Positions 1-64,000 of a DNA stretch of 64,000 bases are shown in pieces; the first letter of the stretch is position 1, and every line of letters begins with the position of its first letter. Where the stretch lies: assembly GCF_015999335.1 (NCBI RefSeq), contig NZ_JAEACP010000023.1, positions 1 through 64,000 on the forward strand, in the 5' to 3' direction. Below the pieces are notes generated by a model, which made no database searches, had not been told where the DNA came from, and saw only the letters and a program-made list of their open reading frames with translations. Both the position numbers and the translations under genes were made by a program. This stretch comes from Tabrizicola soli (lineage in GTDB: Bacteria; Pseudomonadota; Alphaproteobacteria; Rhodobacterales; Rhodobacteraceae).

Positions 1-1176
<1,176 letters not shown>

Positions 1177-1184
1177 TGATCAAT

Positions 1185-1212
1185 CGTAGGGTGCGCTACA
1201 GCGCATCTTACG
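1185..1212. repeat. REP-like intergenic palindrome (GTGCGC type)
   Basis: The core GTGCGCTACAGCGC is flanked by CGTAGG on the left and an imperfect TTACG on the right. It belongs to a dispersed family with copies at 4949, 22125, 29130 and 29197. The bases before the core (CAATCG) are shared with the copy at 4949, so duplication included flanking DNA. Confidence 0.75.
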
Positions 1213-1230
1213 TCCGCACGGGATCGCAAG

Positions 1231-1256
1231 GGCCGCTCTTCGGGGCGGCCTTTGTG
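1231..1256 (+). terminator. Intrinsic terminator after tuf copy A
   Basis: The stem GGCCGCTC/GGGCGGCC (one G-T pair) closes a TTCG tetraloop and is followed by TTTGTG. It lies 55 bases after the tuf stop codon. The U-tract is short. Confidence 0.7.
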
Positions 1257-1331
1257 CATCGCAGTTGATTTGACGATTCGCCTTCCCCGTCCCACAGTCG
1301 TTCCATCGACCTGACGGGGGGAGACCAGCCG

Positions 1332-1631
1332 ATGTGCCAGATGTTCGCCGGGCAGGATCCGGCCCGTTACGAAAATGTCACCCGCCGGTTGCGGCTGAAC
1401 GGGCAGTCGACCTCGATCCGCCTGGAGCGCGCCTTCTGGGGCATCGTCGACCAGATGGCCGCGAAGGACGGCTGCACCACGCCGGCCTTCCTGTCGAAGC
1501 TGCACTCCGAAGTGCTGGAGCAGCATGGCGAGGCGACGAATTTCACCTCTCTCCTGCGCTGTGCCTGCACCATCCATCTGGGCGAGCTGGACCAGGTGCC
1601 ACAGCATGGCGCGCCGATCGCGGCCGAATAG
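1332..1631 (+). CDS. Ribbon-helix-helix domain protein
   Basis: A 99-residue protein starting MCQMFAGQDPARYENVTRRL. The segment RRLRLNGQSTSIRLERAFWG (about residues 18-37) followed by helical sequence is typical of the RHH_4 family, small ribbon-helix-helix proteins thought to bind DNA. A strong GGGGGAG ribosome binding site precedes the ATG. The gene stands alone after the tuf terminator. A second ATG frame overlaps it, but only this frame has the recognisable motif. Its target is unknown. Confidence 0.8.
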   Translation: MCQMFAGQDPARYENVTRRLRLNGQSTSIRLERAFWGIVDQMAAKDGCTTPAFLSKLHSEVLEQHGEATNFTSLLRCACTIHLGELDQVPQHGAPIAAE

Positions 1632-1643
1632 GAAAATCCGCCT

Positions 1644-1661
1644 GTAGTATTCCCTTACTAC
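1644..1661. promoter_or_regulatory. 18-bp inverted repeat, possible operator
   Basis: GTAGTA and TACTAC flank a six-base spacer (TTCCCT) between the RHH gene and the VOC gene. The area is AT-richer than its surroundings, as expected near a promoter. Operator function is inferred from symmetry and position only. Confidence 0.3.
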
Positions 1662-1718
1662 CTCACCCCAAATTGGTTCGTTAATCTTACCAGATCAACG
1701 CCACTTTCCGGGGAAGCA

Positions 1719-2114
1719 ATGGCCAAGCTCATCCACTCCATGGTCCGCGTGCTGGAGGAAGCACGTTCGGTCGCCTTTTACGACGCCGCCTTCGGGCTGA
1801 AGGTGGCCGAACGGCTGGATTTCGAGACCTTCACGCTGATCTACCTGTCCAACGCCGAATCGACCTTCGAGCTGGAGCTGACCGTCAACAAGGGCCGGGA
1901 CGAGGCCTACGACCTGGGCAACGGCTATGGCCACGTCGCCGTCAGCGTGCCGGATGCCGAGGCCGAACATGCGCGGATGACGGCGGCGGGCCTTGCGCCG
2001 CGCAAGATCGTCGATTTCCGCAACGGCGACGCGCTGGTCGCCCGGTTCTTCTTCATCGCCGACCCCGACGGCTATCAGATCGAGGTCATCCAGCGGGGCG
2101 GCCGCTTCCTCTGA
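1719..2114 (+). CDS. VOC family protein (glyoxalase-like)
   Basis: A 131-residue single-chain protein of the vicinal oxygen chelate fold. It opens MAKLIHSMVRVLEEARSVAF, like GloA-type lactoylglutathione lyases, and has the paired beta-alpha-beta pattern (FYDAAFGLKVAERL, then GYGHVAVSVPDAEA and FFIADPDGYQIEVIQR). Likely metal ligands are His7, Glu near LELELT, His in GYGHVAV and Glu in YQIEVI. True glyoxalase I activity is plausible, but the family also includes dioxygenases and resistance proteins, so the substrate is left open. A GGGGAA motif precedes the ATG. Confidence 0.85.
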   Translation: MAKLIHSMVRVLEEARSVAFYDAAFGLKVAERLDFETFTLIYLSNAESTFELELTVNKGRDEAYDLGNGYGHVAVSVPDAEAEHARMTAAGLAPRKIVDFRNGDALVARFFFIADPDGYQIEVIQRGGRFL

Positions 2115-2159
2115 GGAGGGAGGAGGCAGCCGGCCCGGCCAGACACAAGGGAGGAAAGA

Positions 2160-2681
2160 ATGACAAGACAAGACCTTCGGGGGCTGACCCGGCGTCAGCT
2201 CCTGTCGCGCAGCCTGTCTGCCGGGGCGCTGGCGGTGGTCGGCACCGGCTTCATCGCCGCGCCGAATGCCGCCTGGGCGGTCGAGGTGACGGTGATCACG
2301 CCCGAGGAGATGGCGACGCTCCTGCAGATGGCGCGCGACATCTATCCGCATGACCAGGTGCCCGACCAGTTCTATGCCGTGGCGGTCAAGGGCTATGACA
2401 GCGAGGAGCAAAAGGCGCTGGTGGCCGAGGGCGTCGCCGCGCTGGACGCCGCCGCCAAGGCCGCCGGTTTCGACAGCTATGTCGCGGCAGGCTGGGAAGA
2501 GGACCGGGTCAGGCTCCTGCAAGGAATCGAGACGACGCCCTTCTTCCAGACCGTCCGTTCAGGCCTCGTGACCGGACTCTACAACCAGAAGGAAGTCTGG
2601 CCGATCTTCGGCTACCAGGGGGAAAGCTTCTCCCAGGGCGGCTACATCGAGCGCGGCTTCAACGACATCGACTGGCTGTAG
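2160..2681 (+). CDS. Tat-exported gluconate dehydrogenase subunit 3-like protein
   Basis: A 173-residue protein with a twin-arginine signal (TRRQLL near residues 10-15, a hydrophobic stretch, then a likely cleavage after AAWA at about residue 40). The mature part resembles the small gamma subunit (subunit 3) of membrane-linked gluconate/sorbitol dehydrogenases. In such enzymes the small subunit carries the Tat signal and the flavoprotein partner is co-exported. The GMC flavoprotein gene follows after 15 bases, which supports a two-subunit enzyme. AGGGAGGAAAG just before the ATG is a strong ribosome binding site. Confidence 0.75.
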   Translation: MTRQDLRGLTRRQLLSRSLSAGALAVVGTGFIAAPNAAWAVEVTVITPEEMATLLQMARDIYPHDQVPDQFYAVAVKGYDSEEQKALVAEGVAALDAAAKAAGFDSYVAAGWEEDRVRLLQGIETTPFFQTVRSGLVTGLYNQKEVWPIFGYQGESFSQGGYIERGFNDIDWL

Positions 2682-2696
2682 GGGGAGGGACCGGAC

Positions 2697-4265
2697 ATGG
2701 TTGCGAAATTCGACCTGAACGACGACTCCGTGGTCGTCATCATCGGCACCGGCGCGGGCGGCGGGGTGCTGGCCAACGAACTGGCGCAGAAGGGCGTCAA
2801 GGTCGTCGCGCTGGAGGCGGGCGGGCGCTACCTGCCCGAGGACTTCATCAACGACGAATGGGAAAGCTTCGGCCAGCTGGCCTGGCTGGATGCGCGGACG
2901 ACCTCGGGTTCCTGGCGCGTGGCCAAGGACTTCGCGGGCTTGCCGGCCTGGATCGTCAAGGCGGTGGGCGGCACCACGACCCACTGGGCGGGGGCCTCGA
3001 TCCGCTTCCAGGAGCATGAATGGAAGGGGCTTTCGACCTACGGCAAGGTCGAGGGCGCGAACCTGCTCGACTGGCCGATCGACGGCGCGGAAATGGCGCC
3101 CTGGTATGACAAGGCCGAGGCCAAGCTGGGCGTCACCCGCACCGGCGATCGGGCGGGCCTGCCCGGCAACAACAACTACCTGGTCTTCGAGAAGGGCGCC
3201 AAGGCGCTGGGCTACAAAGAGGTGCATACCGGCCGCATGGCGATCAACTCGGCCGATTACGACGGCCGGATGGCCTGCCATCAGACCGGCTTCTGCTTCC
3301 AGGGCTGCAAATGGGGCGCCAAATGGTCGGCCGCCTATACCGACATCCCGAGGGGCGAGGCGACGGGCAACCTGGAAGTGCGCGACCGTTGCCACGCCGC
3401 GCGGATCCTGCATGACGACAGCGGCAAGGTGACGGGGGTCGAGTATTTCGACAAGGACGGCAACCTGCAACTGCAGAAGGCGCGCATCGTCTCGGTCGCG
3501 GGCAACAGCTACGAATCGCCGCGCCTCTTGCTGAACTCGGCCTCGTCGATGTTCCCGAACGGGCTGGCGAACTCCTCCGACCAGGTGGGGCGCAACTACA
3601 TGCGGCATACCACCGGCTCGGTCTATGCGATCTTCGACAAGCCGGTGCGGATGTGGCGCGGCACCACCATGGCCGGGATCGTCCAGGACGAGGCGCGCCA
3701 CGACCCCAGCCGCGGATTCGTCGGCGGCTATGAGCTGGAGACGCTGGCCCTCGGCCTGCCCTTCATGGCCGCCTTCCTGAACCCCGGCGGCTGGGGGCGC
3801 AGCTTCACCACCGCGCTCGACCATTACGAGCACATGGCCGGGATGTGGATCGTGGGCGAGGACATGCCCCAGGCCACGAACCGGGTCACGCTGTCGGAAA
3901 CCAAGGACCAGTTCGGCCTGGCCGTAGCCAATGTCCATTTCGACGACCATCCGAACGACGTGGCGATGCGCAACCACGCCTACAGGCAGGGCATAGCCAT
4001 GTACGAGGCGGTGGGCGCGACCCGCGCCTTCCCGACGCCGCCCTATCCCTCGACGCACAACCTCGGCACCAACCGGATGTCGGAAAAGCCCGAGGATGGC
4101 GTGGTGAACAAATGGGGCCAGACCCATGACATCGCGAACCTGTTCGTCTCGGACGGCTCGCAGTTCACCACCGGCGCGGCCGAGAACCCGACGCTGACCA
4201 TCGTGGCGCTGGCGATCCGCCAGGCCGACCACATCGCCAGCGAGATGGCCGCGGGCAACATCTGA
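2697..4265 (+). CDS. GMC-family FAD-dependent oxidoreductase, large subunit
   Basis: A 522-residue flavoprotein. The N-terminal dinucleotide-binding motif IIGTGAGGGVLANELA (about residues 14-29) is followed by VVALEAGGRY. The C-terminal part has the HNLGTNRMS segment and NLFVSDGSQFTTGAAENPTL, the usual GMC substrate-site and FAD-contact region. The protein has no signal peptide of its own, consistent with export by hitch-hiking on the Tat-tagged subunit at 2160. It is probably a periplasmic polyol, sugar or sugar-acid dehydrogenase. The cytochrome c subunit that usually completes such enzymes is not next to it. Confidence 0.9.
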   Translation: MVAKFDLNDDSVVVIIGTGAGGGVLANELAQKGVKVVALEAGGRYLPEDFINDEWESFGQLAWLDARTTSGSWRVAKDFAGLPAWIVKAVGGTTTHWAGASIRFQEHEWKGLSTYGKVEGANLLDWPIDGAEMAPWYDKAEAKLGVTRTGDRAGLPGNNNYLVFEKGAKALGYKEVHTGRMAINSADYDGRMACHQTGFCFQGCKWGAKWSAAYTDIPRGEATGNLEVRDRCHAARILHDDSGKVTGVEYFDKDGNLQLQKARIVSVAGNSYESPRLLLNSASSMFPNGLANSSDQVGRNYMRHTTGSVYAIFDKPVRMWRGTTMAGIVQDEARHDPSRGFVGGYELETLALGLPFMAAFLNPGGWGRSFTTALDHYEHMAGMWIVGEDMPQATNRVTLSETKDQFGLAVANVHFDDHPNDVAMRNHAYRQGIAMYEAVGATRAFPTPPYPSTHNLGTNRMSEKPEDGVVNKWGQTHDIANLFVSDGSQFTTGAAENPTLTIVALAIRQADHIASEMAAGNI

Positions 4266-4271
4266 ACCGGC

Positions 4272-4296
4272 GCGGGCCGGGGCATCCCCGGCCCGC
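4272..4296. terminator. Hairpin after the GMC gene
   Basis: GCGGGCCGGGG and CCCCGGCCCGC form a perfect 11-bp stem around CAT, six bases after the GMC stop codon. There is no U-tract, so it may act as a 3'-end stabiliser or a weak terminator. Confidence 0.5.
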
Positions 4297-4350
4297 CTGG
4301 AACATTCCGACCCGCCGCCGGTTGCAGCCGCTGCCGGAACGGAGGGTCCC

Positions 4351-4737
4351 ATGTCCATCTGGAAAGCTTATGGCTATGCCTGGATCACGCTGATCCTGTT
4401 CCTTGGCGCCTTCATCGGGCACTGGACCTTCGGCTGGTTCGCCTATGTCGACCAGCAGCTCCAGCATGGCGCGCCGGTCGAGGTCTCGGAATACCTGGTC
4501 GAGATGGGCCGCGACACGATGGAGAACTGGCAGTCGGAGTTCCTGCAGCTTCTGTGGCAGGTGGGCGGCCTCGGCTTCTTCCTCTTCGTCGGCTCGCCGC
4601 AGTCCAAGGAGGAGGACGACCGGCTGGAGGAGAAGCTGGACCTGATCCTGCGCACGCTGCGCCCGGAAGATGCCGACCGCTTCATCGCCGAGTTCGACCG
4701 CCGCTTTCCCGGCCGCAACATGGGGCCGAAACTCTAG
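4351..4737 (+). CDS. Small membrane protein, DUF6766-like
   Basis: A 128-residue protein with two likely membrane segments, one at about residues 8-28 (AWITLILFLGAFIGHW and on) and one at about 70-85 (QVGGLGFFLFVGS), then a charged C-terminal tail rich in E, D and R. The phrase ENWQSEFLQLLWQV is what I remember from DUF6766 proteins. The function is unknown. GGAGGGTCCC before the ATG is a good ribosome binding site. It lies downstream of the dehydrogenase genes but is separated from them by a hairpin. Confidence 0.7.
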   Translation: MSIWKAYGYAWITLILFLGAFIGHWTFGWFAYVDQQLQHGAPVEVSEYLVEMGRDTMENWQSEFLQLLWQVGGLGFFLFVGSPQSKEEDDRLEEKLDLILRTLRPEDADRFIAEFDRRFPGRNMGPKL

Positions 4738-4847
4738 CCCGGCGGCGCAGGGCCGCGGTTTGCCATGGCAATCTGTCCGACCGGCCGCAAACGCTGCCGA
4801 TCGCCTCTTGATTTCCCTCCGCGCCTGCCGTAACCCCTGCCTCGCGT

Positions 4848-4923
4848 AGGGGTATAGCTCAGCTGGTAGAGCGACGGTCTCCAAAACCGTAGGTCGCGGG
4901 TTCGAGCCCTGCTGCCCCTGCCA
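4848..4923 (+). tRNA. trnW: tRNA-Trp (CCA anticodon)
   Basis: A 76-nt cloverleaf. The acceptor stem AGGGGTA pairs with TGCCCCT (one T-G pair), the D arm includes AGCTCAGCTGGTAGAGC, the anticodon stem ACGGT/ACCGT closes loop CTCCAAA with anticodon CCA at 4881-4883, and the T loop is GTTCGAG. The terminal CCA is encoded at 4921-4923. tRNA-Trp immediately upstream of secE-nusG is the classic alphaproteobacterial arrangement. Confidence 0.98.
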
Positions 4924-4948
4924 ACCTCTTCCTGGACGGATCGTCAAT

Positions 4949-4971
4949 CGTAGGGTGCGCTACAGCGCACC
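4949..4971. repeat. REP-like palindrome (GTGCGC type)
   Basis: Core GGTGCGCTACAGCGCACC preceded by CGTA. The arms pair perfectly around TACA. It lies between tRNA-Trp and the secE promoter and shares its left flank (TCAATCG) with the copy at 1185. Confidence 0.8.
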
Positions 4972-4983
4972 TTCCGCAGCCGC

Positions 4984-5012
4984 TTGAATTCCCCGGCCCA
5001 AAGCCGTATCTC
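4984..5012 (+). promoter_or_regulatory. Candidate secE promoter
   Basis: TTGAAT at 4984-4989, a 17-base spacer, then TATCTC at 5007-5012, 32 bases before the secE ATG. Spacing is ideal for the housekeeping sigma factor. It follows the palindrome at 4949. Confidence 0.55.
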
Positions 5013-5044
5013 CCCCTCCGACCCTAGTGCGGAAGCCCATCGCG

Positions 5045-5230
5045 ATGATGAACCCCCTCCAGTTCCTGCAGCAGACCCGCAACGAGGTGGCCAAGGTCGT
5101 CTGGCCCACCCGGCGCGAAGTCCTTCTGACCACGCTGATGGTCTTCATCCTCTCGGCGCTGGCTGCGACCTTCTTCAGCCTGATCGACCTCGGGATCCGG
5201 ACCGGCCTGCACGCGATCATCGGTTCGTGA
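5045..5230 (+). CDS. secE: Preprotein translocase subunit SecE
   Basis: A 61-residue single-membrane-span form of SecE. The conserved cytosolic amphipathic helix and hinge appear as QQTRNEVAKVVWPTRREV, followed by the transmembrane segment (about TLMVFILSALAATFFSLIDL). SecE clamps the two halves of SecY (35467). An upstream GTG at 5027 would add six residues, but the ATG at 5045 (or 5048) fits the family's usual N-terminus better. A terminator separates it from nusG. Confidence 0.95.
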   Translation: MMNPLQFLQQTRNEVAKVVWPTRREVLLTTLMVFILSALAATFFSLIDLGIRTGLHAIIGS

Positions 5231-5296
5231 GGCGGCGGTTCCCCCTTGCAATGGGGACGGTGCGGGGGTAATCCCCGGATCGACCAAAGGGACACC

Positions 5297-5330
5297 GGCG
5301 CGCATCGATTCGGGGTGCGCGCTGTTTTTT
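5297..5330 (+). terminator. Intrinsic terminator between secE and nusG
   Basis: GCGCGCA at 5298-5304 pairs with TGCGCGC at 5316-5322; the stem can be lengthened by T-G and C-G pairs and is followed by TGTTTTTTG. It has the complete form of an intrinsic terminator, placed 67 bases after the secE stop. nusG therefore needs readthrough or a promoter of its own, which I could not see clearly. Confidence 0.75.
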
Positions 5331-5387
5331 GTTCCGGGACAGACGATGACGCGGCCGAATGGCCCGGGCAGCAAGGATGACAGGCAG

Positions 5388-5921
5388 ATGGCGAAGCGCT
5401 GGTATTCGGTGAGCGTTCTCTCGAACTTCGAGAAGAAAGTGGCCGAGCAGATCAAGACCGCCGTCACCGATGCCGGTCTGGAAGAGGAAATCGATGAGGT
5501 CCTGGTTCCGACCGAGGAAGTGATCGAGGTCCGCCGTGGCAAGAAGGTCACGTCCGAGCGTCGCTTCATGCCGGGCTATGTGCTCGTGCACATGGAAATG
5601 TCGAACCGCGGCTATCACCTGATCTCTTCGATCAACCGCGTCACCGGCTTCCTGGGACCGCAGGGCAAGCCGATGCCGATGCGCGATGCCGAGGTGAACG
5701 CGATCCTCAACCGGGTCGAGGAAGGCCAGGAAGCCCCGCGCAACCTGATCCGCTTCGACATAGGCGAGACGGTGCAGGTCACCGACGGCCCGTTCGAGGG
5801 CTTCTCGGGCATGGTCGAGGATGTGGACGAGGCGCACAACCGCCTGAAGGTCACCGTGTCGATCTTCGGCCGGGCGACGCCGGTGGAACTGGAATTCACC
5901 CAGGTCTCGAAAGGGGTCTAG
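5388..5921 (+). CDS. nusG: Transcription elongation/antitermination factor NusG
   Basis: A 177-residue NusG. The NGN domain starts MAKRWYSVSVLSNFEKKVAE and includes RRFMPGYVLVHMEM; the C-terminal KOW domain contains GETVQVTDGPFEGFSGMVED. NusG binds the RNA polymerase clamp and links it to Rho or to ribosomal protein S10. An in-frame ATG at 5346 would add 14 residues unlike the family, so the ATG at 5388 is preferred. Confidence 0.97.
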   Translation: MAKRWYSVSVLSNFEKKVAEQIKTAVTDAGLEEEIDEVLVPTEEVIEVRRGKKVTSERRFMPGYVLVHMEMSNRGYHLISSINRVTGFLGPQGKPMPMRDAEVNAILNRVEEGQEAPRNLIRFDIGETVQVTDGPFEGFSGMVEDVDEAHNRLKVTVSIFGRATPVELEFTQVSKGV

Positions 5922-5929
5922 GGTGCATC

Positions 5930-5993
5930 GCGTGGGAGGCGAGCGCGCCTGACGGCGTGACGGACCGGACCACTAAACCGCATCCCCGGATGC
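5930..5993 (+). promoter_or_regulatory. Putative ribosomal protein L1 binding site in the rplK leader
   Basis: The rplK 5' region contains GTGGGAGGC at 5932-5940, the same bases found in the L1 stalk of bacterial 23S rRNA, followed by GGACCAC and a GCATCC/GGATGC hairpin. In E. coli and relatives L1 represses the rplK-rplA mRNA by binding an rRNA-like site just here. Homology to that site is inferred from the motif and position. Confidence 0.55.
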
Positions 5994-6013
5994 AGTGACA
6001 AAGGAGAGGCCAG

Positions 6014-6466
6014 ATGGCCAAGAAGATTATCGGCAGCCTCAAGCTGCAAGTGAAGGCCCAGCAGGCCAACCCGTCGCCCCCGGTCGGTCCGGCCCTGGGT
6101 CAGCGCGGCCTGAACATCATGGCCTTCGTGAAGGAATTCAACGCGAAGACCGCCGACATCGCGCCGGGCACGCCCACGCCGGTCATCATCACCTACTACC
6201 AGGACAAGTCTTTCAGCCTGGAGCTCAAGACCCCGCCGGCCGCCTTCCTGATCAAGCAGGCCGCCGGCCTGCCGCCCGTCGGCAAGCGTTCGCGCTCCAA
6301 GGGCTCGACCAAGCCGGGCCGCGAGGTTGCCGGCACGATCACCGCGGCCCAGCTGCGCAAGATCGCCGAGACGAAGATGAAGGACCTGAACGCCAATTCC
6401 GTGGAAGCTGCGATGCAGATCATCCTCGGCTCGGCCAAGTCCTGCGGCATCGATGTGAAGGGCTGA
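6014..6466 (+). CDS. rplK: 50S ribosomal protein L11
   Basis: A 150-residue L11. The N-terminal domain has [20 protein letters not shown] and the [11 protein letters not shown] loop; the C-terminal rRNA-binding domain ends TEMKMKDLN-like (here [18 protein letters not shown]) and [13 protein letters not shown]11 binds the GTPase-associated centre of 23S rRNA. AAGGAGAGG gives a strong ribosome binding site. rplA starts five bases after its stop, so the pair is co-translated. Confidence 0.98.
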
Positions 6467-6471
6467 GAACC

Positions 6472-7170
6472 ATGGCAAAACTCGCAAAGCGTATCGCCAA
6501 GGCTCAGGAAGCCTTCGCCGGCAAGGCCAACATCTCGGTTGAGGATGCGGTCAAGCTGATCAAGTCGGCCGCCTCGGCCAAGTTCGACGAAACCGTCGAG
6601 ATCGCGATGAACCTGGGCGTCGACCCGCGTCACGCCGACCAGATGGTCCGTGGCGTCGTGGCGCTGCCCAACGGCACCGGCAAGACCGTCCGCGTCGCCG
6701 TCTTCGCCCGTGGCGCCAAGGCTGACGAAGCCAAGGCCGCCGGTGCGGACATCGTCGGCGCCGAAGACCTGATGGAGACGATCCAGCAGGGCAAGATCGA
6801 GTTCGACCGTTGCATCGCGACCCCGGACCTGATGCCGCTCGTCGGCCGCCTGGGCAAGATCCTCGGCCCGCGCAACCTGATGCCGAACCCGAAGGTCGGC
6901 ACCGTGACGATGGACGTGAAGACGGCCGTCGAGGGCGCCAAGGGCGGCGAGGTCCAGTTCAAGGTCGAGAAGGCCGGCGTGATCCACGCAGGCGTCGGCA
7001 AGGTCTCGTTCGACGAGGCGAAACTGGCGCAGAACATCCGCGCCTTCGTGGATGCGGTGTCGCGGGCCCGGCCGACGGGCGCCAAGGGCACCTACCTGAA
7101 GAAGGTGTCGCTGTCGTCCACCATGGGGCCGGGCGTGTCGGTCGACATCTCGTCGGCGACGCAGGCGTAA
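6472..7170 (+). CDS. rplA: 50S ribosomal protein L1
   Basis: A 232-residue L1 beginning [15 protein letters not shown]. It contains the family segments [42 protein letters not shown] and [13 protein letters not shown]1 forms the mobile stalk at the E site and is the likely repressor of this operon through the leader at 5930. The start is the ATG at 6472; a longer reading frame upstream overlaps rplK and is not genuine. Confidence 0.98.
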
Positions 7171-7174
7171 GGAG

Positions 7175-7196
7175 TCGGGGCAGGCCCCGACCTACG
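7175..7196. repeat. Palindrome with CCTACG flank (TCGGGGC type)
   Basis: TCGGGGCAGGCCCCGA followed by CCTACG, four bases after the rplA stop. The same element recurs at 39585 after rpoA. Both share the CTACG flank with the GTGCGC and GTGGGC palindromes, with a different arm sequence. Confidence 0.65.
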
Positions 7197-7240
7197 AATT
7201 CCCGGGAGACCGGGATACTACCCGGGCCGCAAGGCCCGGT

Positions 7241-7300
7241 TCTGTCCGAGACGGTGGGTGGTGCGCAAACACCATAAATCCTGCCCGAGATGGGGAACGA
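7241..7300 (+). promoter_or_regulatory. L10 leader-like structure before rplJ
   Basis: The region reads GTCCGAGACGG, a TGGTG-CGCAAA-CACCA hairpin, TAAATCC, TGCCCGAGA. This follows, element by element, my memory of the E. coli L10(L12)4 binding site in the rplJ leader (GAAGAC, a hairpin with a CGCAAG loop, TTAATCC, a closing strand with GTAGACGG). It lies about 110 bases before rplJ. L10-L12 autoregulation of rplJL is the expected role. Confidence 0.6.
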
Positions 7301-7412
7301 GATTGAAGGCACCTTCGGGTGGTCTTGGCTCGGGAACCTGAAACGGACCCGACGCCCCCCACAAGGGGGCATACATGAGCCGGGGGGAAACCCCCAACCT
7401 TGGAGTGAAACT

Positions 7413-7928
7413 GTGGATAGAGCCCAGAAAGAGAAAGTGGTCGAGGAACTCGGCCAGATCTTCGAAAGCTCTGGCGTTGTGGTGGTTGCCCACTACACCG
7501 GGATGACGGTTGCACAGATGCAGGACCTCCGCGCGAAGCTTCGCGACGTGGGGGGGGCCGTTCGCGTTGCCAAGAACACGCTCGCCAAGATCGCCCTTGA
7601 AGGGAAGCCCGCCGCAAGGATGGGTGACCTGCTCACGGGCATGACCGTGCTGTCCTTCTCGGAAGACCCCGTGGCTGCGGCCAAGGTCTGCGAGGCCTAC
7701 GCCAAGACGAACGACAAGTTCGTCATCATCGGCGGGGCGATGGGCGACACGGTTCTGGACCAGGCCGGTGTGAAAGCCGTGGCCTCGATGCCGTCGCGCG
7801 AAGAGCTTATCGCTCAGATCGTGTCCTGCATCGGTGCGCCCGCGTCGAACATCGCCGGGGCCATTGGCGCGCCTGCTTCGAACATCGCGAGCATCCTGTC
7901 GACCATCGAGGAAAAGGCCGCGGCCTGA
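7413..7928 (+). CDS. rplJ: 50S ribosomal protein L10 (GTG start)
   Basis: A 171-residue L10 starting (GTG) [16 protein letters not shown]. It contains [22 protein letters not shown] and [12 protein letters not shown]; the C-terminal helix that carries L12 dimers ends [15 protein letters not shown]. The repeated [20 protein letters not shown] near the end is a short internal repeat. The GTG is preceded by TTGGAG at correct spacing; an in-frame ATG at 7290 lies inside the leader and is rejected. Confidence 0.95.
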
Positions 7929-7992
7929 TCCTTTTGCCCGGTGTGGTTGACCCCGCATCGTTGGAACCCATCTTAACAAACGGAACTGAAAA

Positions 7993-8367
7993 ATGGCTGA
8001 TCTGAACAAACTCGCCGAAGAGATCGTTGGTCTGACCCTCCTGCAGGCTCAGGAACTGAAGACCATCCTGAAGGACAAGTACGGCATCGAGCCCGCCGCT
8101 GGCGGCGCTGTGATGATGGCTGGTCCGGCCGCTGCCGCTGCCCCGGCTGAAGAAGAGAAGACCGAGTTCGACGTCGTCCTGACCGACGCCGGCGCGAACA
8201 AGATCAACGTGATCAAGGTCGTGCGCGAACTGACCGGCCTTGGCCTGAAGGAAGCCAAGGACCTGACGGAAGCCGGCGGCAAGATCAAGGAAGGCATCTC
8301 GAAGGCCGACGCCGAAGCGATGAAGAAGAAGTTCGAGGAAGCTGGCGCCAAGGCCGAGCTGAAGTAA
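7993..8367 (+). CDS. rplL: 50S ribosomal protein L7/L12
   Basis: A 124-residue L12. The N-terminal dimerisation helix is [23 protein letters not shown], then an alanine-rich hinge ([19 protein letters not shown]) and the C-terminal factor-binding domain ([28 protein letters not shown]). L12 forms the stalk that recruits translational GTPases, including EF-Tu and EF-G encoded in this window. Confidence 0.98.
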
Positions 8368-8400
8368 TCCCGCACGGGGGCAACCCCGATGGATTGGCAG

Positions 8401-8430
8401 GGCTGGGTCCGACACAGGTCGGGCCCAGCC
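8401..8430 (+). promoter_or_regulatory. Stable hairpin in the rplL-rpoB gap
   Basis: GGCTGGGTCCGAC and GTCGGGCCCAGCC form a 13-bp stem (one T-G pair) around ACAG, 34 bases after rplL. There is no U-tract. In E. coli this gap holds an attenuator and an RNase III processing hairpin that reduce rpoBC expression relative to rplJL. A similar role is likely but inferred. The rest of 8368-8606 has no supported gene. Confidence 0.55.
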
Positions 8431-8606
8431 ATGCGCGTCTTGGAAGATGCCTTTGTCGAAGGCCTCTCCCCAGGCGCGGACAGGGTTCGGGAGCCTCCCT
8501 TCGGGACGGGCGGCACGAATGGAACCCTTCGGCCTCTTCGCAAGCGGCGTGACCCCGTGGCCCGACGGGGGATGCGCCAGCGAAAATACGAAAGGTGACC
8601 AGAAAC

Positions 8607-12736
<4,130 letters not shown>

Positions 12737-12740
<4 letters not shown>

Positions 12741-13531
12741 CCAGCGGCCTTGCATCCTTCTCCGGCCCGGCGGGGTCGATGGCCGGACCGGATGTCCAGG
12801 TCATCTTCCTGACCGCCACGGTGTCGCCCAGAATGGGGACACTTGATCTCGTGCGGTCGGATTCGGCCCTGCGGCGGCAGGACTACCTGGATGCATTCCG
12901 GTTCTATGCCGATGTAGTCCGGCGCAATCCGGACTACCGGCTGCTGCTGGTCGAGAATTCGGGCACTGATCTAGCCGAGTTCGAGAGGATCGCGGCGGAT
13001 GCGGGCATAGCGGAACGCACCGAATGCATCTCGTATACGGCCCAGGAGAACCCCGCATTGAACCGGCTTTATCTGGAGGGCGGATTGATCCGCGAGGCGG
13101 TGAAACGCTCGCGGTTCATTTCCCTGCCGGGGGTCGGGATCTGGAAAGTGACCGGCCGCTATCTCGTCACGAATATCGAAGCCCTGATCCGCAAGCGTCC
13201 CAAGGTTTTCGATATCTACGTGAATCTGCGTGATTACCCATCGCGCGTGGTGGATTTCTACTTCGCGGGATTCAGCCGAAAAGGGCTGGAGGCGGTGATC
13301 GCCCGGATCTGGGATCGGCTTCAGGTGACGTCTCCCGGCGAACTTATCCTGCGGCAGGCAATCGACACGAACCTGTTCGCGGACCTCGGCCTCGTGAAGC
13401 GGTTGAATGTCGTTCCTTTCATCAAGGGACGGCGTGGTCATGATAACAGGCAATATGACGGTGTGACCCAGGTTGCGAAATACTGGGTCCGGGTCGCAAT
13501 GAACGCAGTCGCCCCTCGGATCTGGATCTGA
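12737..13531 (+). CDS. Glycosyltransferase-like protein inserted between rpoB and rpoC
   Basis: A 264-residue protein whose ATG overlaps the rpoB stop (ATGA), so it should be translated by coupling to rpoB. Visible features are a hydrophobic beta strand followed by [10 protein letters not shown] (about residues 25-37), [10 protein letters not shown] (about 70-79), then [12 protein letters not shown] and [13 protein letters not shown]. This pattern resembles putative nucleotide-sugar-dependent glycosyltransferases that I associate with exopolysaccharide clusters; that link is from memory. There is no signal peptide or membrane span. Codon use is less GC-biased than in rpoB and rpoC. A short gap of 48 bases then leads to rpoC. 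Confidence 0.6.
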
Positions 13532-13579
13532 CTATCCCAGGACGGCGGACCAACACCTTTATCCACGGAGAATATCCGG

Positions 13580-17824
<4,245 letters not shown>

Positions 17825-17848
17825 GATCAGTCCGCACGACGATCCCGA

Positions 17849-17876
17849 CCCCCGCCGGGCAACCGGCGGGGGTTTC
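17849..17876 (+). terminator. Intrinsic terminator after rpoC
   Basis: CCCCCGCCGG and CCGGCGGGGG form a perfect 10-bp stem around GCAA and are followed by TTTCCCTTT, 25 bases after the rpoC stop. This ends the rpoBC unit. Confidence 0.85.
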
Positions 17877-17946
17877 CCTTTGCCGCGCGGCCTTCCCCTT
17901 CCGCCATTGCCCTGCTACGCATTGACGGACAGAGAAGGATCCCGTC

Positions 17947-18870
17947 TTGCACCTTTCGGAAAACCTGCGCGGAATCCTTCTGATGTGCACGTCGATGGCG
18001 GCCTTCACCATCAACGACACCTTCATGAAATCGGTGACGCAAAGCCTGCCGCTCTATCAGACCATCGCCATGCGCGGGGTGATCGCGCTGGTCGGCCTTG
18101 GCCTGCTCGCAGCCCTGACCGGCGCCTTCCGCTTCCGCCCTTCGGGTCGGGACGGGCTGCTGATCCTGTTGCGTTCGCTGGCCGATGTCGCGGCGACGAT
18201 CCTGTTTCTCGAAGCCCTGCTGCGGATGCCGCTGGCGAACCTCTCGGCGATCCTGCAGGCGCTGCCGCTCCTCATCACCCTGGCGGCGGCGCTGGTCTTC
18301 GGCGACAAGATCGGCTGGCGGCGGATGACCGCGATCCTTGTCGGGCTGGTCGGCGTCCTCATCATCATCCGCCCCGGGACCGAGGGCTTCGACCGCTGGT
18401 CGCTTCTCGGCATCGCCTCGGTCCTTTGCGTCGTGGTCCGCGACCTTTCGGTGCGGCCGATCCAGGGCGCGGTGCCGGCGGGCCTCGTGGCGCTCGGCGC
18501 GGCGGTCGCGGTCACCGCGATGGGCTGGATCGGTGCCGGGATCCAGGGCTGGAAACCCGTGTCTCCGGCCGAAGCGGCCGAGGTCCTTGCCGCCGGGCTT
18601 TTCGTGATCGTGGGCTATCTCTCCTCGGTCTCTGCGATGCGGCATGGCGACATCGGCCTTGTCGCACCCTTCCGCTACACCTCGCTCATCTGGGCCATCG
18701 TGCTGGGCCTCCTGGTCTTCGGCGACCTGCCCGACGCCTGGACCCTGGTCGGCGCGGCCGTCGTGGTCGGCGCGGGACTCTTCACCCTCTGGCGCGAGCA
18801 ACGGCTGCGCCGCCCGTCCCGTCCCGTCCCGGCCTCCCCGGACCCGGCCCCCCTGGACCCGGCCCGTTGA
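17947..18870 (+). CDS. EamA/DMT-family transporter (TTG start)
   Basis: A 307-residue integral membrane protein with about ten hydrophobic segments arranged as two EamA repeats (for example LLMCTSMAAFTINDTFMKSV near the N-terminus and FVIVGYLSSVSAMRHGDIGLV in the second half). Such proteins export amino acids or other metabolites; the substrate cannot be told. The start is a TTG with GAGAAGGA upstream at good spacing. The extreme C-terminus is proline-rich. Its stop codon overlaps the -35 element of the str operon promoter. Confidence 0.85.
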   Translation: MHLSENLRGILLMCTSMAAFTINDTFMKSVTQSLPLYQTIAMRGVIALVGLGLLAALTGAFRFRPSGRDGLLILLRSLADVAATILFLEALLRMPLANLSAILQALPLLITLAAALVFGDKIGWRRMTAILVGLVGVLIIIRPGTEGFDRWSLLGIASVLCVVVRDLSVRPIQGAVPAGLVALGAAVAVTAMGWIGAGIQGWKPVSPAEAAEVLAAGLFVIVGYLSSVSAMRHGDIGLVAPFRYTSLIWAIVLGLLVFGDLPDAWTLVGAAVVVGAGLFTLWREQRLRRPSRPVPASPDPAPLDPAR

Positions 18871-18895
18871 CTCCCCCTGCGATTCCTCTTATACG
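18867..18895 (+). promoter_or_regulatory. Candidate str operon promoter
   Basis: TTGACT at 18867-18872, a 17-base C-rich spacer, then TATACG at 18890-18895. This is the best sigma-70 promoter match I found in the window. It overlaps the stop codon of the transporter gene and leaves a leader of about 210 bases before rpsL. That leader contains a hairpin-forming stretch near 19030-19065 and no gene. Confidence 0.75.
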
Positions 18896-19110
18896 CCGCC
18901 CAATCCGAATTCCGGTCGCGACCGGGACAAGGGTTCAGAGCGCTTGAAGTGGTCATGATCCGGGCTATCCGCCCCGATCCTCTGTAAATCCACCGCGGCA
19001 TCCCCGGCGACGGGGGTGGTTGCGGTGTTCGTGTTTTGCGATTCGCGCAAGCACGATCGAGAAGCGGCGCCCTCCAGGCAAGGGGGCGAGTATCGAAACG
19101 AGGAACGTGA

Positions 19111-19482
19111 ATGCCAACGATTCAACAGCTGATCCGGAAACCCCGGGAAGCGGTCGCGCGCAAGTCCAAGTCCCAGCACCTGGAATCCTGCCCGCAAAAG
19201 CGCGGGGTCTGCACCCGCGTCTACACCACCACCCCGAAGAAGCCGAACTCGGCCATGCGGAAGGTCGCCAAGGTGCGGCTGACCAACGGCTTCGAGGTCA
19301 TCTCCTACATCCCCGGCGAAAAGCACAACCTTCAGGAACACTCCGTCGTCCTGATCCGCGGCGGCCGGGTCAAGGACCTTCCGGGTGTGCGCTACCACAT
19401 CCTCCGCGGCGTTCTGGATACCCAGGGCGTGAAAGAGCGTCGTCAGCGTCGTTCGAAGTACGGCGCCAAGCGTCCGAAGTGA
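19111..19482 (+). CDS. rpsL: 30S ribosomal protein S12
   Basis: A 123-residue S12 starting [15 protein letters not shown]. The decoding-site loops [18 protein letters not shown] and [17 protein letters not shown] are intact, with the lysines normally targeted by streptomycin-resistance changes in the wild-type state (PKKPNSA). First gene of the str operon; rpsG follows after 11 bases. Confidence 0.98.
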
Positions 19483-19493
19483 GGAGATAACAG

Positions 19494-19964
19494 ATGTCCC
19501 GTCGTCACGCCGCCGAAAAGCGCGAAATCCTGCCCGATGCCAAGTTCGGCGACCGGGTGGTCACCAAGTTCATGAACAACCTGATGCTCGACGGCAAGAA
19601 ATCCGTCGCCGAAAGCATCGTCTACGGCGCGCTCGACCGCGTCCAGACCCGTCTGAAGCGTCCCGCCGTCGAAGCCTTCCACGAGGCGCTCGACAACGTG
19701 AAGCCCTCGGTCGAGGTCCGCTCCCGCCGCGTCGGCGGTGCGACCTACCAGGTCCCCGTCGAAGTGCGCACCGAACGCCGTGAGGCGCTGGCGATCCGCT
19801 GGCTGATCACTGCCGCCCGCAAGCGCAACGAGAACACGATGGAAGAGCGTCTGGCCGCCGAACTGGCCGACGCCGTGCAGAACCGCGGCACCGCCGTGAA
19901 GAAGCGCGAAGACACTCACAAGATGGCGGACGCGAACAAGGCGTTCAGCCATTATCGCTGGTAA
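19494..19964 (+). CDS. rpsG: 30S ribosomal protein S7
   Basis: A 156-residue S7 starting [20 protein letters not shown]. It has [18 protein letters not shown] and [18 protein letters not shown], the 16S 3'-major-domain binding parts, and ends FSHYRW. S7 nucleates assembly of the 30S head. GAGGAGATAAC before the ATG is a strong ribosome binding site. fusA begins nine bases later. Confidence 0.98.
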
Positions 19965-19973
19965 GAGGACAAC

Positions 19974-22091
<2,118 letters not shown>

Positions 22092-22097
22092 CGGTGC

Positions 22098-22120
22098 GGC
22101 GGGCCGAAGCCCGCCCTACC
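22098..22120. repeat. Palindrome with CCCTACC flank (GGCGGGC type)
   Basis: GGCGGGC and GCCCGCC pair around CGAA, followed by CTACC, just after the fusA stop. It lies directly next to the GTGCGC palindrome at 22125, giving two hairpins in the fusA-tuf gap. Confidence 0.6.
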
Positions 22121-22124
22121 ACCC

Positions 22125-22147
22125 CGTAGGGTGCGCTACAGCGCACC
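22125..22147. repeat. REP-like palindrome (GTGCGC type)
   Basis: Core GGTGCGCTACAGCGCACC preceded by CGTA, located 28 bases before the tuf copy B start codon. It would form a hairpin in the mRNA between fusA and tuf. Confidence 0.8.
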
Positions 22148-22174
22148 GCAACCGAACCAATAGGAGAAGCCATC

Positions 22175-23350
<1,176 letters not shown>

Positions 23351-23358
23351 AGCGCCTC

Positions 23359-23387
23359 TTGCACTCTCGGGGGCCGGGCTGTAATAG
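23359..23387 (+). promoter_or_regulatory. Candidate S10 operon promoter
   Basis: TTGCAC at 23359-23364, a 17-base spacer, then TAATAG at 23382-23387, 80 bases before rpsJ. The -10 lies in the loop of a hairpin, so the same DNA could act as a promoter and as a weak 3' hairpin for tuf. Confidence 0.5.
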
Positions 23388-23394
23388 CCCGGCC
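23372..23394 (+). terminator. Hairpin after tuf copy B
   Basis: GGCCGGGCT and AGCCCGGCC form a perfect 9-bp stem around GTAAT, but only TTCGAA follows. The missing U-tract makes full termination doubtful; partial attenuation between str and S10 genes is possible. Confidence 0.4.
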
Positions 23395-23467
23395 TTCGAA
23401 CCAACGAAACAGAACCTCTTGGGTCGGCGAATCCCGCCCGCGCCAATGTTCTAAAAGGAAAAAACCG

Positions 23468-23776
23468 ATGCAAGGTCAGACCATCCGCATCCGGCTCAAG
23501 GCGTTCGACTACCGCGTGCTGGACGCCAGCACCCAGGAAATCGTGAACACCGCCAAACGGACCGGCGCGCAAGTCCGCGGCCCGATCCCGCTGCCGAACA
23601 AGATCGAGAAATTCACGGTTCTCCGTGGTCCGCACATCGACAAGAAGTCGCGCGACCAGTGGGAAATCCGCACGCACAAGCGTCTTCTCGACATCGTCGA
23701 CCCCACCCCGCAGACCGTGGACGCGCTGATGAAGCTCGACCTCGCCGCCGGCGTGGACGTCGAGATCAAAGTGTAA
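23468..23776 (+). CDS. rpsJ: 30S ribosomal protein S10
   Basis: A 102-residue S10 starting [19 protein letters not shown]. The loop segment [20 protein letters not shown] and [20 protein letters not shown] are characteristic. S10 (NusE) also binds the NusG KOW domain, so it links the ribosome to RNA polymerase encoded upstream. AAAAGGAAAAAACC is the ribosome binding site. First gene of the S10 cluster. Confidence 0.98.
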
Positions 23777-23789
23777 GGAGGGCAGACCC

Positions 23790-24509
23790 ATGCGCTCTGG
23801 AGTTATCGCAAAGAAGCTGGGCATGACCCGGCTGTTCCTGGCCGACGGCAAGCAGGTTCCGGTGACGGTCCTGCAGCTCGACAGCCTTCAGGTCGTGGCG
23901 CAGCGCACCGCCGACAAGGATGGCTACACCGCCGTCCAGCTCGGCGCGGGCGTGGCCAAGGCCAAGCGGACCACCGCCGCTCAGCGCGGCCATTTCGCCA
24001 AGGCGAATGTCGCGCCGAAGCGCAAGATCGCGGAATTCCGCGTCTCGCCGGACTGCCTGATCGAGGTGGGCGCGGAAATCACTGCCGACCACTATCTCGC
24101 GGGCCAGTTCGTCGACGTCGCCGGCACCTCGATCGGCAAGGGCTTCGCCGGTGCGATGAAGCGACACAACTTCGGCGGCCTGCGCGCCAGCCACGGTGTG
24201 TCGGTCTCGCACCGCTCGCACGGCTCGACCGGCCAGTGCCAGGACCCCGGCAAGGTGTTCAAGGGCAAGAAGATGGCCGGCCACATGGGCGCCGTCCGCG
24301 TGACCACGCAGAACCTGCAGGTCGTCCGCACCGACGCCGACCGCGGCCTGATCATGATCAAGGGCGCTGTCCCCGGGTCGAAGGGCGGCTGGGTCACCAT
24401 CAAGGACGCCGTGAAGAAGCCGGAAGCCAAGGACGCCCCGCGTCCCGCCGCGATCCGGTCCGCTCAGGCTCCGGCAGCAGAAGTCGCCGCCGAAGGGGGT
24501 GAAGCATGA
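23790..24509 (+). CDS. rplC: 50S ribosomal protein L3
   Basis: A 239-residue L3 starting [20 protein letters not shown]. The conserved loop that reaches toward the peptidyl transferase centre is present ([46 protein letters not shown]). The C-terminal tail from about residue 207 is rich in lysine, alanine and proline, longer than in E. coli but common in alphaproteobacteria. Its stop overlaps the rplD start by four bases. Confidence 0.98.
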
Positions 24510-25126
24510 AACTCGATGTGATCAAGCTCGACGGCGGCAAGGCCGGTTCGATTGACCTCGACGAGGCGCTGTTCGGTCTGGAACCGCGCGCCGACATCCT
24601 GCACCGGGTGGTGCGCTGGCAGCGGGCGCGTGCCCAGGCCGGCACCCATTCGACGCTGGGCAAGTCGGACGTCAGCTACTCGACCAAGAAGATCTATCGC
24701 CAGAAGGGCACCGGCGGCGCACGCCACGGCTCCAAGAAGGCCCCGATCTTCCGTCACGGTGGCGTCTACAAGGGCCCGCAGCCCCGCAGCCACGCCCATG
24801 ACCTGCCGAAGAAGTTCCGCGCCCTCGGGCTGCGGCACGCGCTCTCGGCCAAGGCCAAGGCGGGCGAGCTGGTGATCCTGGACGCGGCGACCCTCGCCGA
24901 TGCCAAGACCGCCCAGCTGGCCAAGATGAAGTCGGAACTCGGCTGGAAGCGCGTGTTGATCATCGACGGCGCCGCGGTCGATGCGAACTTCGCCCTGGCC
25001 GCCCGCAACCTGGAGGGCGTCGACGTCCTGCCGACCATCGGCGCAAACGTCTACGACATCCTCAAGCGTGATACCCTGGTCATCACCAAGGCCGGTATCG
25101 AAGCCCTGGAGGCTCGCCTGAAATGA
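24506..25126 (+). CDS. rplD: 50S ribosomal protein L4
   Basis: A 206-residue L4 starting [20 protein letters not shown]. The long exit-tunnel loop is recognised by [20 protein letters not shown] and [15 protein letters not shown]4 lines the peptide tunnel and in E. coli represses its own operon; no similar leader was recognised upstream of rpsJ here. ATGA overlaps couple it to rplC before and rplW after. Confidence 0.98.
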
Positions 25127-25443
25127 GCAAAGCACCGAAAACCGCTGCGGCCCTGAAGCCGGAGCACTACGACCTGATCAAGAAGCCGGTCATCACCGAA
25201 AAGGCCACCATGGCCTCGGAGGCGGGTGCCGTCGTGTTCCAGGTCACGATGGACTCGACCAAGCCGCAGATCAAGGAAGCCGTCGAGGCGATCTTCGGCG
25301 TGAAGGTGAAGGCGGTGAACACCACCATCACCAAGGGCAAGGCCAAACGCTTCCGCGGCCGCGCAGGCGAGCGGTCGGACAAGAAGAAGGCCTATGTCAT
25401 GCTGGAAGACGGTCAGACGATCGACGTGACGACCGGTCTTTGA
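25123..25443 (+). CDS. rplW: 50S ribosomal protein L23
   Basis: A 106-residue L23 starting [20 protein letters not shown], with the motifs [15 protein letters not shown] and [22 protein letters not shown]23 sits at the tunnel exit and docks trigger factor and SRP. It is followed by a strong terminator and a non-ribosomal gene instead of rplB. Confidence 0.98.
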
Positions 25444-25468
25444 GCCTCAGGCTTGAGTGAAATCAGAG

Positions 25469-25496
25469 AGCCCCTGCCGGAAGGCGGGGGCTTTTT
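25469..25496 (+). terminator. Strong intrinsic terminator after rplW
   Basis: AGCCCCTGCC and GGCGGGGGCT form a 10-bp stem (one T-G pair) around GGAA, followed immediately by TTTT. It stands 25 bases after the rplW stop, within what is normally an unbroken operon. Confidence 0.9.
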
Positions 25497-25633
25497 CATT
25501 GAGCCCTCACATCAGTAGCATGATTGCAAGTGGGGAGCGTATGCCTTGAGCTTGCTTCGTGCTCACCGCAAAGAGGTCATGGTTTTGGGGGAATGCCAAC
25601 CAGAGCGACCCGAGTAACAGAGCGACGGGCTTC

Positions 25634-26266
25634 ATGCGCAAAGCAATTCTACTCATCATACTTGTCGGCCTTTGTATGGCTGGCTGCCGCAATCTGACGC
25701 AACGATCGGTCTCAGTACCGCTTGGTTCCTCGGGGTACGAATTGGTCTTCACCGTCGCTTGGGGGACCGGCATGGATCAACAGTTTACGTTGCAACGCAA
25801 AGGGGCGTCATTGTCCACAGCGTCCAGCCGTTGGATCGAAATCTTCGACAAACCGTACAACTCGGGCGCAACGCTCTATGTGAGCGACGATGGCACCACT
25901 TACTACCTTGGAGCTTTCTACACCTTGCTGACCATCGAGCCAGGTGAAGGCACATTGGAGACAACCTGCAATCAGGAAGCGCTTCCAAAGCGCACACCAC
26001 TTGCCGAACTCCTTCTGGATAGCGAGTGGGATACGGATGAAAAGCTTGATCCGGGCGCGCCTCGGATAAACAGGTACATTCAAACCGATGAATCTAGTTC
26101 AGCGCTACCTGACCCTTTGCCTTCAAGGTATTATGAAGGTGTTCGATACATCGGGCGGTTTGGCGTAACGGATGACGACGGACGCGGCCGCGGTGCTGGA
26201 GTTGGATTTGCTCCTGCCACGCTCGCACCCGAGCCGAGGCTGGGACTAGAGTTCTCTTGCGGCTGA
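25634..26266 (+). CDS. Predicted lipoprotein of unknown function inside the S10 cluster
   Basis: A 210-residue protein with a lipoprotein signal peptide [18 protein letters not shown], with Cys18 as the lipidated residue. The rest is a soluble, beta-rich looking domain ([20 protein letters not shown]) ending in a glycine-rich tail. I do not recognise the family. An in-frame upstream start at 25559 would hide the signal peptide, so the ATG at 25634 is chosen. The gene and its upstream region are visibly AT-richer and use rarer codons than the ribosomal neighbours. It is bracketed by two terminators, which suggests an independent, probably acquired, unit. Confidence 0.7.
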
Positions 26267-26294
26267 CCCCGGAAGAATTTGCCCTCCTCCCCCC

Positions 26295-26323
26295 TTGCCA
26301 CCCTCACCCCCCTCTGCTACTCC
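26295..26323 (+). promoter_or_regulatory. Possible rplB promoter
   Basis: TTGCCA, 17-base C-rich spacer, TACTCC. It matches the style of the rpmC and rplO candidates, but the lipoprotein terminator hairpin at 26338 lies downstream of it, so transcription would have to pass that hairpin. No better promoter was seen before rplB. Confidence 0.25.
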
Positions 26324-26337
26324 CGCGCCACGCCACA

Positions 26338-26369
26338 AGCCCCGGATTCGTCCGGGGCTCTTGGTTTGT
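26338..26369 (+). terminator. Intrinsic terminator after the lipoprotein gene
   Basis: AGCCCCGGA and TCCGGGGCT form a perfect 9-bp stem around a TTCG tetraloop, followed by CTTGGTTTGTT. The U-tract is interrupted. It separates the lipoprotein gene from rplB. Confidence 0.65.
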
Positions 26370-26475
26370 TCGTTCCCGATGCAGCCGCAGACGGAGCAAG
26401 CACCTAATCGGGGATCTTCGGAGCCCTTCACCGCCTAGCCTTCGGGCCAAGGCAAGCAAACGGAAGACAGGAAAC

Positions 26476-27315
26476 ATGGCACTCAAGTCGTATAAACCGA
26501 CGACGCCTGGCCAGCGCGGGCTGGTTCTGATCGACCGTTCGGAGCTGTGGAAAGGCCGCCCGGTCAAGCACCTCACCGAGGGTTTGAACCGTTCTGGCGG
26601 CCGGAACAACACCGGACGTATCACGATGTGGCACCAGGGCGGGGGCGCGAAGCGTCTTTACCGGGTGGTCGATTTCAAGCGTCGCAAATTCGATGTCCCG
26701 GCCACGGTCGAGCGGATCGAATATGACCCGAACCGCACCGCCTTCATCGCGCTGATCAAGTATCAGGACGGTGAACTCGCCTACATTCTCGCGCCGCAGC
26801 GCCTCGCCGTCGGCGACAGCGTCATCGCGGGCGCGAAGACCGACGTGAAGCCCGGCAACGCGATGCCCTTCTCGGGGATGCCGATCGGCACGATCGTCCA
26901 CAACGTCGAGCTGAAGCCCGGCAAGGGCGGCCAGCTGGCCCGTGCGGCGGGCACCTATGCCCAGTTCGTCGGCCGTGACGGCTCCTACGCGCAGATCCGC
27001 CTCTCCTCGGGCGAACTTCGCATGGTCCGCCAGGAATGCATGGCCACCATCGGTGCCGTGTCGAACCCCGACAACTCGAACCAGAACTTCGGGAAAGCCG
27101 GCCGCATGCGGCACAAGGGCATCCGCCCGACTGTCCGCGGCGTCGCGATGAACCCGATCGACCACCCGCATGGCGGCGGCGAAGGCCGCACCTCGGGCGG
27201 CCGTCACCCGGTCACCCCTTGGGGCAAGGGCACCAAGGGCAACCGGACCCGCAAGCCGAAGACGTCGGATTCGCTGATCGTCCGCTCGCGTCACGCCAAG
27301 AAGAAAGGGCGTTAA
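26476..27315 (+). CDS. rplB: 50S ribosomal protein L2
   Basis: A 279-residue L2 starting [20 protein letters not shown]. It has the [20 protein letters not shown] segment and the C-terminal [20 protein letters not shown] with the histidine important for peptidyl transferase. Longer reading from 26257 passes through the terminator region and is rejected. rpsS follows after three bases. Confidence 0.98.
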
Positions 27316-27318
27316 TCC

Positions 27319-27597
27319 ATGGCACGTTCCATCTGGAAAGGCCCGTTCGTCGACGGCTACGTCCTGAAGAAGGCCGAGAAGGCCAAGGCGGGCGGCAAGG
27401 CCGAAGTGATCAAGATCTGGTCGCGTCGCTCCACCATCCTGCCGCAGTTCGTCGGCCTGACCTTCGCGGTCTACAACGGCAAGAAGCACATCCCGGTCGC
27501 CGTGACCGAGGAGATGATCGGCCAGAAGTTCGGTGAATATTCGCCGACCCGGACCTATTACGGTCACGCCGCCGACAAGAAAGCGAAGAGGAAGTAA
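27319..27597 (+). CDS. rpsS: 30S ribosomal protein S19
   Basis: A 92-residue S19 starting [20 protein letters not shown], with [40 protein letters not shown] and FSPTRTY-like [19 protein letters not shown]. It binds the 16S head with S13. Tightly packed between rplB and rplV. Confidence 0.98.
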
Positions 27598-27600
27598 GCC

Positions 27601-27981
27601 ATGGGATCGGAAAAGAACCCCCGTCGCGTGGCGGACAACGAGGCGATGGCGGTGCTCCGCATGCTTCGCACCTCGCCGCAGAAACTGAACCTCGTCGCGG
27701 GGATGATCCGTGGCAAGAAGGTGGACAAGGCCCTGGCCGACCTCACCTTCTCCAAGCGCCGCATCGCGGGCGACGTGAAGAAGTGCCTGCAGTCGGCGAT
27801 CGCCAACGCGGAAAACAACCACAACCTCGACGTGGATAGCCTCGTCGTGGCGGAAGCCTGGGTCGGCAAGAACCTGGTGATGAAGCGGGGCCGTCCGCGG
27901 GCGCGCGGCCGGTTCGGCAAGATCATGAAGCCGTTCTCTGAAATCACCATCAAGGTCCGCCAAGCCGGGGAGTCCGCATAA
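27601..27981 (+). CDS. rplV: 50S ribosomal protein L22
   Basis: A 126-residue L22 starting [20 protein letters not shown]. Family segments are [39 protein letters not shown] and the tunnel hairpin region [20 protein letters not shown]. Its stop codon overlaps the rpsC start by one base. Confidence 0.98.
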
Positions 27982-28697
27982 TGGGTCAGAAGGTCAATCC
28001 GATCGGCATGCGCCTTCAGGTCAACCGCACCTGGGACAGCCGCTGGTTCGCCGAGTCGAAGGACTATGGCAACCTGCTGCTGGAAGACCTCAAGATGCGC
28101 GAGTTCATCCACAAGGAACTCAAGCAGGCGGGCATCAGCCGCGTGATCATCGAGCGTCCGCACAAGAAGTGCCGGGTGACGATCCACACCGCGCGTCCGG
28201 GCGTGATCATCGGCAAGAAAGGCGCCGATATCGAGACCCTGCGCAAGAAGCTGTCGGCTTTCACCAAGTCGGAACTGCACCTCAACATCGTCGAAGTGCG
28301 GAAACCCGAACTGGACGCCCAGCTGGTGGCCGAATCGATCGCCCAGCAGATGGAACGCCGCGTCTCCTTCCGTCGCGCGATGAAGCGCGGCGTGCAGAAC
28401 GCGATGCGCATGGGTGCCCTCGGCATCCGGGTCAACGTGTCGGGCCGCCTCGGCGGCGCCGAGATCGCCCGGACCGAATGGTACCGCGAGGGCCGCGTGC
28501 CGCTGCACACGCTGCGCGCCGACATCGACTATGCGCTGTCCGAAGCCGAAACCCCGTACGGGATCATCGGCGTCAAGGTCTGGATCTTCAAGGGCGAAAT
28601 CCTTGAGCATGATCCGCAGGCCCATGACCGCCGCCTGGCCGAAGCTGCCGACGGCCCGGCCCCCCGTGGCCCGCGTCGCGACCGCGAACGCGCCTGA
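27981..28697 (+). CDS. rpsC: 30S ribosomal protein S3
   Basis: A 238-residue S3 starting [20 protein letters not shown]. The KH domain motif is [17 protein letters not shown]; the C-terminal domain has [20 protein letters not shown] and [20 protein letters not shown]3 lines the mRNA entry channel. rplP follows after 13 bases. Confidence 0.98.
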
Positions 28698-28710
28698 GGA
28701 GTAAACGAAG

Positions 28711-29124
28711 ATGCTGCAACCCAAGCGCACCAAGTATCGCAAGATGCACAAGGGCCGCATCCATGGCGAAGCCAAGGGTGGGTTCCTGATCAACTTCGGC
28801 TCCTTCGCCCTCAAGGCGACCGAGCCCGAGCGCGTCACCGCGCGGCAGATCGAGGCGGCCCGCCGCGCGATCACCCGCCACATGAAGCGTCAGGGCCGGG
28901 TCTGGATCCGGATCTTCCCGGACGTTCCGGTCTCGTCGAAGCCTGTCGAAGTCCGCATGGGCTCGGGCAAGGGCTCGACCGACTACTGGGCCTGCAAGGT
29001 CAAGCCCGGCCGGATCATGTTCGAGATCGACGGCGTGAACGACGAGATCGCGCGTGAGGCCCTGCGCCTCGGCGCGATGAAGCTCCCGGTCACGACCCGC
29101 ATCGTCGCGAAGGAAGACTGGTAA
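28711..29124 (+). CDS. rplP: 50S ribosomal protein L16
   Basis: A 137-residue L16 starting [20 protein letters not shown], with the central [20 protein letters not shown] and the [21 protein letters not shown] segment. L16 helps position A-site tRNA. It is followed by two inverted palindromes around a terminator, so rpmC is not in the same simple unit. Confidence 0.98.
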
Positions 29125-29129
29125 GGATC

Positions 29130-29152
29130 GGTGCGCTGTAGCGCACCCTACG
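29130..29152. repeat. REP-like palindrome (GTGCGC type), reverse orientation
   Basis: GGTGCGCTGTAGCGCACC followed by CTACG. The flanking CTACG is on the right, so it is inverted relative to the copy at 29197. The two copies bracket the rplP terminator. Confidence 0.8.
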
Positions 29153-29159
29153 ATAGCGG

Positions 29160-29190
29160 CCCCCGCTGGAAACGGCGGGGGTCTTCATTT
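29160..29190 (+). terminator. Intrinsic terminator after rplP
   Basis: CCCCCGCTG and CGGCGGGGG form a 9-bp stem (one T-G pair) around GAAA and are followed by TCTTCATTTG. The rpmD terminator at 33769 has the same loop and the same CTTCATTT tail. Confidence 0.75.
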
Positions 29191-29196
29191 GTATGG

Positions 29197-29218
29197 GTAG
29201 GGTGCGCTACAGCGCACC
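29197..29218. repeat. REP-like palindrome (GTGCGC type), forward orientation
   Basis: GTA followed by the core GGTGCGCTACAGCGCACC. With the copy at 29130 it makes a long inverted repeat that encloses the terminator. Confidence 0.8.
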
Positions 29219-29242
29219 ATCCGACACCTGCCACATTACCCC

Positions 29243-29271
29243 TTGCCCCGCACCCCCTTCCCCTGTAGAGG
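29243..29271 (+). promoter_or_regulatory. Candidate rpmC promoter
   Basis: TTGCCC at 29243-29248, a 17-base C-rich spacer, then TAGAGG at 29266-29271, leaving a leader of about 115 bases. It lies after the rplP terminator, where a new promoter would be needed. Confidence 0.4.
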
Positions 29272-29386
29272 AACGCATCCGCGATTCCGGGGCGACTCGG
29301 CGTCGGCGGTCAGTCATTGATCCGCCAGGTCCTCGGTGACCCTTTCCGAAGGGGCCGACTGGCGATTGTGAGAAGGAAAGACCGGC

Positions 29387-29587
29387 ATGAAAGCCGAAGA
29401 ACTGCGTTCGAAGACGCCGGACCAGCTGCGCGACAGCCTGGTTCAGCTGAAGAAGGAAGCCTTCAACCTGCGCTTCCAGCAAGCGACCAACCAGCTTGAG
29501 AACACCGCCCGCATGCGTGCCGTCCGCCGCGACGTTGCCCGCATCAAGACCGTTCTCGGCCAAAAAGCCGCTGACGCTGCGAAGTAA
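29387..29587 (+). CDS. rpmC: 50S ribosomal protein L29
   Basis: A 66-residue L29 starting [20 protein letters not shown], with [20 protein letters not shown] and [15 protein letters not shown]. It is a two-helix protein near the tunnel exit. GAGAAGGAAAG is the ribosome binding site; rpsQ follows after 12 bases. Confidence 0.97.
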
Positions 29588-29599
29588 GGGGAGAGAGCA

Positions 29600-29839
29600 A
29601 TGCCCAAACGTATCCTGCAAGGTACCGTCACCTCGGACAAGAACGAGCAGACGATCACCGTTCTCGTGGAACGCCGCTTCAAGCATCCGCTGCTGCAGAA
29701 GACCGTCCGCAAGTCGAAGAAATACCGCGCCCATGACGCGGAGAACAAGTTCAAGGTCGGCGACGTGGTCCGCATCGAGGAATGCGCCCCGATCTCGAAA
29801 ACGAAACGCTGGACCGTGGTGACTGAAGCTTCGGCTTGA
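29600..29839 (+). CDS. rpsQ: 30S ribosomal protein S17
   Basis: A 79-residue S17 starting [20 protein letters not shown], with [20 protein letters not shown] and [19 protein letters not shown]. This OB-fold protein is a primary 16S rRNA binder. A 65-base gap leads to rplN. Confidence 0.97.
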
Positions 29840-29904
29840 GCTCGCCAGGGTCCCGAACGAAACCCCAGGGCGGAAGACGTCCCTGAAGGTCGGGAGACTG
29901 ACAA

Positions 29905-30273
29905 ATGATCCAGATGCAGACGAATCTGGATGTCGCTGACAACTCCGGCGCGCGCCGGGTGCAGTGCATCAAGGTTCTTGGCGGTTCGCACCGCCGTTAT
30001 GCTTCCGTGGGCGACATCATCGTGGTGTCGGTCAAGGAGGCGATTCCGAAGGGCCGCGTGAAGAAGGGCGACGTCCGCAAGGCCGTCGTCGTGCGCACCG
30101 CCAAGGAAGTCCGCCGTGAAGACGGCACCGCGATCCGCTTCGACCGCAACGCCGCCGTCATCCTGAACAACCAGGGCGAGCCGGTCGGCACCCGTATCTT
30201 CGGGCCGGTCGTGCGCGAGCTGCGGGCCAAGAACTTCATGAAGATCATCTCGCTGGCGCCGGAGGTGCTCTGA
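29905..30273 (+). CDS. rplN: 50S ribosomal protein L14
   Basis: A 122-residue L14 starting [20 protein letters not shown], with the family signature region [21 protein letters not shown] and [20 protein letters not shown]. Its stop overlaps the rplX start (TGATG). Confidence 0.98.
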
Positions 30274-30577
30274 TGGCTGCGAAGCTCAAGAAGGGTGACA
30301 CGGTCGTCGTGCTCACCGGCAAGGACAAGGGCAAGAAGGGCGAGATTTCCGCCGTCCTGCCGTCCGAGAACAAGGCCATCGTCGATGGCGTGAACATCGC
30401 GATCCGCCACACCAAGCAGTCGGCGGCCTCGCAGGGCGGCCGTCAGCCGAAGGCGATGCCGATCGACCTGTCGAACCTCGCGATCGTGGACAGCAAGGGC
30501 AATCCCACCCGCGTCGGCTTCCGCATGGATGGCGACAAGAAGGTGCGTTTCGCCAAGACCACCGGGGAGGCGATCTG

Positions 30578-30578
<1 letters not shown>
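30273..30578 (+). CDS. rplX: 50S ribosomal protein L24
   Basis: A 101-residue L24 with an N-terminal KOW motif ([20 protein letters not shown]) and [13 protein letters not shown]. It starts 50S assembly. Coupled by TGATG overlaps to rplN and rplE. Confidence 0.98.
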
Positions 30579-31138
<560 letters not shown>

Positions 31139-31156
31139 GCGCGAGGAACCTGAAAT

Positions 31157-31462
31157 ATGGCAAAGAAATCCATGGTGAACCGCGAAGTGAAGCGGGCGAA
31201 GCTGGTGAAGCAGCATGCTTCCAAGCGCGCCGGCCTCAAGGCGGTGATCAACGACCAGTCGAAGCCGATGGAAGAGCGTTTCAAGGCGACTCTGAAACTG
31301 GCCGAGATGCCCCGCAACTCGTCGGCGACGCGGATCCACAACCGCTGCCAGCTGACGGGCCGTCCGCATGCGTTCTACCGCAAGCTCAAACTCTCGCGCA
31401 TCATGCTGCGTGACCTGGCCTCGTTCGGCCAGATCCCCGGCATGGTCAAGTCCAGCTGGTAA
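31157..31462 (+). CDS. rpsN: 30S ribosomal protein S14 (zinc-independent form)
   Basis: A 101-residue S14 starting [20 protein letters not shown], with [20 protein letters not shown] and [20 protein letters not shown]. The two CxxC pairs of the short zinc form are absent and the length fits the long zinc-free type. Confidence 0.98.
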
Positions 31463-31474
31463 GGGAGGAATCAG

Positions 31475-31873
31475 ATGTCCATGAACGATCCTCTCGGCGA
31501 TATGCTGACCCGTATCCGCAACGCCCAGATGCGCGGCAAGTCCACTGTCGTGACCCCCGCATCCACGCTGCGCGCCCGCGTCCTGGAAGTGCTGCTGTCC
31601 GAAGGCTACATCCGTGGCTGGGAGAAGGCGGACACCGCCAACGGCCAGGGCGAATTCACCATCAGCCTGAAGTACTACGAAGGCGAGCCCGTGATCCGCG
31701 AACTCAAGCGCGTCTCGAAGCCCGGCCGTCGCGTGTACATGGGCGTGAGCGAGCTTCCCTCGGTCCGCAACGGCCTTGGCGTCGCCATCGTCTCCACGCC
31801 CAAGGGTGTTCTGTCGGATGCAAATGCACGCGCTGCCAACGTCGGCGGCGAAGTGCTTTGCACCGTGTTCTGA
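31475..31873 (+). CDS. rpsH: 30S ribosomal protein S8
   Basis: A 132-residue S8 starting [20 protein letters not shown] and ending with [15 protein letters not shown], the usual C-terminal 16S-binding region ([13 protein letters not shown]). In E. coli S8 represses the spc operon at the rplE start; no clear site was recognised here. rplF begins ten bases later. Confidence 0.98.
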
Positions 31874-31883
31874 GGAGGGTTCC

Positions 31884-32417
31884 ATGTCTCGTATCGGCAA
31901 GAAACCCGTCACCCTGGTCAAAGGCACCTCCGCCTCGATCAGCGGCCAGACCATCGAAGTGAAGGGCCCGAAAGGGACCCGTTCCTTCACCGCAGGCGAC
32001 GACGTCACCCTCACCATCGAAGGCGATGCCGTGAAGGTCACCCCGCGCGGACTCTCCAAGCGCGCCCGCGCGCAGTGGGGCATGACCCGTTCCATGATCG
32101 AGAACCTGGTGACTGGCGTCAGCACCGGCTTCAAGAAGGAAATGGAAATCCAGGGCGTCGGCTACCGTGCGGCGATGCAGGGCAATGTCCTGAAGCTGTC
32201 GGTCGGCCATTCGCATGACGTGAACTTCGAAGCGCCGAAGGGGGTGACCATCACCGTCCCGAAGCAGACCGAGATCATCGTCGAAGGCATCGACCAGCAA
32301 CTCGTCGGCCAGGTGGCGGCGAACATCCGCGAGTGGAAGCAGCCCGAGCCCTACAAGGGCAAGGGGATCCGCTACAAGGGTGAATTCGTCTTCCGCAAGG
32401 AAGGCAAGAAGAAGTAA
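31884..32417 (+). CDS. rplF: 50S ribosomal protein L6
   Basis: A 177-residue L6 starting [20 protein letters not shown], with the C-terminal signature region [20 protein letters not shown] and [22 protein letters not shown] just upstream selects the ATG at 31884 over an earlier in-frame codon inside rpsH. Confidence 0.98.
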
Positions 32418-32428
32418 GGGTGGCGAAA

Positions 32429-32788
32429 ATGGCTTTGAACAAGAGAGAGCTGTTCCTCAAGCGCCGCCTGCGCGTCCGGAACAAGATCAAGGCGACCTCG
32501 CATGGTCGCCTGCGCCTGTCGGTGCACCGTTCCTCGAAGAACATCAGCGTCCAGCTGATCGACGACGTGAAGGGTATCACCATCGCGGCGGCCTCCTCGC
32601 TCGAGAAGGATCTCGGCGTGGTCGGCAAGAACAACCTGGAAGCTTCGGCCAAGGTCGGCGCGGCGATTGCCGAGCGGGCCAAGAAGGCTGGCGTCGAAGA
32701 GTGCTACTTCGACCGCGGCGGCTTCCTGTTCCACGGCAAGATCAAGGCGCTTGCCGACGCGGCCCGCGAAGGCGGTCTGAAGTTCTGA
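32429..32788 (+). CDS. rplR: 50S ribosomal protein L18
   Basis: A 119-residue L18 starting [20 protein letters not shown], with [20 protein letters not shown] and [20 protein letters not shown]. It binds 5S rRNA with L5. A GTG at 32420 is possible, but TAAGGG lies at good spacing for the ATG at 32429, which also fits the family length. Confidence 0.95.
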
Positions 32789-32795
32789 TACCGGC

Positions 32796-32815
32796 GGGCA
32801 GCGGCAACGCTGCCC
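32796..32815. other. Short hairpin in the rplR-rpsE gap
   Basis: GGGCAGCG and CGCTGCCC form a perfect 8-bp stem around GCAA. A second hairpin (GTCCCCC/GGGGGAC) follows near 32827-32847. No U-tract is present; they may modulate or stabilise mRNA within the spc unit. Confidence 0.45.
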
Positions 32816-32896
32816 CGATGATCCGGGTCCCCCGTCGCGGGGGACACCAGGATCGGCTTTAACGGCGCGCAGTCGCCACCACGAAGGAAGTGCCAT

Positions 32897-33469
32897 ATGG
32901 CAGAACGTGAGAACCGCCGCGAGCGTCGTGACGACCGTCGCGACAACCGCCCGGAAGAAACCCCGGAATTCGCCGACCGTCTGGTCGCGATCAACCGCGT
33001 CTCGAAAACCGTCAAGGGTGGCAAGCGCTTCGGCTTTGCGGCTCTGGTGGTCGTCGGCGACCAGCGCGGTCGCGTCGGCTTCGGCAAGGGCAAGGCCAAG
33101 GAAGTGCCGGAAGCGATCCGCAAGGCCACCGAACAGGCCAAGCGCTCGATGATCCGCGTGGCGCTCAAGGACAGCCGCACGCTGCACCACGACATGGAAG
33201 GCCGCCACGGCGCCGGCAAGGTCGTGATGCGCACCGCCGTGGCCGGGACCGGCATCATCGCCGGCGGCCCGATGCGCGCCGTGTTCGAGATGCTGGGCGT
33301 CCAGGACGTCGTCGCCAAGTCGATCGGCAGCCAGAATCCCTACAACATGATCCGCGCCACCATCGACGGGCTGAAGCACGAGACTTCGCCCCGTTCGGTC
33401 GCGTCGCGCCGTGGCAAGAAGGTTGCGGAAATCCTCCGCAAGCCCGAAGCCGAAACCGTGGAGGCCTGA
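32897..33469 (+). CDS. rpsE: 30S ribosomal protein S5
   Basis: A 190-residue S5. A charged N-terminal extension ([20 protein letters not shown]) is followed by [40 protein letters not shown] and [21 protein letters not shown]5 affects decoding accuracy and lines the mRNA entry. rpmD follows after two bases. Confidence 0.98.
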
Positions 33470-33471
33470 GC

Positions 33472-33684
33472 ATGGCTGCCAAGAAATCTGACGCCACGAA
33501 GAAGACCATCGTCGTGAAGCAGGTCCGCTCCGCCGCCCGCCGTCCGGCCGTGCAGACCGCAACCCTGAAGGGCCTCGGCCTGAACAAGCTGAACCGCACC
33601 CGCGAGCTGGAGGACACCCCTTCCGTCCGCGGCATGGTGAACGCGATCAGCCACCTGGTCGAGATCATCGAAGAACGCGGCTGA
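33472..33684 (+). CDS. rpmD: 50S ribosomal protein L30
   Basis: A 70-residue L30 with [40 protein letters not shown] and [13 protein letters not shown]. It has an N-terminal lysine-rich extension of about ten residues. It normally precedes rplO directly, but here 1.2 kb of other sequence intervenes. Confidence 0.97.
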
Positions 33685-33713
33685 CGTAGCGTGGGCATAT
33701 TGCCCACCCTACG
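33685..33713. repeat. REP-like palindrome (GTGGGC type), copy 1
   Basis: CGTAG, then GTGGGCATATTGCCCAC, then CCTACG. It starts at the base after the rpmD stop codon. It shares the CGTAG/CTACG ends with the GTGCGC family but has different arms. Confidence 0.75.
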
Positions 33714-33726
33714 CCCGCTCCGCCCG

Positions 33727-33749
33727 GTAGGGTGGGCAATATGCCCACC
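33727..33749. repeat. REP-like palindrome (GTGGGC type), copy 2
   Basis: GTAGG followed by GTGGGCAATATGCCCACC, 13 bases after copy 1. The pair precedes the rpmD terminator. Confidence 0.75.
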
Positions 33750-33768
33750 ATCCGTTAATAATCATACG

Positions 33769-33800
33769 CCCCCGCGGAAACGCGGGGGTTCTTCATTTTT
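33769..33800 (+). terminator. Intrinsic terminator after rpmD
   Basis: CCCCCGCG and CGCGGGGG form a perfect stem around GAAA, followed by TTCTTCATTTTT. This ends the spc segment before the inserted genes. Confidence 0.85.
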
Positions 33801-33899
33801 CCAAGTTGGTGGCACTACTGAAGGCTGCTTCTTATCGACGGAAGGAAACGGTTCGCGTCTCCTTCCGCAAGATCCGGGCACATTCGGCCAACCCACCCC

Positions 33900-34151
33900 T
33901 CACGCCACATCCCGGGCCACGGCAATCGCCGTCAGCGTATCCACCGATCCCCGTGACTTCCCCGTCTCGATGTCCTGCAACTGCACCCGGTGCAGGTCCG
34001 CCCGGCGGGCAAGCTTGGCCCGGGTCAGGCAGCGCCACTCCCGGATCACTCTGACCGGATCCTCGCACGCGCACTTTGGTCCGCGCATGGGGTCGCTCTC
34101 CCGAAGCTGGATCTCGCCACGCCCATGTCGCAAAATCTTACCCTGCGTCAT
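33900..34151 (-). CDS. Short XRE-like helix-turn-helix protein
   Basis: An 83-residue reading frame on the minus strand. The segment IREWRCLTRAKLARRADLHR then VQLQDIETGKSRGSVDTL matches the usual XRE helix-turn-helix layout (about residues 36-75). The frame ends soon after helix 4 (IAVARDVA), a little earlier than most such domains, so it may be truncated or degenerate. The start could also be the internal ATG at MRGPKCACED. It is divergent from the GFA gene, 75 bases away, and could regulate it; that is inference. The stretch 33801-33899 holds only a GGAAGGA/TCCTTCC inverted repeat near 33840-33867. Confidence 0.55.
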   Translation of the reverse strand: MTQGKILRHGRGEIQLRESDPMRGPKCACEDPVRVIREWRCLTRAKLARRADLHRVQLQDIETGKSRGSVDTLTAIAVARDVA

Positions 34152-34226
34152 TCTGCGGTGCTACGCTTCTCCCAACGACTCAACCCTGACCCGGCAAGGC
34201 AGGGGGTCGTCCAAGGGAGGAAACCC

Positions 34227-34667
34227 ATGACCACGCATTATGCCGGCGGCTGCGAGCACGTCCATGTGACCGCCACGGCCGAGCCGATCGACAACCACGA
34301 ATGTCACTGCAACGTCTGCAAGTCGGTGACGGGCCAGCACACCACCCATGTCGCCTTCTTCAACCATGGCGACATCCAGGTCGACCACCCCGAGAAGATC
34401 AAGCGCGTGCCCTTCAACAAGGACAACCCGGACGGTCCCTTGGAGATCTGCCTCTGCACCGACTGCGGCGCGGTGCTGATGCTCGACGACAAGCAGGGCC
34501 GCATCCGCGTCGCGGTGCCGAACGTGATGGGCTACGACGACGCCAAGTTCCCCAAGGCCACCTACCATGCCTTCTGGGACGAGACGAAGGGCTATCCGGC
34601 CCCGCAGGACGGCCGCCCGGTCTATTCCGGCCTCCAGCCCAGCTTCGTCTGGCCGAAAGGCGCGTGA
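34227..34667 (+). CDS. GFA-family (CENP-V/GFA fold) protein
   Basis: A 146-residue protein of the zinc-binding GFA family. Zinc-ligand clusters are visible: GGCEHVHV at about residue 9, HECHCNVCK at about 30-38, and CLCTDCGAVL near 75-84. The first motif has a single Cys where many relatives have CxC. The family was named for glutathione-dependent formaldehyde-activating enzyme, but most members have no proven activity. AAGGGAGGAAACCC precedes the ATG. It sits between rpmD and rplO with its own terminator. Confidence 0.85.
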   Translation: MTTHYAGGCEHVHVTATAEPIDNHECHCNVCKSVTGQHTTHVAFFNHGDIQVDHPEKIKRVPFNKDNPDGPLEICLCTDCGAVLMLDDKQGRIRVAVPNVMGYDDAKFPKATYHAFWDETKGYPAPQDGRPVYSGLQPSFVWPKGA

Positions 34668-34734
34668 CCACCCGGTTCCAAAGGTTAAGTCCACACTAAC
34701 GCGGCTTGCCAACCCATTGGAATCGTGCACTCCG

Positions 34735-34764
34735 AAAGGCTGTCCACGCGTGGACGGCCTTTCC
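34735..34764 (+). terminator. Terminator after the GFA gene
   Basis: AAAGGCTGTCC and GGACGGCCTTT form an 11-bp stem (one T-G pair) around ACGCGT, with T-rich sequence after. The A-run before and T-run after are typical of intrinsic terminators. Confidence 0.7.
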
Positions 34765-34765
34765 C

Positions 34766-34794
34766 TTGCCAAGCGCCCTGCCTTCCTGTAAGGC
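34766..34794 (+). promoter_or_regulatory. Candidate rplO promoter
   Basis: TTGCCA at 34766-34771, a 17-base spacer, then TAAGGC at 34789-34794, directly after the GFA terminator and about 90 bases before rplO. Its position is what a restart of ribosomal gene transcription would need. Confidence 0.5.
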
Positions 34795-34885
34795 CCCCCG
34801 GTGGCCAAGTCCGGCCATGAGAATCAAGAAAAGCCGTGGTCGCCCCGTTCTCGCTTCGGGGGCGTTTCCGGCAAGGAGAAGCGAC

Positions 34886-35365
34886 ATGAAACTGCACGAA
34901 CTCGCCGACAACGAAGGCGCGGCGAAGAAGAAGAAGCGCGTTGCGCGCGGCCCGGGCTCGGGCAAGGGCAAGACCGCAGGCCGGGGTATCAAGGGCCAGT
35001 CGTCCCGCTCGGGCGTGGCGCTGGGTGGCTACGAAGGCGGCCAGATGCCGCTCTACCGCCGCCTGCCGAAGCGCGGCTTCACCAAGCCGAACAAGCTGCA
35101 CTATTCGGTGGTCAACCTGGGCCTGATCGAGAAGTTCATCGCCGCGGGCAAGCTGGACGCCAAGGAAGAGATCACCGAGGACGCGCTGGTCGCGGCCGGT
35201 GTCACCTCGAACAAGCGCGACGGCATCCGCGTGCTGGCCAAGGGTGAGCTGACGTCGAAGGTCACCCTGACCGTCACCGGCGCCTCGGCCTCGGCCGTGG
35301 AAGCGGTGGAAAAGGCCGGCGGCAAGGTCACGCTCCTGGCACCCGTGGCGGCTGCGGCTGAATAA
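34886..35365 (+). CDS. rplO: 50S ribosomal protein L15
   Basis: A 159-residue L15 starting [20 protein letters not shown], with [20 protein letters not shown] and [20 protein letters not shown]. The ATG at 34886, after AAGGAGAAG, is chosen over an upstream in-frame start at 34706. secY follows after a hairpin. Confidence 0.97.
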
Positions 35366-35412
35366 GCATTGTGAGCGGCCGAAAGGTCGCTTACACCACA
35401 CCAAGTTTTCCC

Positions 35413-35445
35413 GCGCCGCCGAACCGGAGAACGGTCCGGCGGCGC
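35413..35445 (+). terminator. Long hairpin between rplO and secY
   Basis: GCGCCGCCG and CGGCGGCGC form a 9-bp outer stem, with ACCG/CGGT inside. It is followed by TTGGCTTG, a poor U-tract. It may attenuate secY relative to rplO or be a processing signal. Confidence 0.45.
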
Positions 35446-35466
35446 TTGGCTTGAAAGAGACCTGAC

Positions 35467-36834
35467 ATGGCATCTGCTGCAGAGCAAATGGCGGCGAACC
35501 TCAGCTGGGGCATGCTCGGCAAGGCGACCGACCTGCGCCAACGCATCTTCTTCACGGTCGGCCTTCTGATCGTCTACCGGCTGGGCACCTATATTCCCGT
35601 CCCCGGCATCGACGGCCAGGCCCTGCGTGAGTTCATGCAGCAGGCCGGGCAGGGAATCGGCGGCATGCTGAACCTGTTCACCGGCGGCGCGATCAGCCGG
35701 ATGGGGATCTTCGCCCTGGGCATCATGCCCTATATCTCGGCCTCGATCATCGTGCAGCTTCTGGCCACGATGTACGGCCCCTGGCAGCAGCTCAAGAAAG
35801 AGGGCGAGCAGGGCCGCAAGAAGCTCAACCAGTACACCCGCTACGGCACCGTGGCGCTGGCGATCCTGCAGGGCTACGGCATCGCCATGTCGATCCAGGG
35901 CGGCGGCCTCGCGCATGAGCCGGGCTGGTTCTTCGTCGCCTCCTGCGTCATCACCCTGGTCGGCGGCACGATGTTCCTGATGTGGCTGGGCGAGCAGATC
36001 ACCGCCCGCGGCATCGGCAACGGCATCAGCCTGATCATCTTCGTCGGCATCGTCGCCGAGATCCCCGCCGCCATCGCGCAATTCCTGGCGCAGGGCCGGT
36101 CGGGCGCGATCTCGACCCCGGTGATCCTGGGCGTGATCGTGATGGTCGTCGCCGTAATCGCCTTCGTCGTCTTCATGGAGCGCGCGCTGCGCAAGATCTC
36201 GATCCTGTATCCGCGCCGCCAGGTCGGGATGAAGGTCTATGAGGGCGGCTCGTCGCACCTGCCGATCAAGGTCAATCCGGCCGGCGTGATCCCGGCGATC
36301 TTCGCCTCGTCGATCCTCTTGCTGCCGACCACGGTTTCCACCTTCTCGGGCGGCGGGACCAATCCGGTCATGTCCTGGCTTTCGGCGAACCTCGGCTACG
36401 GCCAGCCGCTGCACCTTGTGTTCCTGTCGGCGATGATCGTCTTCTTCACCTATTTCTACACGCTGAACGTCAGCTTCAAGGTCGACGAGGTCGCCGAGAA
36501 CCTGAAGAACCAGAGCGCCTCCGTCCCCGGCATCCGTCCCGGCAAGAAGACCGAGGAATATCTGGAATATGTCGTCAACCGCATCCTCGTGCTCGGCGCG
36601 GGCTACCTGGCCGCCGTCTGCCTCCTGCCCGAGGTCCTGATCTCGCGCGTGGGGCTGCCCTTCTACTTCGGCGGCACTTCGGTGCTGATCGTGGTCTCGG
36701 TCACGATGGACACGATCCAGCAGGTCCAGTCGCATCTTCTGGCCCACCAATACGAGGCGCTGATCGAGAAGTCGCAGCTGCGCGGCCGCAAGAAACCGGG
36801 CGCCAAGGCCGCCAAGCCCCCGGCGCGGCGCTGA
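35467..36834 (+). CDS. secY: Preprotein translocase subunit SecY
   Basis: A 455-residue channel protein with ten predicted membrane spans. The N-terminus carries RQRIFFTVGLLIVYRLGTYI and PVPGID, followed by the plug region (GGMLNLFTGGAISRMGIFAL) and GIMPYISASIIVQLL. It is the pore that pairs with SecE (5045). adk starts three bases after its stop. Confidence 0.98.
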   Translation: MASAAEQMAANLSWGMLGKATDLRQRIFFTVGLLIVYRLGTYIPVPGIDGQALREFMQQAGQGIGGMLNLFTGGAISRMGIFALGIMPYISASIIVQLLATMYGPWQQLKKEGEQGRKKLNQYTRYGTVALAILQGYGIAMSIQGGGLAHEPGWFFVASCVITLVGGTMFLMWLGEQITARGIGNGISLIIFVGIVAEIPAAIAQFLAQGRSGAISTPVILGVIVMVVAVIAFVVFMERALRKISILYPRRQVGMKVYEGGSSHLPIKVNPAGVIPAIFASSILLLPTTVSTFSGGGTNPVMSWLSANLGYGQPLHLVFLSAMIVFFTYFYTLNVSFKVDEVAENLKNQSASVPGIRPGKKTEEYLEYVVNRILVLGAGYLAAVCLLPEVLISRVGLPFYFGGTSVLIVVSVTMDTIQQVQSHLLAHQYEALIEKSQLRGRKKPGAKAAKPPARR

Positions 36835-36837
36835 TCC

Positions 36838-37488
36838 ATGGCGAACATCATTCTTCTCGGACCGCCCGGAGCGGGCAAGGGCACTCAGGCCAAGCGGCTG
36901 GAAGAGACGCGCGGCATGGTGCAGCTCTCGACCGGCGACATGCTGAAGGATGCGATCGCCAGGGGCACCGAGCTTGGCCGCCGGGTCGAGGGGATCATGG
37001 CCCGGGGCGAGCTGGTGACGGACGAGATCGTCATCGGCCTGATCGAGGACCGGATGAAGGGCGGCGCCAGGGGGGGCTTCATCTTCGACGGCTTCCCGCG
37101 CACGTTGAAACAGGCCGATGCCCTGGCCGGGCTGATGACCCGGATGGGCTCGACGCTGGACCGGGTGATCGAGATGCAGGTCGATGACGCGGCGCTTGTC
37201 GCGCGGATCACCGGCCGCTTCACCTGCGGCAACTGCGGCGCGGTCTATCACGACGTGACCCGGCCGACGAAGGTTGCGGGCGTCTGCGACGTCTGCGGCT
37301 CGACCGACCTGAAGCGGCGGGCCGACGACAACGAGGATACGCTGAAGACCCGGCTGATGGAATATTACAAGAAGACCTCACCGCTGATCGGCTATTACTA
37401 TGCCAAGGGGCAGCTTTCCGCCGTCGACGGCCTGGCCGAGGTGGATGCGGTCGCCGATGCCATCGCATCGGTTCTTGACAAGAGCTGA
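36838..37488 (+). CDS. adk: Adenylate kinase, zinc-containing long form
   Basis: A 216-residue kinase converting ATP and AMP to two ADP. The P-loop is [16 protein letters not shown], the AMP site has STGDML and [11 protein letters not shown]. The LID domain has four cysteines (CGNCGAVYH and CDVCGS), so it probably binds zinc. It follows secY closely, as in many bacteria. Confidence 0.97.
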
Positions 37489-37506
37489 GAAACTTGCCCC
37501 GCGGCC

Positions 37507-37535
37507 TTGACGGCCCCGGCAAAAGCCCCTAATGC
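37507..37535 (+). promoter_or_regulatory. Candidate alpha operon promoter (rpsM)
   Basis: TTGACG at 37507-37512, a 17-base spacer, then TAATGC at 37530-37535. This leaves a leader of about 130 bases before rpsM. Confidence 0.6.
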
Positions 37536-37668
37536 ACGGCGTCCCGCGGTGGAATCGCCTTGCGGGCCTTCCTTTATGGAAGTTCGTATCGCCGGGTGAA
37601 CAGCCCGTGCGGTGTTGTGAAAAAAGGTTCTGGCGCTACGGAACCGCAACCGAAGAAGGACGACACGT

Positions 37669-38037
37669 TTGGCACGTATTGCTGGCGTCAACATTCCGAC
37701 CGCGAAACGGGTTCCGATCGCGCTCACCTACATCACCGGAATCGGTCCGCAGACCGCCGAAACCATCTGCGAGGCGCTGAACATCGACCGCGCTCGCCGC
37801 GTGAACCAACTGACCGACGCCGAAGTTCTCGCGATCCGCGAATACATCGACGCCAACCTGACGGTCGAGGGCGACCTGCGCCGCGAAGTCACGATGAACA
37901 TCAAGCGTCTGATGGACCTGGGCTGCTACCGTGGCCTGCGCCACCGCAAGGGCCTGCCGGTCCGCGGCCAGCGCACCCATACCAACGCCCGCACCCGCAA
38001 AGGCCCCGCGAAGGCCATTGCCGGCAAGAAGAAATAA
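37669..38037 (+). CDS. rpsM: 30S ribosomal protein S13 (TTG start)
   Basis: A 122-residue S13 starting (TTG) [19 protein letters not shown], with [17 protein letters not shown] and the C-terminal [20 protein letters not shown]. The start codon is TTG, placed well after GAAGAAGGA. S13 forms bridges with L5. A rare start codon may be part of its control. Confidence 0.95.
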
Positions 38038-38050
38038 GGGGGTCTGACCA

Positions 38051-38446
38051 ATGGCACGTGATACCAAGACCGCCCGCACGAAGAAAAAAGAACGCAAGAA
38101 CATCGCCGCCGGCGTGGCGCATGTGAACTCGTCGTTCAACAACACCAAGATCCTGATCTCGGACGTCCAGGGCAATGCGATCTCGTGGTCGTCCTCGGGC
38201 ACCATGGGCTTCAAGGGCTCGCGCAAGTCGACCCCCTATGCCGCCCAGATGGCCGCCGAGGATGCCGGCAAGAAGGCGCAGGAACATGGCGTCCGCACGC
38301 TGGAAGTCGAAGTGCAGGGCCCCGGCTCGGGCCGTGAATCGGCTCTGCGCGCGCTGGCTGCGGTGGGCTTCCAGATCACCTCGATCCGCGACGTGACCCC
38401 GCTGGCGCACAACGGCTGCCGCCCGCCGAAGCGTCGCCGCGTCTAA
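38051..38446 (+). CDS. rpsK: 30S ribosomal protein S11
   Basis: A 131-residue S11 starting [20 protein letters not shown], with [40 protein letters not shown] and the C-terminal [17 protein letters not shown] strong terminator-like hairpin separates it from rpoA. Confidence 0.98.
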
Positions 38447-38460
38447 GACATTGATTTCCG

Positions 38461-38506
38461 CCGGGCCGTGGGGAGCTGTCTCCCTGCGGCCCGGTTTTCG
38501 TCGTTT
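38461..38506 (+). terminator. Strong hairpin between rpsK and rpoA
   Basis: CCGGGCCG/CGGCCCGG forms the outer stem and GGGAG/CTCCC the inner stem, joined by opposed TG bulges, followed by TTTTCGTCGTTT. It has full intrinsic-terminator form inside the alpha operon. No clear promoter was seen between it and rpoA, so it may be an attenuator. Confidence 0.75.
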
Positions 38507-38567
38507 ACGATCCTCGGGCGTCCGCCGGCTTCGGACATCGGCAGCGGACAAGAATAGGGGCTTCAGA

Positions 38568-39584
38568 ATGATCCACAAGAACTGGCAGGAACTCATCAAG
38601 CCGACGCAGCTGGTCGTGAAGCCGGGGGCCGATGCCGCCCGCGTCGCGACCGTCATCGCCGAGCCCCTGGAGCGCGGCTTCGGCCTGACGCTGGGCAACG
38701 CGCTGCGCCGCGTGCTGATGTCGTCCCTGCAGGGCGGCGCGATCACCTCCGTCCAGATCGACAACGTGCTGCATGAGTTCTCCTCGGTTGCGGGCGTGCG
38801 CGAGGACGTGACGGACATCGTCCTGAACCTGAAGGGCGTCAGCCTGAAGATGGAAGTCGAGGGGCCGAAGCGCCTGTCGATCTCGGCCAAGGGGCCGGGC
38901 GTGGTGACCGCGGGCGACATTTCCGAATCCAACGGTATCGAGGTCCTGAACAAGGACCACGTGATCTGCCACCTGGACGAAGGCGCCGACGTGTTCATGG
39001 AGCTGACCGTGAACACCGGCAAGGGCTATGTCTCGGCCGACAAGAACCGCCCCGAGGATGCGCCGATCGGCCTGATCCCGATCGACGCGATCTATTCGCC
39101 GGTGAAGAAGGTCTCGTATGAAGTCACGCCCACCCGCGAGGGCCAGGTGCTGGACTACGACAAGCTGACGATGAAGGTCGAGACCGACGGCAGCCTGACC
39201 CCGGACGACGCCGTGGCCTATGCCGCGCGCATCCTGCAGGACCAGCTGTCGATCTTCGTCAACTTCGAGGAGCCCGAATCCGCCAAGGCCGGCGAGATCG
39301 ACAGTGGGCTGGAGTTCAACCCGCTGCTCCTGAAGAAGGTGGACGAGCTGGAGCTTTCGGTCCGCTCGGCCAACTGCCTGAAGAACGACAACATCGTCTA
39401 CATCGGCGACCTGATCCAGAAGACCGAGGCGGAAATGCTCCGCACCCCGAACTTCGGCCGCAAGTCGCTGAACGAGATCAAGGAAGTGCTCTCGGGCATG
39501 GGCCTGCATCTCGGCATGGATGTCGAGGACTGGCCGCCGGAGAACATCGAGGACCTCGCCAAGCGGTTCGAGGACCAGTTCTAA
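38568..39584 (+). CDS. rpoA: DNA-directed RNA polymerase subunit alpha
   Basis: A 338-residue alpha subunit starting [20 protein letters not shown]. The N-terminal dimerisation domain has [20 protein letters not shown]; the C-terminal domain, which contacts activators and UP elements, contains [20 protein letters not shown] and [14 protein letters not shown] [14 protein letters not shown] longer in-frame start at 38451 passes through the hairpin and is rejected. Confidence 0.98.
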
Positions 39585-39632
39585 GGGTCGGGGCAGGCCC
39601 CGACCTACGTCGGCCGGGGCCTGCCCCGGCCT
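39585..39632. repeat. Two adjacent palindromes after rpoA
   Basis: TCGGGGCAGGCCCCGA plus CCTACG (39588-39609) repeats the element found at 7175 after rplA. Directly after it GGCCGGGGC and GCCCCGGCC form a second hairpin. The rest of the rpoA-rplQ gap has no recognisable feature. Confidence 0.65.
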
Positions 39633-39736
39633 GCAAAATGCCCGGACCGCCGGGGAAACCATGGGCAATCCCGCCCCAACGACGCCGGTCCAACGCAGGC
39701 CGGCAACACAAAGCAAAACGACGTCAGGAGACCATC

Positions 39737-40147
39737 ATGCGTCACGCCCGCGGCTACCGCCGTCTGAACCGTACCCACGAACACCGCAAGGCGCTGTTCG
39801 CCAACATGACCGGCTCGCTGATCGAGCACGAGCAGATCAAGACCACCCTGCCCAAGGCCAAGGAACTGCGCCCGATCATCGAGAAGCTGATCACTCTGGC
39901 CAAGCGCGGCGACCTGCACGCCCGCCGTCAGGCCGCGGCCCAGCTGAAGCAGGACCAGTATGTCGAGCGCCTGTTCGCCATCCTCGGCCCGCGCTACAAG
40001 GACCGCCAGGGCGGTTATGTCCGCATCCTGAAGGCCGGTTTCCGTTATGGCGACATGGCCCCGATGGCGATCATCGAGTTTGTCGATCGCGACACCTCGG
40101 CCAAGGGCGCTGCCGATCGCGCGCGTGAGGAAGCCGCCGAGGGCTGA
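39737..40147 (+). CDS. rplQ: 50S ribosomal protein L17
   Basis: A 136-residue L17 starting [20 protein letters not shown], with [20 protein letters not shown] and [29 protein letters not shown] selects the ATG at 39737. Last gene of the ribosomal run. Confidence 0.97.
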
Positions 40148-40177
40148 TCCGACTGCACGGCTTGTGCCAAAGTCAGC

Positions 40178-40210
40178 AGGCCCGCCGAACCGGCGGGCCT
40201 TTGCAATTTT
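40178..40210 (+). terminator. Intrinsic terminator after rplQ
   Basis: AGGCCCGCCG and CGGCGGGCCT form a perfect 10-bp stem around AAC, followed by TTGCAATTTT. It closes the alpha operon. Confidence 0.85.
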
Positions 40211-40232
40211 CCCACGATGTCCAACCGTTTGC

Positions 40233-40252
40233 AGGGATTGACAGAAGTCCCT
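40233..40252. promoter_or_regulatory. 20-bp dyad upstream of luxR, possible LuxR site
   Basis: AGGGA and TCCCT flank ten bases that include TTGACA. A 20-bp dyad overlapping a -35-like hexamer upstream of a luxR gene has the geometry of a lux box, though not its classic CTG/CAG ends. No good -10 follows at 16-18 bases, which would fit an activator-dependent promoter. Speculative. Confidence 0.3.
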
Positions 40253-40319
40253 TGAACTTGGCCGGCGAGGCCCCAAGATCAATCTCAAGTAGAGAATCGC
40301 CGGAAGACACCCCATCTCG

Positions 40320-40931
40320 ATGTCACAGGTAAAGCGGTTGGCTGAACTGTATGAAGAGTTGAACAAGCTGGCGCCCGATGGGTATGCGGTCGGTCTGCAC
40401 ATCCGTTTTGCCACGCCCCTTGTGTATCACAGCCGCTATCCCGCCAAATGGGTCGAATACTACAACAACAATTCCTTCTATCTGCGGGATCCCCTGGTGT
40501 TCTGGGGAATAGGCACGACGGGCACCAGCCGGTGGAGCGATATCCCGCTGCCCGATCCTTTCGGCCTGCTGAAGAAGGCCGCCACCTACGGCATGAAATA
40601 TGGTGCGGTATCTTCCTACGGCCCGATAACCTCACGCTCGATGGCAGGGATCACCTCCTCGACGCGTGAGTTCACCGTCGGAGAGATGGAGGCCCTGGCC
40701 GATATCACCGCGCGCCTGCACATCGCGGCGAAACCTCCGTCGGAACTGACCAAAGCACAGATCGAGGCGTTGCAATGCATCGCAAATGGGGACCGTCATT
40801 CTGCTGCCGCAGCCAAACTGGGTATTTCGGAAAGCGCGCTCAAGGCGCGGCTCAACTCGGCGCGTATCCGGCTTGAGGCGCGCACCACCTCCGAAGCGGT
40901 GAGAAAGGCGCGAGAGTATCGCATGCTCTAG
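40320..40931 (+). CDS. LuxR-family quorum-sensing regulator
   Basis: A 203-residue regulator, shorter than the usual 230-250. The N-terminal autoinducer-binding domain (about residues 15-135) includes YPAKWVEYYNNNSFYLRDPL, with W and Y/D residues of the ligand pocket, and SSYGPITSRSMAGITSSTRE. The C-terminal GerE-type helix-turn-helix is LTKAQIEALQCIANGDRHSA then AAKLGISESALKARLNSAR. It should bind an acyl-homoserine lactone made by the synthase encoded 51 bases downstream and then control promoters including its own. Confidence 0.9.
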   Translation: MSQVKRLAELYEELNKLAPDGYAVGLHIRFATPLVYHSRYPAKWVEYYNNNSFYLRDPLVFWGIGTTGTSRWSDIPLPDPFGLLKKAATYGMKYGAVSSYGPITSRSMAGITSSTREFTVGEMEALADITARLHIAAKPPSELTKAQIEALQCIANGDRHSAAAAKLGISESALKARLNSARIRLEARTTSEAVRKAREYRML

Positions 40932-40982
40932 GCGCCCACGGTTTCCCTCTGACAGGTTCCACGAGCCCAGAAGGAGACGACC

Positions 40983-41570
40983 ATGGAAGTCACTACGCTT
41001 TCCTACGAAAACCTGCACAACCACGGCGAGTTGTTTGCGAACATGTTTCGCGCAAGGCACCGCGCTTTCATCCAGCAGAACAAGTGGGACCTGCCCCAGG
41101 CGAACGGGATGGAGTTCGACCAGTACGACACTCCGGCAAGCCGCTGGCTGGCCGTGCATGACAACGGCGAGGTCCTGGCGGGCATCCGCCTGACCCCGAC
41201 AACCCACCGCTGCGGGATCTATTCCTACATGATCCGCGACGCGCAGCTCGGCCTGCTGGAGACCATTCCGTCCAACCTCCTCGACATGCCGGCGCCGGTG
41301 GCCCCGCATATCTGGGAATCCAGCCGTGTCTTCGTCTCGGAAACGGTGCCGGCCAGCCTGCGCCTGCGCGTCCAGCTGCAGCTCCGCCAGGAGATGGTGG
41401 CCGCCGCGCGCGACCTGGGCGCCTCGATGGTGCTGGGGCTGATCCCCGAAGCCTCGCGGAGGATCGGCCGCCGGGTGGGGCTGGAATGTGAACCGGCTGG
41501 CCCGATCCTGAACTTCGACGGCCTGGATTGCGTCTGCGTGACGATCAGCATGGCGGCCAAGCTGCATTAG
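40983..41570 (+). CDS. Acyl-homoserine-lactone synthase, LuxI family
   Basis: A 195-residue enzyme that makes an N-acyl-homoserine lactone from S-adenosylmethionine and an acyl carrier. Conserved family residues are all visible: Arg25, Phe29, Trp35, Glu44, Asp46, Asp49, Arg69, Glu112 and Arg115. The segment MVLGLIPEASRRIGRRVGLE fits the C-terminal acyl-chain pocket region. AGAAGGAGACGACC is a strong ribosome binding site. It forms a LuxR-LuxI pair with the gene before it. The acyl chain cannot be read from the sequence. Confidence 0.95.
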   Translation: MEVTTLSYENLHNHGELFANMFRARHRAFIQQNKWDLPQANGMEFDQYDTPASRWLAVHDNGEVLAGIRLTPTTHRCGIYSYMIRDAQLGLLETIPSNLLDMPAPVAPHIWESSRVFVSETVPASLRLRVQLQLRQEMVAAARDLGASMVLGLIPEASRRIGRRVGLECEPAGPILNFDGLDCVCVTISMAAKLH

Positions 41571-41725
41571 GCGGGTGCGGGGACGATCCCGGGGCTGCCG
41601 CGCCAACGGGGAACCCGACCTTCGCCGGATATCGGGGCGCGCCGCGCCCCCGCGGCCCGGGGCCTGTCGTGCCCTGGGCCATAACGCCGCTTTTCCTTGG
41701 CCGCCAGCTTGCCTAGATTGCGGCC

Positions 41726-43036
41726 ATGGCCGATCTGTTCGACACGCCCCACCCTGCAAAAGACAGCGGCCCGCGCCCCTTGGCCGACCGGCTGCGGCCG
41801 AAGTCGCTGGCCGAGGTGATCGGGCAGGAAAAGATCCTCTCGCGCGAGGGGCCGCTCGGCGCGATGCTGGCGGCGGGATCGCTGTCCTCGCTGGTCCTCT
41901 GGGGGCCGCCGGGGGTGGGCAAGACCACCATCGCGCGCCTGCTCGCGGCCGAGACCGACCTGCATTTCGTCCAGATCAGCGCGATCTTCACCGGCGTGCC
42001 CGAGTTGCGCAAGGTGTTCGAGGCGGCCCGGCTGCGGCGCCAGAACGGGCAGGGGACGCTGCTCTTCGTCGACGAGATCCACCGTTTCAACAAGGCGCAG
42101 CAGGACGGCTTCCTGCCGCATATGGAGGACGGGACGATCCTCCTGGTCGGGGCGACAACCGAGAACCCCAGCTTCGAGCTGAACGCGGCGCTTCTGTCGC
42201 GGGCCCAGGTCATCGTGCTGGAGCGGCTGTCGCTTGCCGACCTGGAGCGCCTGGCGCAGCGGGCAGAGAAAGAGCTTGGCCGCGCCCTGCCGCTGAAGGG
42301 CGAGGCGCGCGAGGCGATGCTGGAGATGGCGGACGGCGACGGCCGGGCGCTTCTGAACCTGATCGAGCAGGTCGCGGCCTGGAAGGTCGAAGGCTCGCTC
42401 TCCCGCGATCAGCTGGCGCAGCGCCTGATGCGGCGGGCGGCGAAATACGACAAGTCCGGGGACGAGCACTACAACCTGATCAGCGCCCTGCACAAATCCA
42501 TCCGCGGATCCGACCCGGACGCCGCGCTGTACTGGTTCGCCCGGATGCTGGAGGGCGGCGAGGACCCCCGCTTCCTGGCCCGCCGCCTGACCCGCATGGC
42601 GGTCGAGGACATCGGCTTGGCCGATCCGCAGGCCGAGGCGGTGTGCCTGGACGGCTGGCAGACCTATGAGCGCCTGGGCAGCCCCGAGGGCGAGCTTGCG
42701 CTGGCGCAGGCCGTGGTCTACCTCGCCCTCGCGCCCAAGTCGAATGCCGTCTACACCGCCTACAAGGCCGCCCGCGCGGCGGCGCGCGAGACCGGCAGCC
42801 TGATGCCGCCCAAGCATATCCTCAACGCCCCCACCCGGATGATGAAGGAGCATGGCTATGGCGCGGGCTATGCCTATGACCACGACGCCGAGGACGGCTT
42901 TTCGGGGCAGAACTACTTTCCCGAAAGCATGAAACGCCCGGTCTGGTACCTGCCTCCCGAACGCGGCTTCGAGCGGGAACTGAAGAAACGCGCCGAGTAT
43001 TTCGCGAAGCTCCGGGCGAAACGGCAAGGGGGATAG
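41726..43036 (+). CDS. rarA: Replication-associated recombination protein RarA (MgsA)
   Basis: A 436-residue AAA+ ATPase. It has the family N-terminus (RPLADRLRPKSLAEVIGQEK), Walker A GPPGVGKTTIARLLA, Walker B LLFVDEIHRFNKAQQD, sensor VGATTENPSFELNAALLSRA, and the C-terminal clamp-loader-like tetramerisation region (ISALHKSIRGSDPDAALYWF). RarA acts at stalled replication forks. No partner gene is adjacent. Confidence 0.96.
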   Translation: MADLFDTPHPAKDSGPRPLADRLRPKSLAEVIGQEKILSREGPLGAMLAAGSLSSLVLWGPPGVGKTTIARLLAAETDLHFVQISAIFTGVPELRKVFEAARLRRQNGQGTLLFVDEIHRFNKAQQDGFLPHMEDGTILLVGATTENPSFELNAALLSRAQVIVLERLSLADLERLAQRAEKELGRALPLKGEAREAMLEMADGDGRALLNLIEQVAAWKVEGSLSRDQLAQRLMRRAAKYDKSGDEHYNLISALHKSIRGSDPDAALYWFARMLEGGEDPRFLARRLTRMAVEDIGLADPQAEAVCLDGWQTYERLGSPEGELALAQAVVYLALAPKSNAVYTAYKAARAAARETGSLMPPKHILNAPTRMMKEHGYGAGYAYDHDAEDGFSGQNYFPESMKRPVWYLPPERGFERELKKRAEYFAKLRAKRQGG

Positions 43037-43131
43037 GTGCCGGGCGGCGGATGGGCTCCGGTCCCCAGGCCACTTGACCTGCTGCGGGAAGTGGACGACC
43101 CTCGTTTCCGCCCGTTCTGGTGAGTGAGAGC

Positions 43132-44394
43132 ATGAAGATTCTGCTTGTTGCGCAGAATGCATCTTCCCGTTTCGGCGGAGAGGCGTTCCTGCCTCTCAAA
43201 TACTTCCAGCTTCTGCGTCAGCGCGGCCATGAGGTGCGCCTGATTGCGCATCAGAGAAACCGGGACGATCTGCAAGAAACCCTCGGCGATGAAATCCGGT
43301 TCGTGCATTTCATTCCCGACACGGGATGGCACCGGGCAATCTGGCGAATTGGGCAGCACCTGCCCGCCCGGGGATTCAAGCCGATTGTCGAAATCGCCAT
43401 GGGATTTGTGAATGAACATTTCCAGAAGCGTATCATCCGTTCGCTTGTCGCGGAGGGAAAGGCAGACATAATCCACCAGCCGATCCCGGTTTCTCCGCGC
43501 GCGCCGTCCGCGATATACGGTTTCGGCATTCCGGTCGTGATCGGCCCGATGAACGGAAACATGAGCTTTCCGGACGGATACGAGGATTACCAGCCGTCTT
43601 GGGAACGCCGGATGATCGGGTTCAGCCGCCTCTTCGCCGGTTTGGCGAACCGGATCATTCCGGGAAAGGCGCGGGCCGCGGCGCTTCTGGTCGCCAATGA
43701 GCGGACCAGAAGAGGATTGCCCGTCGCGAGCCATCCCAGGGTGATCAGCCTGGTCGAGAACGGAGTCGATTTCTCGGTCTGGAAAGGGGCCTTGCGGCGA
43801 CCGGAAGGCGACAATGCTTTCCGCCTGGTATTCATGGGGCGCCTGGTCGGACTGAAGGCGGTGGACCTGACACTGGAAGCCATGGCGCTGACGCGGAAAT
43901 CCGGGGTCGATGTGCGCCTGGATGTCCTGGGCGAGGGGCCCGAAACGGAAAGGCTTCAGGCCCTTGCGAAGGCCCTGGATCTGCAGGATGTGGTGACCTT
44001 CCACGGTTTCCTGCCGCAATCCGAATGTGCCGCGAGGATGGCGCGGGCCGATGCCCTGGTCCTCAATTCCCTGCGCGAATGCGGAGGGGCGGTCGTGTTG
44101 GAGGCGATGGGTCTCGGACTTCCGGTCATTGCCGCGGATTGGGGCGGTCCGGCCGATTATCTCGACCCCTCCTGCGGGTTTCTGGTTCCTCCGGTGCCAC
44201 GCTCGACCTTCGTGCCAAGGCTGGCCGAAGCGATGCAGAGGCTGGCAGACGACCCGGAGCTTGCCGGGCGAATGGGGGCGCTCGGGGCGGCGAAGGTCCG
44301 GGCCGAATACGACTGGGAGAAGAAGATCGACCGGATGCTGCAGATCTACCAGGACCAGCTCGGACCGGCATCCGGGGCGGGTCGGGCGCAGTGA
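43132..44394 (+). CDS. Glycosyltransferase family 4
   Basis: A 420-residue GT-B fold enzyme. The N-terminal domain begins MKILLVAQNASSRFGGEAFL; the C-terminal donor domain has FMGRLVGLKAVDLTLEAM, VLGEGPETERLQALA and the E-x7-E region in LNSLRECGGAVVLEAMGLGL PVIA. It likely transfers a sugar in surface polysaccharide synthesis; donor and acceptor are unknown. A GTG at 43120 could add four residues. Base composition in the first half is less GC-biased than neighbours, as also seen in the gene between rpoB and rpoC. Confidence 0.85.
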   Translation: MKILLVAQNASSRFGGEAFLPLKYFQLLRQRGHEVRLIAHQRNRDDLQETLGDEIRFVHFIPDTGWHRAIWRIGQHLPARGFKPIVEIAMGFVNEHFQKRIIRSLVAEGKADIIHQPIPVSPRAPSAIYGFGIPVVIGPMNGNMSFPDGYEDYQPSWERRMIGFSRLFAGLANRIIPGKARAAALLVANERTRRGLPVASHPRVISLVENGVDFSVWKGALRRPEGDNAFRLVFMGRLVGLKAVDLTLEAMALTRKSGVDVRLDVLGEGPETERLQALAKALDLQDVVTFHGFLPQSECAARMARADALVLNSLRECGGAVVLEAMGLGLPVIAADWGGPADYLDPSCGFLVPPVPRSTFVPRLAEAMQRLADDPELAGRMGALGAAKVRAEYDWEKKIDRMLQIYQDQLGPASGAGRAQ

Positions 44395-44538
44395 GGCCGA
44401 TCCGCTGGCCGGGGCAGGGTGGAGCACGGGAACCCTCGCCCGGATTCCGGGTTCTTCTTGACGCTGGCTGGCCAAGGGGTGATGACTCCCGATGCCGGTA
44501 GCCTGGCCCGTCGACCGGGCCGCCCGAGGACGAAAGCG

Positions 44539-45303
44539 ATGACCGATCCCGTCTTTCCCGATCTGAAGCACCAGTCCGTCTTCATCACCGGCGGCGGGTC
44601 GGGCATCGGTGCAGCCCTGACCGAGGCCTTCCTGCGCCAGGGGGCGAAGGTCGCCTTCTGCCAACGGTCCGATGCGACGCCCTTCTGCGACGCGATGGAG
44701 AAGGCCACGGGGAACCGCCCGCTGTTCCTGCCCTGCGACATCGCCCGGACCGACCAGTTGCAGCTGACGCTCTCCACCGCCGCAAAGGCGAACGGGCCGA
44801 TCACCGTGCTGGTGAACAACGCCGCCAACGACCGGCGGCACGAGACGCTGGCGACCGATCCGGCCTTCTGGGACTGGTCGATGGCGGTCAACCTGCGGTC
44901 CTATTTCTTCGCCTGCCAGGCGGTCATTCCGGGGATGCAGGCGGCGGGCGGGGGCAGCATCGTCAACTTCTCCTCGATCAGCTTCATGATGGCCGACAAG
45001 GGCTATGCCGCCTATATCGCCGCCAATGCCGGCATCGTCGGCCTGACCCGGACGCTGGCGCGCGAGTTCGGGCCGGATCGCATCCGCGTCAACGCGATCG
45101 CGCCGGGCTGGGTGCTGACCGAACGGCAGAAGGAGCACTGGGTCACGCCCGAGGGGCTGGCCGCGCACCTGTCGCGCCAGTGCCTGCCCGACCCGATCCA
45201 GCCCGGGGATATGGCCGGCGCGGTGCTCTTCCTCGCCTCGAACGCCTCGCGCGTGATGACCTCGCAGACGCTGATCCTTGATGGGGGGTATATTTCCGCA
45301 TGA
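44539..45303 (+). CDS. SDR-family oxidoreductase, altered catalytic lysine
   Basis: A 254-residue Rossmann protein. The cofactor motif is ITGGGSGIGAAL (TGxxxGxG), followed by NNAAND and the serine FSSIS. The catalytic tyrosine is in YAAYIAANAG, where the usual YxxxK reads YxxxN: Asn (AAT) replaces Lys. By context it would be a D-galactose, L-arabinose or similar sugar dehydrogenase feeding the downstream kinase and aldolase. The changed residue makes activity uncertain. The ATG at 44539 is preferred over an earlier in-frame start. Its stop overlaps the dgoK start (ATGA). Confidence 0.85.
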   Translation: MTDPVFPDLKHQSVFITGGGSGIGAALTEAFLRQGAKVAFCQRSDATPFCDAMEKATGNRPLFLPCDIARTDQLQLTLSTAAKANGPITVLVNNAANDRRHETLATDPAFWDWSMAVNLRSYFFACQAVIPGMQAAGGGSIVNFSSISFMMADKGYAAYIAANAGIVGLTRTLAREFGPDRIRVNAIAPGWVLTERQKEHWVTPEGLAAHLSRQCLPDPIQPGDMAGAVLFLASNASRVMTSQTLILDGGYISA

Positions 45304-46214
45304 CCGGACCGTTCCAACCCGCCTGGATTGCCGTTGACTGGGGGACCTCGAACCTGCGCGCCTGGGCGATGGCGGCGGATGGCTGCGTGCTGGCCGAGAC
45401 CGGCTCGGACGAGGGGATGGGTCGCCTGACGCCGGGCGAGTTCGAGCCCGCGCTTCTGCGCCTGATCTCGCCCTGGCTGGAGGGGCGGCCGCCGGTCGTC
45501 GCCTGCGGCATGGTCGGCGCCCGCCAGGGCTGGCGCGAGGCCCCCTATCGCAAGGTTCCCTGCGCGCCCCTCGACCCCGCGGCGATGATCCTGGCCCCGA
45601 CGACCGATCCCCGCCTGCATGTCTCCATCGCGCCGGGACTGATGCAGGCCCGGCCCGCCGACGTGATGCGCGGCGAGGAGACCCAGATCGCCGGGGCGCT
45701 GCGGCTGATGCCGGACTACGACGGCGTGATCTGCCTGCCCGGCACCCATTCCAAATGGGCCCATGTCAGCGCGGGCGAGGTGGTCAGCTTCCAGACCTTC
45801 ATGACCGGCGAGATCTTCGCGCTCCTCTCCGAAGCTTCGGTCCTGCGCCACGGCATGCAGGGCGGCGGCTGGGATGAGGAGGCGTTCGACAGCTCGGTCT
45901 CGGACGCGCTGTCCCGCCCGGAACGGCTTGCGGCGCGGCTCTTCTCGCTGCGGGCCGAAGGGCTGGTGGCCGAGCTTGCACCGGGCACCGCGCGGGCCAG
46001 GCTCTCGGGTCTCCTGATCGGGGCCGAGCTGGCCGCCGCCCGGCCCTACTGGCTGGGCCAGCGCGTCACCCTGATCGGCTCCGCCGCGCTGGCCGCCGCC
46101 TATGCCCGCGCCCTGGCCGTGCAGGGGGTGGAAGCCGCCCATCTCGCCGCCGCCGATTGCACGCTTGCGGGCCTGGCCGCGCTTGCCCCCCGGACCGAGG
46201 CCACCTCGCCATGA
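45300..46214 (+). CDS. dgoK: 2-dehydro-3-deoxygalactonokinase
   Basis: A 304-residue sugar-acid kinase that phosphorylates 2-keto-3-deoxygalactonate. The N-terminal phosphate-binding motif is [15 protein letters not shown], and the segments [30 protein letters not shown] and [12 protein letters not shown] are typical of DgoK. Overlaps of four bases on both sides place it in one translationally coupled operon. Confidence 0.93.
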
Positions 46215-46828
46215 CTCACCCCGTGACCCATCGCAACCTCATCGCCATCCTGCGCGGCATCACCCCGGCCGAGGCCCCCGCCGCCGCACAGGCGCTGGCA
46301 CGGGCCGGGATCACCCGGATCGAGGTCCCGCTGAATTCGCCCGATCCCTTCGCCTCGATCGCCGCCATGGTCGCCGCCACCGAGGACGCCGAGATCGGTG
46401 CCGGCACCGTCCTGACGATCGACGAGGTCTCCCAGGTGAAGGCCGCGGGCGGCAGCCTCGTCGTCTCGCCGAACTGCGACCCCGAGGTGATCCGGGCCAC
46501 CCGCGCGCTCGGCATGGCAAGCTGGCCCGGCGTGATGACTCCCACCGAATGTTTCGCGGCGATCCGGGCCGGGGCCAGCGGCCTGAAGCTTTTCCCCGGC
46601 AGCCTGATCGGGCCCGAGGGGCTGAAGGCGCTGCGCGCGGTCCTGCCGAAGGACCTGCCGGTCTATGCCGTCGGCGGCGCGGGACCGGCGAACTTCGCCG
46701 ACTGGGCCCGCGCCGGGGCGGAGGGTTTCGGCATCGGCACCGCGCTTTACACCCCCGGCCTCCCGACTGCGGAAATCGCCGGCCGCGCGGCGACGATCGT
46801 GGCCGCCTTCGACGCGGTGTTCGCATGA
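46211..46828 (+). CDS. dgoA: 2-dehydro-3-deoxy-6-phosphogalactonate aldolase
   Basis: A 205-residue class I aldolase that splits KDPGal to pyruvate and glyceraldehyde-3-phosphate. It has [16 protein letters not shown] with the catalytic Glu region ([10 protein letters not shown]), [11 protein letters not shown], and the Schiff-base Lys in [18 protein letters not shown]. The ATG at 46211 overlaps the dgoK stop and fits the family length. Confidence 0.93.
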
Positions 46829-47676
46829 TCTACGATGCGCGCCCCTGCGAACTGGGAGAAGGCGCGCTCTGGCATCCCTTGCGCGAAGAGCTGTTCTGGT
46901 TCGACATCCTGAACCGGACGCTGCATTCCCGGGCGCAAAGCTGGAGCTTCCCCGAACTGGTCTCGGCCGCAGGCTGGATCGGCCGGGACGAGCTCCTGAT
47001 CGCCTCGGAGACCGGCCTGTTCCGCTTTCACCTCGGCAGCGGCACGCGCAGCCCGGTTGCGGCGGCAGGCACCGCCGCGACCCGCTCGAACGACGGCCGC
47101 GCCGACCGGCAGGGCGGCTTCTGGTTCGGCACCATGGGCCGGAAGGCGGAAAAGGGCTCGGGCGCGGTCTGGCGCTGGCGTGACGGCGCATTGCGCCGGC
47201 TGTTCCAGGGGATCACCATCCCCAACTCGATCTGCTTCACCGCGGACGGCAGGGCGGCGCATTTCTCGGACACCGCCACCGGCCAGGTGATGAAGGTGGC
47301 GCTGGACGCGGCGGGCTGGCCGCAGGGAGAGCCGGAGGCCTGGCTGGACCTCGACCGGGCGGGTCTGAATCCCGACGGGGCGGTGATCGACGCCGAGGGA
47401 CGGTTCTGGAACGCGCAATGGGGCGCGGGCCGCGTCGCCTGCTATACCCCGGACGGCCGCTTCCTGCAGGCGGTGGAAACGCCGGATGCCGCGCAATCCT
47501 CCTGCCCGGCCTTCGGTGGCCCCGACCTTTCCACGCTCTTCGTCACCACGGCGCTGGAGAACATGAGCGCCGAGGCGCGGGCAAGGCATCCGGCCTCGGG
47601 CCAGGTCTTCGCCTTCCCCGCCGTCGCCCGCGGCTTGCCCGAACCGCAGGTCCTGATGCCCGGCCAGGGTGGGTGA
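46825..47676 (+). CDS. SMP-30/gluconolactonase family lactonase
   Basis: A 283-residue six-bladed propeller. Metal-site residues are visible as Glu in ELGEGALWH, Asn in [20 protein letters not shown], Asn in [10 protein letters not shown] and Asp in [15 protein letters not shown]. It would hydrolyse a sugar lactone such as galactono-lactone. It is coupled to dgoA by an ATGA overlap. A palindrome covers its stop codon. Confidence 0.9.
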
Positions 47677-47691
47677 AGCACCCACCCTGCG
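47665..47691. repeat. REP-like palindrome (GGTGGGTG type) over the lactonase stop
   Basis: CAGGGTGGGTG and CACCCACCCTG pair around AAG and span the last codons and stop of the lactonase. It lies between two convergent genes and could act as a 3' hairpin for both. Confidence 0.6.
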
Positions 47692-47697
47692 CCTGCC

Positions 47698-49308
47698 TCA
47701 ATCCCTGACCGAGACCTCGCCTGTGACCGGCAGGAAGGCTGCGGCATTGGGGCCGAGGGTCAGCCGGTCGCCGTCCAGCACCGCATTGAACGAGACCGCA
47801 TCCAGGTGCTCCGCGCCCGCCACCGTCACCGACAGCGCCACCGGCGACAGGTTGAACAGGCACAGAAGCGCGGCCTCGCCCTCGCCGCGGACGAAGCCCA
47901 GCACCGGGTCATGCAGGTCGAGGAACCGGGTCCGCCCGGTCCGCAGCACCGGCGTCGCCCGGCGGAAGGCCAGCATCGCCCGGTAATGCTCCAGCACCGA
48001 GCCCGGCACCCCCGCCTGGCCCGCGACATGCCGCGCCGCCTGCTCCGCCTTCACCGGCAGCCAGGGAAGACCCGTCGAGAACCCGGCCTGCGGCGAGGCG
48101 TCCCAGACCATCGGCGTGCGGGTGTTGTCGCGGCCGATCGGCTCGGGCCAGAAGGCGATGCCCTGCGGGTCGGTCAGCTCGTCCAGGTCGAGCGGCGTAT
48201 CGGTCTGGCCCAGCTCCTCGCCCTGCCAGAGACAGATCGAGCCCTCGAAGGACAGAAGCAGCGATCCGGCCTGCTTCGCCAGGCAGTCCAGCGTGTCGCC
48301 ATAGGCGGCCCAGCGGCTGACATGGCGCGGCACGTCGTGGTTGGAGAAGGCCCACATCGGCCAGCCTCCCGCGGCCCCGGCGAAGAACTCGGCCAGTTTC
48401 GCGCGGAAGTAGCCGGGGGAATAGTCGTTGCCCATCATCTCGAAGCTGTAGCACTGATGCAGCCGGCCGGGCGCGGTGTAGTCGTTCATCATGCGGATCG
48501 CATGGTGGCTTTCGCCCATCTCGCCCACCGAGATCGCGCCGTATTCGTCCAACAGCCCGCGCACCCTTTCCAGCCAGGGCAGCGTCTCGGGCTGGTTCTT
48601 GTCGAACAGGTGGTACTGCATCCCGTAGGGGTTGGCCTCGGTCTCGGGCTTGATGCGGTAGTCCGAGGGATTGTCGCGGAATTTCGCGTCGTGGAAGAAA
48701 TAGTTGACCGTGTCGAAGCGGAACCCGTCCACCCCCCGGTCCAGCCAGAAGCGCAGGGTCTCCAGCGCCCAGTCCTGGACCTCGGGGTTGTGGAAGTTCA
48801 GGTCCGGCTGACTGGCCAGGAAGTTGTGCAGGTAATACTGCTTGCGCCGCGCGTCCCAGGCCCAGGCGGTGCCGCCGAAGACCGACAGCCAGTTCGAGGG
48901 CGGGCCGCCGTCGTGGCGGGCATCGGCCCAGACATACCAGTCGGCCTTGGGGTTCAGCCGGTTCTGGCGGCTTTCCACGAAGGCCGGGTGCCGGTCCGAC
49001 GTGTGGCTCAGGACCTGGTCGATGATGACCTTCAGCCCCAGCTCATGCGCCCTCTCGATCAGCCGGTCGAAGTCTTCCAGCCGGCCGAAGACCGGATCGA
49101 CGTCGCGATAGTCGCTGACGTCATAGCCCATGTCCTTCATCGGGCTGCGGAAGAAGGGCGAGAGCCAGACCGCATCCACCCCGAGCCCGGCCAGATGGTC
49201 AAGCCTGCGGGTGATGCCGGGCAGGTCGCCCACCCCGTCGCCATTGCTGTCCTGGAACGACCGGGGATAGACCTGATAGGTCACCGCGCCACGCCACCAT
49301 TCCTGCAT
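47698..49308 (-). CDS. GH13 alpha-glucosidase (oligo-1,6-glucosidase type)
   Basis: A 536-residue cytoplasmic enzyme starting MQEWWRGAVTYQVYPRSFQD. Glycoside hydrolase 13 motifs are present: the nucleophile Asp in DGFRFDTVNYF, the acid/base Glu in SVGEMGE, and SNHDVPRH with the third carboxylate. DSNGDGVGDLPGI and QGEELGQTD are typical of alpha-glucosidases and trehalulose-type enzymes. The start at 49308 has GGGAGGCGGGG upstream; the longer frame is rejected. It is transcribed away from the MFS gene at 49521. Confidence 0.92.
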   Translation of the reverse strand: MQEWWRGAVTYQVYPRSFQDSNGDGVGDLPGITRRLDHLAGLGVDAVWLSPFFRSPMKDMGYDVSDYRDVDPVFGRLEDFDRLIERAHELGLKVIIDQVLSHTSDRHPAFVESRQNRLNPKADWYVWADARHDGGPPSNWLSVFGGTAWAWDARRKQYYLHNFLASQPDLNFHNPEVQDWALETLRFWLDRGVDGFRFDTVNYFFHDAKFRDNPSDYRIKPETEANPYGMQYHLFDKNQPETLPWLERVRGLLDEYGAISVGEMGESHHAIRMMNDYTAPGRLHQCYSFEMMGNDYSPGYFRAKLAEFFAGAAGGWPMWAFSNHDVPRHVSRWAAYGDTLDCLAKQAGSLLLSFEGSICLWQGEELGQTDTPLDLDELTDPQGIAFWPEPIGRDNTRTPMVWDASPQAGFSTGLPWLPVKAEQAARHVAGQAGVPGSVLEHYRAMLAFRRATPVLRTGRTRFLDLHDPVLGFVRGEGEAALLCLFNLSPVALSVTVAGAEHLDAVSFNAVLDGDRLTLGPNAAAFLPVTGEVSVRD

Positions 49309-49340
49309 CCCCGCCTCCCTGCCGCGCAGGCGCAAGATGC

Positions 49341-49361
49341 GCAACATTGCCCACCCTACGC
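49341..49361. repeat. Half-copy of the GTGGGC palindrome
   Basis: ATTGCCCACCCTACG matches the right half of the elements at 33685 and 33727, but the left arm is missing. It lies in the 212-base gap between two divergent genes, where no other site was identified. Confidence 0.45.
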
Positions 49362-49520
49362 TGTCTCCCAGCCCCATAGCCCTCCGCGGCCGGAGGAAAA
49401 AGGCCCCTCTGCCCCCAAACAGCGCGGCTTCCTGCCGACCGGCCCGCGACGCAGCCGCAACTTCCCGGTTGACCCCGCCGCTTCGCCGCAGCACCTTCCG
49501 GCCCCAGCCCGGAGTCGCCG

Positions 49521-50756
49521 ATGACCAAAGCCCCGCTCGTCACCCCCGTCCTGATCGCCGGATCGGTGATCCTGATGATCTCCTTCGCCGTCAGGGCCAG
49601 TTTCGGCGTGTTCCAGATTCCCATCGCCGAGGAATTCGGCTGGATGCGGGCCGATTTCTCGCTGGCGATCGCGATCCAGAACCTGGCCTGGGGCATCGGC
49701 CAGCCCCTGTTCGGCGCCCTGGCCGAGCGGTTCGGCGACCGCCGCGCGATCATCGCCGGGGCGCTGCTCTATGCGGCGGGGCTGGTCCTCTCGGCCTATG
49801 CGGTCACGCCGGGCCAGCACCAGCTGCTGGCGATCATCATCGGCTTCGGCATCGCCGGCACCGGCTTCGGCGTGATCCTGGCCATCGTCGGTCGCGCCAC
49901 CAGCGCCGAGAACCGCTCGATGGCGCTGGGCATCGCCACGGCCGCCGGCTCGGCCGGGCAGGTGATCGGCGCCCCCTCGGCCGAGTTCCTGCTGCAATCC
50001 TGGTCCTGGCAGGTCGTCTTCGTGATCTTCGCTGCCGTGATCCTGGCCACGCTGGCGGCGCTTCCCTTCCTGCGCAGCCCGCAGCTGGCCACGAGACACG
50101 AGCTGGAGGAGAGCATGGGCACCGTCCTGGCCCGCGCCATCCGCGACCCGTCCTATACGCTGATCTTCCTGGGCTTCTTCTCCTGCGGCTATCAGCTGGC
50201 CTTCATCACCGCCCACTTCCCCGCCTTCGTGACCGAGCTCTGCTCGCCCATCGATAGCAGCAGCCTGCTCGCCGGGCTGGGGATCACCTCGACCTCGGCG
50301 CTGGGGGCGGTATCGATCGCGGTGATCGGGCTGTTCAACATCATGGGCACACTGACGGCCGGATACCTGGGCAAGCGTTATACCAAGAAGTATCTCCTGT
50401 TCGCGGTCTATGTCGGCCGCACCATCGCCGCCGCCGTCTTCATCCTCATGCCGATCACCCCGGCCTCGGTGCTGATCTTCTCGGCGGTCATGGGCTCGCT
50501 CTGGCTGGCGACCGTGCCGCTGACCAGCGGCCTTGTCGCGCATATCTACGGCATCCGCTACATGGGCACGCTCTACGGCTTCGTCTTCCTCAGCCACCAG
50601 ATCGGCGGCTTCCTCGGCGTCTGGCTGGGCGGGCGAATGTACGACCTGAACGGCGACTACACGCTGGTCTGGTGGATCGGCGTCGGGGTCGGGGCCTTCT
50701 CGGCCGTGGTCCACCTGCCGATCCGCGAGCGCAGCATGATGGCGCAGCCCGCTTGA
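49521..50756 (+). CDS. MFS transporter
   Basis: A 411-residue protein with about twelve membrane spans. It has the MFS loop region LAERFGDRRAIIAGALLYAA between spans 2 and 3 and a second, similar loop LGKRYTKKYLLFAVYVGRTI in the second half. It resembles the oxalate/formate antiporter-type and monocarboxylate-type branches, but the substrate is unknown. GGAG lies before the ATG. Confidence 0.88.
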   Translation: MTKAPLVTPVLIAGSVILMISFAVRASFGVFQIPIAEEFGWMRADFSLAIAIQNLAWGIGQPLFGALAERFGDRRAIIAGALLYAAGLVLSAYAVTPGQHQLLAIIIGFGIAGTGFGVILAIVGRATSAENRSMALGIATAAGSAGQVIGAPSAEFLLQSWSWQVVFVIFAAVILATLAALPFLRSPQLATRHELEESMGTVLARAIRDPSYTLIFLGFFSCGYQLAFITAHFPAFVTELCSPIDSSSLLAGLGITSTSALGAVSIAVIGLFNIMGTLTAGYLGKRYTKKYLLFAVYVGRTIAAAVFILMPITPASVLIFSAVMGSLWLATVPLTSGLVAHIYGIRYMGTLYGFVFLSHQIGGFLGVWLGGRMYDLNGDYTLVWWIGVGVGAFSAVVHLPIRERSMMAQPA

Positions 50757-50760
50757 CCCT

Positions 50761-50830
50761 CCTCCTCGAGCACTTCGTGCACTCGTCGGGGGGTGGCCCC
50801 GCGAGGAGTGCGCGAAGTGCTCGACGAGCC
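50761..50830. repeat. Long palindrome between convergent genes (GCACTTCGTGC family)
   Basis: CGAGCACTTCGTGCACTC pairs with GAGTGCGCGAAGTGCTCG across a loop of about 20 bases. The MFS gene ends four bases before it and the DUF4424 gene, on the other strand, ends six bases after it. Similar sequence occurs at 60200, also between convergent genes, and at 54531 inside a coding region. Confidence 0.65.
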
Positions 50831-50835
50831 GCCCG

Positions 50836-51879
50836 CTACTCCTTCGGCATCGGCTGGACCACCAGCACCTCGAGGTCGCGTCCGGGCGTGTAATCGGTCT
50901 TCTCGATCACGAAGGTGGTCGGGCCCGTCTTCCTCACCCCCTCGGCGCAAAGCGAGATCACGTTCCCCGGATCGCCCTTGTCCAGCGTCAGGCTGAACCT
51001 GCCGATGGGTCCGGCCCAGCTGTTCGCCGTCCGCAGGACGTAGGAGAGGTAGAAGGCGGTGCCGTAGTTGCCGTATTCGTCGCCCCCGGGGCTTTCCAGC
51101 GCCTTCGCCATCGCCCTCGAGGTGGCCGCATCGATGCAGTACTGGTCCACCAGCGCCTGCTGATAGTCCTCCGGCGGCTCGGACCAGTAGAACAGGCCCC
51201 CCGGCGGGCGATTGGTGTAGCTGTGACCGATCCGCAGCTCCTTGCCCGCCCGGAAGGTCTGGGTCCAGTGATAGCGGGTGACGATGGACCATGCGCCCCA
51301 GACATCCGGCGGGATGTCCTGCGCCGCGTCGCCCTCGTAGTATTCCGCCAGCCCCAGCGCCGCGACCTCGTTGCGCTTTTCCTCGGGGAAGGACAGGAGC
51401 AGTTCGCGCAGCGCGACCCAGTCCAGCGCCAGGGGAATGCCGAGGCGTTCCAGATCGGCGGTCACCTCGCGGCCCGGCGTGTCGTATTGCTCGGCCGGGG
51501 TGGCGCTTTCCCAATTCTCCTGCACCACGGCGATCCGGTCGATGGCGACCGCAACCGGCTGGCCGTCGACCGTGGCGGTGAAGCCGACGAGATCGGGCTG
51601 CGACAGGTCCTCGGGCAGGTTCATCATCCCCTCGTAGCCCGCCCAGACGCCGATCGGGGGCAGGGGAAAGATCACCTCGCCGGTGACATCCCGGCCGGTC
51701 GTGTTGCGGAAGACATAGTCCACCGTGACCCTGTCGATCCCGATGAAAAGCCGCTCCTCCTCCATCGCGACGGCCTCGGTCTGGCCGAAGGTCAGGCCGG
51801 TGGCGGAAAGCCCGCCGAAGCCGTCGTTGGCAAGCGCAGGGCTGGCAGAGATCAGGACAAGGCAAAGGCACAGACGCAT
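50836..51879 (-). CDS. DUF4424 periplasmic protein
   Basis: A 347-residue protein with a cleavable signal peptide (MRLCLCLVLISASPALA). The mature part begins NDGFGGLSATGLTFGQTEAV and has VDYVFRNTTGRDVTGEVIFP, typical of DUF4424. The function is unknown; the beta-rich sequence suggests an envelope protein. GGAGGTTTCG before the ATG supports the start at 51879. Confidence 0.88.
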   Translation of the reverse strand: MRLCLCLVLISASPALANDGFGGLSATGLTFGQTEAVAMEEERLFIGIDRVTVDYVFRNTTGRDVTGEVIFPLPPIGVWAGYEGMMNLPEDLSQPDLVGFTATVDGQPVAVAIDRIAVVQENWESATPAEQYDTPGREVTADLERLGIPLALDWVALRELLLSFPEEKRNEVAALGLAEYYEGDAAQDIPPDVWGAWSIVTRYHWTQTFRAGKELRIGHSYTNRPPGGLFYWSEPPEDYQQALVDQYCIDAATSRAMAKALESPGGDEYGNYGTAFYLSYVLRTANSWAGPIGRFSLTLDKGDPGNVISLCAEGVRKTGPTTFVIEKTDYTPGRDLEVLVVQPMPKE

Positions 51880-51946
51880 CGAAACCTCCGGGAGCAATTC
51901 CCCGCATCTGACGCCCGTCGCCGGATTCCCACAAGTCCGCCGGGCA

Positions 51947-52014
51947 CCGGAATTTTTGAAAAATTCCGGACCGGAGCCTTCAAAGGCTCCGATGCGATTT
52001 CTTCAAGAAATCGC
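51947..52014. repeat. Array of three consecutive palindromes
   Basis: Three perfect hairpins follow one another: CCGGAATTTTT/AAAAATTCCGG around G (51947-51969), GGAGCCTT/AAGGCTCC around CA (51973-51990), and GCGATTTCTT/AAGAAATCGC around C (51994-52014). All have loops of one or two bases. They lie between divergent genes in the 193-base gap before the second MFS gene. Confidence 0.8.
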
Positions 52015-52072
52015 CTTGCGCCCGGCCGCCCGGCTTGTCACAACCTCCGGACCCCTGCGAGAGCTCCGCCCC

Positions 52073-53242
52073 ATGCGCATCGGCATTGCCGCCCTCGTCC
52101 TGGCCTATGTCCTCAGCCAGTTCTACCGCGCCTTCCTGGCGGTGATGACCCCGGTCCTGACCAAGGAGCTTGGCGTCTCGGCGGCGGATCTCGCCTCGGC
52201 CTCGGGCTGGTGGTTCCTGGCCTTCGCCGCGATGCAGGTCCCGATCGGCGCCTGGCTCGACCGGGTGGGGCCCCGGCTGACCACGGGCCTCCTGCTGGCG
52301 CTGGGCGCGGGCGGGGCGGTCCTGTTTTCCCAGGCGACCGGGGCCCTGCAGATCAAGCTGGCGATGGCGCTGATCGGCGCGGGCTGCGCGCCGGTCCTGA
52401 TGGCGGGCTATTTCATCTTCGCCCGCAGCTTCTCGCCGACGGTCTTCGGCACGCTGGCCGCGCTGATGCTGGGGGTGGGGACGCTGGGCAATGTCGCCTC
52501 GGCGCTGCCCCTGTCCTGGACGGTCGCGGCCTTCGGCTGGCGCGAGACCATGCTGGGCCTTGCCGTCATCACCGGCGCGGTGGCGCTGGCGATCCTCGCG
52601 CTGGTGCGCGACCCCGAGCGGCTGGAGGCCGGGCGCAGGGGCTCGCTGATCGAGCTTCTGCGGATGCCCGCGCTCTGGCCGATCCTGGCGATGATGGTGG
52701 TCTGCTATGCGCCCATCGCCGGGCTGCGCGGGCTGTGGATCGGGCCCTATTTCGCCGATGTGCATGGCGCGGACCAGCTGGAGATCGGGCGGATCAGCCT
52801 CTGGGTCGGGCTGGCCATGGTGGCCGGGAACTTCGCCTACGGACCGCTGGACCGCATCTTCAGCCGCAGGAAATGGCTGGTCATCGCCGGCAATGCGGCG
52901 GCGGTGGCCTGTCTCTTCGCCTTGTGGTGGTTCGCGGCGGCCCCGCCGGCGGTGACGACCGCGATCCTGGTCGCGGCGGGCTTCCTGGGCGCGAGCTTTC
53001 CCATCGTGCTGGCGCACGGCCGGTCCTTCGTGCCGCCGCACCTGACCGGGCGGGGGGTGACGCTGCTCAACCTCTTCGGCATCGCGCCCATCGGCATCGC
53101 CCAGATCATCACCGGCCGCATCCATGCCGCGACCCCGGCCGCCCCCGCGGCCGCGCCCTATGCGGCGGTGTTCCTGTTCTTCGCCGTCAGCACCGCCATC
53201 GGCCTGGCCGTCTATCTTCTGTCACAGGACCGGGCCGACTGA
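52073..53242 (+). CDS. MFS transporter
   Basis: A 389-residue protein with about twelve spans starting MRIGIAALVLAYVLSQFYRA. The loop region GAWLDRVGPRLTTGLLLALG marks the MFS fold. It looks like the small-solute or cyanate/nitrate-type branch, but the substrate is unresolved. The ATG at 52073 is preferred, since a longer frame would translate the palindrome array. Confidence 0.87.
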   Translation: MRIGIAALVLAYVLSQFYRAFLAVMTPVLTKELGVSAADLASASGWWFLAFAAMQVPIGAWLDRVGPRLTTGLLLALGAGGAVLFSQATGALQIKLAMALIGAGCAPVLMAGYFIFARSFSPTVFGTLAALMLGVGTLGNVASALPLSWTVAAFGWRETMLGLAVITGAVALAILALVRDPERLEAGRRGSLIELLRMPALWPILAMMVVCYAPIAGLRGLWIGPYFADVHGADQLEIGRISLWVGLAMVAGNFAYGPLDRIFSRRKWLVIAGNAAAVACLFALWWFAAAPPAVTTAILVAAGFLGASFPIVLAHGRSFVPPHLTGRGVTLLNLFGIAPIGIAQIITGRIHAATPAAPAAAPYAAVFLFFAVSTAIGLAVYLLSQDRAD

Positions 53243-53333
53243 CGCGAGGCCCGACGAATCCGCTTTCCCCCGCGCGGCCCATGCGCTAACAGCCGCCCGT
53301 CCCGAGGTCCGGGACGGACAAAGGAGAACCCCG

Positions 53334-54356
53334 ATGGGCTACAAGGTCGTCGTCGCGGGTGCCACGGGCAACGTGGGCCGCGAAATGCTGAACATCCTCG
53401 CCGAGCGCGAGTTCCCGGTGGACGAGATCGCCGCGCTGGCGTCGCGCAAGTCCCTCGGCACCGAGGTCAGCTTCGGCGACAAGACCATCAAGACCAGGGA
53501 CCTCGACACTTTCGACTTCACCGGCTGGGACATCGCGCTCTTCGCCGTCGGCTCCGAAGCGACGAAAGCCTATGCCCCCAAGGCCGCCGCGGCGGGCTGC
53601 GTGGTGATCGACAACTCGTCGCTCTACCGCTACGACCCGGAAATCCCGCTGATCGTGCCGGAAGTGAACGCCGACGCGATCCACGGCTATGCCAAGCGCA
53701 ACATCATCGCCAACCCCAACTGTTCCACCGCGCAGATGGTGGTGGCGTTGAAGCCCTTGCATGACCGCGCCAGGATCAAGCGCGTGGTGGTCTCGACCTA
53801 CCAGTCCGTCTCGGGCGCCGGCAAGGAAGGCATGGACGAGCTCTGGGAGCAGACCAAGGCGGTCTACAACCCGGTGCAGGAAGTCCCGCCGAAGAAATTC
53901 TCCAAGCAGATCGCCTTCAACGTGATCCCGCATATCGACGTCTTCCTCGACTCGGGCGAGACCAAGGAAGAATGGAAGATGGTGGCCGAGACCAAGAAGA
54001 TCCTCGACCCCTCGATCAAGGTCACCGCGACCTGCGTCCGCGTCCCGGTCTTCGTCGGCCATTCCGAGGCGATCAACATCGAGACCGAGGAGTTCCTCGA
54101 CTGGCAGGAAGCCCAGGACATCCTGCGCGAGGCGCCCGGCATCATGCTGGTCGACAAGCGCGAGGCGGGCGGCTACGTCACCCCGATCGAATGCGTGGGC
54201 GAATTCGCGACCTATGTCAGCCGCGTGCGGCAGGATTCGACCATCGAAAACGGGCTGAACCTGTGGTGCGTCAGCGACAACCTGCGCAAGGGTGCCGCGT
54301 TGAACGCGGTGCAGATCGCGGAACTGCTGGGTTCGAGGGTGCTGAAGAAGGGCTAG
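53334..54356 (+). CDS. asd: Aspartate-semialdehyde dehydrogenase
   Basis: A 340-residue enzyme making aspartate semialdehyde for lysine, threonine, methionine and diaminopimelate. It has the NADP motif VVAGATGNVGREML, the catalytic Cys in NPNCSTAQM, and QSVSGAGKEGMDEL; the catalytic His is in the CVRVPVFVGHSEAI segment. AAAGGAGAACCCCG selects the ATG at 53334. A terminator follows. Confidence 0.96.
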   Translation: MGYKVVVAGATGNVGREMLNILAEREFPVDEIAALASRKSLGTEVSFGDKTIKTRDLDTFDFTGWDIALFAVGSEATKAYAPKAAAAGCVVIDNSSLYRYDPEIPLIVPEVNADAIHGYAKRNIIANPNCSTAQMVVALKPLHDRARIKRVVVSTYQSVSGAGKEGMDELWEQTKAVYNPVQEVPPKKFSKQIAFNVIPHIDVFLDSGETKEEWKMVAETKKILDPSIKVTATCVRVPVFVGHSEAINIETEEFLDWQEAQDILREAPGIMLVDKREAGGYVTPIECVGEFATYVSRVRQDSTIENGLNLWCVSDNLRKGAALNAVQIAELLGSRVLKKG

Positions 54357-54379
54357 GACTTTCTTCACCCTTGTCTGAC

Positions 54380-54409
54380 AGGGTCTCGGTCCATGGCCGA
54401 GACCCTTTT
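54380..54409 (+). terminator. asd terminator overlapping the next start codon
   Basis: AGGGTCTCGG and CCGAGACCCT form a perfect 10-bp stem around TCCATGG, followed by TTT. The loop contains the ATG (54393) of the next reading frame, and the stem covers its expected ribosome binding site. Confidence 0.75.
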
Positions 54410-54836
54410 CCATTGCGATGACCTGCTCTGGGCGCGTTTTCTCGCCCTGTGCCGGGCGCGAGATGAAACCCCCGGAGCCATGCTGCGCGACCTCGTGCGG
54501 CTGGAAGTGCAGCGCAACGAGCGTCGCAATGCGAGGAGTGACGAAGTCATCGACGAGCCGCTCCTCGTGCGCCTTCGGCTTCTCGTCGCGGAGGCGCTTG
54601 CCGAAGCGCAGGACTGGCCCACGCTGCAGTCCGCCCTGCGCCAGCGTGGCCTCCGCTTCCAGCCCGCGGGCGGTGGCCTCAACCTGATCGACGCCGCCAC
54701 CGGCGAACCCCTCGCCAGGTCCAGCCAGGTCGGCCCCGCCTATCTCGCCCTTGTCCGTCGCTTCCGGACGGGCTTCCCGGGCCATCCGCGTCCCGGCCTC
54801 GCCGCGCAGGCGCTGGCGCGGCAAACGGGGCGATAG
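54393..54836 (+). CDS. Conserved hypothetical protein with possible palindrome insertion
   Basis: A 147-residue protein starting MAETLFHCDDLLWARFLALC. The first 40 residues look helical, and the part DWPTLQSALRQRGLRFQPAG then GGGLNLIDAATGEPLARSSQ resembles a domain I recall from relaxase-like proteins. Residues about 46-57 (ARSDEVIDEPLL) are encoded by sequence that closely matches the intergenic palindrome at 50761. The start codon lies in the loop of the asd terminator; the next in-frame ATG is at 54481. Function unknown. Confidence 0.55.
   Translation: MAETLFHCDDLLWARFLALCRARDETPGAMLRDLVRLEVQRNERRNARSDEVIDEPLLVRLRLLVAEALAEAQDWPTLQSALRQRGLRFQPAGGGLNLIDAATGEPLARSSQVGPAYLALVRRFRTGFPGHPRPGLAAQALARQTGR
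54531..54575. repeat. GCACTTCGTGC-family palindrome copy inside a coding region
   Basis: GCGAGGAGTG, GAAGT and TCGACGAGCCG occur in the same order as the right arm of the element at 50761, with only small differences between them. It is followed by CTCCTCG, which can pair back with GAGGAG. It keeps the reading frame of the 54393 gene. Confidence 0.5.
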
Positions 54837-54915
54837 GGACGGGTTTCCCGCCTTGCGCAACGCGCGCCGACGGGCCTACCCTCGCGCCCGGACCATTCCC
54901 CGACAGGCCACCGCC

Positions 54916-56535
54916 ATGCGCATGCTTCTCCCGCTCCTCCTCGTCACCGCCCTGCCTGCCCTGGCCGACACGATCCCCGCAGCCAGCCGGATCACCGCCG
55001 TCACCGTCTACCCCGAGGGCGCGAGACTGACGCGCGAGGTCACCTTCACCCTTCCCGCCGCCGGGCGGCACGAGCTTCTGGTCACCGACCTGCCCGCGGC
55101 CAGCGAGCCGGGGCTGATCCAGCTTGCCCCCGGCGCGGACGTCCGGCTTGGCGCCTTCAACCTGCGCGCCGACCGCCTCCCCCCGCGAGAGGAGCCGTTG
55201 ACCCCCGCGCAGGCGGAAGCGAAGGCCGAGGTCGAACGGCTTGAAGCCTCCGAGCAGGCGGCGCTTCTCGCCCTCGATGCCGTGCAGGCCCGGGTCGAGG
55301 CCGCCGAGGCGCAGGCGCGCTTCCTGGCCTCCTTCTCCGGCGCGCTGCCCGATGCCGCCACGCCCGAGACGATCCGGGCCATGGCCGCGATGATCGGAAC
55401 CGAGACGCTGGCGGCGCGTCAGACGGCGCTTGCCGCCCGCGCCGAACTCTGGCCCGCCCGCAAGGCCCTGGAAACGGCGCAGGAAGCCTTGCAGAAGGCC
55501 CGCGCCGCCTTCGACGCCCTGCCCTCGGCCGACATGGACTATACCGCGCTGGCCGTCGAGCTGACCGCCGGGGCCGGGGACCATTCCGTCACCATCACGC
55601 AATATGTCGGCGGGGCGGGCTGGCGGCCGTTCTACGAGCTGAAACTCACGCGCGAGGGCGGCGATGCGCTGGCCTTCGACCGCTCTGTCCTGGTGACGCA
55701 GCAGACCGGCGAGGATTGGTCCGGGATTGCGCTGACGCTCTCCTCCTCGGCGCCCAGCCACCAGTCCGCGCCGTCGTCGCTCTGGCCCGAACTGCGCCGG
55801 ATCGAGCCCGAGGGGACGAAGGACGACCTGTCCCGCCTGGCCGGAGGGGCGGCGATGGATGCCGAGGCGATGCCGGAACTGGCCGCCCCGGCGCCCATCG
55901 CCGCAGCGGCGGCGCTGGAAGGCGATACGGTAGTGTACCACTACCCCGAGCCGGTCACCGTGGCCTCGGGGGCCGAGGACCTGCGTCTTGCCCTCGACAG
56001 CCTGAGCTTCGCGCCGGTGGTCAAGGCCCTCGCCGTGCCGCGCCTTGACGCGACCGCCTTCGTCTCGGCCAGCTTCATCAATTCCGGCGGCGAACCCCTC
56101 CTGCCCGGCGAGGCGCTTCTCTTCCGCGAGGGCGTGCTGGTCGGGACCGCCTGGATCGACGGAATCGCACCGGGGAGCGAGACCGGGATCGGTTTCGGCG
56201 CGGTCGAGACGCTGCGGCTGAAGCGCGAGATGCCAAGGCGCGCGGCGGGCGAGACCGGGGTCTTCACCACCGCGAACGAACAAAGCGAAAGCGTGGTGAT
56301 CACGGTCGAGAACACCGGCGGCGAGGCCTGGCCGGTGCGGCTGCTGGACCAGGTGCCCTACAGCGAGCAGTCCGAGCTGGAGATCGAGGTCACCGCCTCG
56401 CCCGCGCCGGACGAGACCGACGTCGACGGCCAGCGCGGCATCCTCGCCTGGGAGTTCGACCTGGCCGCGGGCGGAAAGCAGACCATCATGCTGGAGCACA
56501 GCCTCCACTGGCCCGAGGGCATGGAGCTTCGCTGA
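54916..56535 (+). CDS. DUF4139 (mucoidy inhibitor MuiA-like) protein
   Basis: A 539-residue secreted protein with a signal peptide (MRMLLPLLLVTALPALA). The N-terminal DUF4140 part has ITAVTVYPEGARLTREVTF, a coiled-coil-like EA-rich segment follows (about residues 100-220), and the DUF4139 part has YVGGAGWRPFYELKLTREGG and ENTGGEAWPVRLLDQVPYSE. The family is linked by name to mucoidy, but its role is unclear. Probably periplasmic. Confidence 0.88.
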   Translation: MRMLLPLLLVTALPALADTIPAASRITAVTVYPEGARLTREVTFTLPAAGRHELLVTDLPAASEPGLIQLAPGADVRLGAFNLRADRLPPREEPLTPAQAEAKAEVERLEASEQAALLALDAVQARVEAAEAQARFLASFSGALPDAATPETIRAMAAMIGTETLAARQTALAARAELWPARKALETAQEALQKARAAFDALPSADMDYTALAVELTAGAGDHSVTITQYVGGAGWRPFYELKLTREGGDALAFDRSVLVTQQTGEDWSGIALTLSSSAPSHQSAPSSLWPELRRIEPEGTKDDLSRLAGGAAMDAEAMPELAAPAPIAAAAALEGDTVVYHYPEPVTVASGAEDLRLALDSLSFAPVVKALAVPRLDATAFVSASFINSGGEPLLPGEALLFREGVLVGTAWIDGIAPGSETGIGFGAVETLRLKREMPRRAAGETGVFTTANEQSESVVITVENTGGEAWPVRLLDQVPYSEQSELEIEVTASPAPDETDVDGQRGILAWEFDLAAGGKQTIMLEHSLHWPEGMELR

Positions 56536-56545
56536 GCGCGCATGG

Positions 56546-56574
56546 GCAGGGTGGGCAAAATTGCCCACCTTGCG
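56546..56574. repeat. REP-like palindrome (GTGGGC type)
   Basis: GCAGG, then GTGGGCAAAATTGCCCAC, then CTTGCG. It lies between the convergent DUF4139 and carbonic anhydrase genes, 11 bases after the DUF4139 stop. Confidence 0.7.
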
Positions 56575-56588
56575 CCCGCGCCCGCCGG

Positions 56589-57239
56589 TCAGACCGCGAC
56601 GAAGATCCCCCGGGCCGGGTCGAACTGCTCCAGCAGCCCCTCGCCGGTGTCGTTCCACAGTCCGTGCAGCGTCAGCCGGTCATCCTCCACCGCCGATTTG
56701 ACGAAGGGGAAGGTCAGCAGGTTGTCGAGGCTCGTGAGCACCGCCTGCTTTTCCAGCGCCCGCAGCAGCTCGGCCTCGGGCAGGCCGGCCACCTTCTCGT
56801 AGCCGGGGCGCAGGATGTCCATCCAGCGGCCGACGAAGCTGGATTTCTCCTCCAGCTGCGGGGCATGGCCGCTGCACATGTCGTGGCAGCCCTTCACCCC
56901 GCCGCAGTTCGAATGGCCCAGCACCACGATATGCGCCACGCCAAGGCTCGCGACCGCATATTCCACCGCCGCCGAGGTGCCGTGGCGCTCACCGTCCGGG
57001 GTATAGGGCGGCACCAGGTTGGCGATGTTGCGGTGGATGAAGAACTCGCCTTCGTCCGCGCCGAAGATCGAGGTGACGTGTACCCGGCTGTCGCAGCAGG
57101 AGATCACCATGGCGCGCGGATGCTGCCCGGATTCGGCCAGGCGCCGGAACCAGGCGCGGTTGTCCTGGTAGGTCGTCGCGCGCCAGCCGTGGAAACGCTG
57201 GACGAGGTAGCTGGGCAGGGGGCGGATGTGGTTCGTCAT
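56589..57239 (-). CDS. Beta-class carbonic anhydrase
   Basis: A 216-residue enzyme interconverting CO2 and bicarbonate. Zinc ligands are Cys48 in SCCDSRV (with Asp50 and Arg52 as the usual dyad), His in VLGHSNCGGVKGC and the Cys three residues later. The start at 57239 (MTNHIRPLPS) is chosen; the longer frame lacks support. Confidence 0.95.
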   Translation of the reverse strand: MTNHIRPLPSYLVQRFHGWRATTYQDNRAWFRRLAESGQHPRAMVISCCDSRVHVTSIFGADEGEFFIHRNIANLVPPYTPDGERHGTSAAVEYAVASLGVAHIVVLGHSNCGGVKGCHDMCSGHAPQLEEKSSFVGRWMDILRPGYEKVAGLPEAELLRALEKQAVLTSLDNLLTFPFVKSAVEDDRLTLHGLWNDTGEGLLEQFDPARGIFVAV

Positions 57240-57390
57240 GGGCTCGGTCCTTCGCTGCCGGTCCTGCCTAAGGCGCATTCGTCGAAAATTCGAGAGGCAA
57301 TTTCCCGTGCTTCCGCGCCGAGGGCAACCCTTTCTTCAGCATGAGGGCGCAGGATCGGCATCGGGTTGTGTTGGATTATGGGTGATCCGA

Positions 57391-57771
57391 ATGGGACAGG
57401 TGACGGTCTTGCGGCCGCGGGATGTCGTGCGCCAGGATGTCGAGGCGATCGCGGTGATGTACCGCAATCTCGGCGCGCCGGTGGCCGAACAGATGGTGAC
57501 GCGGGCGCTGGGGGAACTGGCGCTGACGATGGCGGGCATCGCCGAGAAGGTCCGGGCGCAAGAGCTGCGCGATCTCGCGCGCCAGCTCGGCCGCCTGCGC
57601 CGCCTGTCCGGGGATATGGGCCTGGTCACTCTGGCCATGGTCGCGGGGGATGCGAAGACCTGCCTGGAGCGGGCGGACGGCACGGCTTTCTCTTCCGTCT
57701 GGGCGCGGCTTCTGCGGGTGGCGGAACGGTCGCTCTCCCCGGATCTGGGTACGGCGGACCTTTCGGGCTGA
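57391..57771 (+). CDS. Conserved hypothetical protein, helical
   Basis: A 126-residue, mostly helical, soluble protein starting MGQVTVLRPRDVVRQDVEAI. It has no signal peptide, membrane span or known motif. The pattern ELALTMAGIAEKVRAQELRD followed by LARQLGRLRRLSGDMGLVTL is faintly like a histidine phosphotransfer bundle, but no HxxKG motif is present. I do not recognise it. The upstream GTG at 57382 is an alternative start. Confidence 0.6.
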   Translation: MGQVTVLRPRDVVRQDVEAIAVMYRNLGAPVAEQMVTRALGELALTMAGIAEKVRAQELRDLARQLGRLRRLSGDMGLVTLAMVAGDAKTCLERADGTAFSSVWARLLRVAERSLSPDLGTADLSG

Positions 57772-57778
57772 GCCATGG

Positions 57779-57814
57779 GCCGGTCCGCGTCATCCAGGCG
57801 ATGCGCGGACCGGC
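57779..57814. terminator. Hairpin after the 57391 gene
   Basis: GCCGGTCCGCG and CGCGGACCGGC form a perfect 11-bp stem across a 14-base loop, followed by TTGG. It starts seven bases after the stop codon. The U-tract is weak. Confidence 0.5.
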
Positions 57815-57952
57815 TTGGGGCCGCGGGCGCACTTTCTGGGGACAGGGCCTTGCCTCGACCGATGACGATTGCCGTTCCTTCAGGAATTGTTAGACCTTCG
57901 TGACACAAGTCTTGCGCAAGATGCAAATTCCCTTGCCCCTGAAGGAAACCCC

Positions 57953-59362
57953 GTGACCCGACCCCAAGCCGCCAACGAGATGACCTTTGCCGCCGCCTCC
58001 GCTGCCGCCCTGCCGCTGCATGTCCTGCGCCCCGAGGAGCTTGCCGCCTTCCGGCGGGGCGCGGGCAAGGCCTGGGCCGGCTGGCTGACGGGATTCGAGG
58101 CCGGCCTGGGCGAGGTCCGGCTCCTGCCGGGGCCGGGCGGAGCGGTTGCCGGGGCGGTGGCGGGCTACGGCACGGCCCAGGCCCGGCGGCGGCTGCGCTT
58201 TGGTCTGGCAAAGGCGGTGGCTGCGCTGCCGGGCGGCGACTGGCGGCTGGAGGGTAACCTCTCCGCAGACGAACGGCGCGAGGCTGCGCTCGGCTGGCTT
58301 CTGGCCGGTTACCGATTCGACCGCTACCGCCCCGGCCGCCAGCCGGCCGCGGCGCCGCGCCTCGTCTGCCCCGAAGGGCTGGACGCGGGCCGGCTCATCG
58401 CCATGGCCGAGGGCGAGGTGCTGACCCGCGACCTGATCAACACGCCGGCGCAGGACATGGGGCCGGGAGAGCTTGAGGTCGTGCTGAACTCCCTGGCGCG
58501 GCGGTTCGGGGCAAAGGTCGCGGTCACCTCGGGCGAGGCGCTTCTGGCACGCAACTTCCCGATGATCCATGCCGTCGGCCGCGCCAGCCCGCGCGCCCCG
58601 CGGCTTCTGGACATGAGCTGGGGCGAGCGCGGGCCGAAGCTCACCCTTGTCGGCAAGGGGGTCTGCTTCGACACCGGGGGGCTCAATCTCAAGCCCTCGT
58701 CGGGGATGAGCCTGATGAAGAAGGACATGGGCGGCGCGGCCACGGTCATGGGGCTGGCGCAGATGATCATGGCGCTGGACCTGCCGCTGCGCCTGCGGGT
58801 GCTGATTCCGGCGGTCGAGAATGTGATCGCGGGCAATGCCCTGAAACCCAAGGATATCCTGACCAGCCGCAAGGGCCTTACCGTCGAGGTCAACGATACC
58901 GATGCCGAGGGCAGGCTGGTCCTGGCCGACGCGCTGGCCCATGCCTGCGAGGACAAGCCCGACCTCCTGGTCAGCATGGCCACGCTGACCGGCGCGGCGC
59001 GGGTGGCGGTGGGGCCGGACCTCGCGCCCTATTACTGCGATGACGCCGGGCTTGCCGCCGCGCTCGAGGCAGGGGCTGCCACGGGCTTCGATCCGGTCTG
59101 GCGGATGCCCTTCCACGACGCCTATGAAAGCGTGATCGAGCCCGGGATCGCCGACCTGGACAATGCGCCGGGCTACGGCTTCGCCGGCTCGATCACCGCC
59201 GCGCTGTTCCTGCGTCGCTTCGTGGACGTGCCGCGTTATGTGCATTTCGACATCTACGGCCACACGCCCAGCGACCAGCCCGCCCGGCCCAAGGGCGCGG
59301 TGGGCCAGGGCGCGCGGGCGCTTTTGGGGGCCTTGCCGCAGGCGCTGGGTCTGAAGGCCTGA
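57953..59362 (+). CDS. M17 leucyl aminopeptidase family protein (GTG start)
   Basis: A 469-residue metallopeptidase. Active-site segments are LVGKGVCFDTGGLNLKPSSG, MSLMKKDMGGAATVMGLAQM and NDTDAEGRLVLADALAHACE, with metal-binding Lys, Asp and Glu. The start is taken as the GTG at 57953, which has GAAGGAAACCCC upstream; an internal ATG at 57980 is possible. The NlpC/P60 gene follows 14 bases later and is probably co-transcribed, a pairing often seen in this order. Confidence 0.9.
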   Translation: MTRPQAANEMTFAAASAAALPLHVLRPEELAAFRRGAGKAWAGWLTGFEAGLGEVRLLPGPGGAVAGAVAGYGTAQARRRLRFGLAKAVAALPGGDWRLEGNLSADERREAALGWLLAGYRFDRYRPGRQPAAAPRLVCPEGLDAGRLIAMAEGEVLTRDLINTPAQDMGPGELEVVLNSLARRFGAKVAVTSGEALLARNFPMIHAVGRASPRAPRLLDMSWGERGPKLTLVGKGVCFDTGGLNLKPSSGMSLMKKDMGGAATVMGLAQMIMALDLPLRLRVLIPAVENVIAGNALKPKDILTSRKGLTVEVNDTDAEGRLVLADALAHACEDKPDLLVSMATLTGAARVAVGPDLAPYYCDDAGLAAALEAGAATGFDPVWRMPFHDAYESVIEPGIADLDNAPGYGFAGSITAALFLRRFVDVPRYVHFDIYGHTPSDQPARPKGAVGQGARALLGALPQALGLKA

Positions 59363-59376
59363 AGGGGGAGAGGGTG

Positions 59377-60192
59377 ATGGATCGCAGGACGACGCCGTTT
59401 TCCGGCAGGGTGGCCCATGTCTCGCTGCGGGATCTGGTGGCCGCCCCCCTGACCGAAGGCGAGCCCGCGCGGGTCGTGGTGCCCCTGGCCGACCTTCGCG
59501 CCGCCCCGGACGGCGCGCGGGACCGCCAGCTTCTGATGGGCGAGGCGGTGACGGTGATCGACCGCGACCGGGGCCATGCCTTCGTGATCTCGGAAAAGGA
59601 CGGCTATTGCGGCTGGCTGGCCGAATCGACGCTGGGGGACGGGCCGGAGCCGACGCATTGGGTCATGGCCCCCGCGACCCATCTCTACGAGGCCCCCTCG
59701 GTCCAGGCGCGCGAGATGGTCTCGCTCAGCCTGGGCTCGCGCGTGGCGGTTAAGGGCGCCTGGGGGGCCTGGGCCAGCACCGACTTCGGCTATGTGCCGG
59801 TGGCGCATCTGCATCCGGTCGGCCAATGGGCCCCCGATCCGGTGCTGGTCGCAGAAAGCCTGCTGGGCACGCCCTATCTCTGGGGCGGGAACTCCCGCTT
59901 CGGCATCGATTGCTCGGGCCTGGTGCAGGTGGCGCTCTACGCGGCCGGGATGGCCTGTCCGGGCGACAGCGACATGCAGATGGCGATGGGCCGCGGGCTT
60001 GGCGCGGAGGAGCAGCCGAAGCGCGGCGATCTGGTGTTCTGGAAGGGCCATGTCGCGCTGGTGGTGAACCAGGACCTGCTGATCCACGCCAACGGCCATA
60101 CGATGTCGGTCAGCTATGAGGGCATCCGCGAGGCCGTCGCCCGGATCTCGGCCAATGGCGGCGGGCTGGTGCAGGCGCGGCAGCGGGTCTGA
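59377..60192 (+). CDS. NlpC/P60 family cell-wall peptidase
   Basis: A 271-residue protein with two N-terminal SH3-like segments (for example VVVPLADLRAAPDGARDRQL and ATHLYEAPSVQAREMVSLSL) and a C-terminal NlpC/P60 domain. The catalytic Cys is in FGIDCSGLVQVA and the His in GDLVFWKGHVALV, with a third polar residue in LLIHANGHT. It should cleave peptidoglycan stem peptides, yet no signal peptide is seen. The ATG at 59377 or the GTG at 59374 could start it. Confidence 0.9.
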   Translation: MDRRTTPFSGRVAHVSLRDLVAAPLTEGEPARVVVPLADLRAAPDGARDRQLLMGEAVTVIDRDRGHAFVISEKDGYCGWLAESTLGDGPEPTHWVMAPATHLYEAPSVQAREMVSLSLGSRVAVKGAWGAWASTDFGYVPVAHLHPVGQWAPDPVLVAESLLGTPYLWGGNSRFGIDCSGLVQVALYAAGMACPGDSDMQMAMGRGLGAEEQPKRGDLVFWKGHVALVVNQDLLIHANGHTMSVSYEGIREAVARISANGGGLVQARQRV

Positions 60193-60199
60193 TCCCCCG

Positions 60200-60256
60200 C
60201 TCGTCGATGCACTTCGTGCGCTCCTCGCCGACGAGGAGACGCAGTCGAACGAGGAG
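60200..60256. repeat. Palindrome between convergent genes (GCACTTCGTGC family)
   Basis: CTCGTCGATGCACTTCGTGC then GCTCCTCG and ACGAGGAG, which pair around CCG. It shares GCACTTCGTGC and the CTC/GAG ends with the element at 50761, and it too lies between genes that converge (59377 and 60613). Confidence 0.55.
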
Positions 60257-60268
60257 GGGGCCCGCAGG

Positions 60269-60613
60269 CTAGACCGGGCCGATCATCCGCCGCTCCAGCA
60301 CCTTCAGCACCTGGTCGAGGTCGTGGCCCCGCCGCAGCACGCGGCCGTCCATCCCGACGACGGCGTAAAGCCCCTGGCGGTTGCGCAGCTTGGGCCGCTT
60401 CTCGATCCGGTAGAGCGGGGTCTCGGCCGTGCGGCGGAATACCGCGAAGACCGCCAGGTCGCGCATCGCGGCGATGGCGTAATCGCGCCACTCGCCCGCC
60501 GCGACCATCCTCCCGTACAGCCGCAGGATCAGCCCCAGTTCGCGCCGGTCGAAGCTGACCTCATCGGGGACGCGCTGCGTCTGCGGAAACGGGATCGGAG
60601 CCTCGGCGTTCAT
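60269..60613 (-). CDS. DUF2794 protein
   Basis: A 114-residue protein starting MNAEAPIPFPQTQRVPDEVS. The body FDRRELGLILRLYGRMVAAG and EWRDYAIAAMRDLAVFAVFR is typical of DUF2794, a small alphaproteobacterial family of unknown function. It is intact. Confidence 0.88.
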   Translation of the reverse strand: MNAEAPIPFPQTQRVPDEVSFDRRELGLILRLYGRMVAAGEWRDYAIAAMRDLAVFAVFRRTAETPLYRIEKRPKLRNRQGLYAVVGMDGRVLRRGHDLDQVLKVLERRMIGPV

Positions 60614-60643
60614 CCCTAAAGCTTACCCGCTTTGCACCTTTAA

Positions 60644-61639
60644 TCAACGGGGAAAGCCCGGCGCGGCCCGGACGGTCCCGGTCTCCAGCCCGCGCCAGTT
60701 GCGCTGGACGCCGCCCAGCCGCTTCAGCGCGGCGGGATGGCCCGGGTCCAGCACCCCGGCCCGGATCAGAAGGGCGGTGATCGCCGCCTCGGATCCGCGG
60801 GTGCCGCCATCGACGATCTTCAGCGCGATGCCGCGCTTCTGTTCGGGCAGGATCGCCACGAAGACGGCCTCGGCTCCGGTCTTCAGCGCGACCGCATGGC
60901 CCATGGCGCGCATCAGCTCGGTGCAGGCCCGGCCCTCTCCGGCCACCAGCTCGGGATGGGTGGCCATGGCGCGGGCCAGCCGCTGCATGGCGCGCGCGCG
61001 GCCATCGCCATCCTCGCGCGCCGCCGCAAAGGCCTGCATCGCGCGCGCCAGCCCCGCGACCGTCACCGCGAAATTCGGCGCCGAGCAGCCGTCGATCCCG
61101 TAGCCTGCCACGGTCTCGCCCGTGACCTCCTCGGTCGCCTCGCGGATCATCCGCTGCAGGGGATGGTCGATCTCGACATATTCCGGCCCCGCCTTCAGGT
61201 GCCGCGCCACGGTAAGGAAGCCGCAATGCTTGCCCGAGCAGTTGTTGTGCAGCTGGCAGGGGCTTTCGTCGGACTTGATCAGGCGGTTGCGCTCGTCCCG
61301 GTCATAGGGCTCGTGCGCGCCGCAGCGCAGGTCGGGCTCCGCCAGGCCGATCGCGGCCAGCCAGTCCCCGGCCAGTTTCACATGCCGCGCCTCGCCCTGG
61401 TGGCTGGCGCAGGCAAAGGCCAGGTGCGCGGGCGTCAGGCCAAGGGCATCGGCAGCCCCGGTCTCGACCAGCGGCAGGGCCTGGATCATCTTGCAGGAGG
61501 AGCGCGGGAAGATCACCTTGTCCGGGTCGCCCCAGCTGTCCTCGATCCCTTCCGGGCCCCAGATCACCGCATGGCCGGCATGGGTGCTTTCCAGCAGCCC
61601 GCCGCGCCAAAGCTCGACCATCGGATGCGCAGCCGTCAT
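60644..61639 (-). CDS. Asparaginase family protein (L-asparaginase II type)
   Basis: A 331-residue protein of the PF06089 type (thermolabile asparaginase, Rhizobium-like), unrelated to the E. coli enzyme. It has VELWRGGLLESTHAGHAVIW, FPRSSCKMIQALPLVETGAA and the HNNCSGKHCGFL segment carrying conserved Ser, Lys and Cys residues. The start at 61639 is chosen; a much longer frame overlaps the IalB-like gene on the other strand and is rejected. Confidence 0.88.
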   Translation of the reverse strand: MTAAHPMVELWRGGLLESTHAGHAVIWGPEGIEDSWGDPDKVIFPRSSCKMIQALPLVETGAADALGLTPAHLAFACASHQGEARHVKLAGDWLAAIGLAEPDLRCGAHEPYDRDERNRLIKSDESPCQLHNNCSGKHCGFLTVARHLKAGPEYVEIDHPLQRMIREATEEVTGETVAGYGIDGCSAPNFAVTVAGLARAMQAFAAAREDGDGRARAMQRLARAMATHPELVAGEGRACTELMRAMGHAVALKTGAEAVFVAILPEQKRGIALKIVDGGTRGSEAAITALLIRAGVLDPGHPAALKRLGGVQRNWRGLETGTVRAAPGFPR

Positions 61640-61795
61640 GGCGATCCCCGTAACATATGCGCGAATTGTCGCCCATGGGGCTTTCGCGGATTGGTGTTTT
61701 TGGCTAAGGCTGGAATATCGGGTAGATAGGCGCCGCGCCAGTGAAAACGGCCGGGTGGCGCCGGGCAACAAGACAGCTTGGAGGCTGCGTCGGAC

Positions 61796-62314
61796 ATGAC
61801 TTCCCCTATCGGTCGCGCGCTTGCGGTCGCCACGTTCTCGGTTCTGGCCACGGCCGCCGTGGCGCAGGAATCCACCAATCTCGTCGCCACGATGACGGAT
61901 TGGAGCGTCTTTGCCGAGGAAAGCCCCAAGGAATGCTGGGGCGTCTCGAAGCCCAAGGAATCGGTGAACACCCGTGACGGCCAGCCGGTCAGCGTGCGGC
62001 GCGGCGACATCCTGCTGTTCGTGACCTTCCGTCCCGGCAAGCCGGGCGAGATCAGCTTTACCGGCGGCTATCCCTTTGCCGAGGGATCGACGGTCGAGGT
62101 GACGATCGACGGCAAGCCGCACCAGCTTTTCACCGATGGCGAATGGGCCTGGCCCGGCAGCCCCGAGGATGACGCCAGGCTTCTGGCGGCGATGAAGGCC
62201 GGCGGGGCGGCCACGCTTACGGCGCGCTCGGGCAAGGGCACGCAGACGGTGGACAATTTCTCGTTGCGCGGCTTCACCGCCGCCATGGAAGACGCCGAGA
62301 AACGCTGCAAGTAA
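61796..62314 (+). CDS. Invasion-associated locus B (IalB)-like protein
   Basis: A 172-residue protein with a signal peptide (MTSPIGRALAVATFSVLATAAVAQ). The mature part, MTDWSVFAEESPKECWGVSK and later SLRGFTAAMEDAEKRCK, matches the periplasmic IalB-type family with its two distant cysteines. In free-living Rhodobacterales its role is unknown; the invasion name comes from Bartonella. TTGGAGGC is the ribosome binding site. Confidence 0.85.
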   Translation: MTSPIGRALAVATFSVLATAAVAQESTNLVATMTDWSVFAEESPKECWGVSKPKESVNTRDGQPVSVRRGDILLFVTFRPGKPGEISFTGGYPFAEGSTVEVTIDGKPHQLFTDGEWAWPGSPEDDARLLAAMKAGGAATLTARSGKGTQTVDNFSLRGFTAAMEDAEKRCK

Positions 62315-62333
62315 GCGCCCGCAGCGGCACCCC

Positions 62334-62363
62334 GGCGCCCCCCTCGCGGGGCGCTTTTCTTTT
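62334..62363 (+). terminator. Intrinsic terminator after the IalB-like gene
   Basis: GCGCCCC and GGGGCGC form a 7-bp stem around CCTCGC, followed by TTTTCTTTT. Clear intrinsic form. Confidence 0.85.
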
Positions 62364-62436
62364 GGCCGCGTCTCGCCTATATCCGCAACGACATTCAGAT
62401 CGCCTGTGACAAGGCCCGGTGAAAGGATCTGCCGCC

Positions 62437-63609
62437 ATGAGCGCCCCCATCACGCAAGACGTGCTGACCATTCCGCGCAAGCTGCCCGAGGGCGGCAGGA
62501 CCAATATCGTCGGCCTGACCCGCTCCGCCCTGCGCGAGGCACTGATCGCCGCCGGGACGCCCGAGAAACAGGCGAAGATGCGGCTCGGCCAGGTCTGGCA
62601 ATGGGTCTACCACTGGGGCGTCCGCGATTTCGCGCTGATGACCAATCTCGCCAAGGACTACCGCGCGCTGCTGGAGCAGAACTTCTGCATCGAGCTTCCC
62701 GAGATCGTCACCCGCCAGATCTCGGAGGATGGCACCCGCAAATACCTGGTCCGCATCGCCGGCGGGCATGAGGTCGAGGTGGTCTATATCCCGGAAACCG
62801 ACCGCGGGACCTTGTGCATCTCCTCCCAGGTCGGCTGCACCCTGACCTGTTCCTTCTGCCACACCGGCACGCAGAAACTGGTCCGCAACCTGACTGCGGC
62901 CGAGATCGTCGGCCAGGTGATGATGGCGCGCGACGATCTGGACGAATGGCCGGTGCCGGGCGCCCCCAAGGAAGAGGTGCGGCTGATCTCGAATATCGTG
63001 CTGATGGGCATGGGCGAGCCGCTCTACAATTTCGAGAACGTCCGCGACGCGATGAACATCGTGATGGATGGCGAGGGCATCGCGCTGGGCCGCCGCCGGA
63101 TCACGCTCTCGACCTCGGGTGTGGTGCCCGAGATCGCCCGCACCGCCACCGAGATCGGCTGCCAGTTGGCGGTCAGCTTCCACGCCACGACGGACGAGGT
63201 GCGCGATGTGCTGGTGCCGATCAACAAGCGCTGGAACATCAACACCTTGCTGGAGGCGTTGAAGGCCTATCCGGGCCTGTCGAACTCGGAGCGGATCACC
63301 TTTGAATATGTGATGCTGGAGGGCGTGAACGACACGAAGGAGGATGCGCACCGGCTGGTGAAGCTTCTGGAAGGCATCCCGGCCAAGGTGAACCTGATCC
63401 CGTTCAACGAATGGCCCGGCGCGCCCTACAAGCGGTCGTCGGGCAACCGGATCCACGCCTTCGCCGACATCATCTACAAGGCCGGCTATGCCTCGCCGAT
63501 CCGCACGCCCAGGGGCGAGGACATCATGGCCGCCTGCGGGCAGCTGAAATCGGCCACCGAGCGCGCCCGGAAGTCGAAGGCGCAGATCGCGGCCGAGGCG
63601 GGGCTCTGA
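62437..63609 (+). CDS. rlmN: Dual-specificity RNA methyltransferase RlmN
   Basis: A 390-residue radical SAM enzyme that methylates A2503 of 23S rRNA and A37 of some tRNAs. The cluster motif is [11 protein letters not shown], with [14 protein letters not shown] and [11 protein letters not shown] typical of the family; the second catalytic Cys is in the C-terminal MAACGQLK. The ATG at 62437 has AAAGGA upstream and is preferred over the GTG at 62419. Confidence 0.96.
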
Positions 63610-63650
63610 ACCCGGCTTGACCGCACTCCGGGCGGTGCTACCGATTGGCG

Positions 63651-64000
63651 ATGCCCGAGCTGATCCCCAACCTTCGCGCCCGCCGCCTGTTCCTGGACCG
63701 CCATGCGCTTGCCGAGGCTCCGGCCGGTCCCGCGACCGGGGCGGCGCTGGAGGCTCTGGTCGGCCGGATCGGCTTTGTCCAGGTGGACAGCATCAACACC
63801 GTCGCCCGGGCGCATGAGATGATACTGTGGTCGCGGCGCCAGACCTTTCGCCCGCCCGCGCTGAAGCGGCTGATCGAGCGGGACCGGCGGTTGTGGGAGC
63901 ATTGGACGCATGACGCCTCGATCCTGCCGGTGGGGCTGCATGGCCTCTGGCAGCACCGCTTCCGGCGCGATGCCTTGCGGCTGGAGGCGAACTGGAAACG
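63651..64000 (+). CDS. YcaQ-like winged-helix protein, partial (3' end cut by window)
   Basis: The first 116 codons of a gene that continues past the window end. MPELIPNLRARRLFLDRHAL, LVGRIGFVQVDSINTVARAH and WEHWTHDASILP match the crosslink-repair DNA glycosylase YcaQ family (HTH_42), which unhooks interstrand crosslinks. It begins 41 bases after rlmN. The C-terminus cannot be judged. Confidence 0.85.
   Translation, partial: MPELIPNLRARRLFLDRHALAEAPAGPATGAALEALVGRIGFVQVDSINTVARAHEMILWSRRQTFRPPALKRLIERDRRLWEHWTHDASILPVGLHGLWQHRFRRDALRLEANWK

Follow-up and report, generated by a model that had tools for sequence, protein, structure and literature searches.

A predicted GT-A-fold transferase gene between rpoB and rpoC in Tabrizicola soli, and sugar-transferase genes at other essential-operon junctions of the family

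The RNA polymerase genes rpoB and rpoC form a textbook inseparable pair and are almost always neighbours. In the stretch of Tabrizicola soli DNA analyzed here (64,000 nt; hereafter the window), a further gene stands between them, which raises the questions of whether it was inserted or is ancestral, what its product does and what kind of junction would accept it. The accessible portions of the literature yielded nothing on genes lodged between rpoB and rpoC, nor on such inserts. We find that the gene is a real, uncommon insertion; its position, rarity, predicted fold and recurrence at the same and at other housekeeping junctions are shown here. Its presence shows that this junction is able to take up accessory genes. 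An earlier note on the window had described a foreign-looking, glycosyltransferase-like gene co-expressed with RNA polymerase, of which the observation was confirmed and the interpretation partly supported.

The inserted gene and its immediate setting

The 264-codon frame described earlier was recovered, with a four-base overlap (ATGA) with the end of rpoB and a 48-nt gap before rpoC, and both neighbouring frames are open, as had been claimed (Table 1). Its codons are indeed less GC-biased, because GC at the third codon position (GC3) is 0.74 (0.62 and 0.44 at positions 1 and 2) compared with 0.912 in rpoB and 0.910 in rpoC. The ORF can be taken as a real gene, since five relatives at 23–35% identity have 17 invariant columns in common with it (alignment A1). 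The true start may be Met15, which would remove the four-base overlap, because homologues begin near residue 16 of the ORF (alignments A1 and A2) and residues 1–15 are modelled with pLDDT <50. Counting against Met15, the ATGA at the rpoB stop would favour the overlapping start at 12737. Congeneric rpoB genes end in GTGA in 16 and ATAG in one of 17 usable rows (the G011 row, a split match, was excluded). Among 102 family genomes, ATGA occurs at the rpoB stop in 5/14 with a gap to rpoC of >200 nt versus 4/88 others (Fisher p 0.002, in a post hoc test on related genomes with the window itself among the 14).

Table 1. Coordinates of features at and near the rpoB–rpoC junction of the window
Feature	Position	Strand	Remarks
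Inserted ORF, predicted GT-A-fold transferase	12737–13531	+	264 aa plus stop; no Pfam/NCBIfam family
rpoB (RNA polymerase beta), upstream neighbour	8595–12740	+	Intact, 1381 aa; tblastn reference across genomes
rpoC (RNA polymerase beta'), downstream neighbour	13580–17824	+	Intact, 1414 aa
Spacer before rpoC, 48 nt	13532–13579	+	Read against congener spacers
Alternative start codon Met15	12779–12781	+	Fits N-termini of homologues; pLDDT <50 at residues 1–15
Invariant K137-x-T139-G140-R141 motif codons	13145–13159	+	End of strand 134–139; from alignments and model
EamA transporter between rpoC and rpsL	17947–18870	+	Pfam EamA

The spacer before rpoC is, by eye, unlike the 73–103-nt spacers of congeners, several of which contain hairpin-like repeats. 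A scan of positions 12600–13700 detected no terminator-like site at either junction; the sole such site (13238–13253; chance expectation 0.7) lies within the inserted ORF. The same interval contains no direct repeat family and a single 13-nt inverted pair. A test for a transposon or integron cassette found neither flanking repeats nor a recombinase, and the insert comes without any second gene. The absence of repeats around it is more in keeping with integration of a homologous or replacement type than with transposition. Elsewhere in the window, two tuf-like ORFs of 391 aa each (1–1176 and 22175–23350), identical in their first 55 residues, flank the rpl-rpo-rps region. A GT4-type glycosyltransferase-like gene (43120–44394; profile matches below curated cut-offs) adjoins a rarA-like gene and has a GC3 of 0.736, low like that of the inserted gene.

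Predicted fold and relatives of the product

The description of the product as glycosyltransferase-like is borne out by the structure model and fold searches, which assign it a GT-A-type, Rossmann-like nucleotide-sugar fold. The database search that the earlier note had proposed was productive by structure and gave no Pfam, NCBIfam or PHROGs family. The inserted protein had no match in either Pfam or NCBIfam (E ≤10), and six A1 members had none in either Pfam or PHROGs (E ≤1); among these six, NCBIfam returned only NF047521 for one member (E 0.013). PDB sequence searches gave nothing credible. The protein is thus, on the strength of modelling, a member of a predicted GT-A-fold family that is undescribed by the three libraries searched. 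Among the 50 PDB matches listed by Foldseek, the query-normalized TM-score is at most 0.49, the best score in the viral library is 0.57 (to an uncharacterized phage protein), and the five structure models differ, with mean pLDDT ranging from 82.6 to 54.5. A DXD metal/nucleotide motif is usual, though not universal, at the end of strand 4 in GT-A folds. It is absent here, K-x-T-G-R occupying this position in all six rows of A1 and A2; catalysis would therefore be metal-independent, or the protein inactive. The metal-independent GT-A enzyme BoGT6a (4ayl) differs from the inserted protein, with 8% identity and no sequence relation found, and to our knowledge the K-x-T-G-R motif is absent from metal-independent GT-A enzymes such as this one.

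Relatives are scarce at every rank searched, across genome sets that overlap. They were found in 2/32 genomes of the genus (the window's own and G015) and 4/295 of the family (the window's own, G128, G135 and a weak match in G138). With the alignment as query, the class search matched 2/385 genomes (the window's own and, weakly over 54 positions, G723). Presence at rpoB–rpoC across the order, which in the earlier note's terms would make the gene ancestral, was not seen, the order search having matched only the window's own genome and G413 (2/292, alignment as query). The G138 match (97 residues, 4.4e-4, inside an 865-codon frame) was set aside as weak. Clear members occur in only five genomes, and whatever is said of the family as a whole therefore draws on few sequences. 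Searches of viral contigs and genome contigs with the inserted protein found no relative, whereas a single remote match came from each of the plasmid and phage collections, both in capsule-type loci, and a genome contig search with the protein of locus L005 matched one Bacteroidaceae metagenome-assembled genome. The L005 record (MT836080.1) carries the label 'Bacteriophage sp.' but, by reading, resembles a capsule locus of the Bacteroides type, with antiterminator-, flippase- and glycosyltransferase-like genes.

The family recurs at the rpoB–rpoC junction of another genus (G128) and at the sucD–sucA junction, neither of which the earlier note had reported. The sucD–sucA copies (G015 and G413) each have another gene alongside, the G135 copy lies among glycosyltransferase-like genes in a polysaccharide cluster, and Bacteroidota relatives sit in capsule-type loci next to transferase-like genes (gene names by reading). 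Relatives in L004, L005, L146 and G135 thus read as residents of polysaccharide loci, unlike the window gene, which stands alone in an essential operon. The Bacteroidota capsule-locus proteins (L146; OY725990, MT836080), glycosyltransferase-like, are 20–30% identical to the five proteobacterial rows and have the K-x-T-G-R, NS and E columns in common with the window protein. The protein tree joins the window and G128 copies from rpoB–rpoC as a pair (88/91, not starred), and likewise the two sucD–sucA copies (74/81, not starred). Tree tests rejected a pairing of the window protein with that of G015 (p 0.03) and did not reject one with that of G135 (p-AU 0.17).

Origin at the rpoB–rpoC junction and role of the product

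Spacing between rpoB and rpoC, a comparison proposed in the earlier note, could be measured in 21 other congeners; of the 32 genus genomes, nine lack a junction match (among them G015, with its relative elsewhere), G006 has half of one and the window's own was kept apart. The gap is 73–103 nt in 19 of them (89 nt in G011), and those of G009 (360 nt) and G007 (372 nt) hold unrelated small ORFs; none contains the gene. The family set comprises 102 genomes, of which the window and G128 were chosen as carriers and 100 further genomes, nearly all one per genus, were taken among the matches listed (257/295 with a match), a sample that favours strong RpoC matches. Its median gap is 81 nt, with >200 nt in 14/102 and >400 nt in 6/102 (12/100 and 4/100 minus the two carriers), and the gene is absent from this junction in all 100. 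An ORF begins on the rpoB stop in 10 of the 14 gaps of >200 nt (window included), and nine of the 14 hold only ORFs of <140 aa. Five inserts contain a credible ORF of at least 200 aa; two belong to the window gene's family, two are Sulfotransfer_3 and one is unmatched, so that sulfotransferases are two of three once the window and G128 are removed. The Sulfotransfer_3 genes (G246 and G037) occupy the same junction as the window gene and possibly encode surface-modifying enzymes; however, their protein family is unrelated. Small unrelated ORFs in the gap, several lipoprotein-like by eye, were read in L034 (G007), L058, L076, L098, L102, L107 and L115. Two different rpoB–rpoC junctions (L013 and L036) in the 70%-complete genome G018 suggest contamination of that assembly.

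The earlier reading of the gene as inserted rather than ancestral is supported by these counts and by the 4/295 family matches. Loss from nearly all lineages of a gene ancestral at rpoB–rpoC would fit the pairing of the window and G128 proteins, the closest known kin being at the same address, though we consider this improbable. The gene is missing from the junction in all measured congeners and all 100 other family genomes. The window and G128 fall in two different large groups of the RpoB+RpoC tree (FastTree, 116 rows), so two gains account for the pattern in two changes, whereas ancestral presence demands many losses; the alternative pairing with G135, located elsewhere, is also not rejected. 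An artefact of assembly or binning that joined rpoB, a foreign gene and rpoC might be suspected in a 57-contig draft, but is very unlikely given intact frames, 1.3-kb flanks that match those of the nearest congener (G025) at 93% and 94% identity, and a member of this gene family between rpoB and rpoC in a separate genome (G128).

As regards function, the RNA polymerase-associated role raised by the earlier note, with a product made in stoichiometry with beta and beta', could draw on the gene's position and possible start–stop coupling with rpoB. It was not borne out and is hardly credible: the predicted fold is GT-A, relatives reside in capsule-type loci, a polysaccharide cluster and sucD–sucA, and the measured congeners manage without the gene at this junction. 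Somewhat less remote, though still unlikely, is a nucleotidyltransferase (NDP-sugar synthase) that would supply an activated sugar. Sugar nucleotidyltransferases rank level with glycosyltransferases in the fold searches, with RmlA, GlmU, IspD and CMP-KDO synthetase among the best matches; yet neither Pfam nor NCBIfam matches the protein to a nucleotidyltransferase family, the nucleotide-binding signature of that class is absent by reading of the alignment, and capsule-locus relatives adjoin transferase-like genes.

We therefore consider it likely that the product is an accessory glycosyltransferase of GT-A fold for a surface glycan, its gene having been acquired at a permissive junction and using the rpoB transcript; activity, substrate, co-transcription and lateral origin are what we infer in this proposal. 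The enzyme would transfer a sugar onto a polysaccharide or another glycan of the surface and would not be a component of the transcription machinery. The gene would have been acquired by this species and lodged in the non-coding rpoB–rpoC spacer, where the rpoB transcript would cover it; its translation would probably depend on stop–start coupling or on re-initiation where the rpoB frame ends. Its address would be one of a few permissive junctions (rplA–rplJ, rpoB–rpoC, rpoC–rpsL and those around sucCDAB-lpd and sufBC) that carry, patchily in this family, single sugar-transferase or sulfotransferase genes.

Inserts at other essential-operon junctions and their possible exchange

Junctions of the family genome sample differ in how often they contain gaps of >400 nt: 23/78 at rplA–rplJ, 11/99 at rplL–rpoB, 6/102 at rpoB–rpoC and 55/56 at rpoC–rpsL, versus 0/98 at rplJ–rplL, 0/48 at rpsL–rpsG and 0/36 at rpsG–fusA. 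The EamA gene at rpoC–rpsL in the window (Table 1) is ordinary, because many of the sampled genomes have, by reading, similar ORFs at that junction; L051 and L068 each carry a confirmed Rhamno_transf (PF11316) gene in the same place. Sugar-transferase inserts are frequent in the family at another junction of the rpoB/rpoC operon, a point missing from the earlier note. Among 21 inserts at rplA–rplJ that contain an ORF of at least 140 aa (G128 included; 24 of 28 listed ORFs scanned with Pfam), PF13704 or PF04765 is over cut-off in nine, that of G128 also matching PF04577, and one carries LicD with a cytidylyltransferase-like gene. Eleven are without a sugar-transferase family over cut-off (one of them has a sub-cut-off PF13704 match) and include biopterin hydroxylase, EamA, Hint and RTX proteins and a CDP-alcohol transferase. 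Given these eleven and the nine of 14 rpoB–rpoC gaps with small ORFs only, the junctions are best regarded as permissive, not reserved for sugar enzymes. The gene caller used at the surveyed junctions is a crude filter that admits some false ORFs, and many neighbours, sucA and sucD included, were named by reading. PF13704, PF04577 and PF04765 genes at rplA–rplJ were seen in several genera (L010:926-3031, L066, L088, L109, L134, L140, L047, L054 and L079).

Glyco_tranf_2_4 (PF13704) genes at rplA–rplJ, sucB–lpd and sufB–sufC resemble the window gene as patchy sugar-transferases inside essential operons, but form a different family, the window protein having no PF13704 match. They number 2–13 per genome in six genomes searched and eight in the window's own, where one lies between sufB and a sufC-like gene (L168, C1:369430-372729). 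Six same-strand rplA–rplJ proteins form one group (86/95, not starred), neighboured at 100/99 by a copy near sucC, and the copies that G015 and G128 have at sucB–lpd form a group of their own (100/100). The six rplA–rplJ carriers are scattered on the RpoB+RpoC tree (five changes for six carriers among 78). In these sequences, subfamily follows address while presence is patchy. In the sucCD-sucAB-lpd region of L148 and L147, several sugar-transferase-like genes were read, relatives of the window gene among them.

The recurrence of such genes across essential operons makes the rpoB–rpoC insert more than a curiosity, and the repeated presence of sugar-transferase and sulfotransferase genes at a small number of fixed junctions may represent a route for surface glycan diversification outside classical polysaccharide loci. 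A fast-diversifying transferase flanked by two essential, highly conserved genes would have its own homology arms and would therefore be swappable by homologous recombination. Essential operons of the family might accordingly serve as docking addresses at which surface-sugar genes are swapped between strains and genera, each subfamily keeping its address, an extension we offer tentatively and consider rather doubtful. The vehicle could be, for instance, ~4.5-kb gene transfer agent fragments; RcGTA transfers pieces of about 4.5 kb through allelic replacement (PMC9690577). Swaps would change who exchanges genes with whom, since RcGTA, the gene transfer agent of Rhodobacter capsulatus, binds the capsule (PMC10218006). 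Address-keeping exchange, if real, would bring gene transfer agents together with conserved operons and receptor variation under a single testable scheme. In a sliding comparison, rpoB and rpoC of the window show up to 92% DNA identity to the nearest congeners, with nearest-neighbour identity mosaic throughout both genes; the junction itself is not marked by a clear breakpoint. Gene transfer agent loci in the window's genome, in keeping with its placement in Rhodobacteraceae, are represented by two GTA_TIM matches (L197 on C21 and L198 on C7), one with an internal stop.
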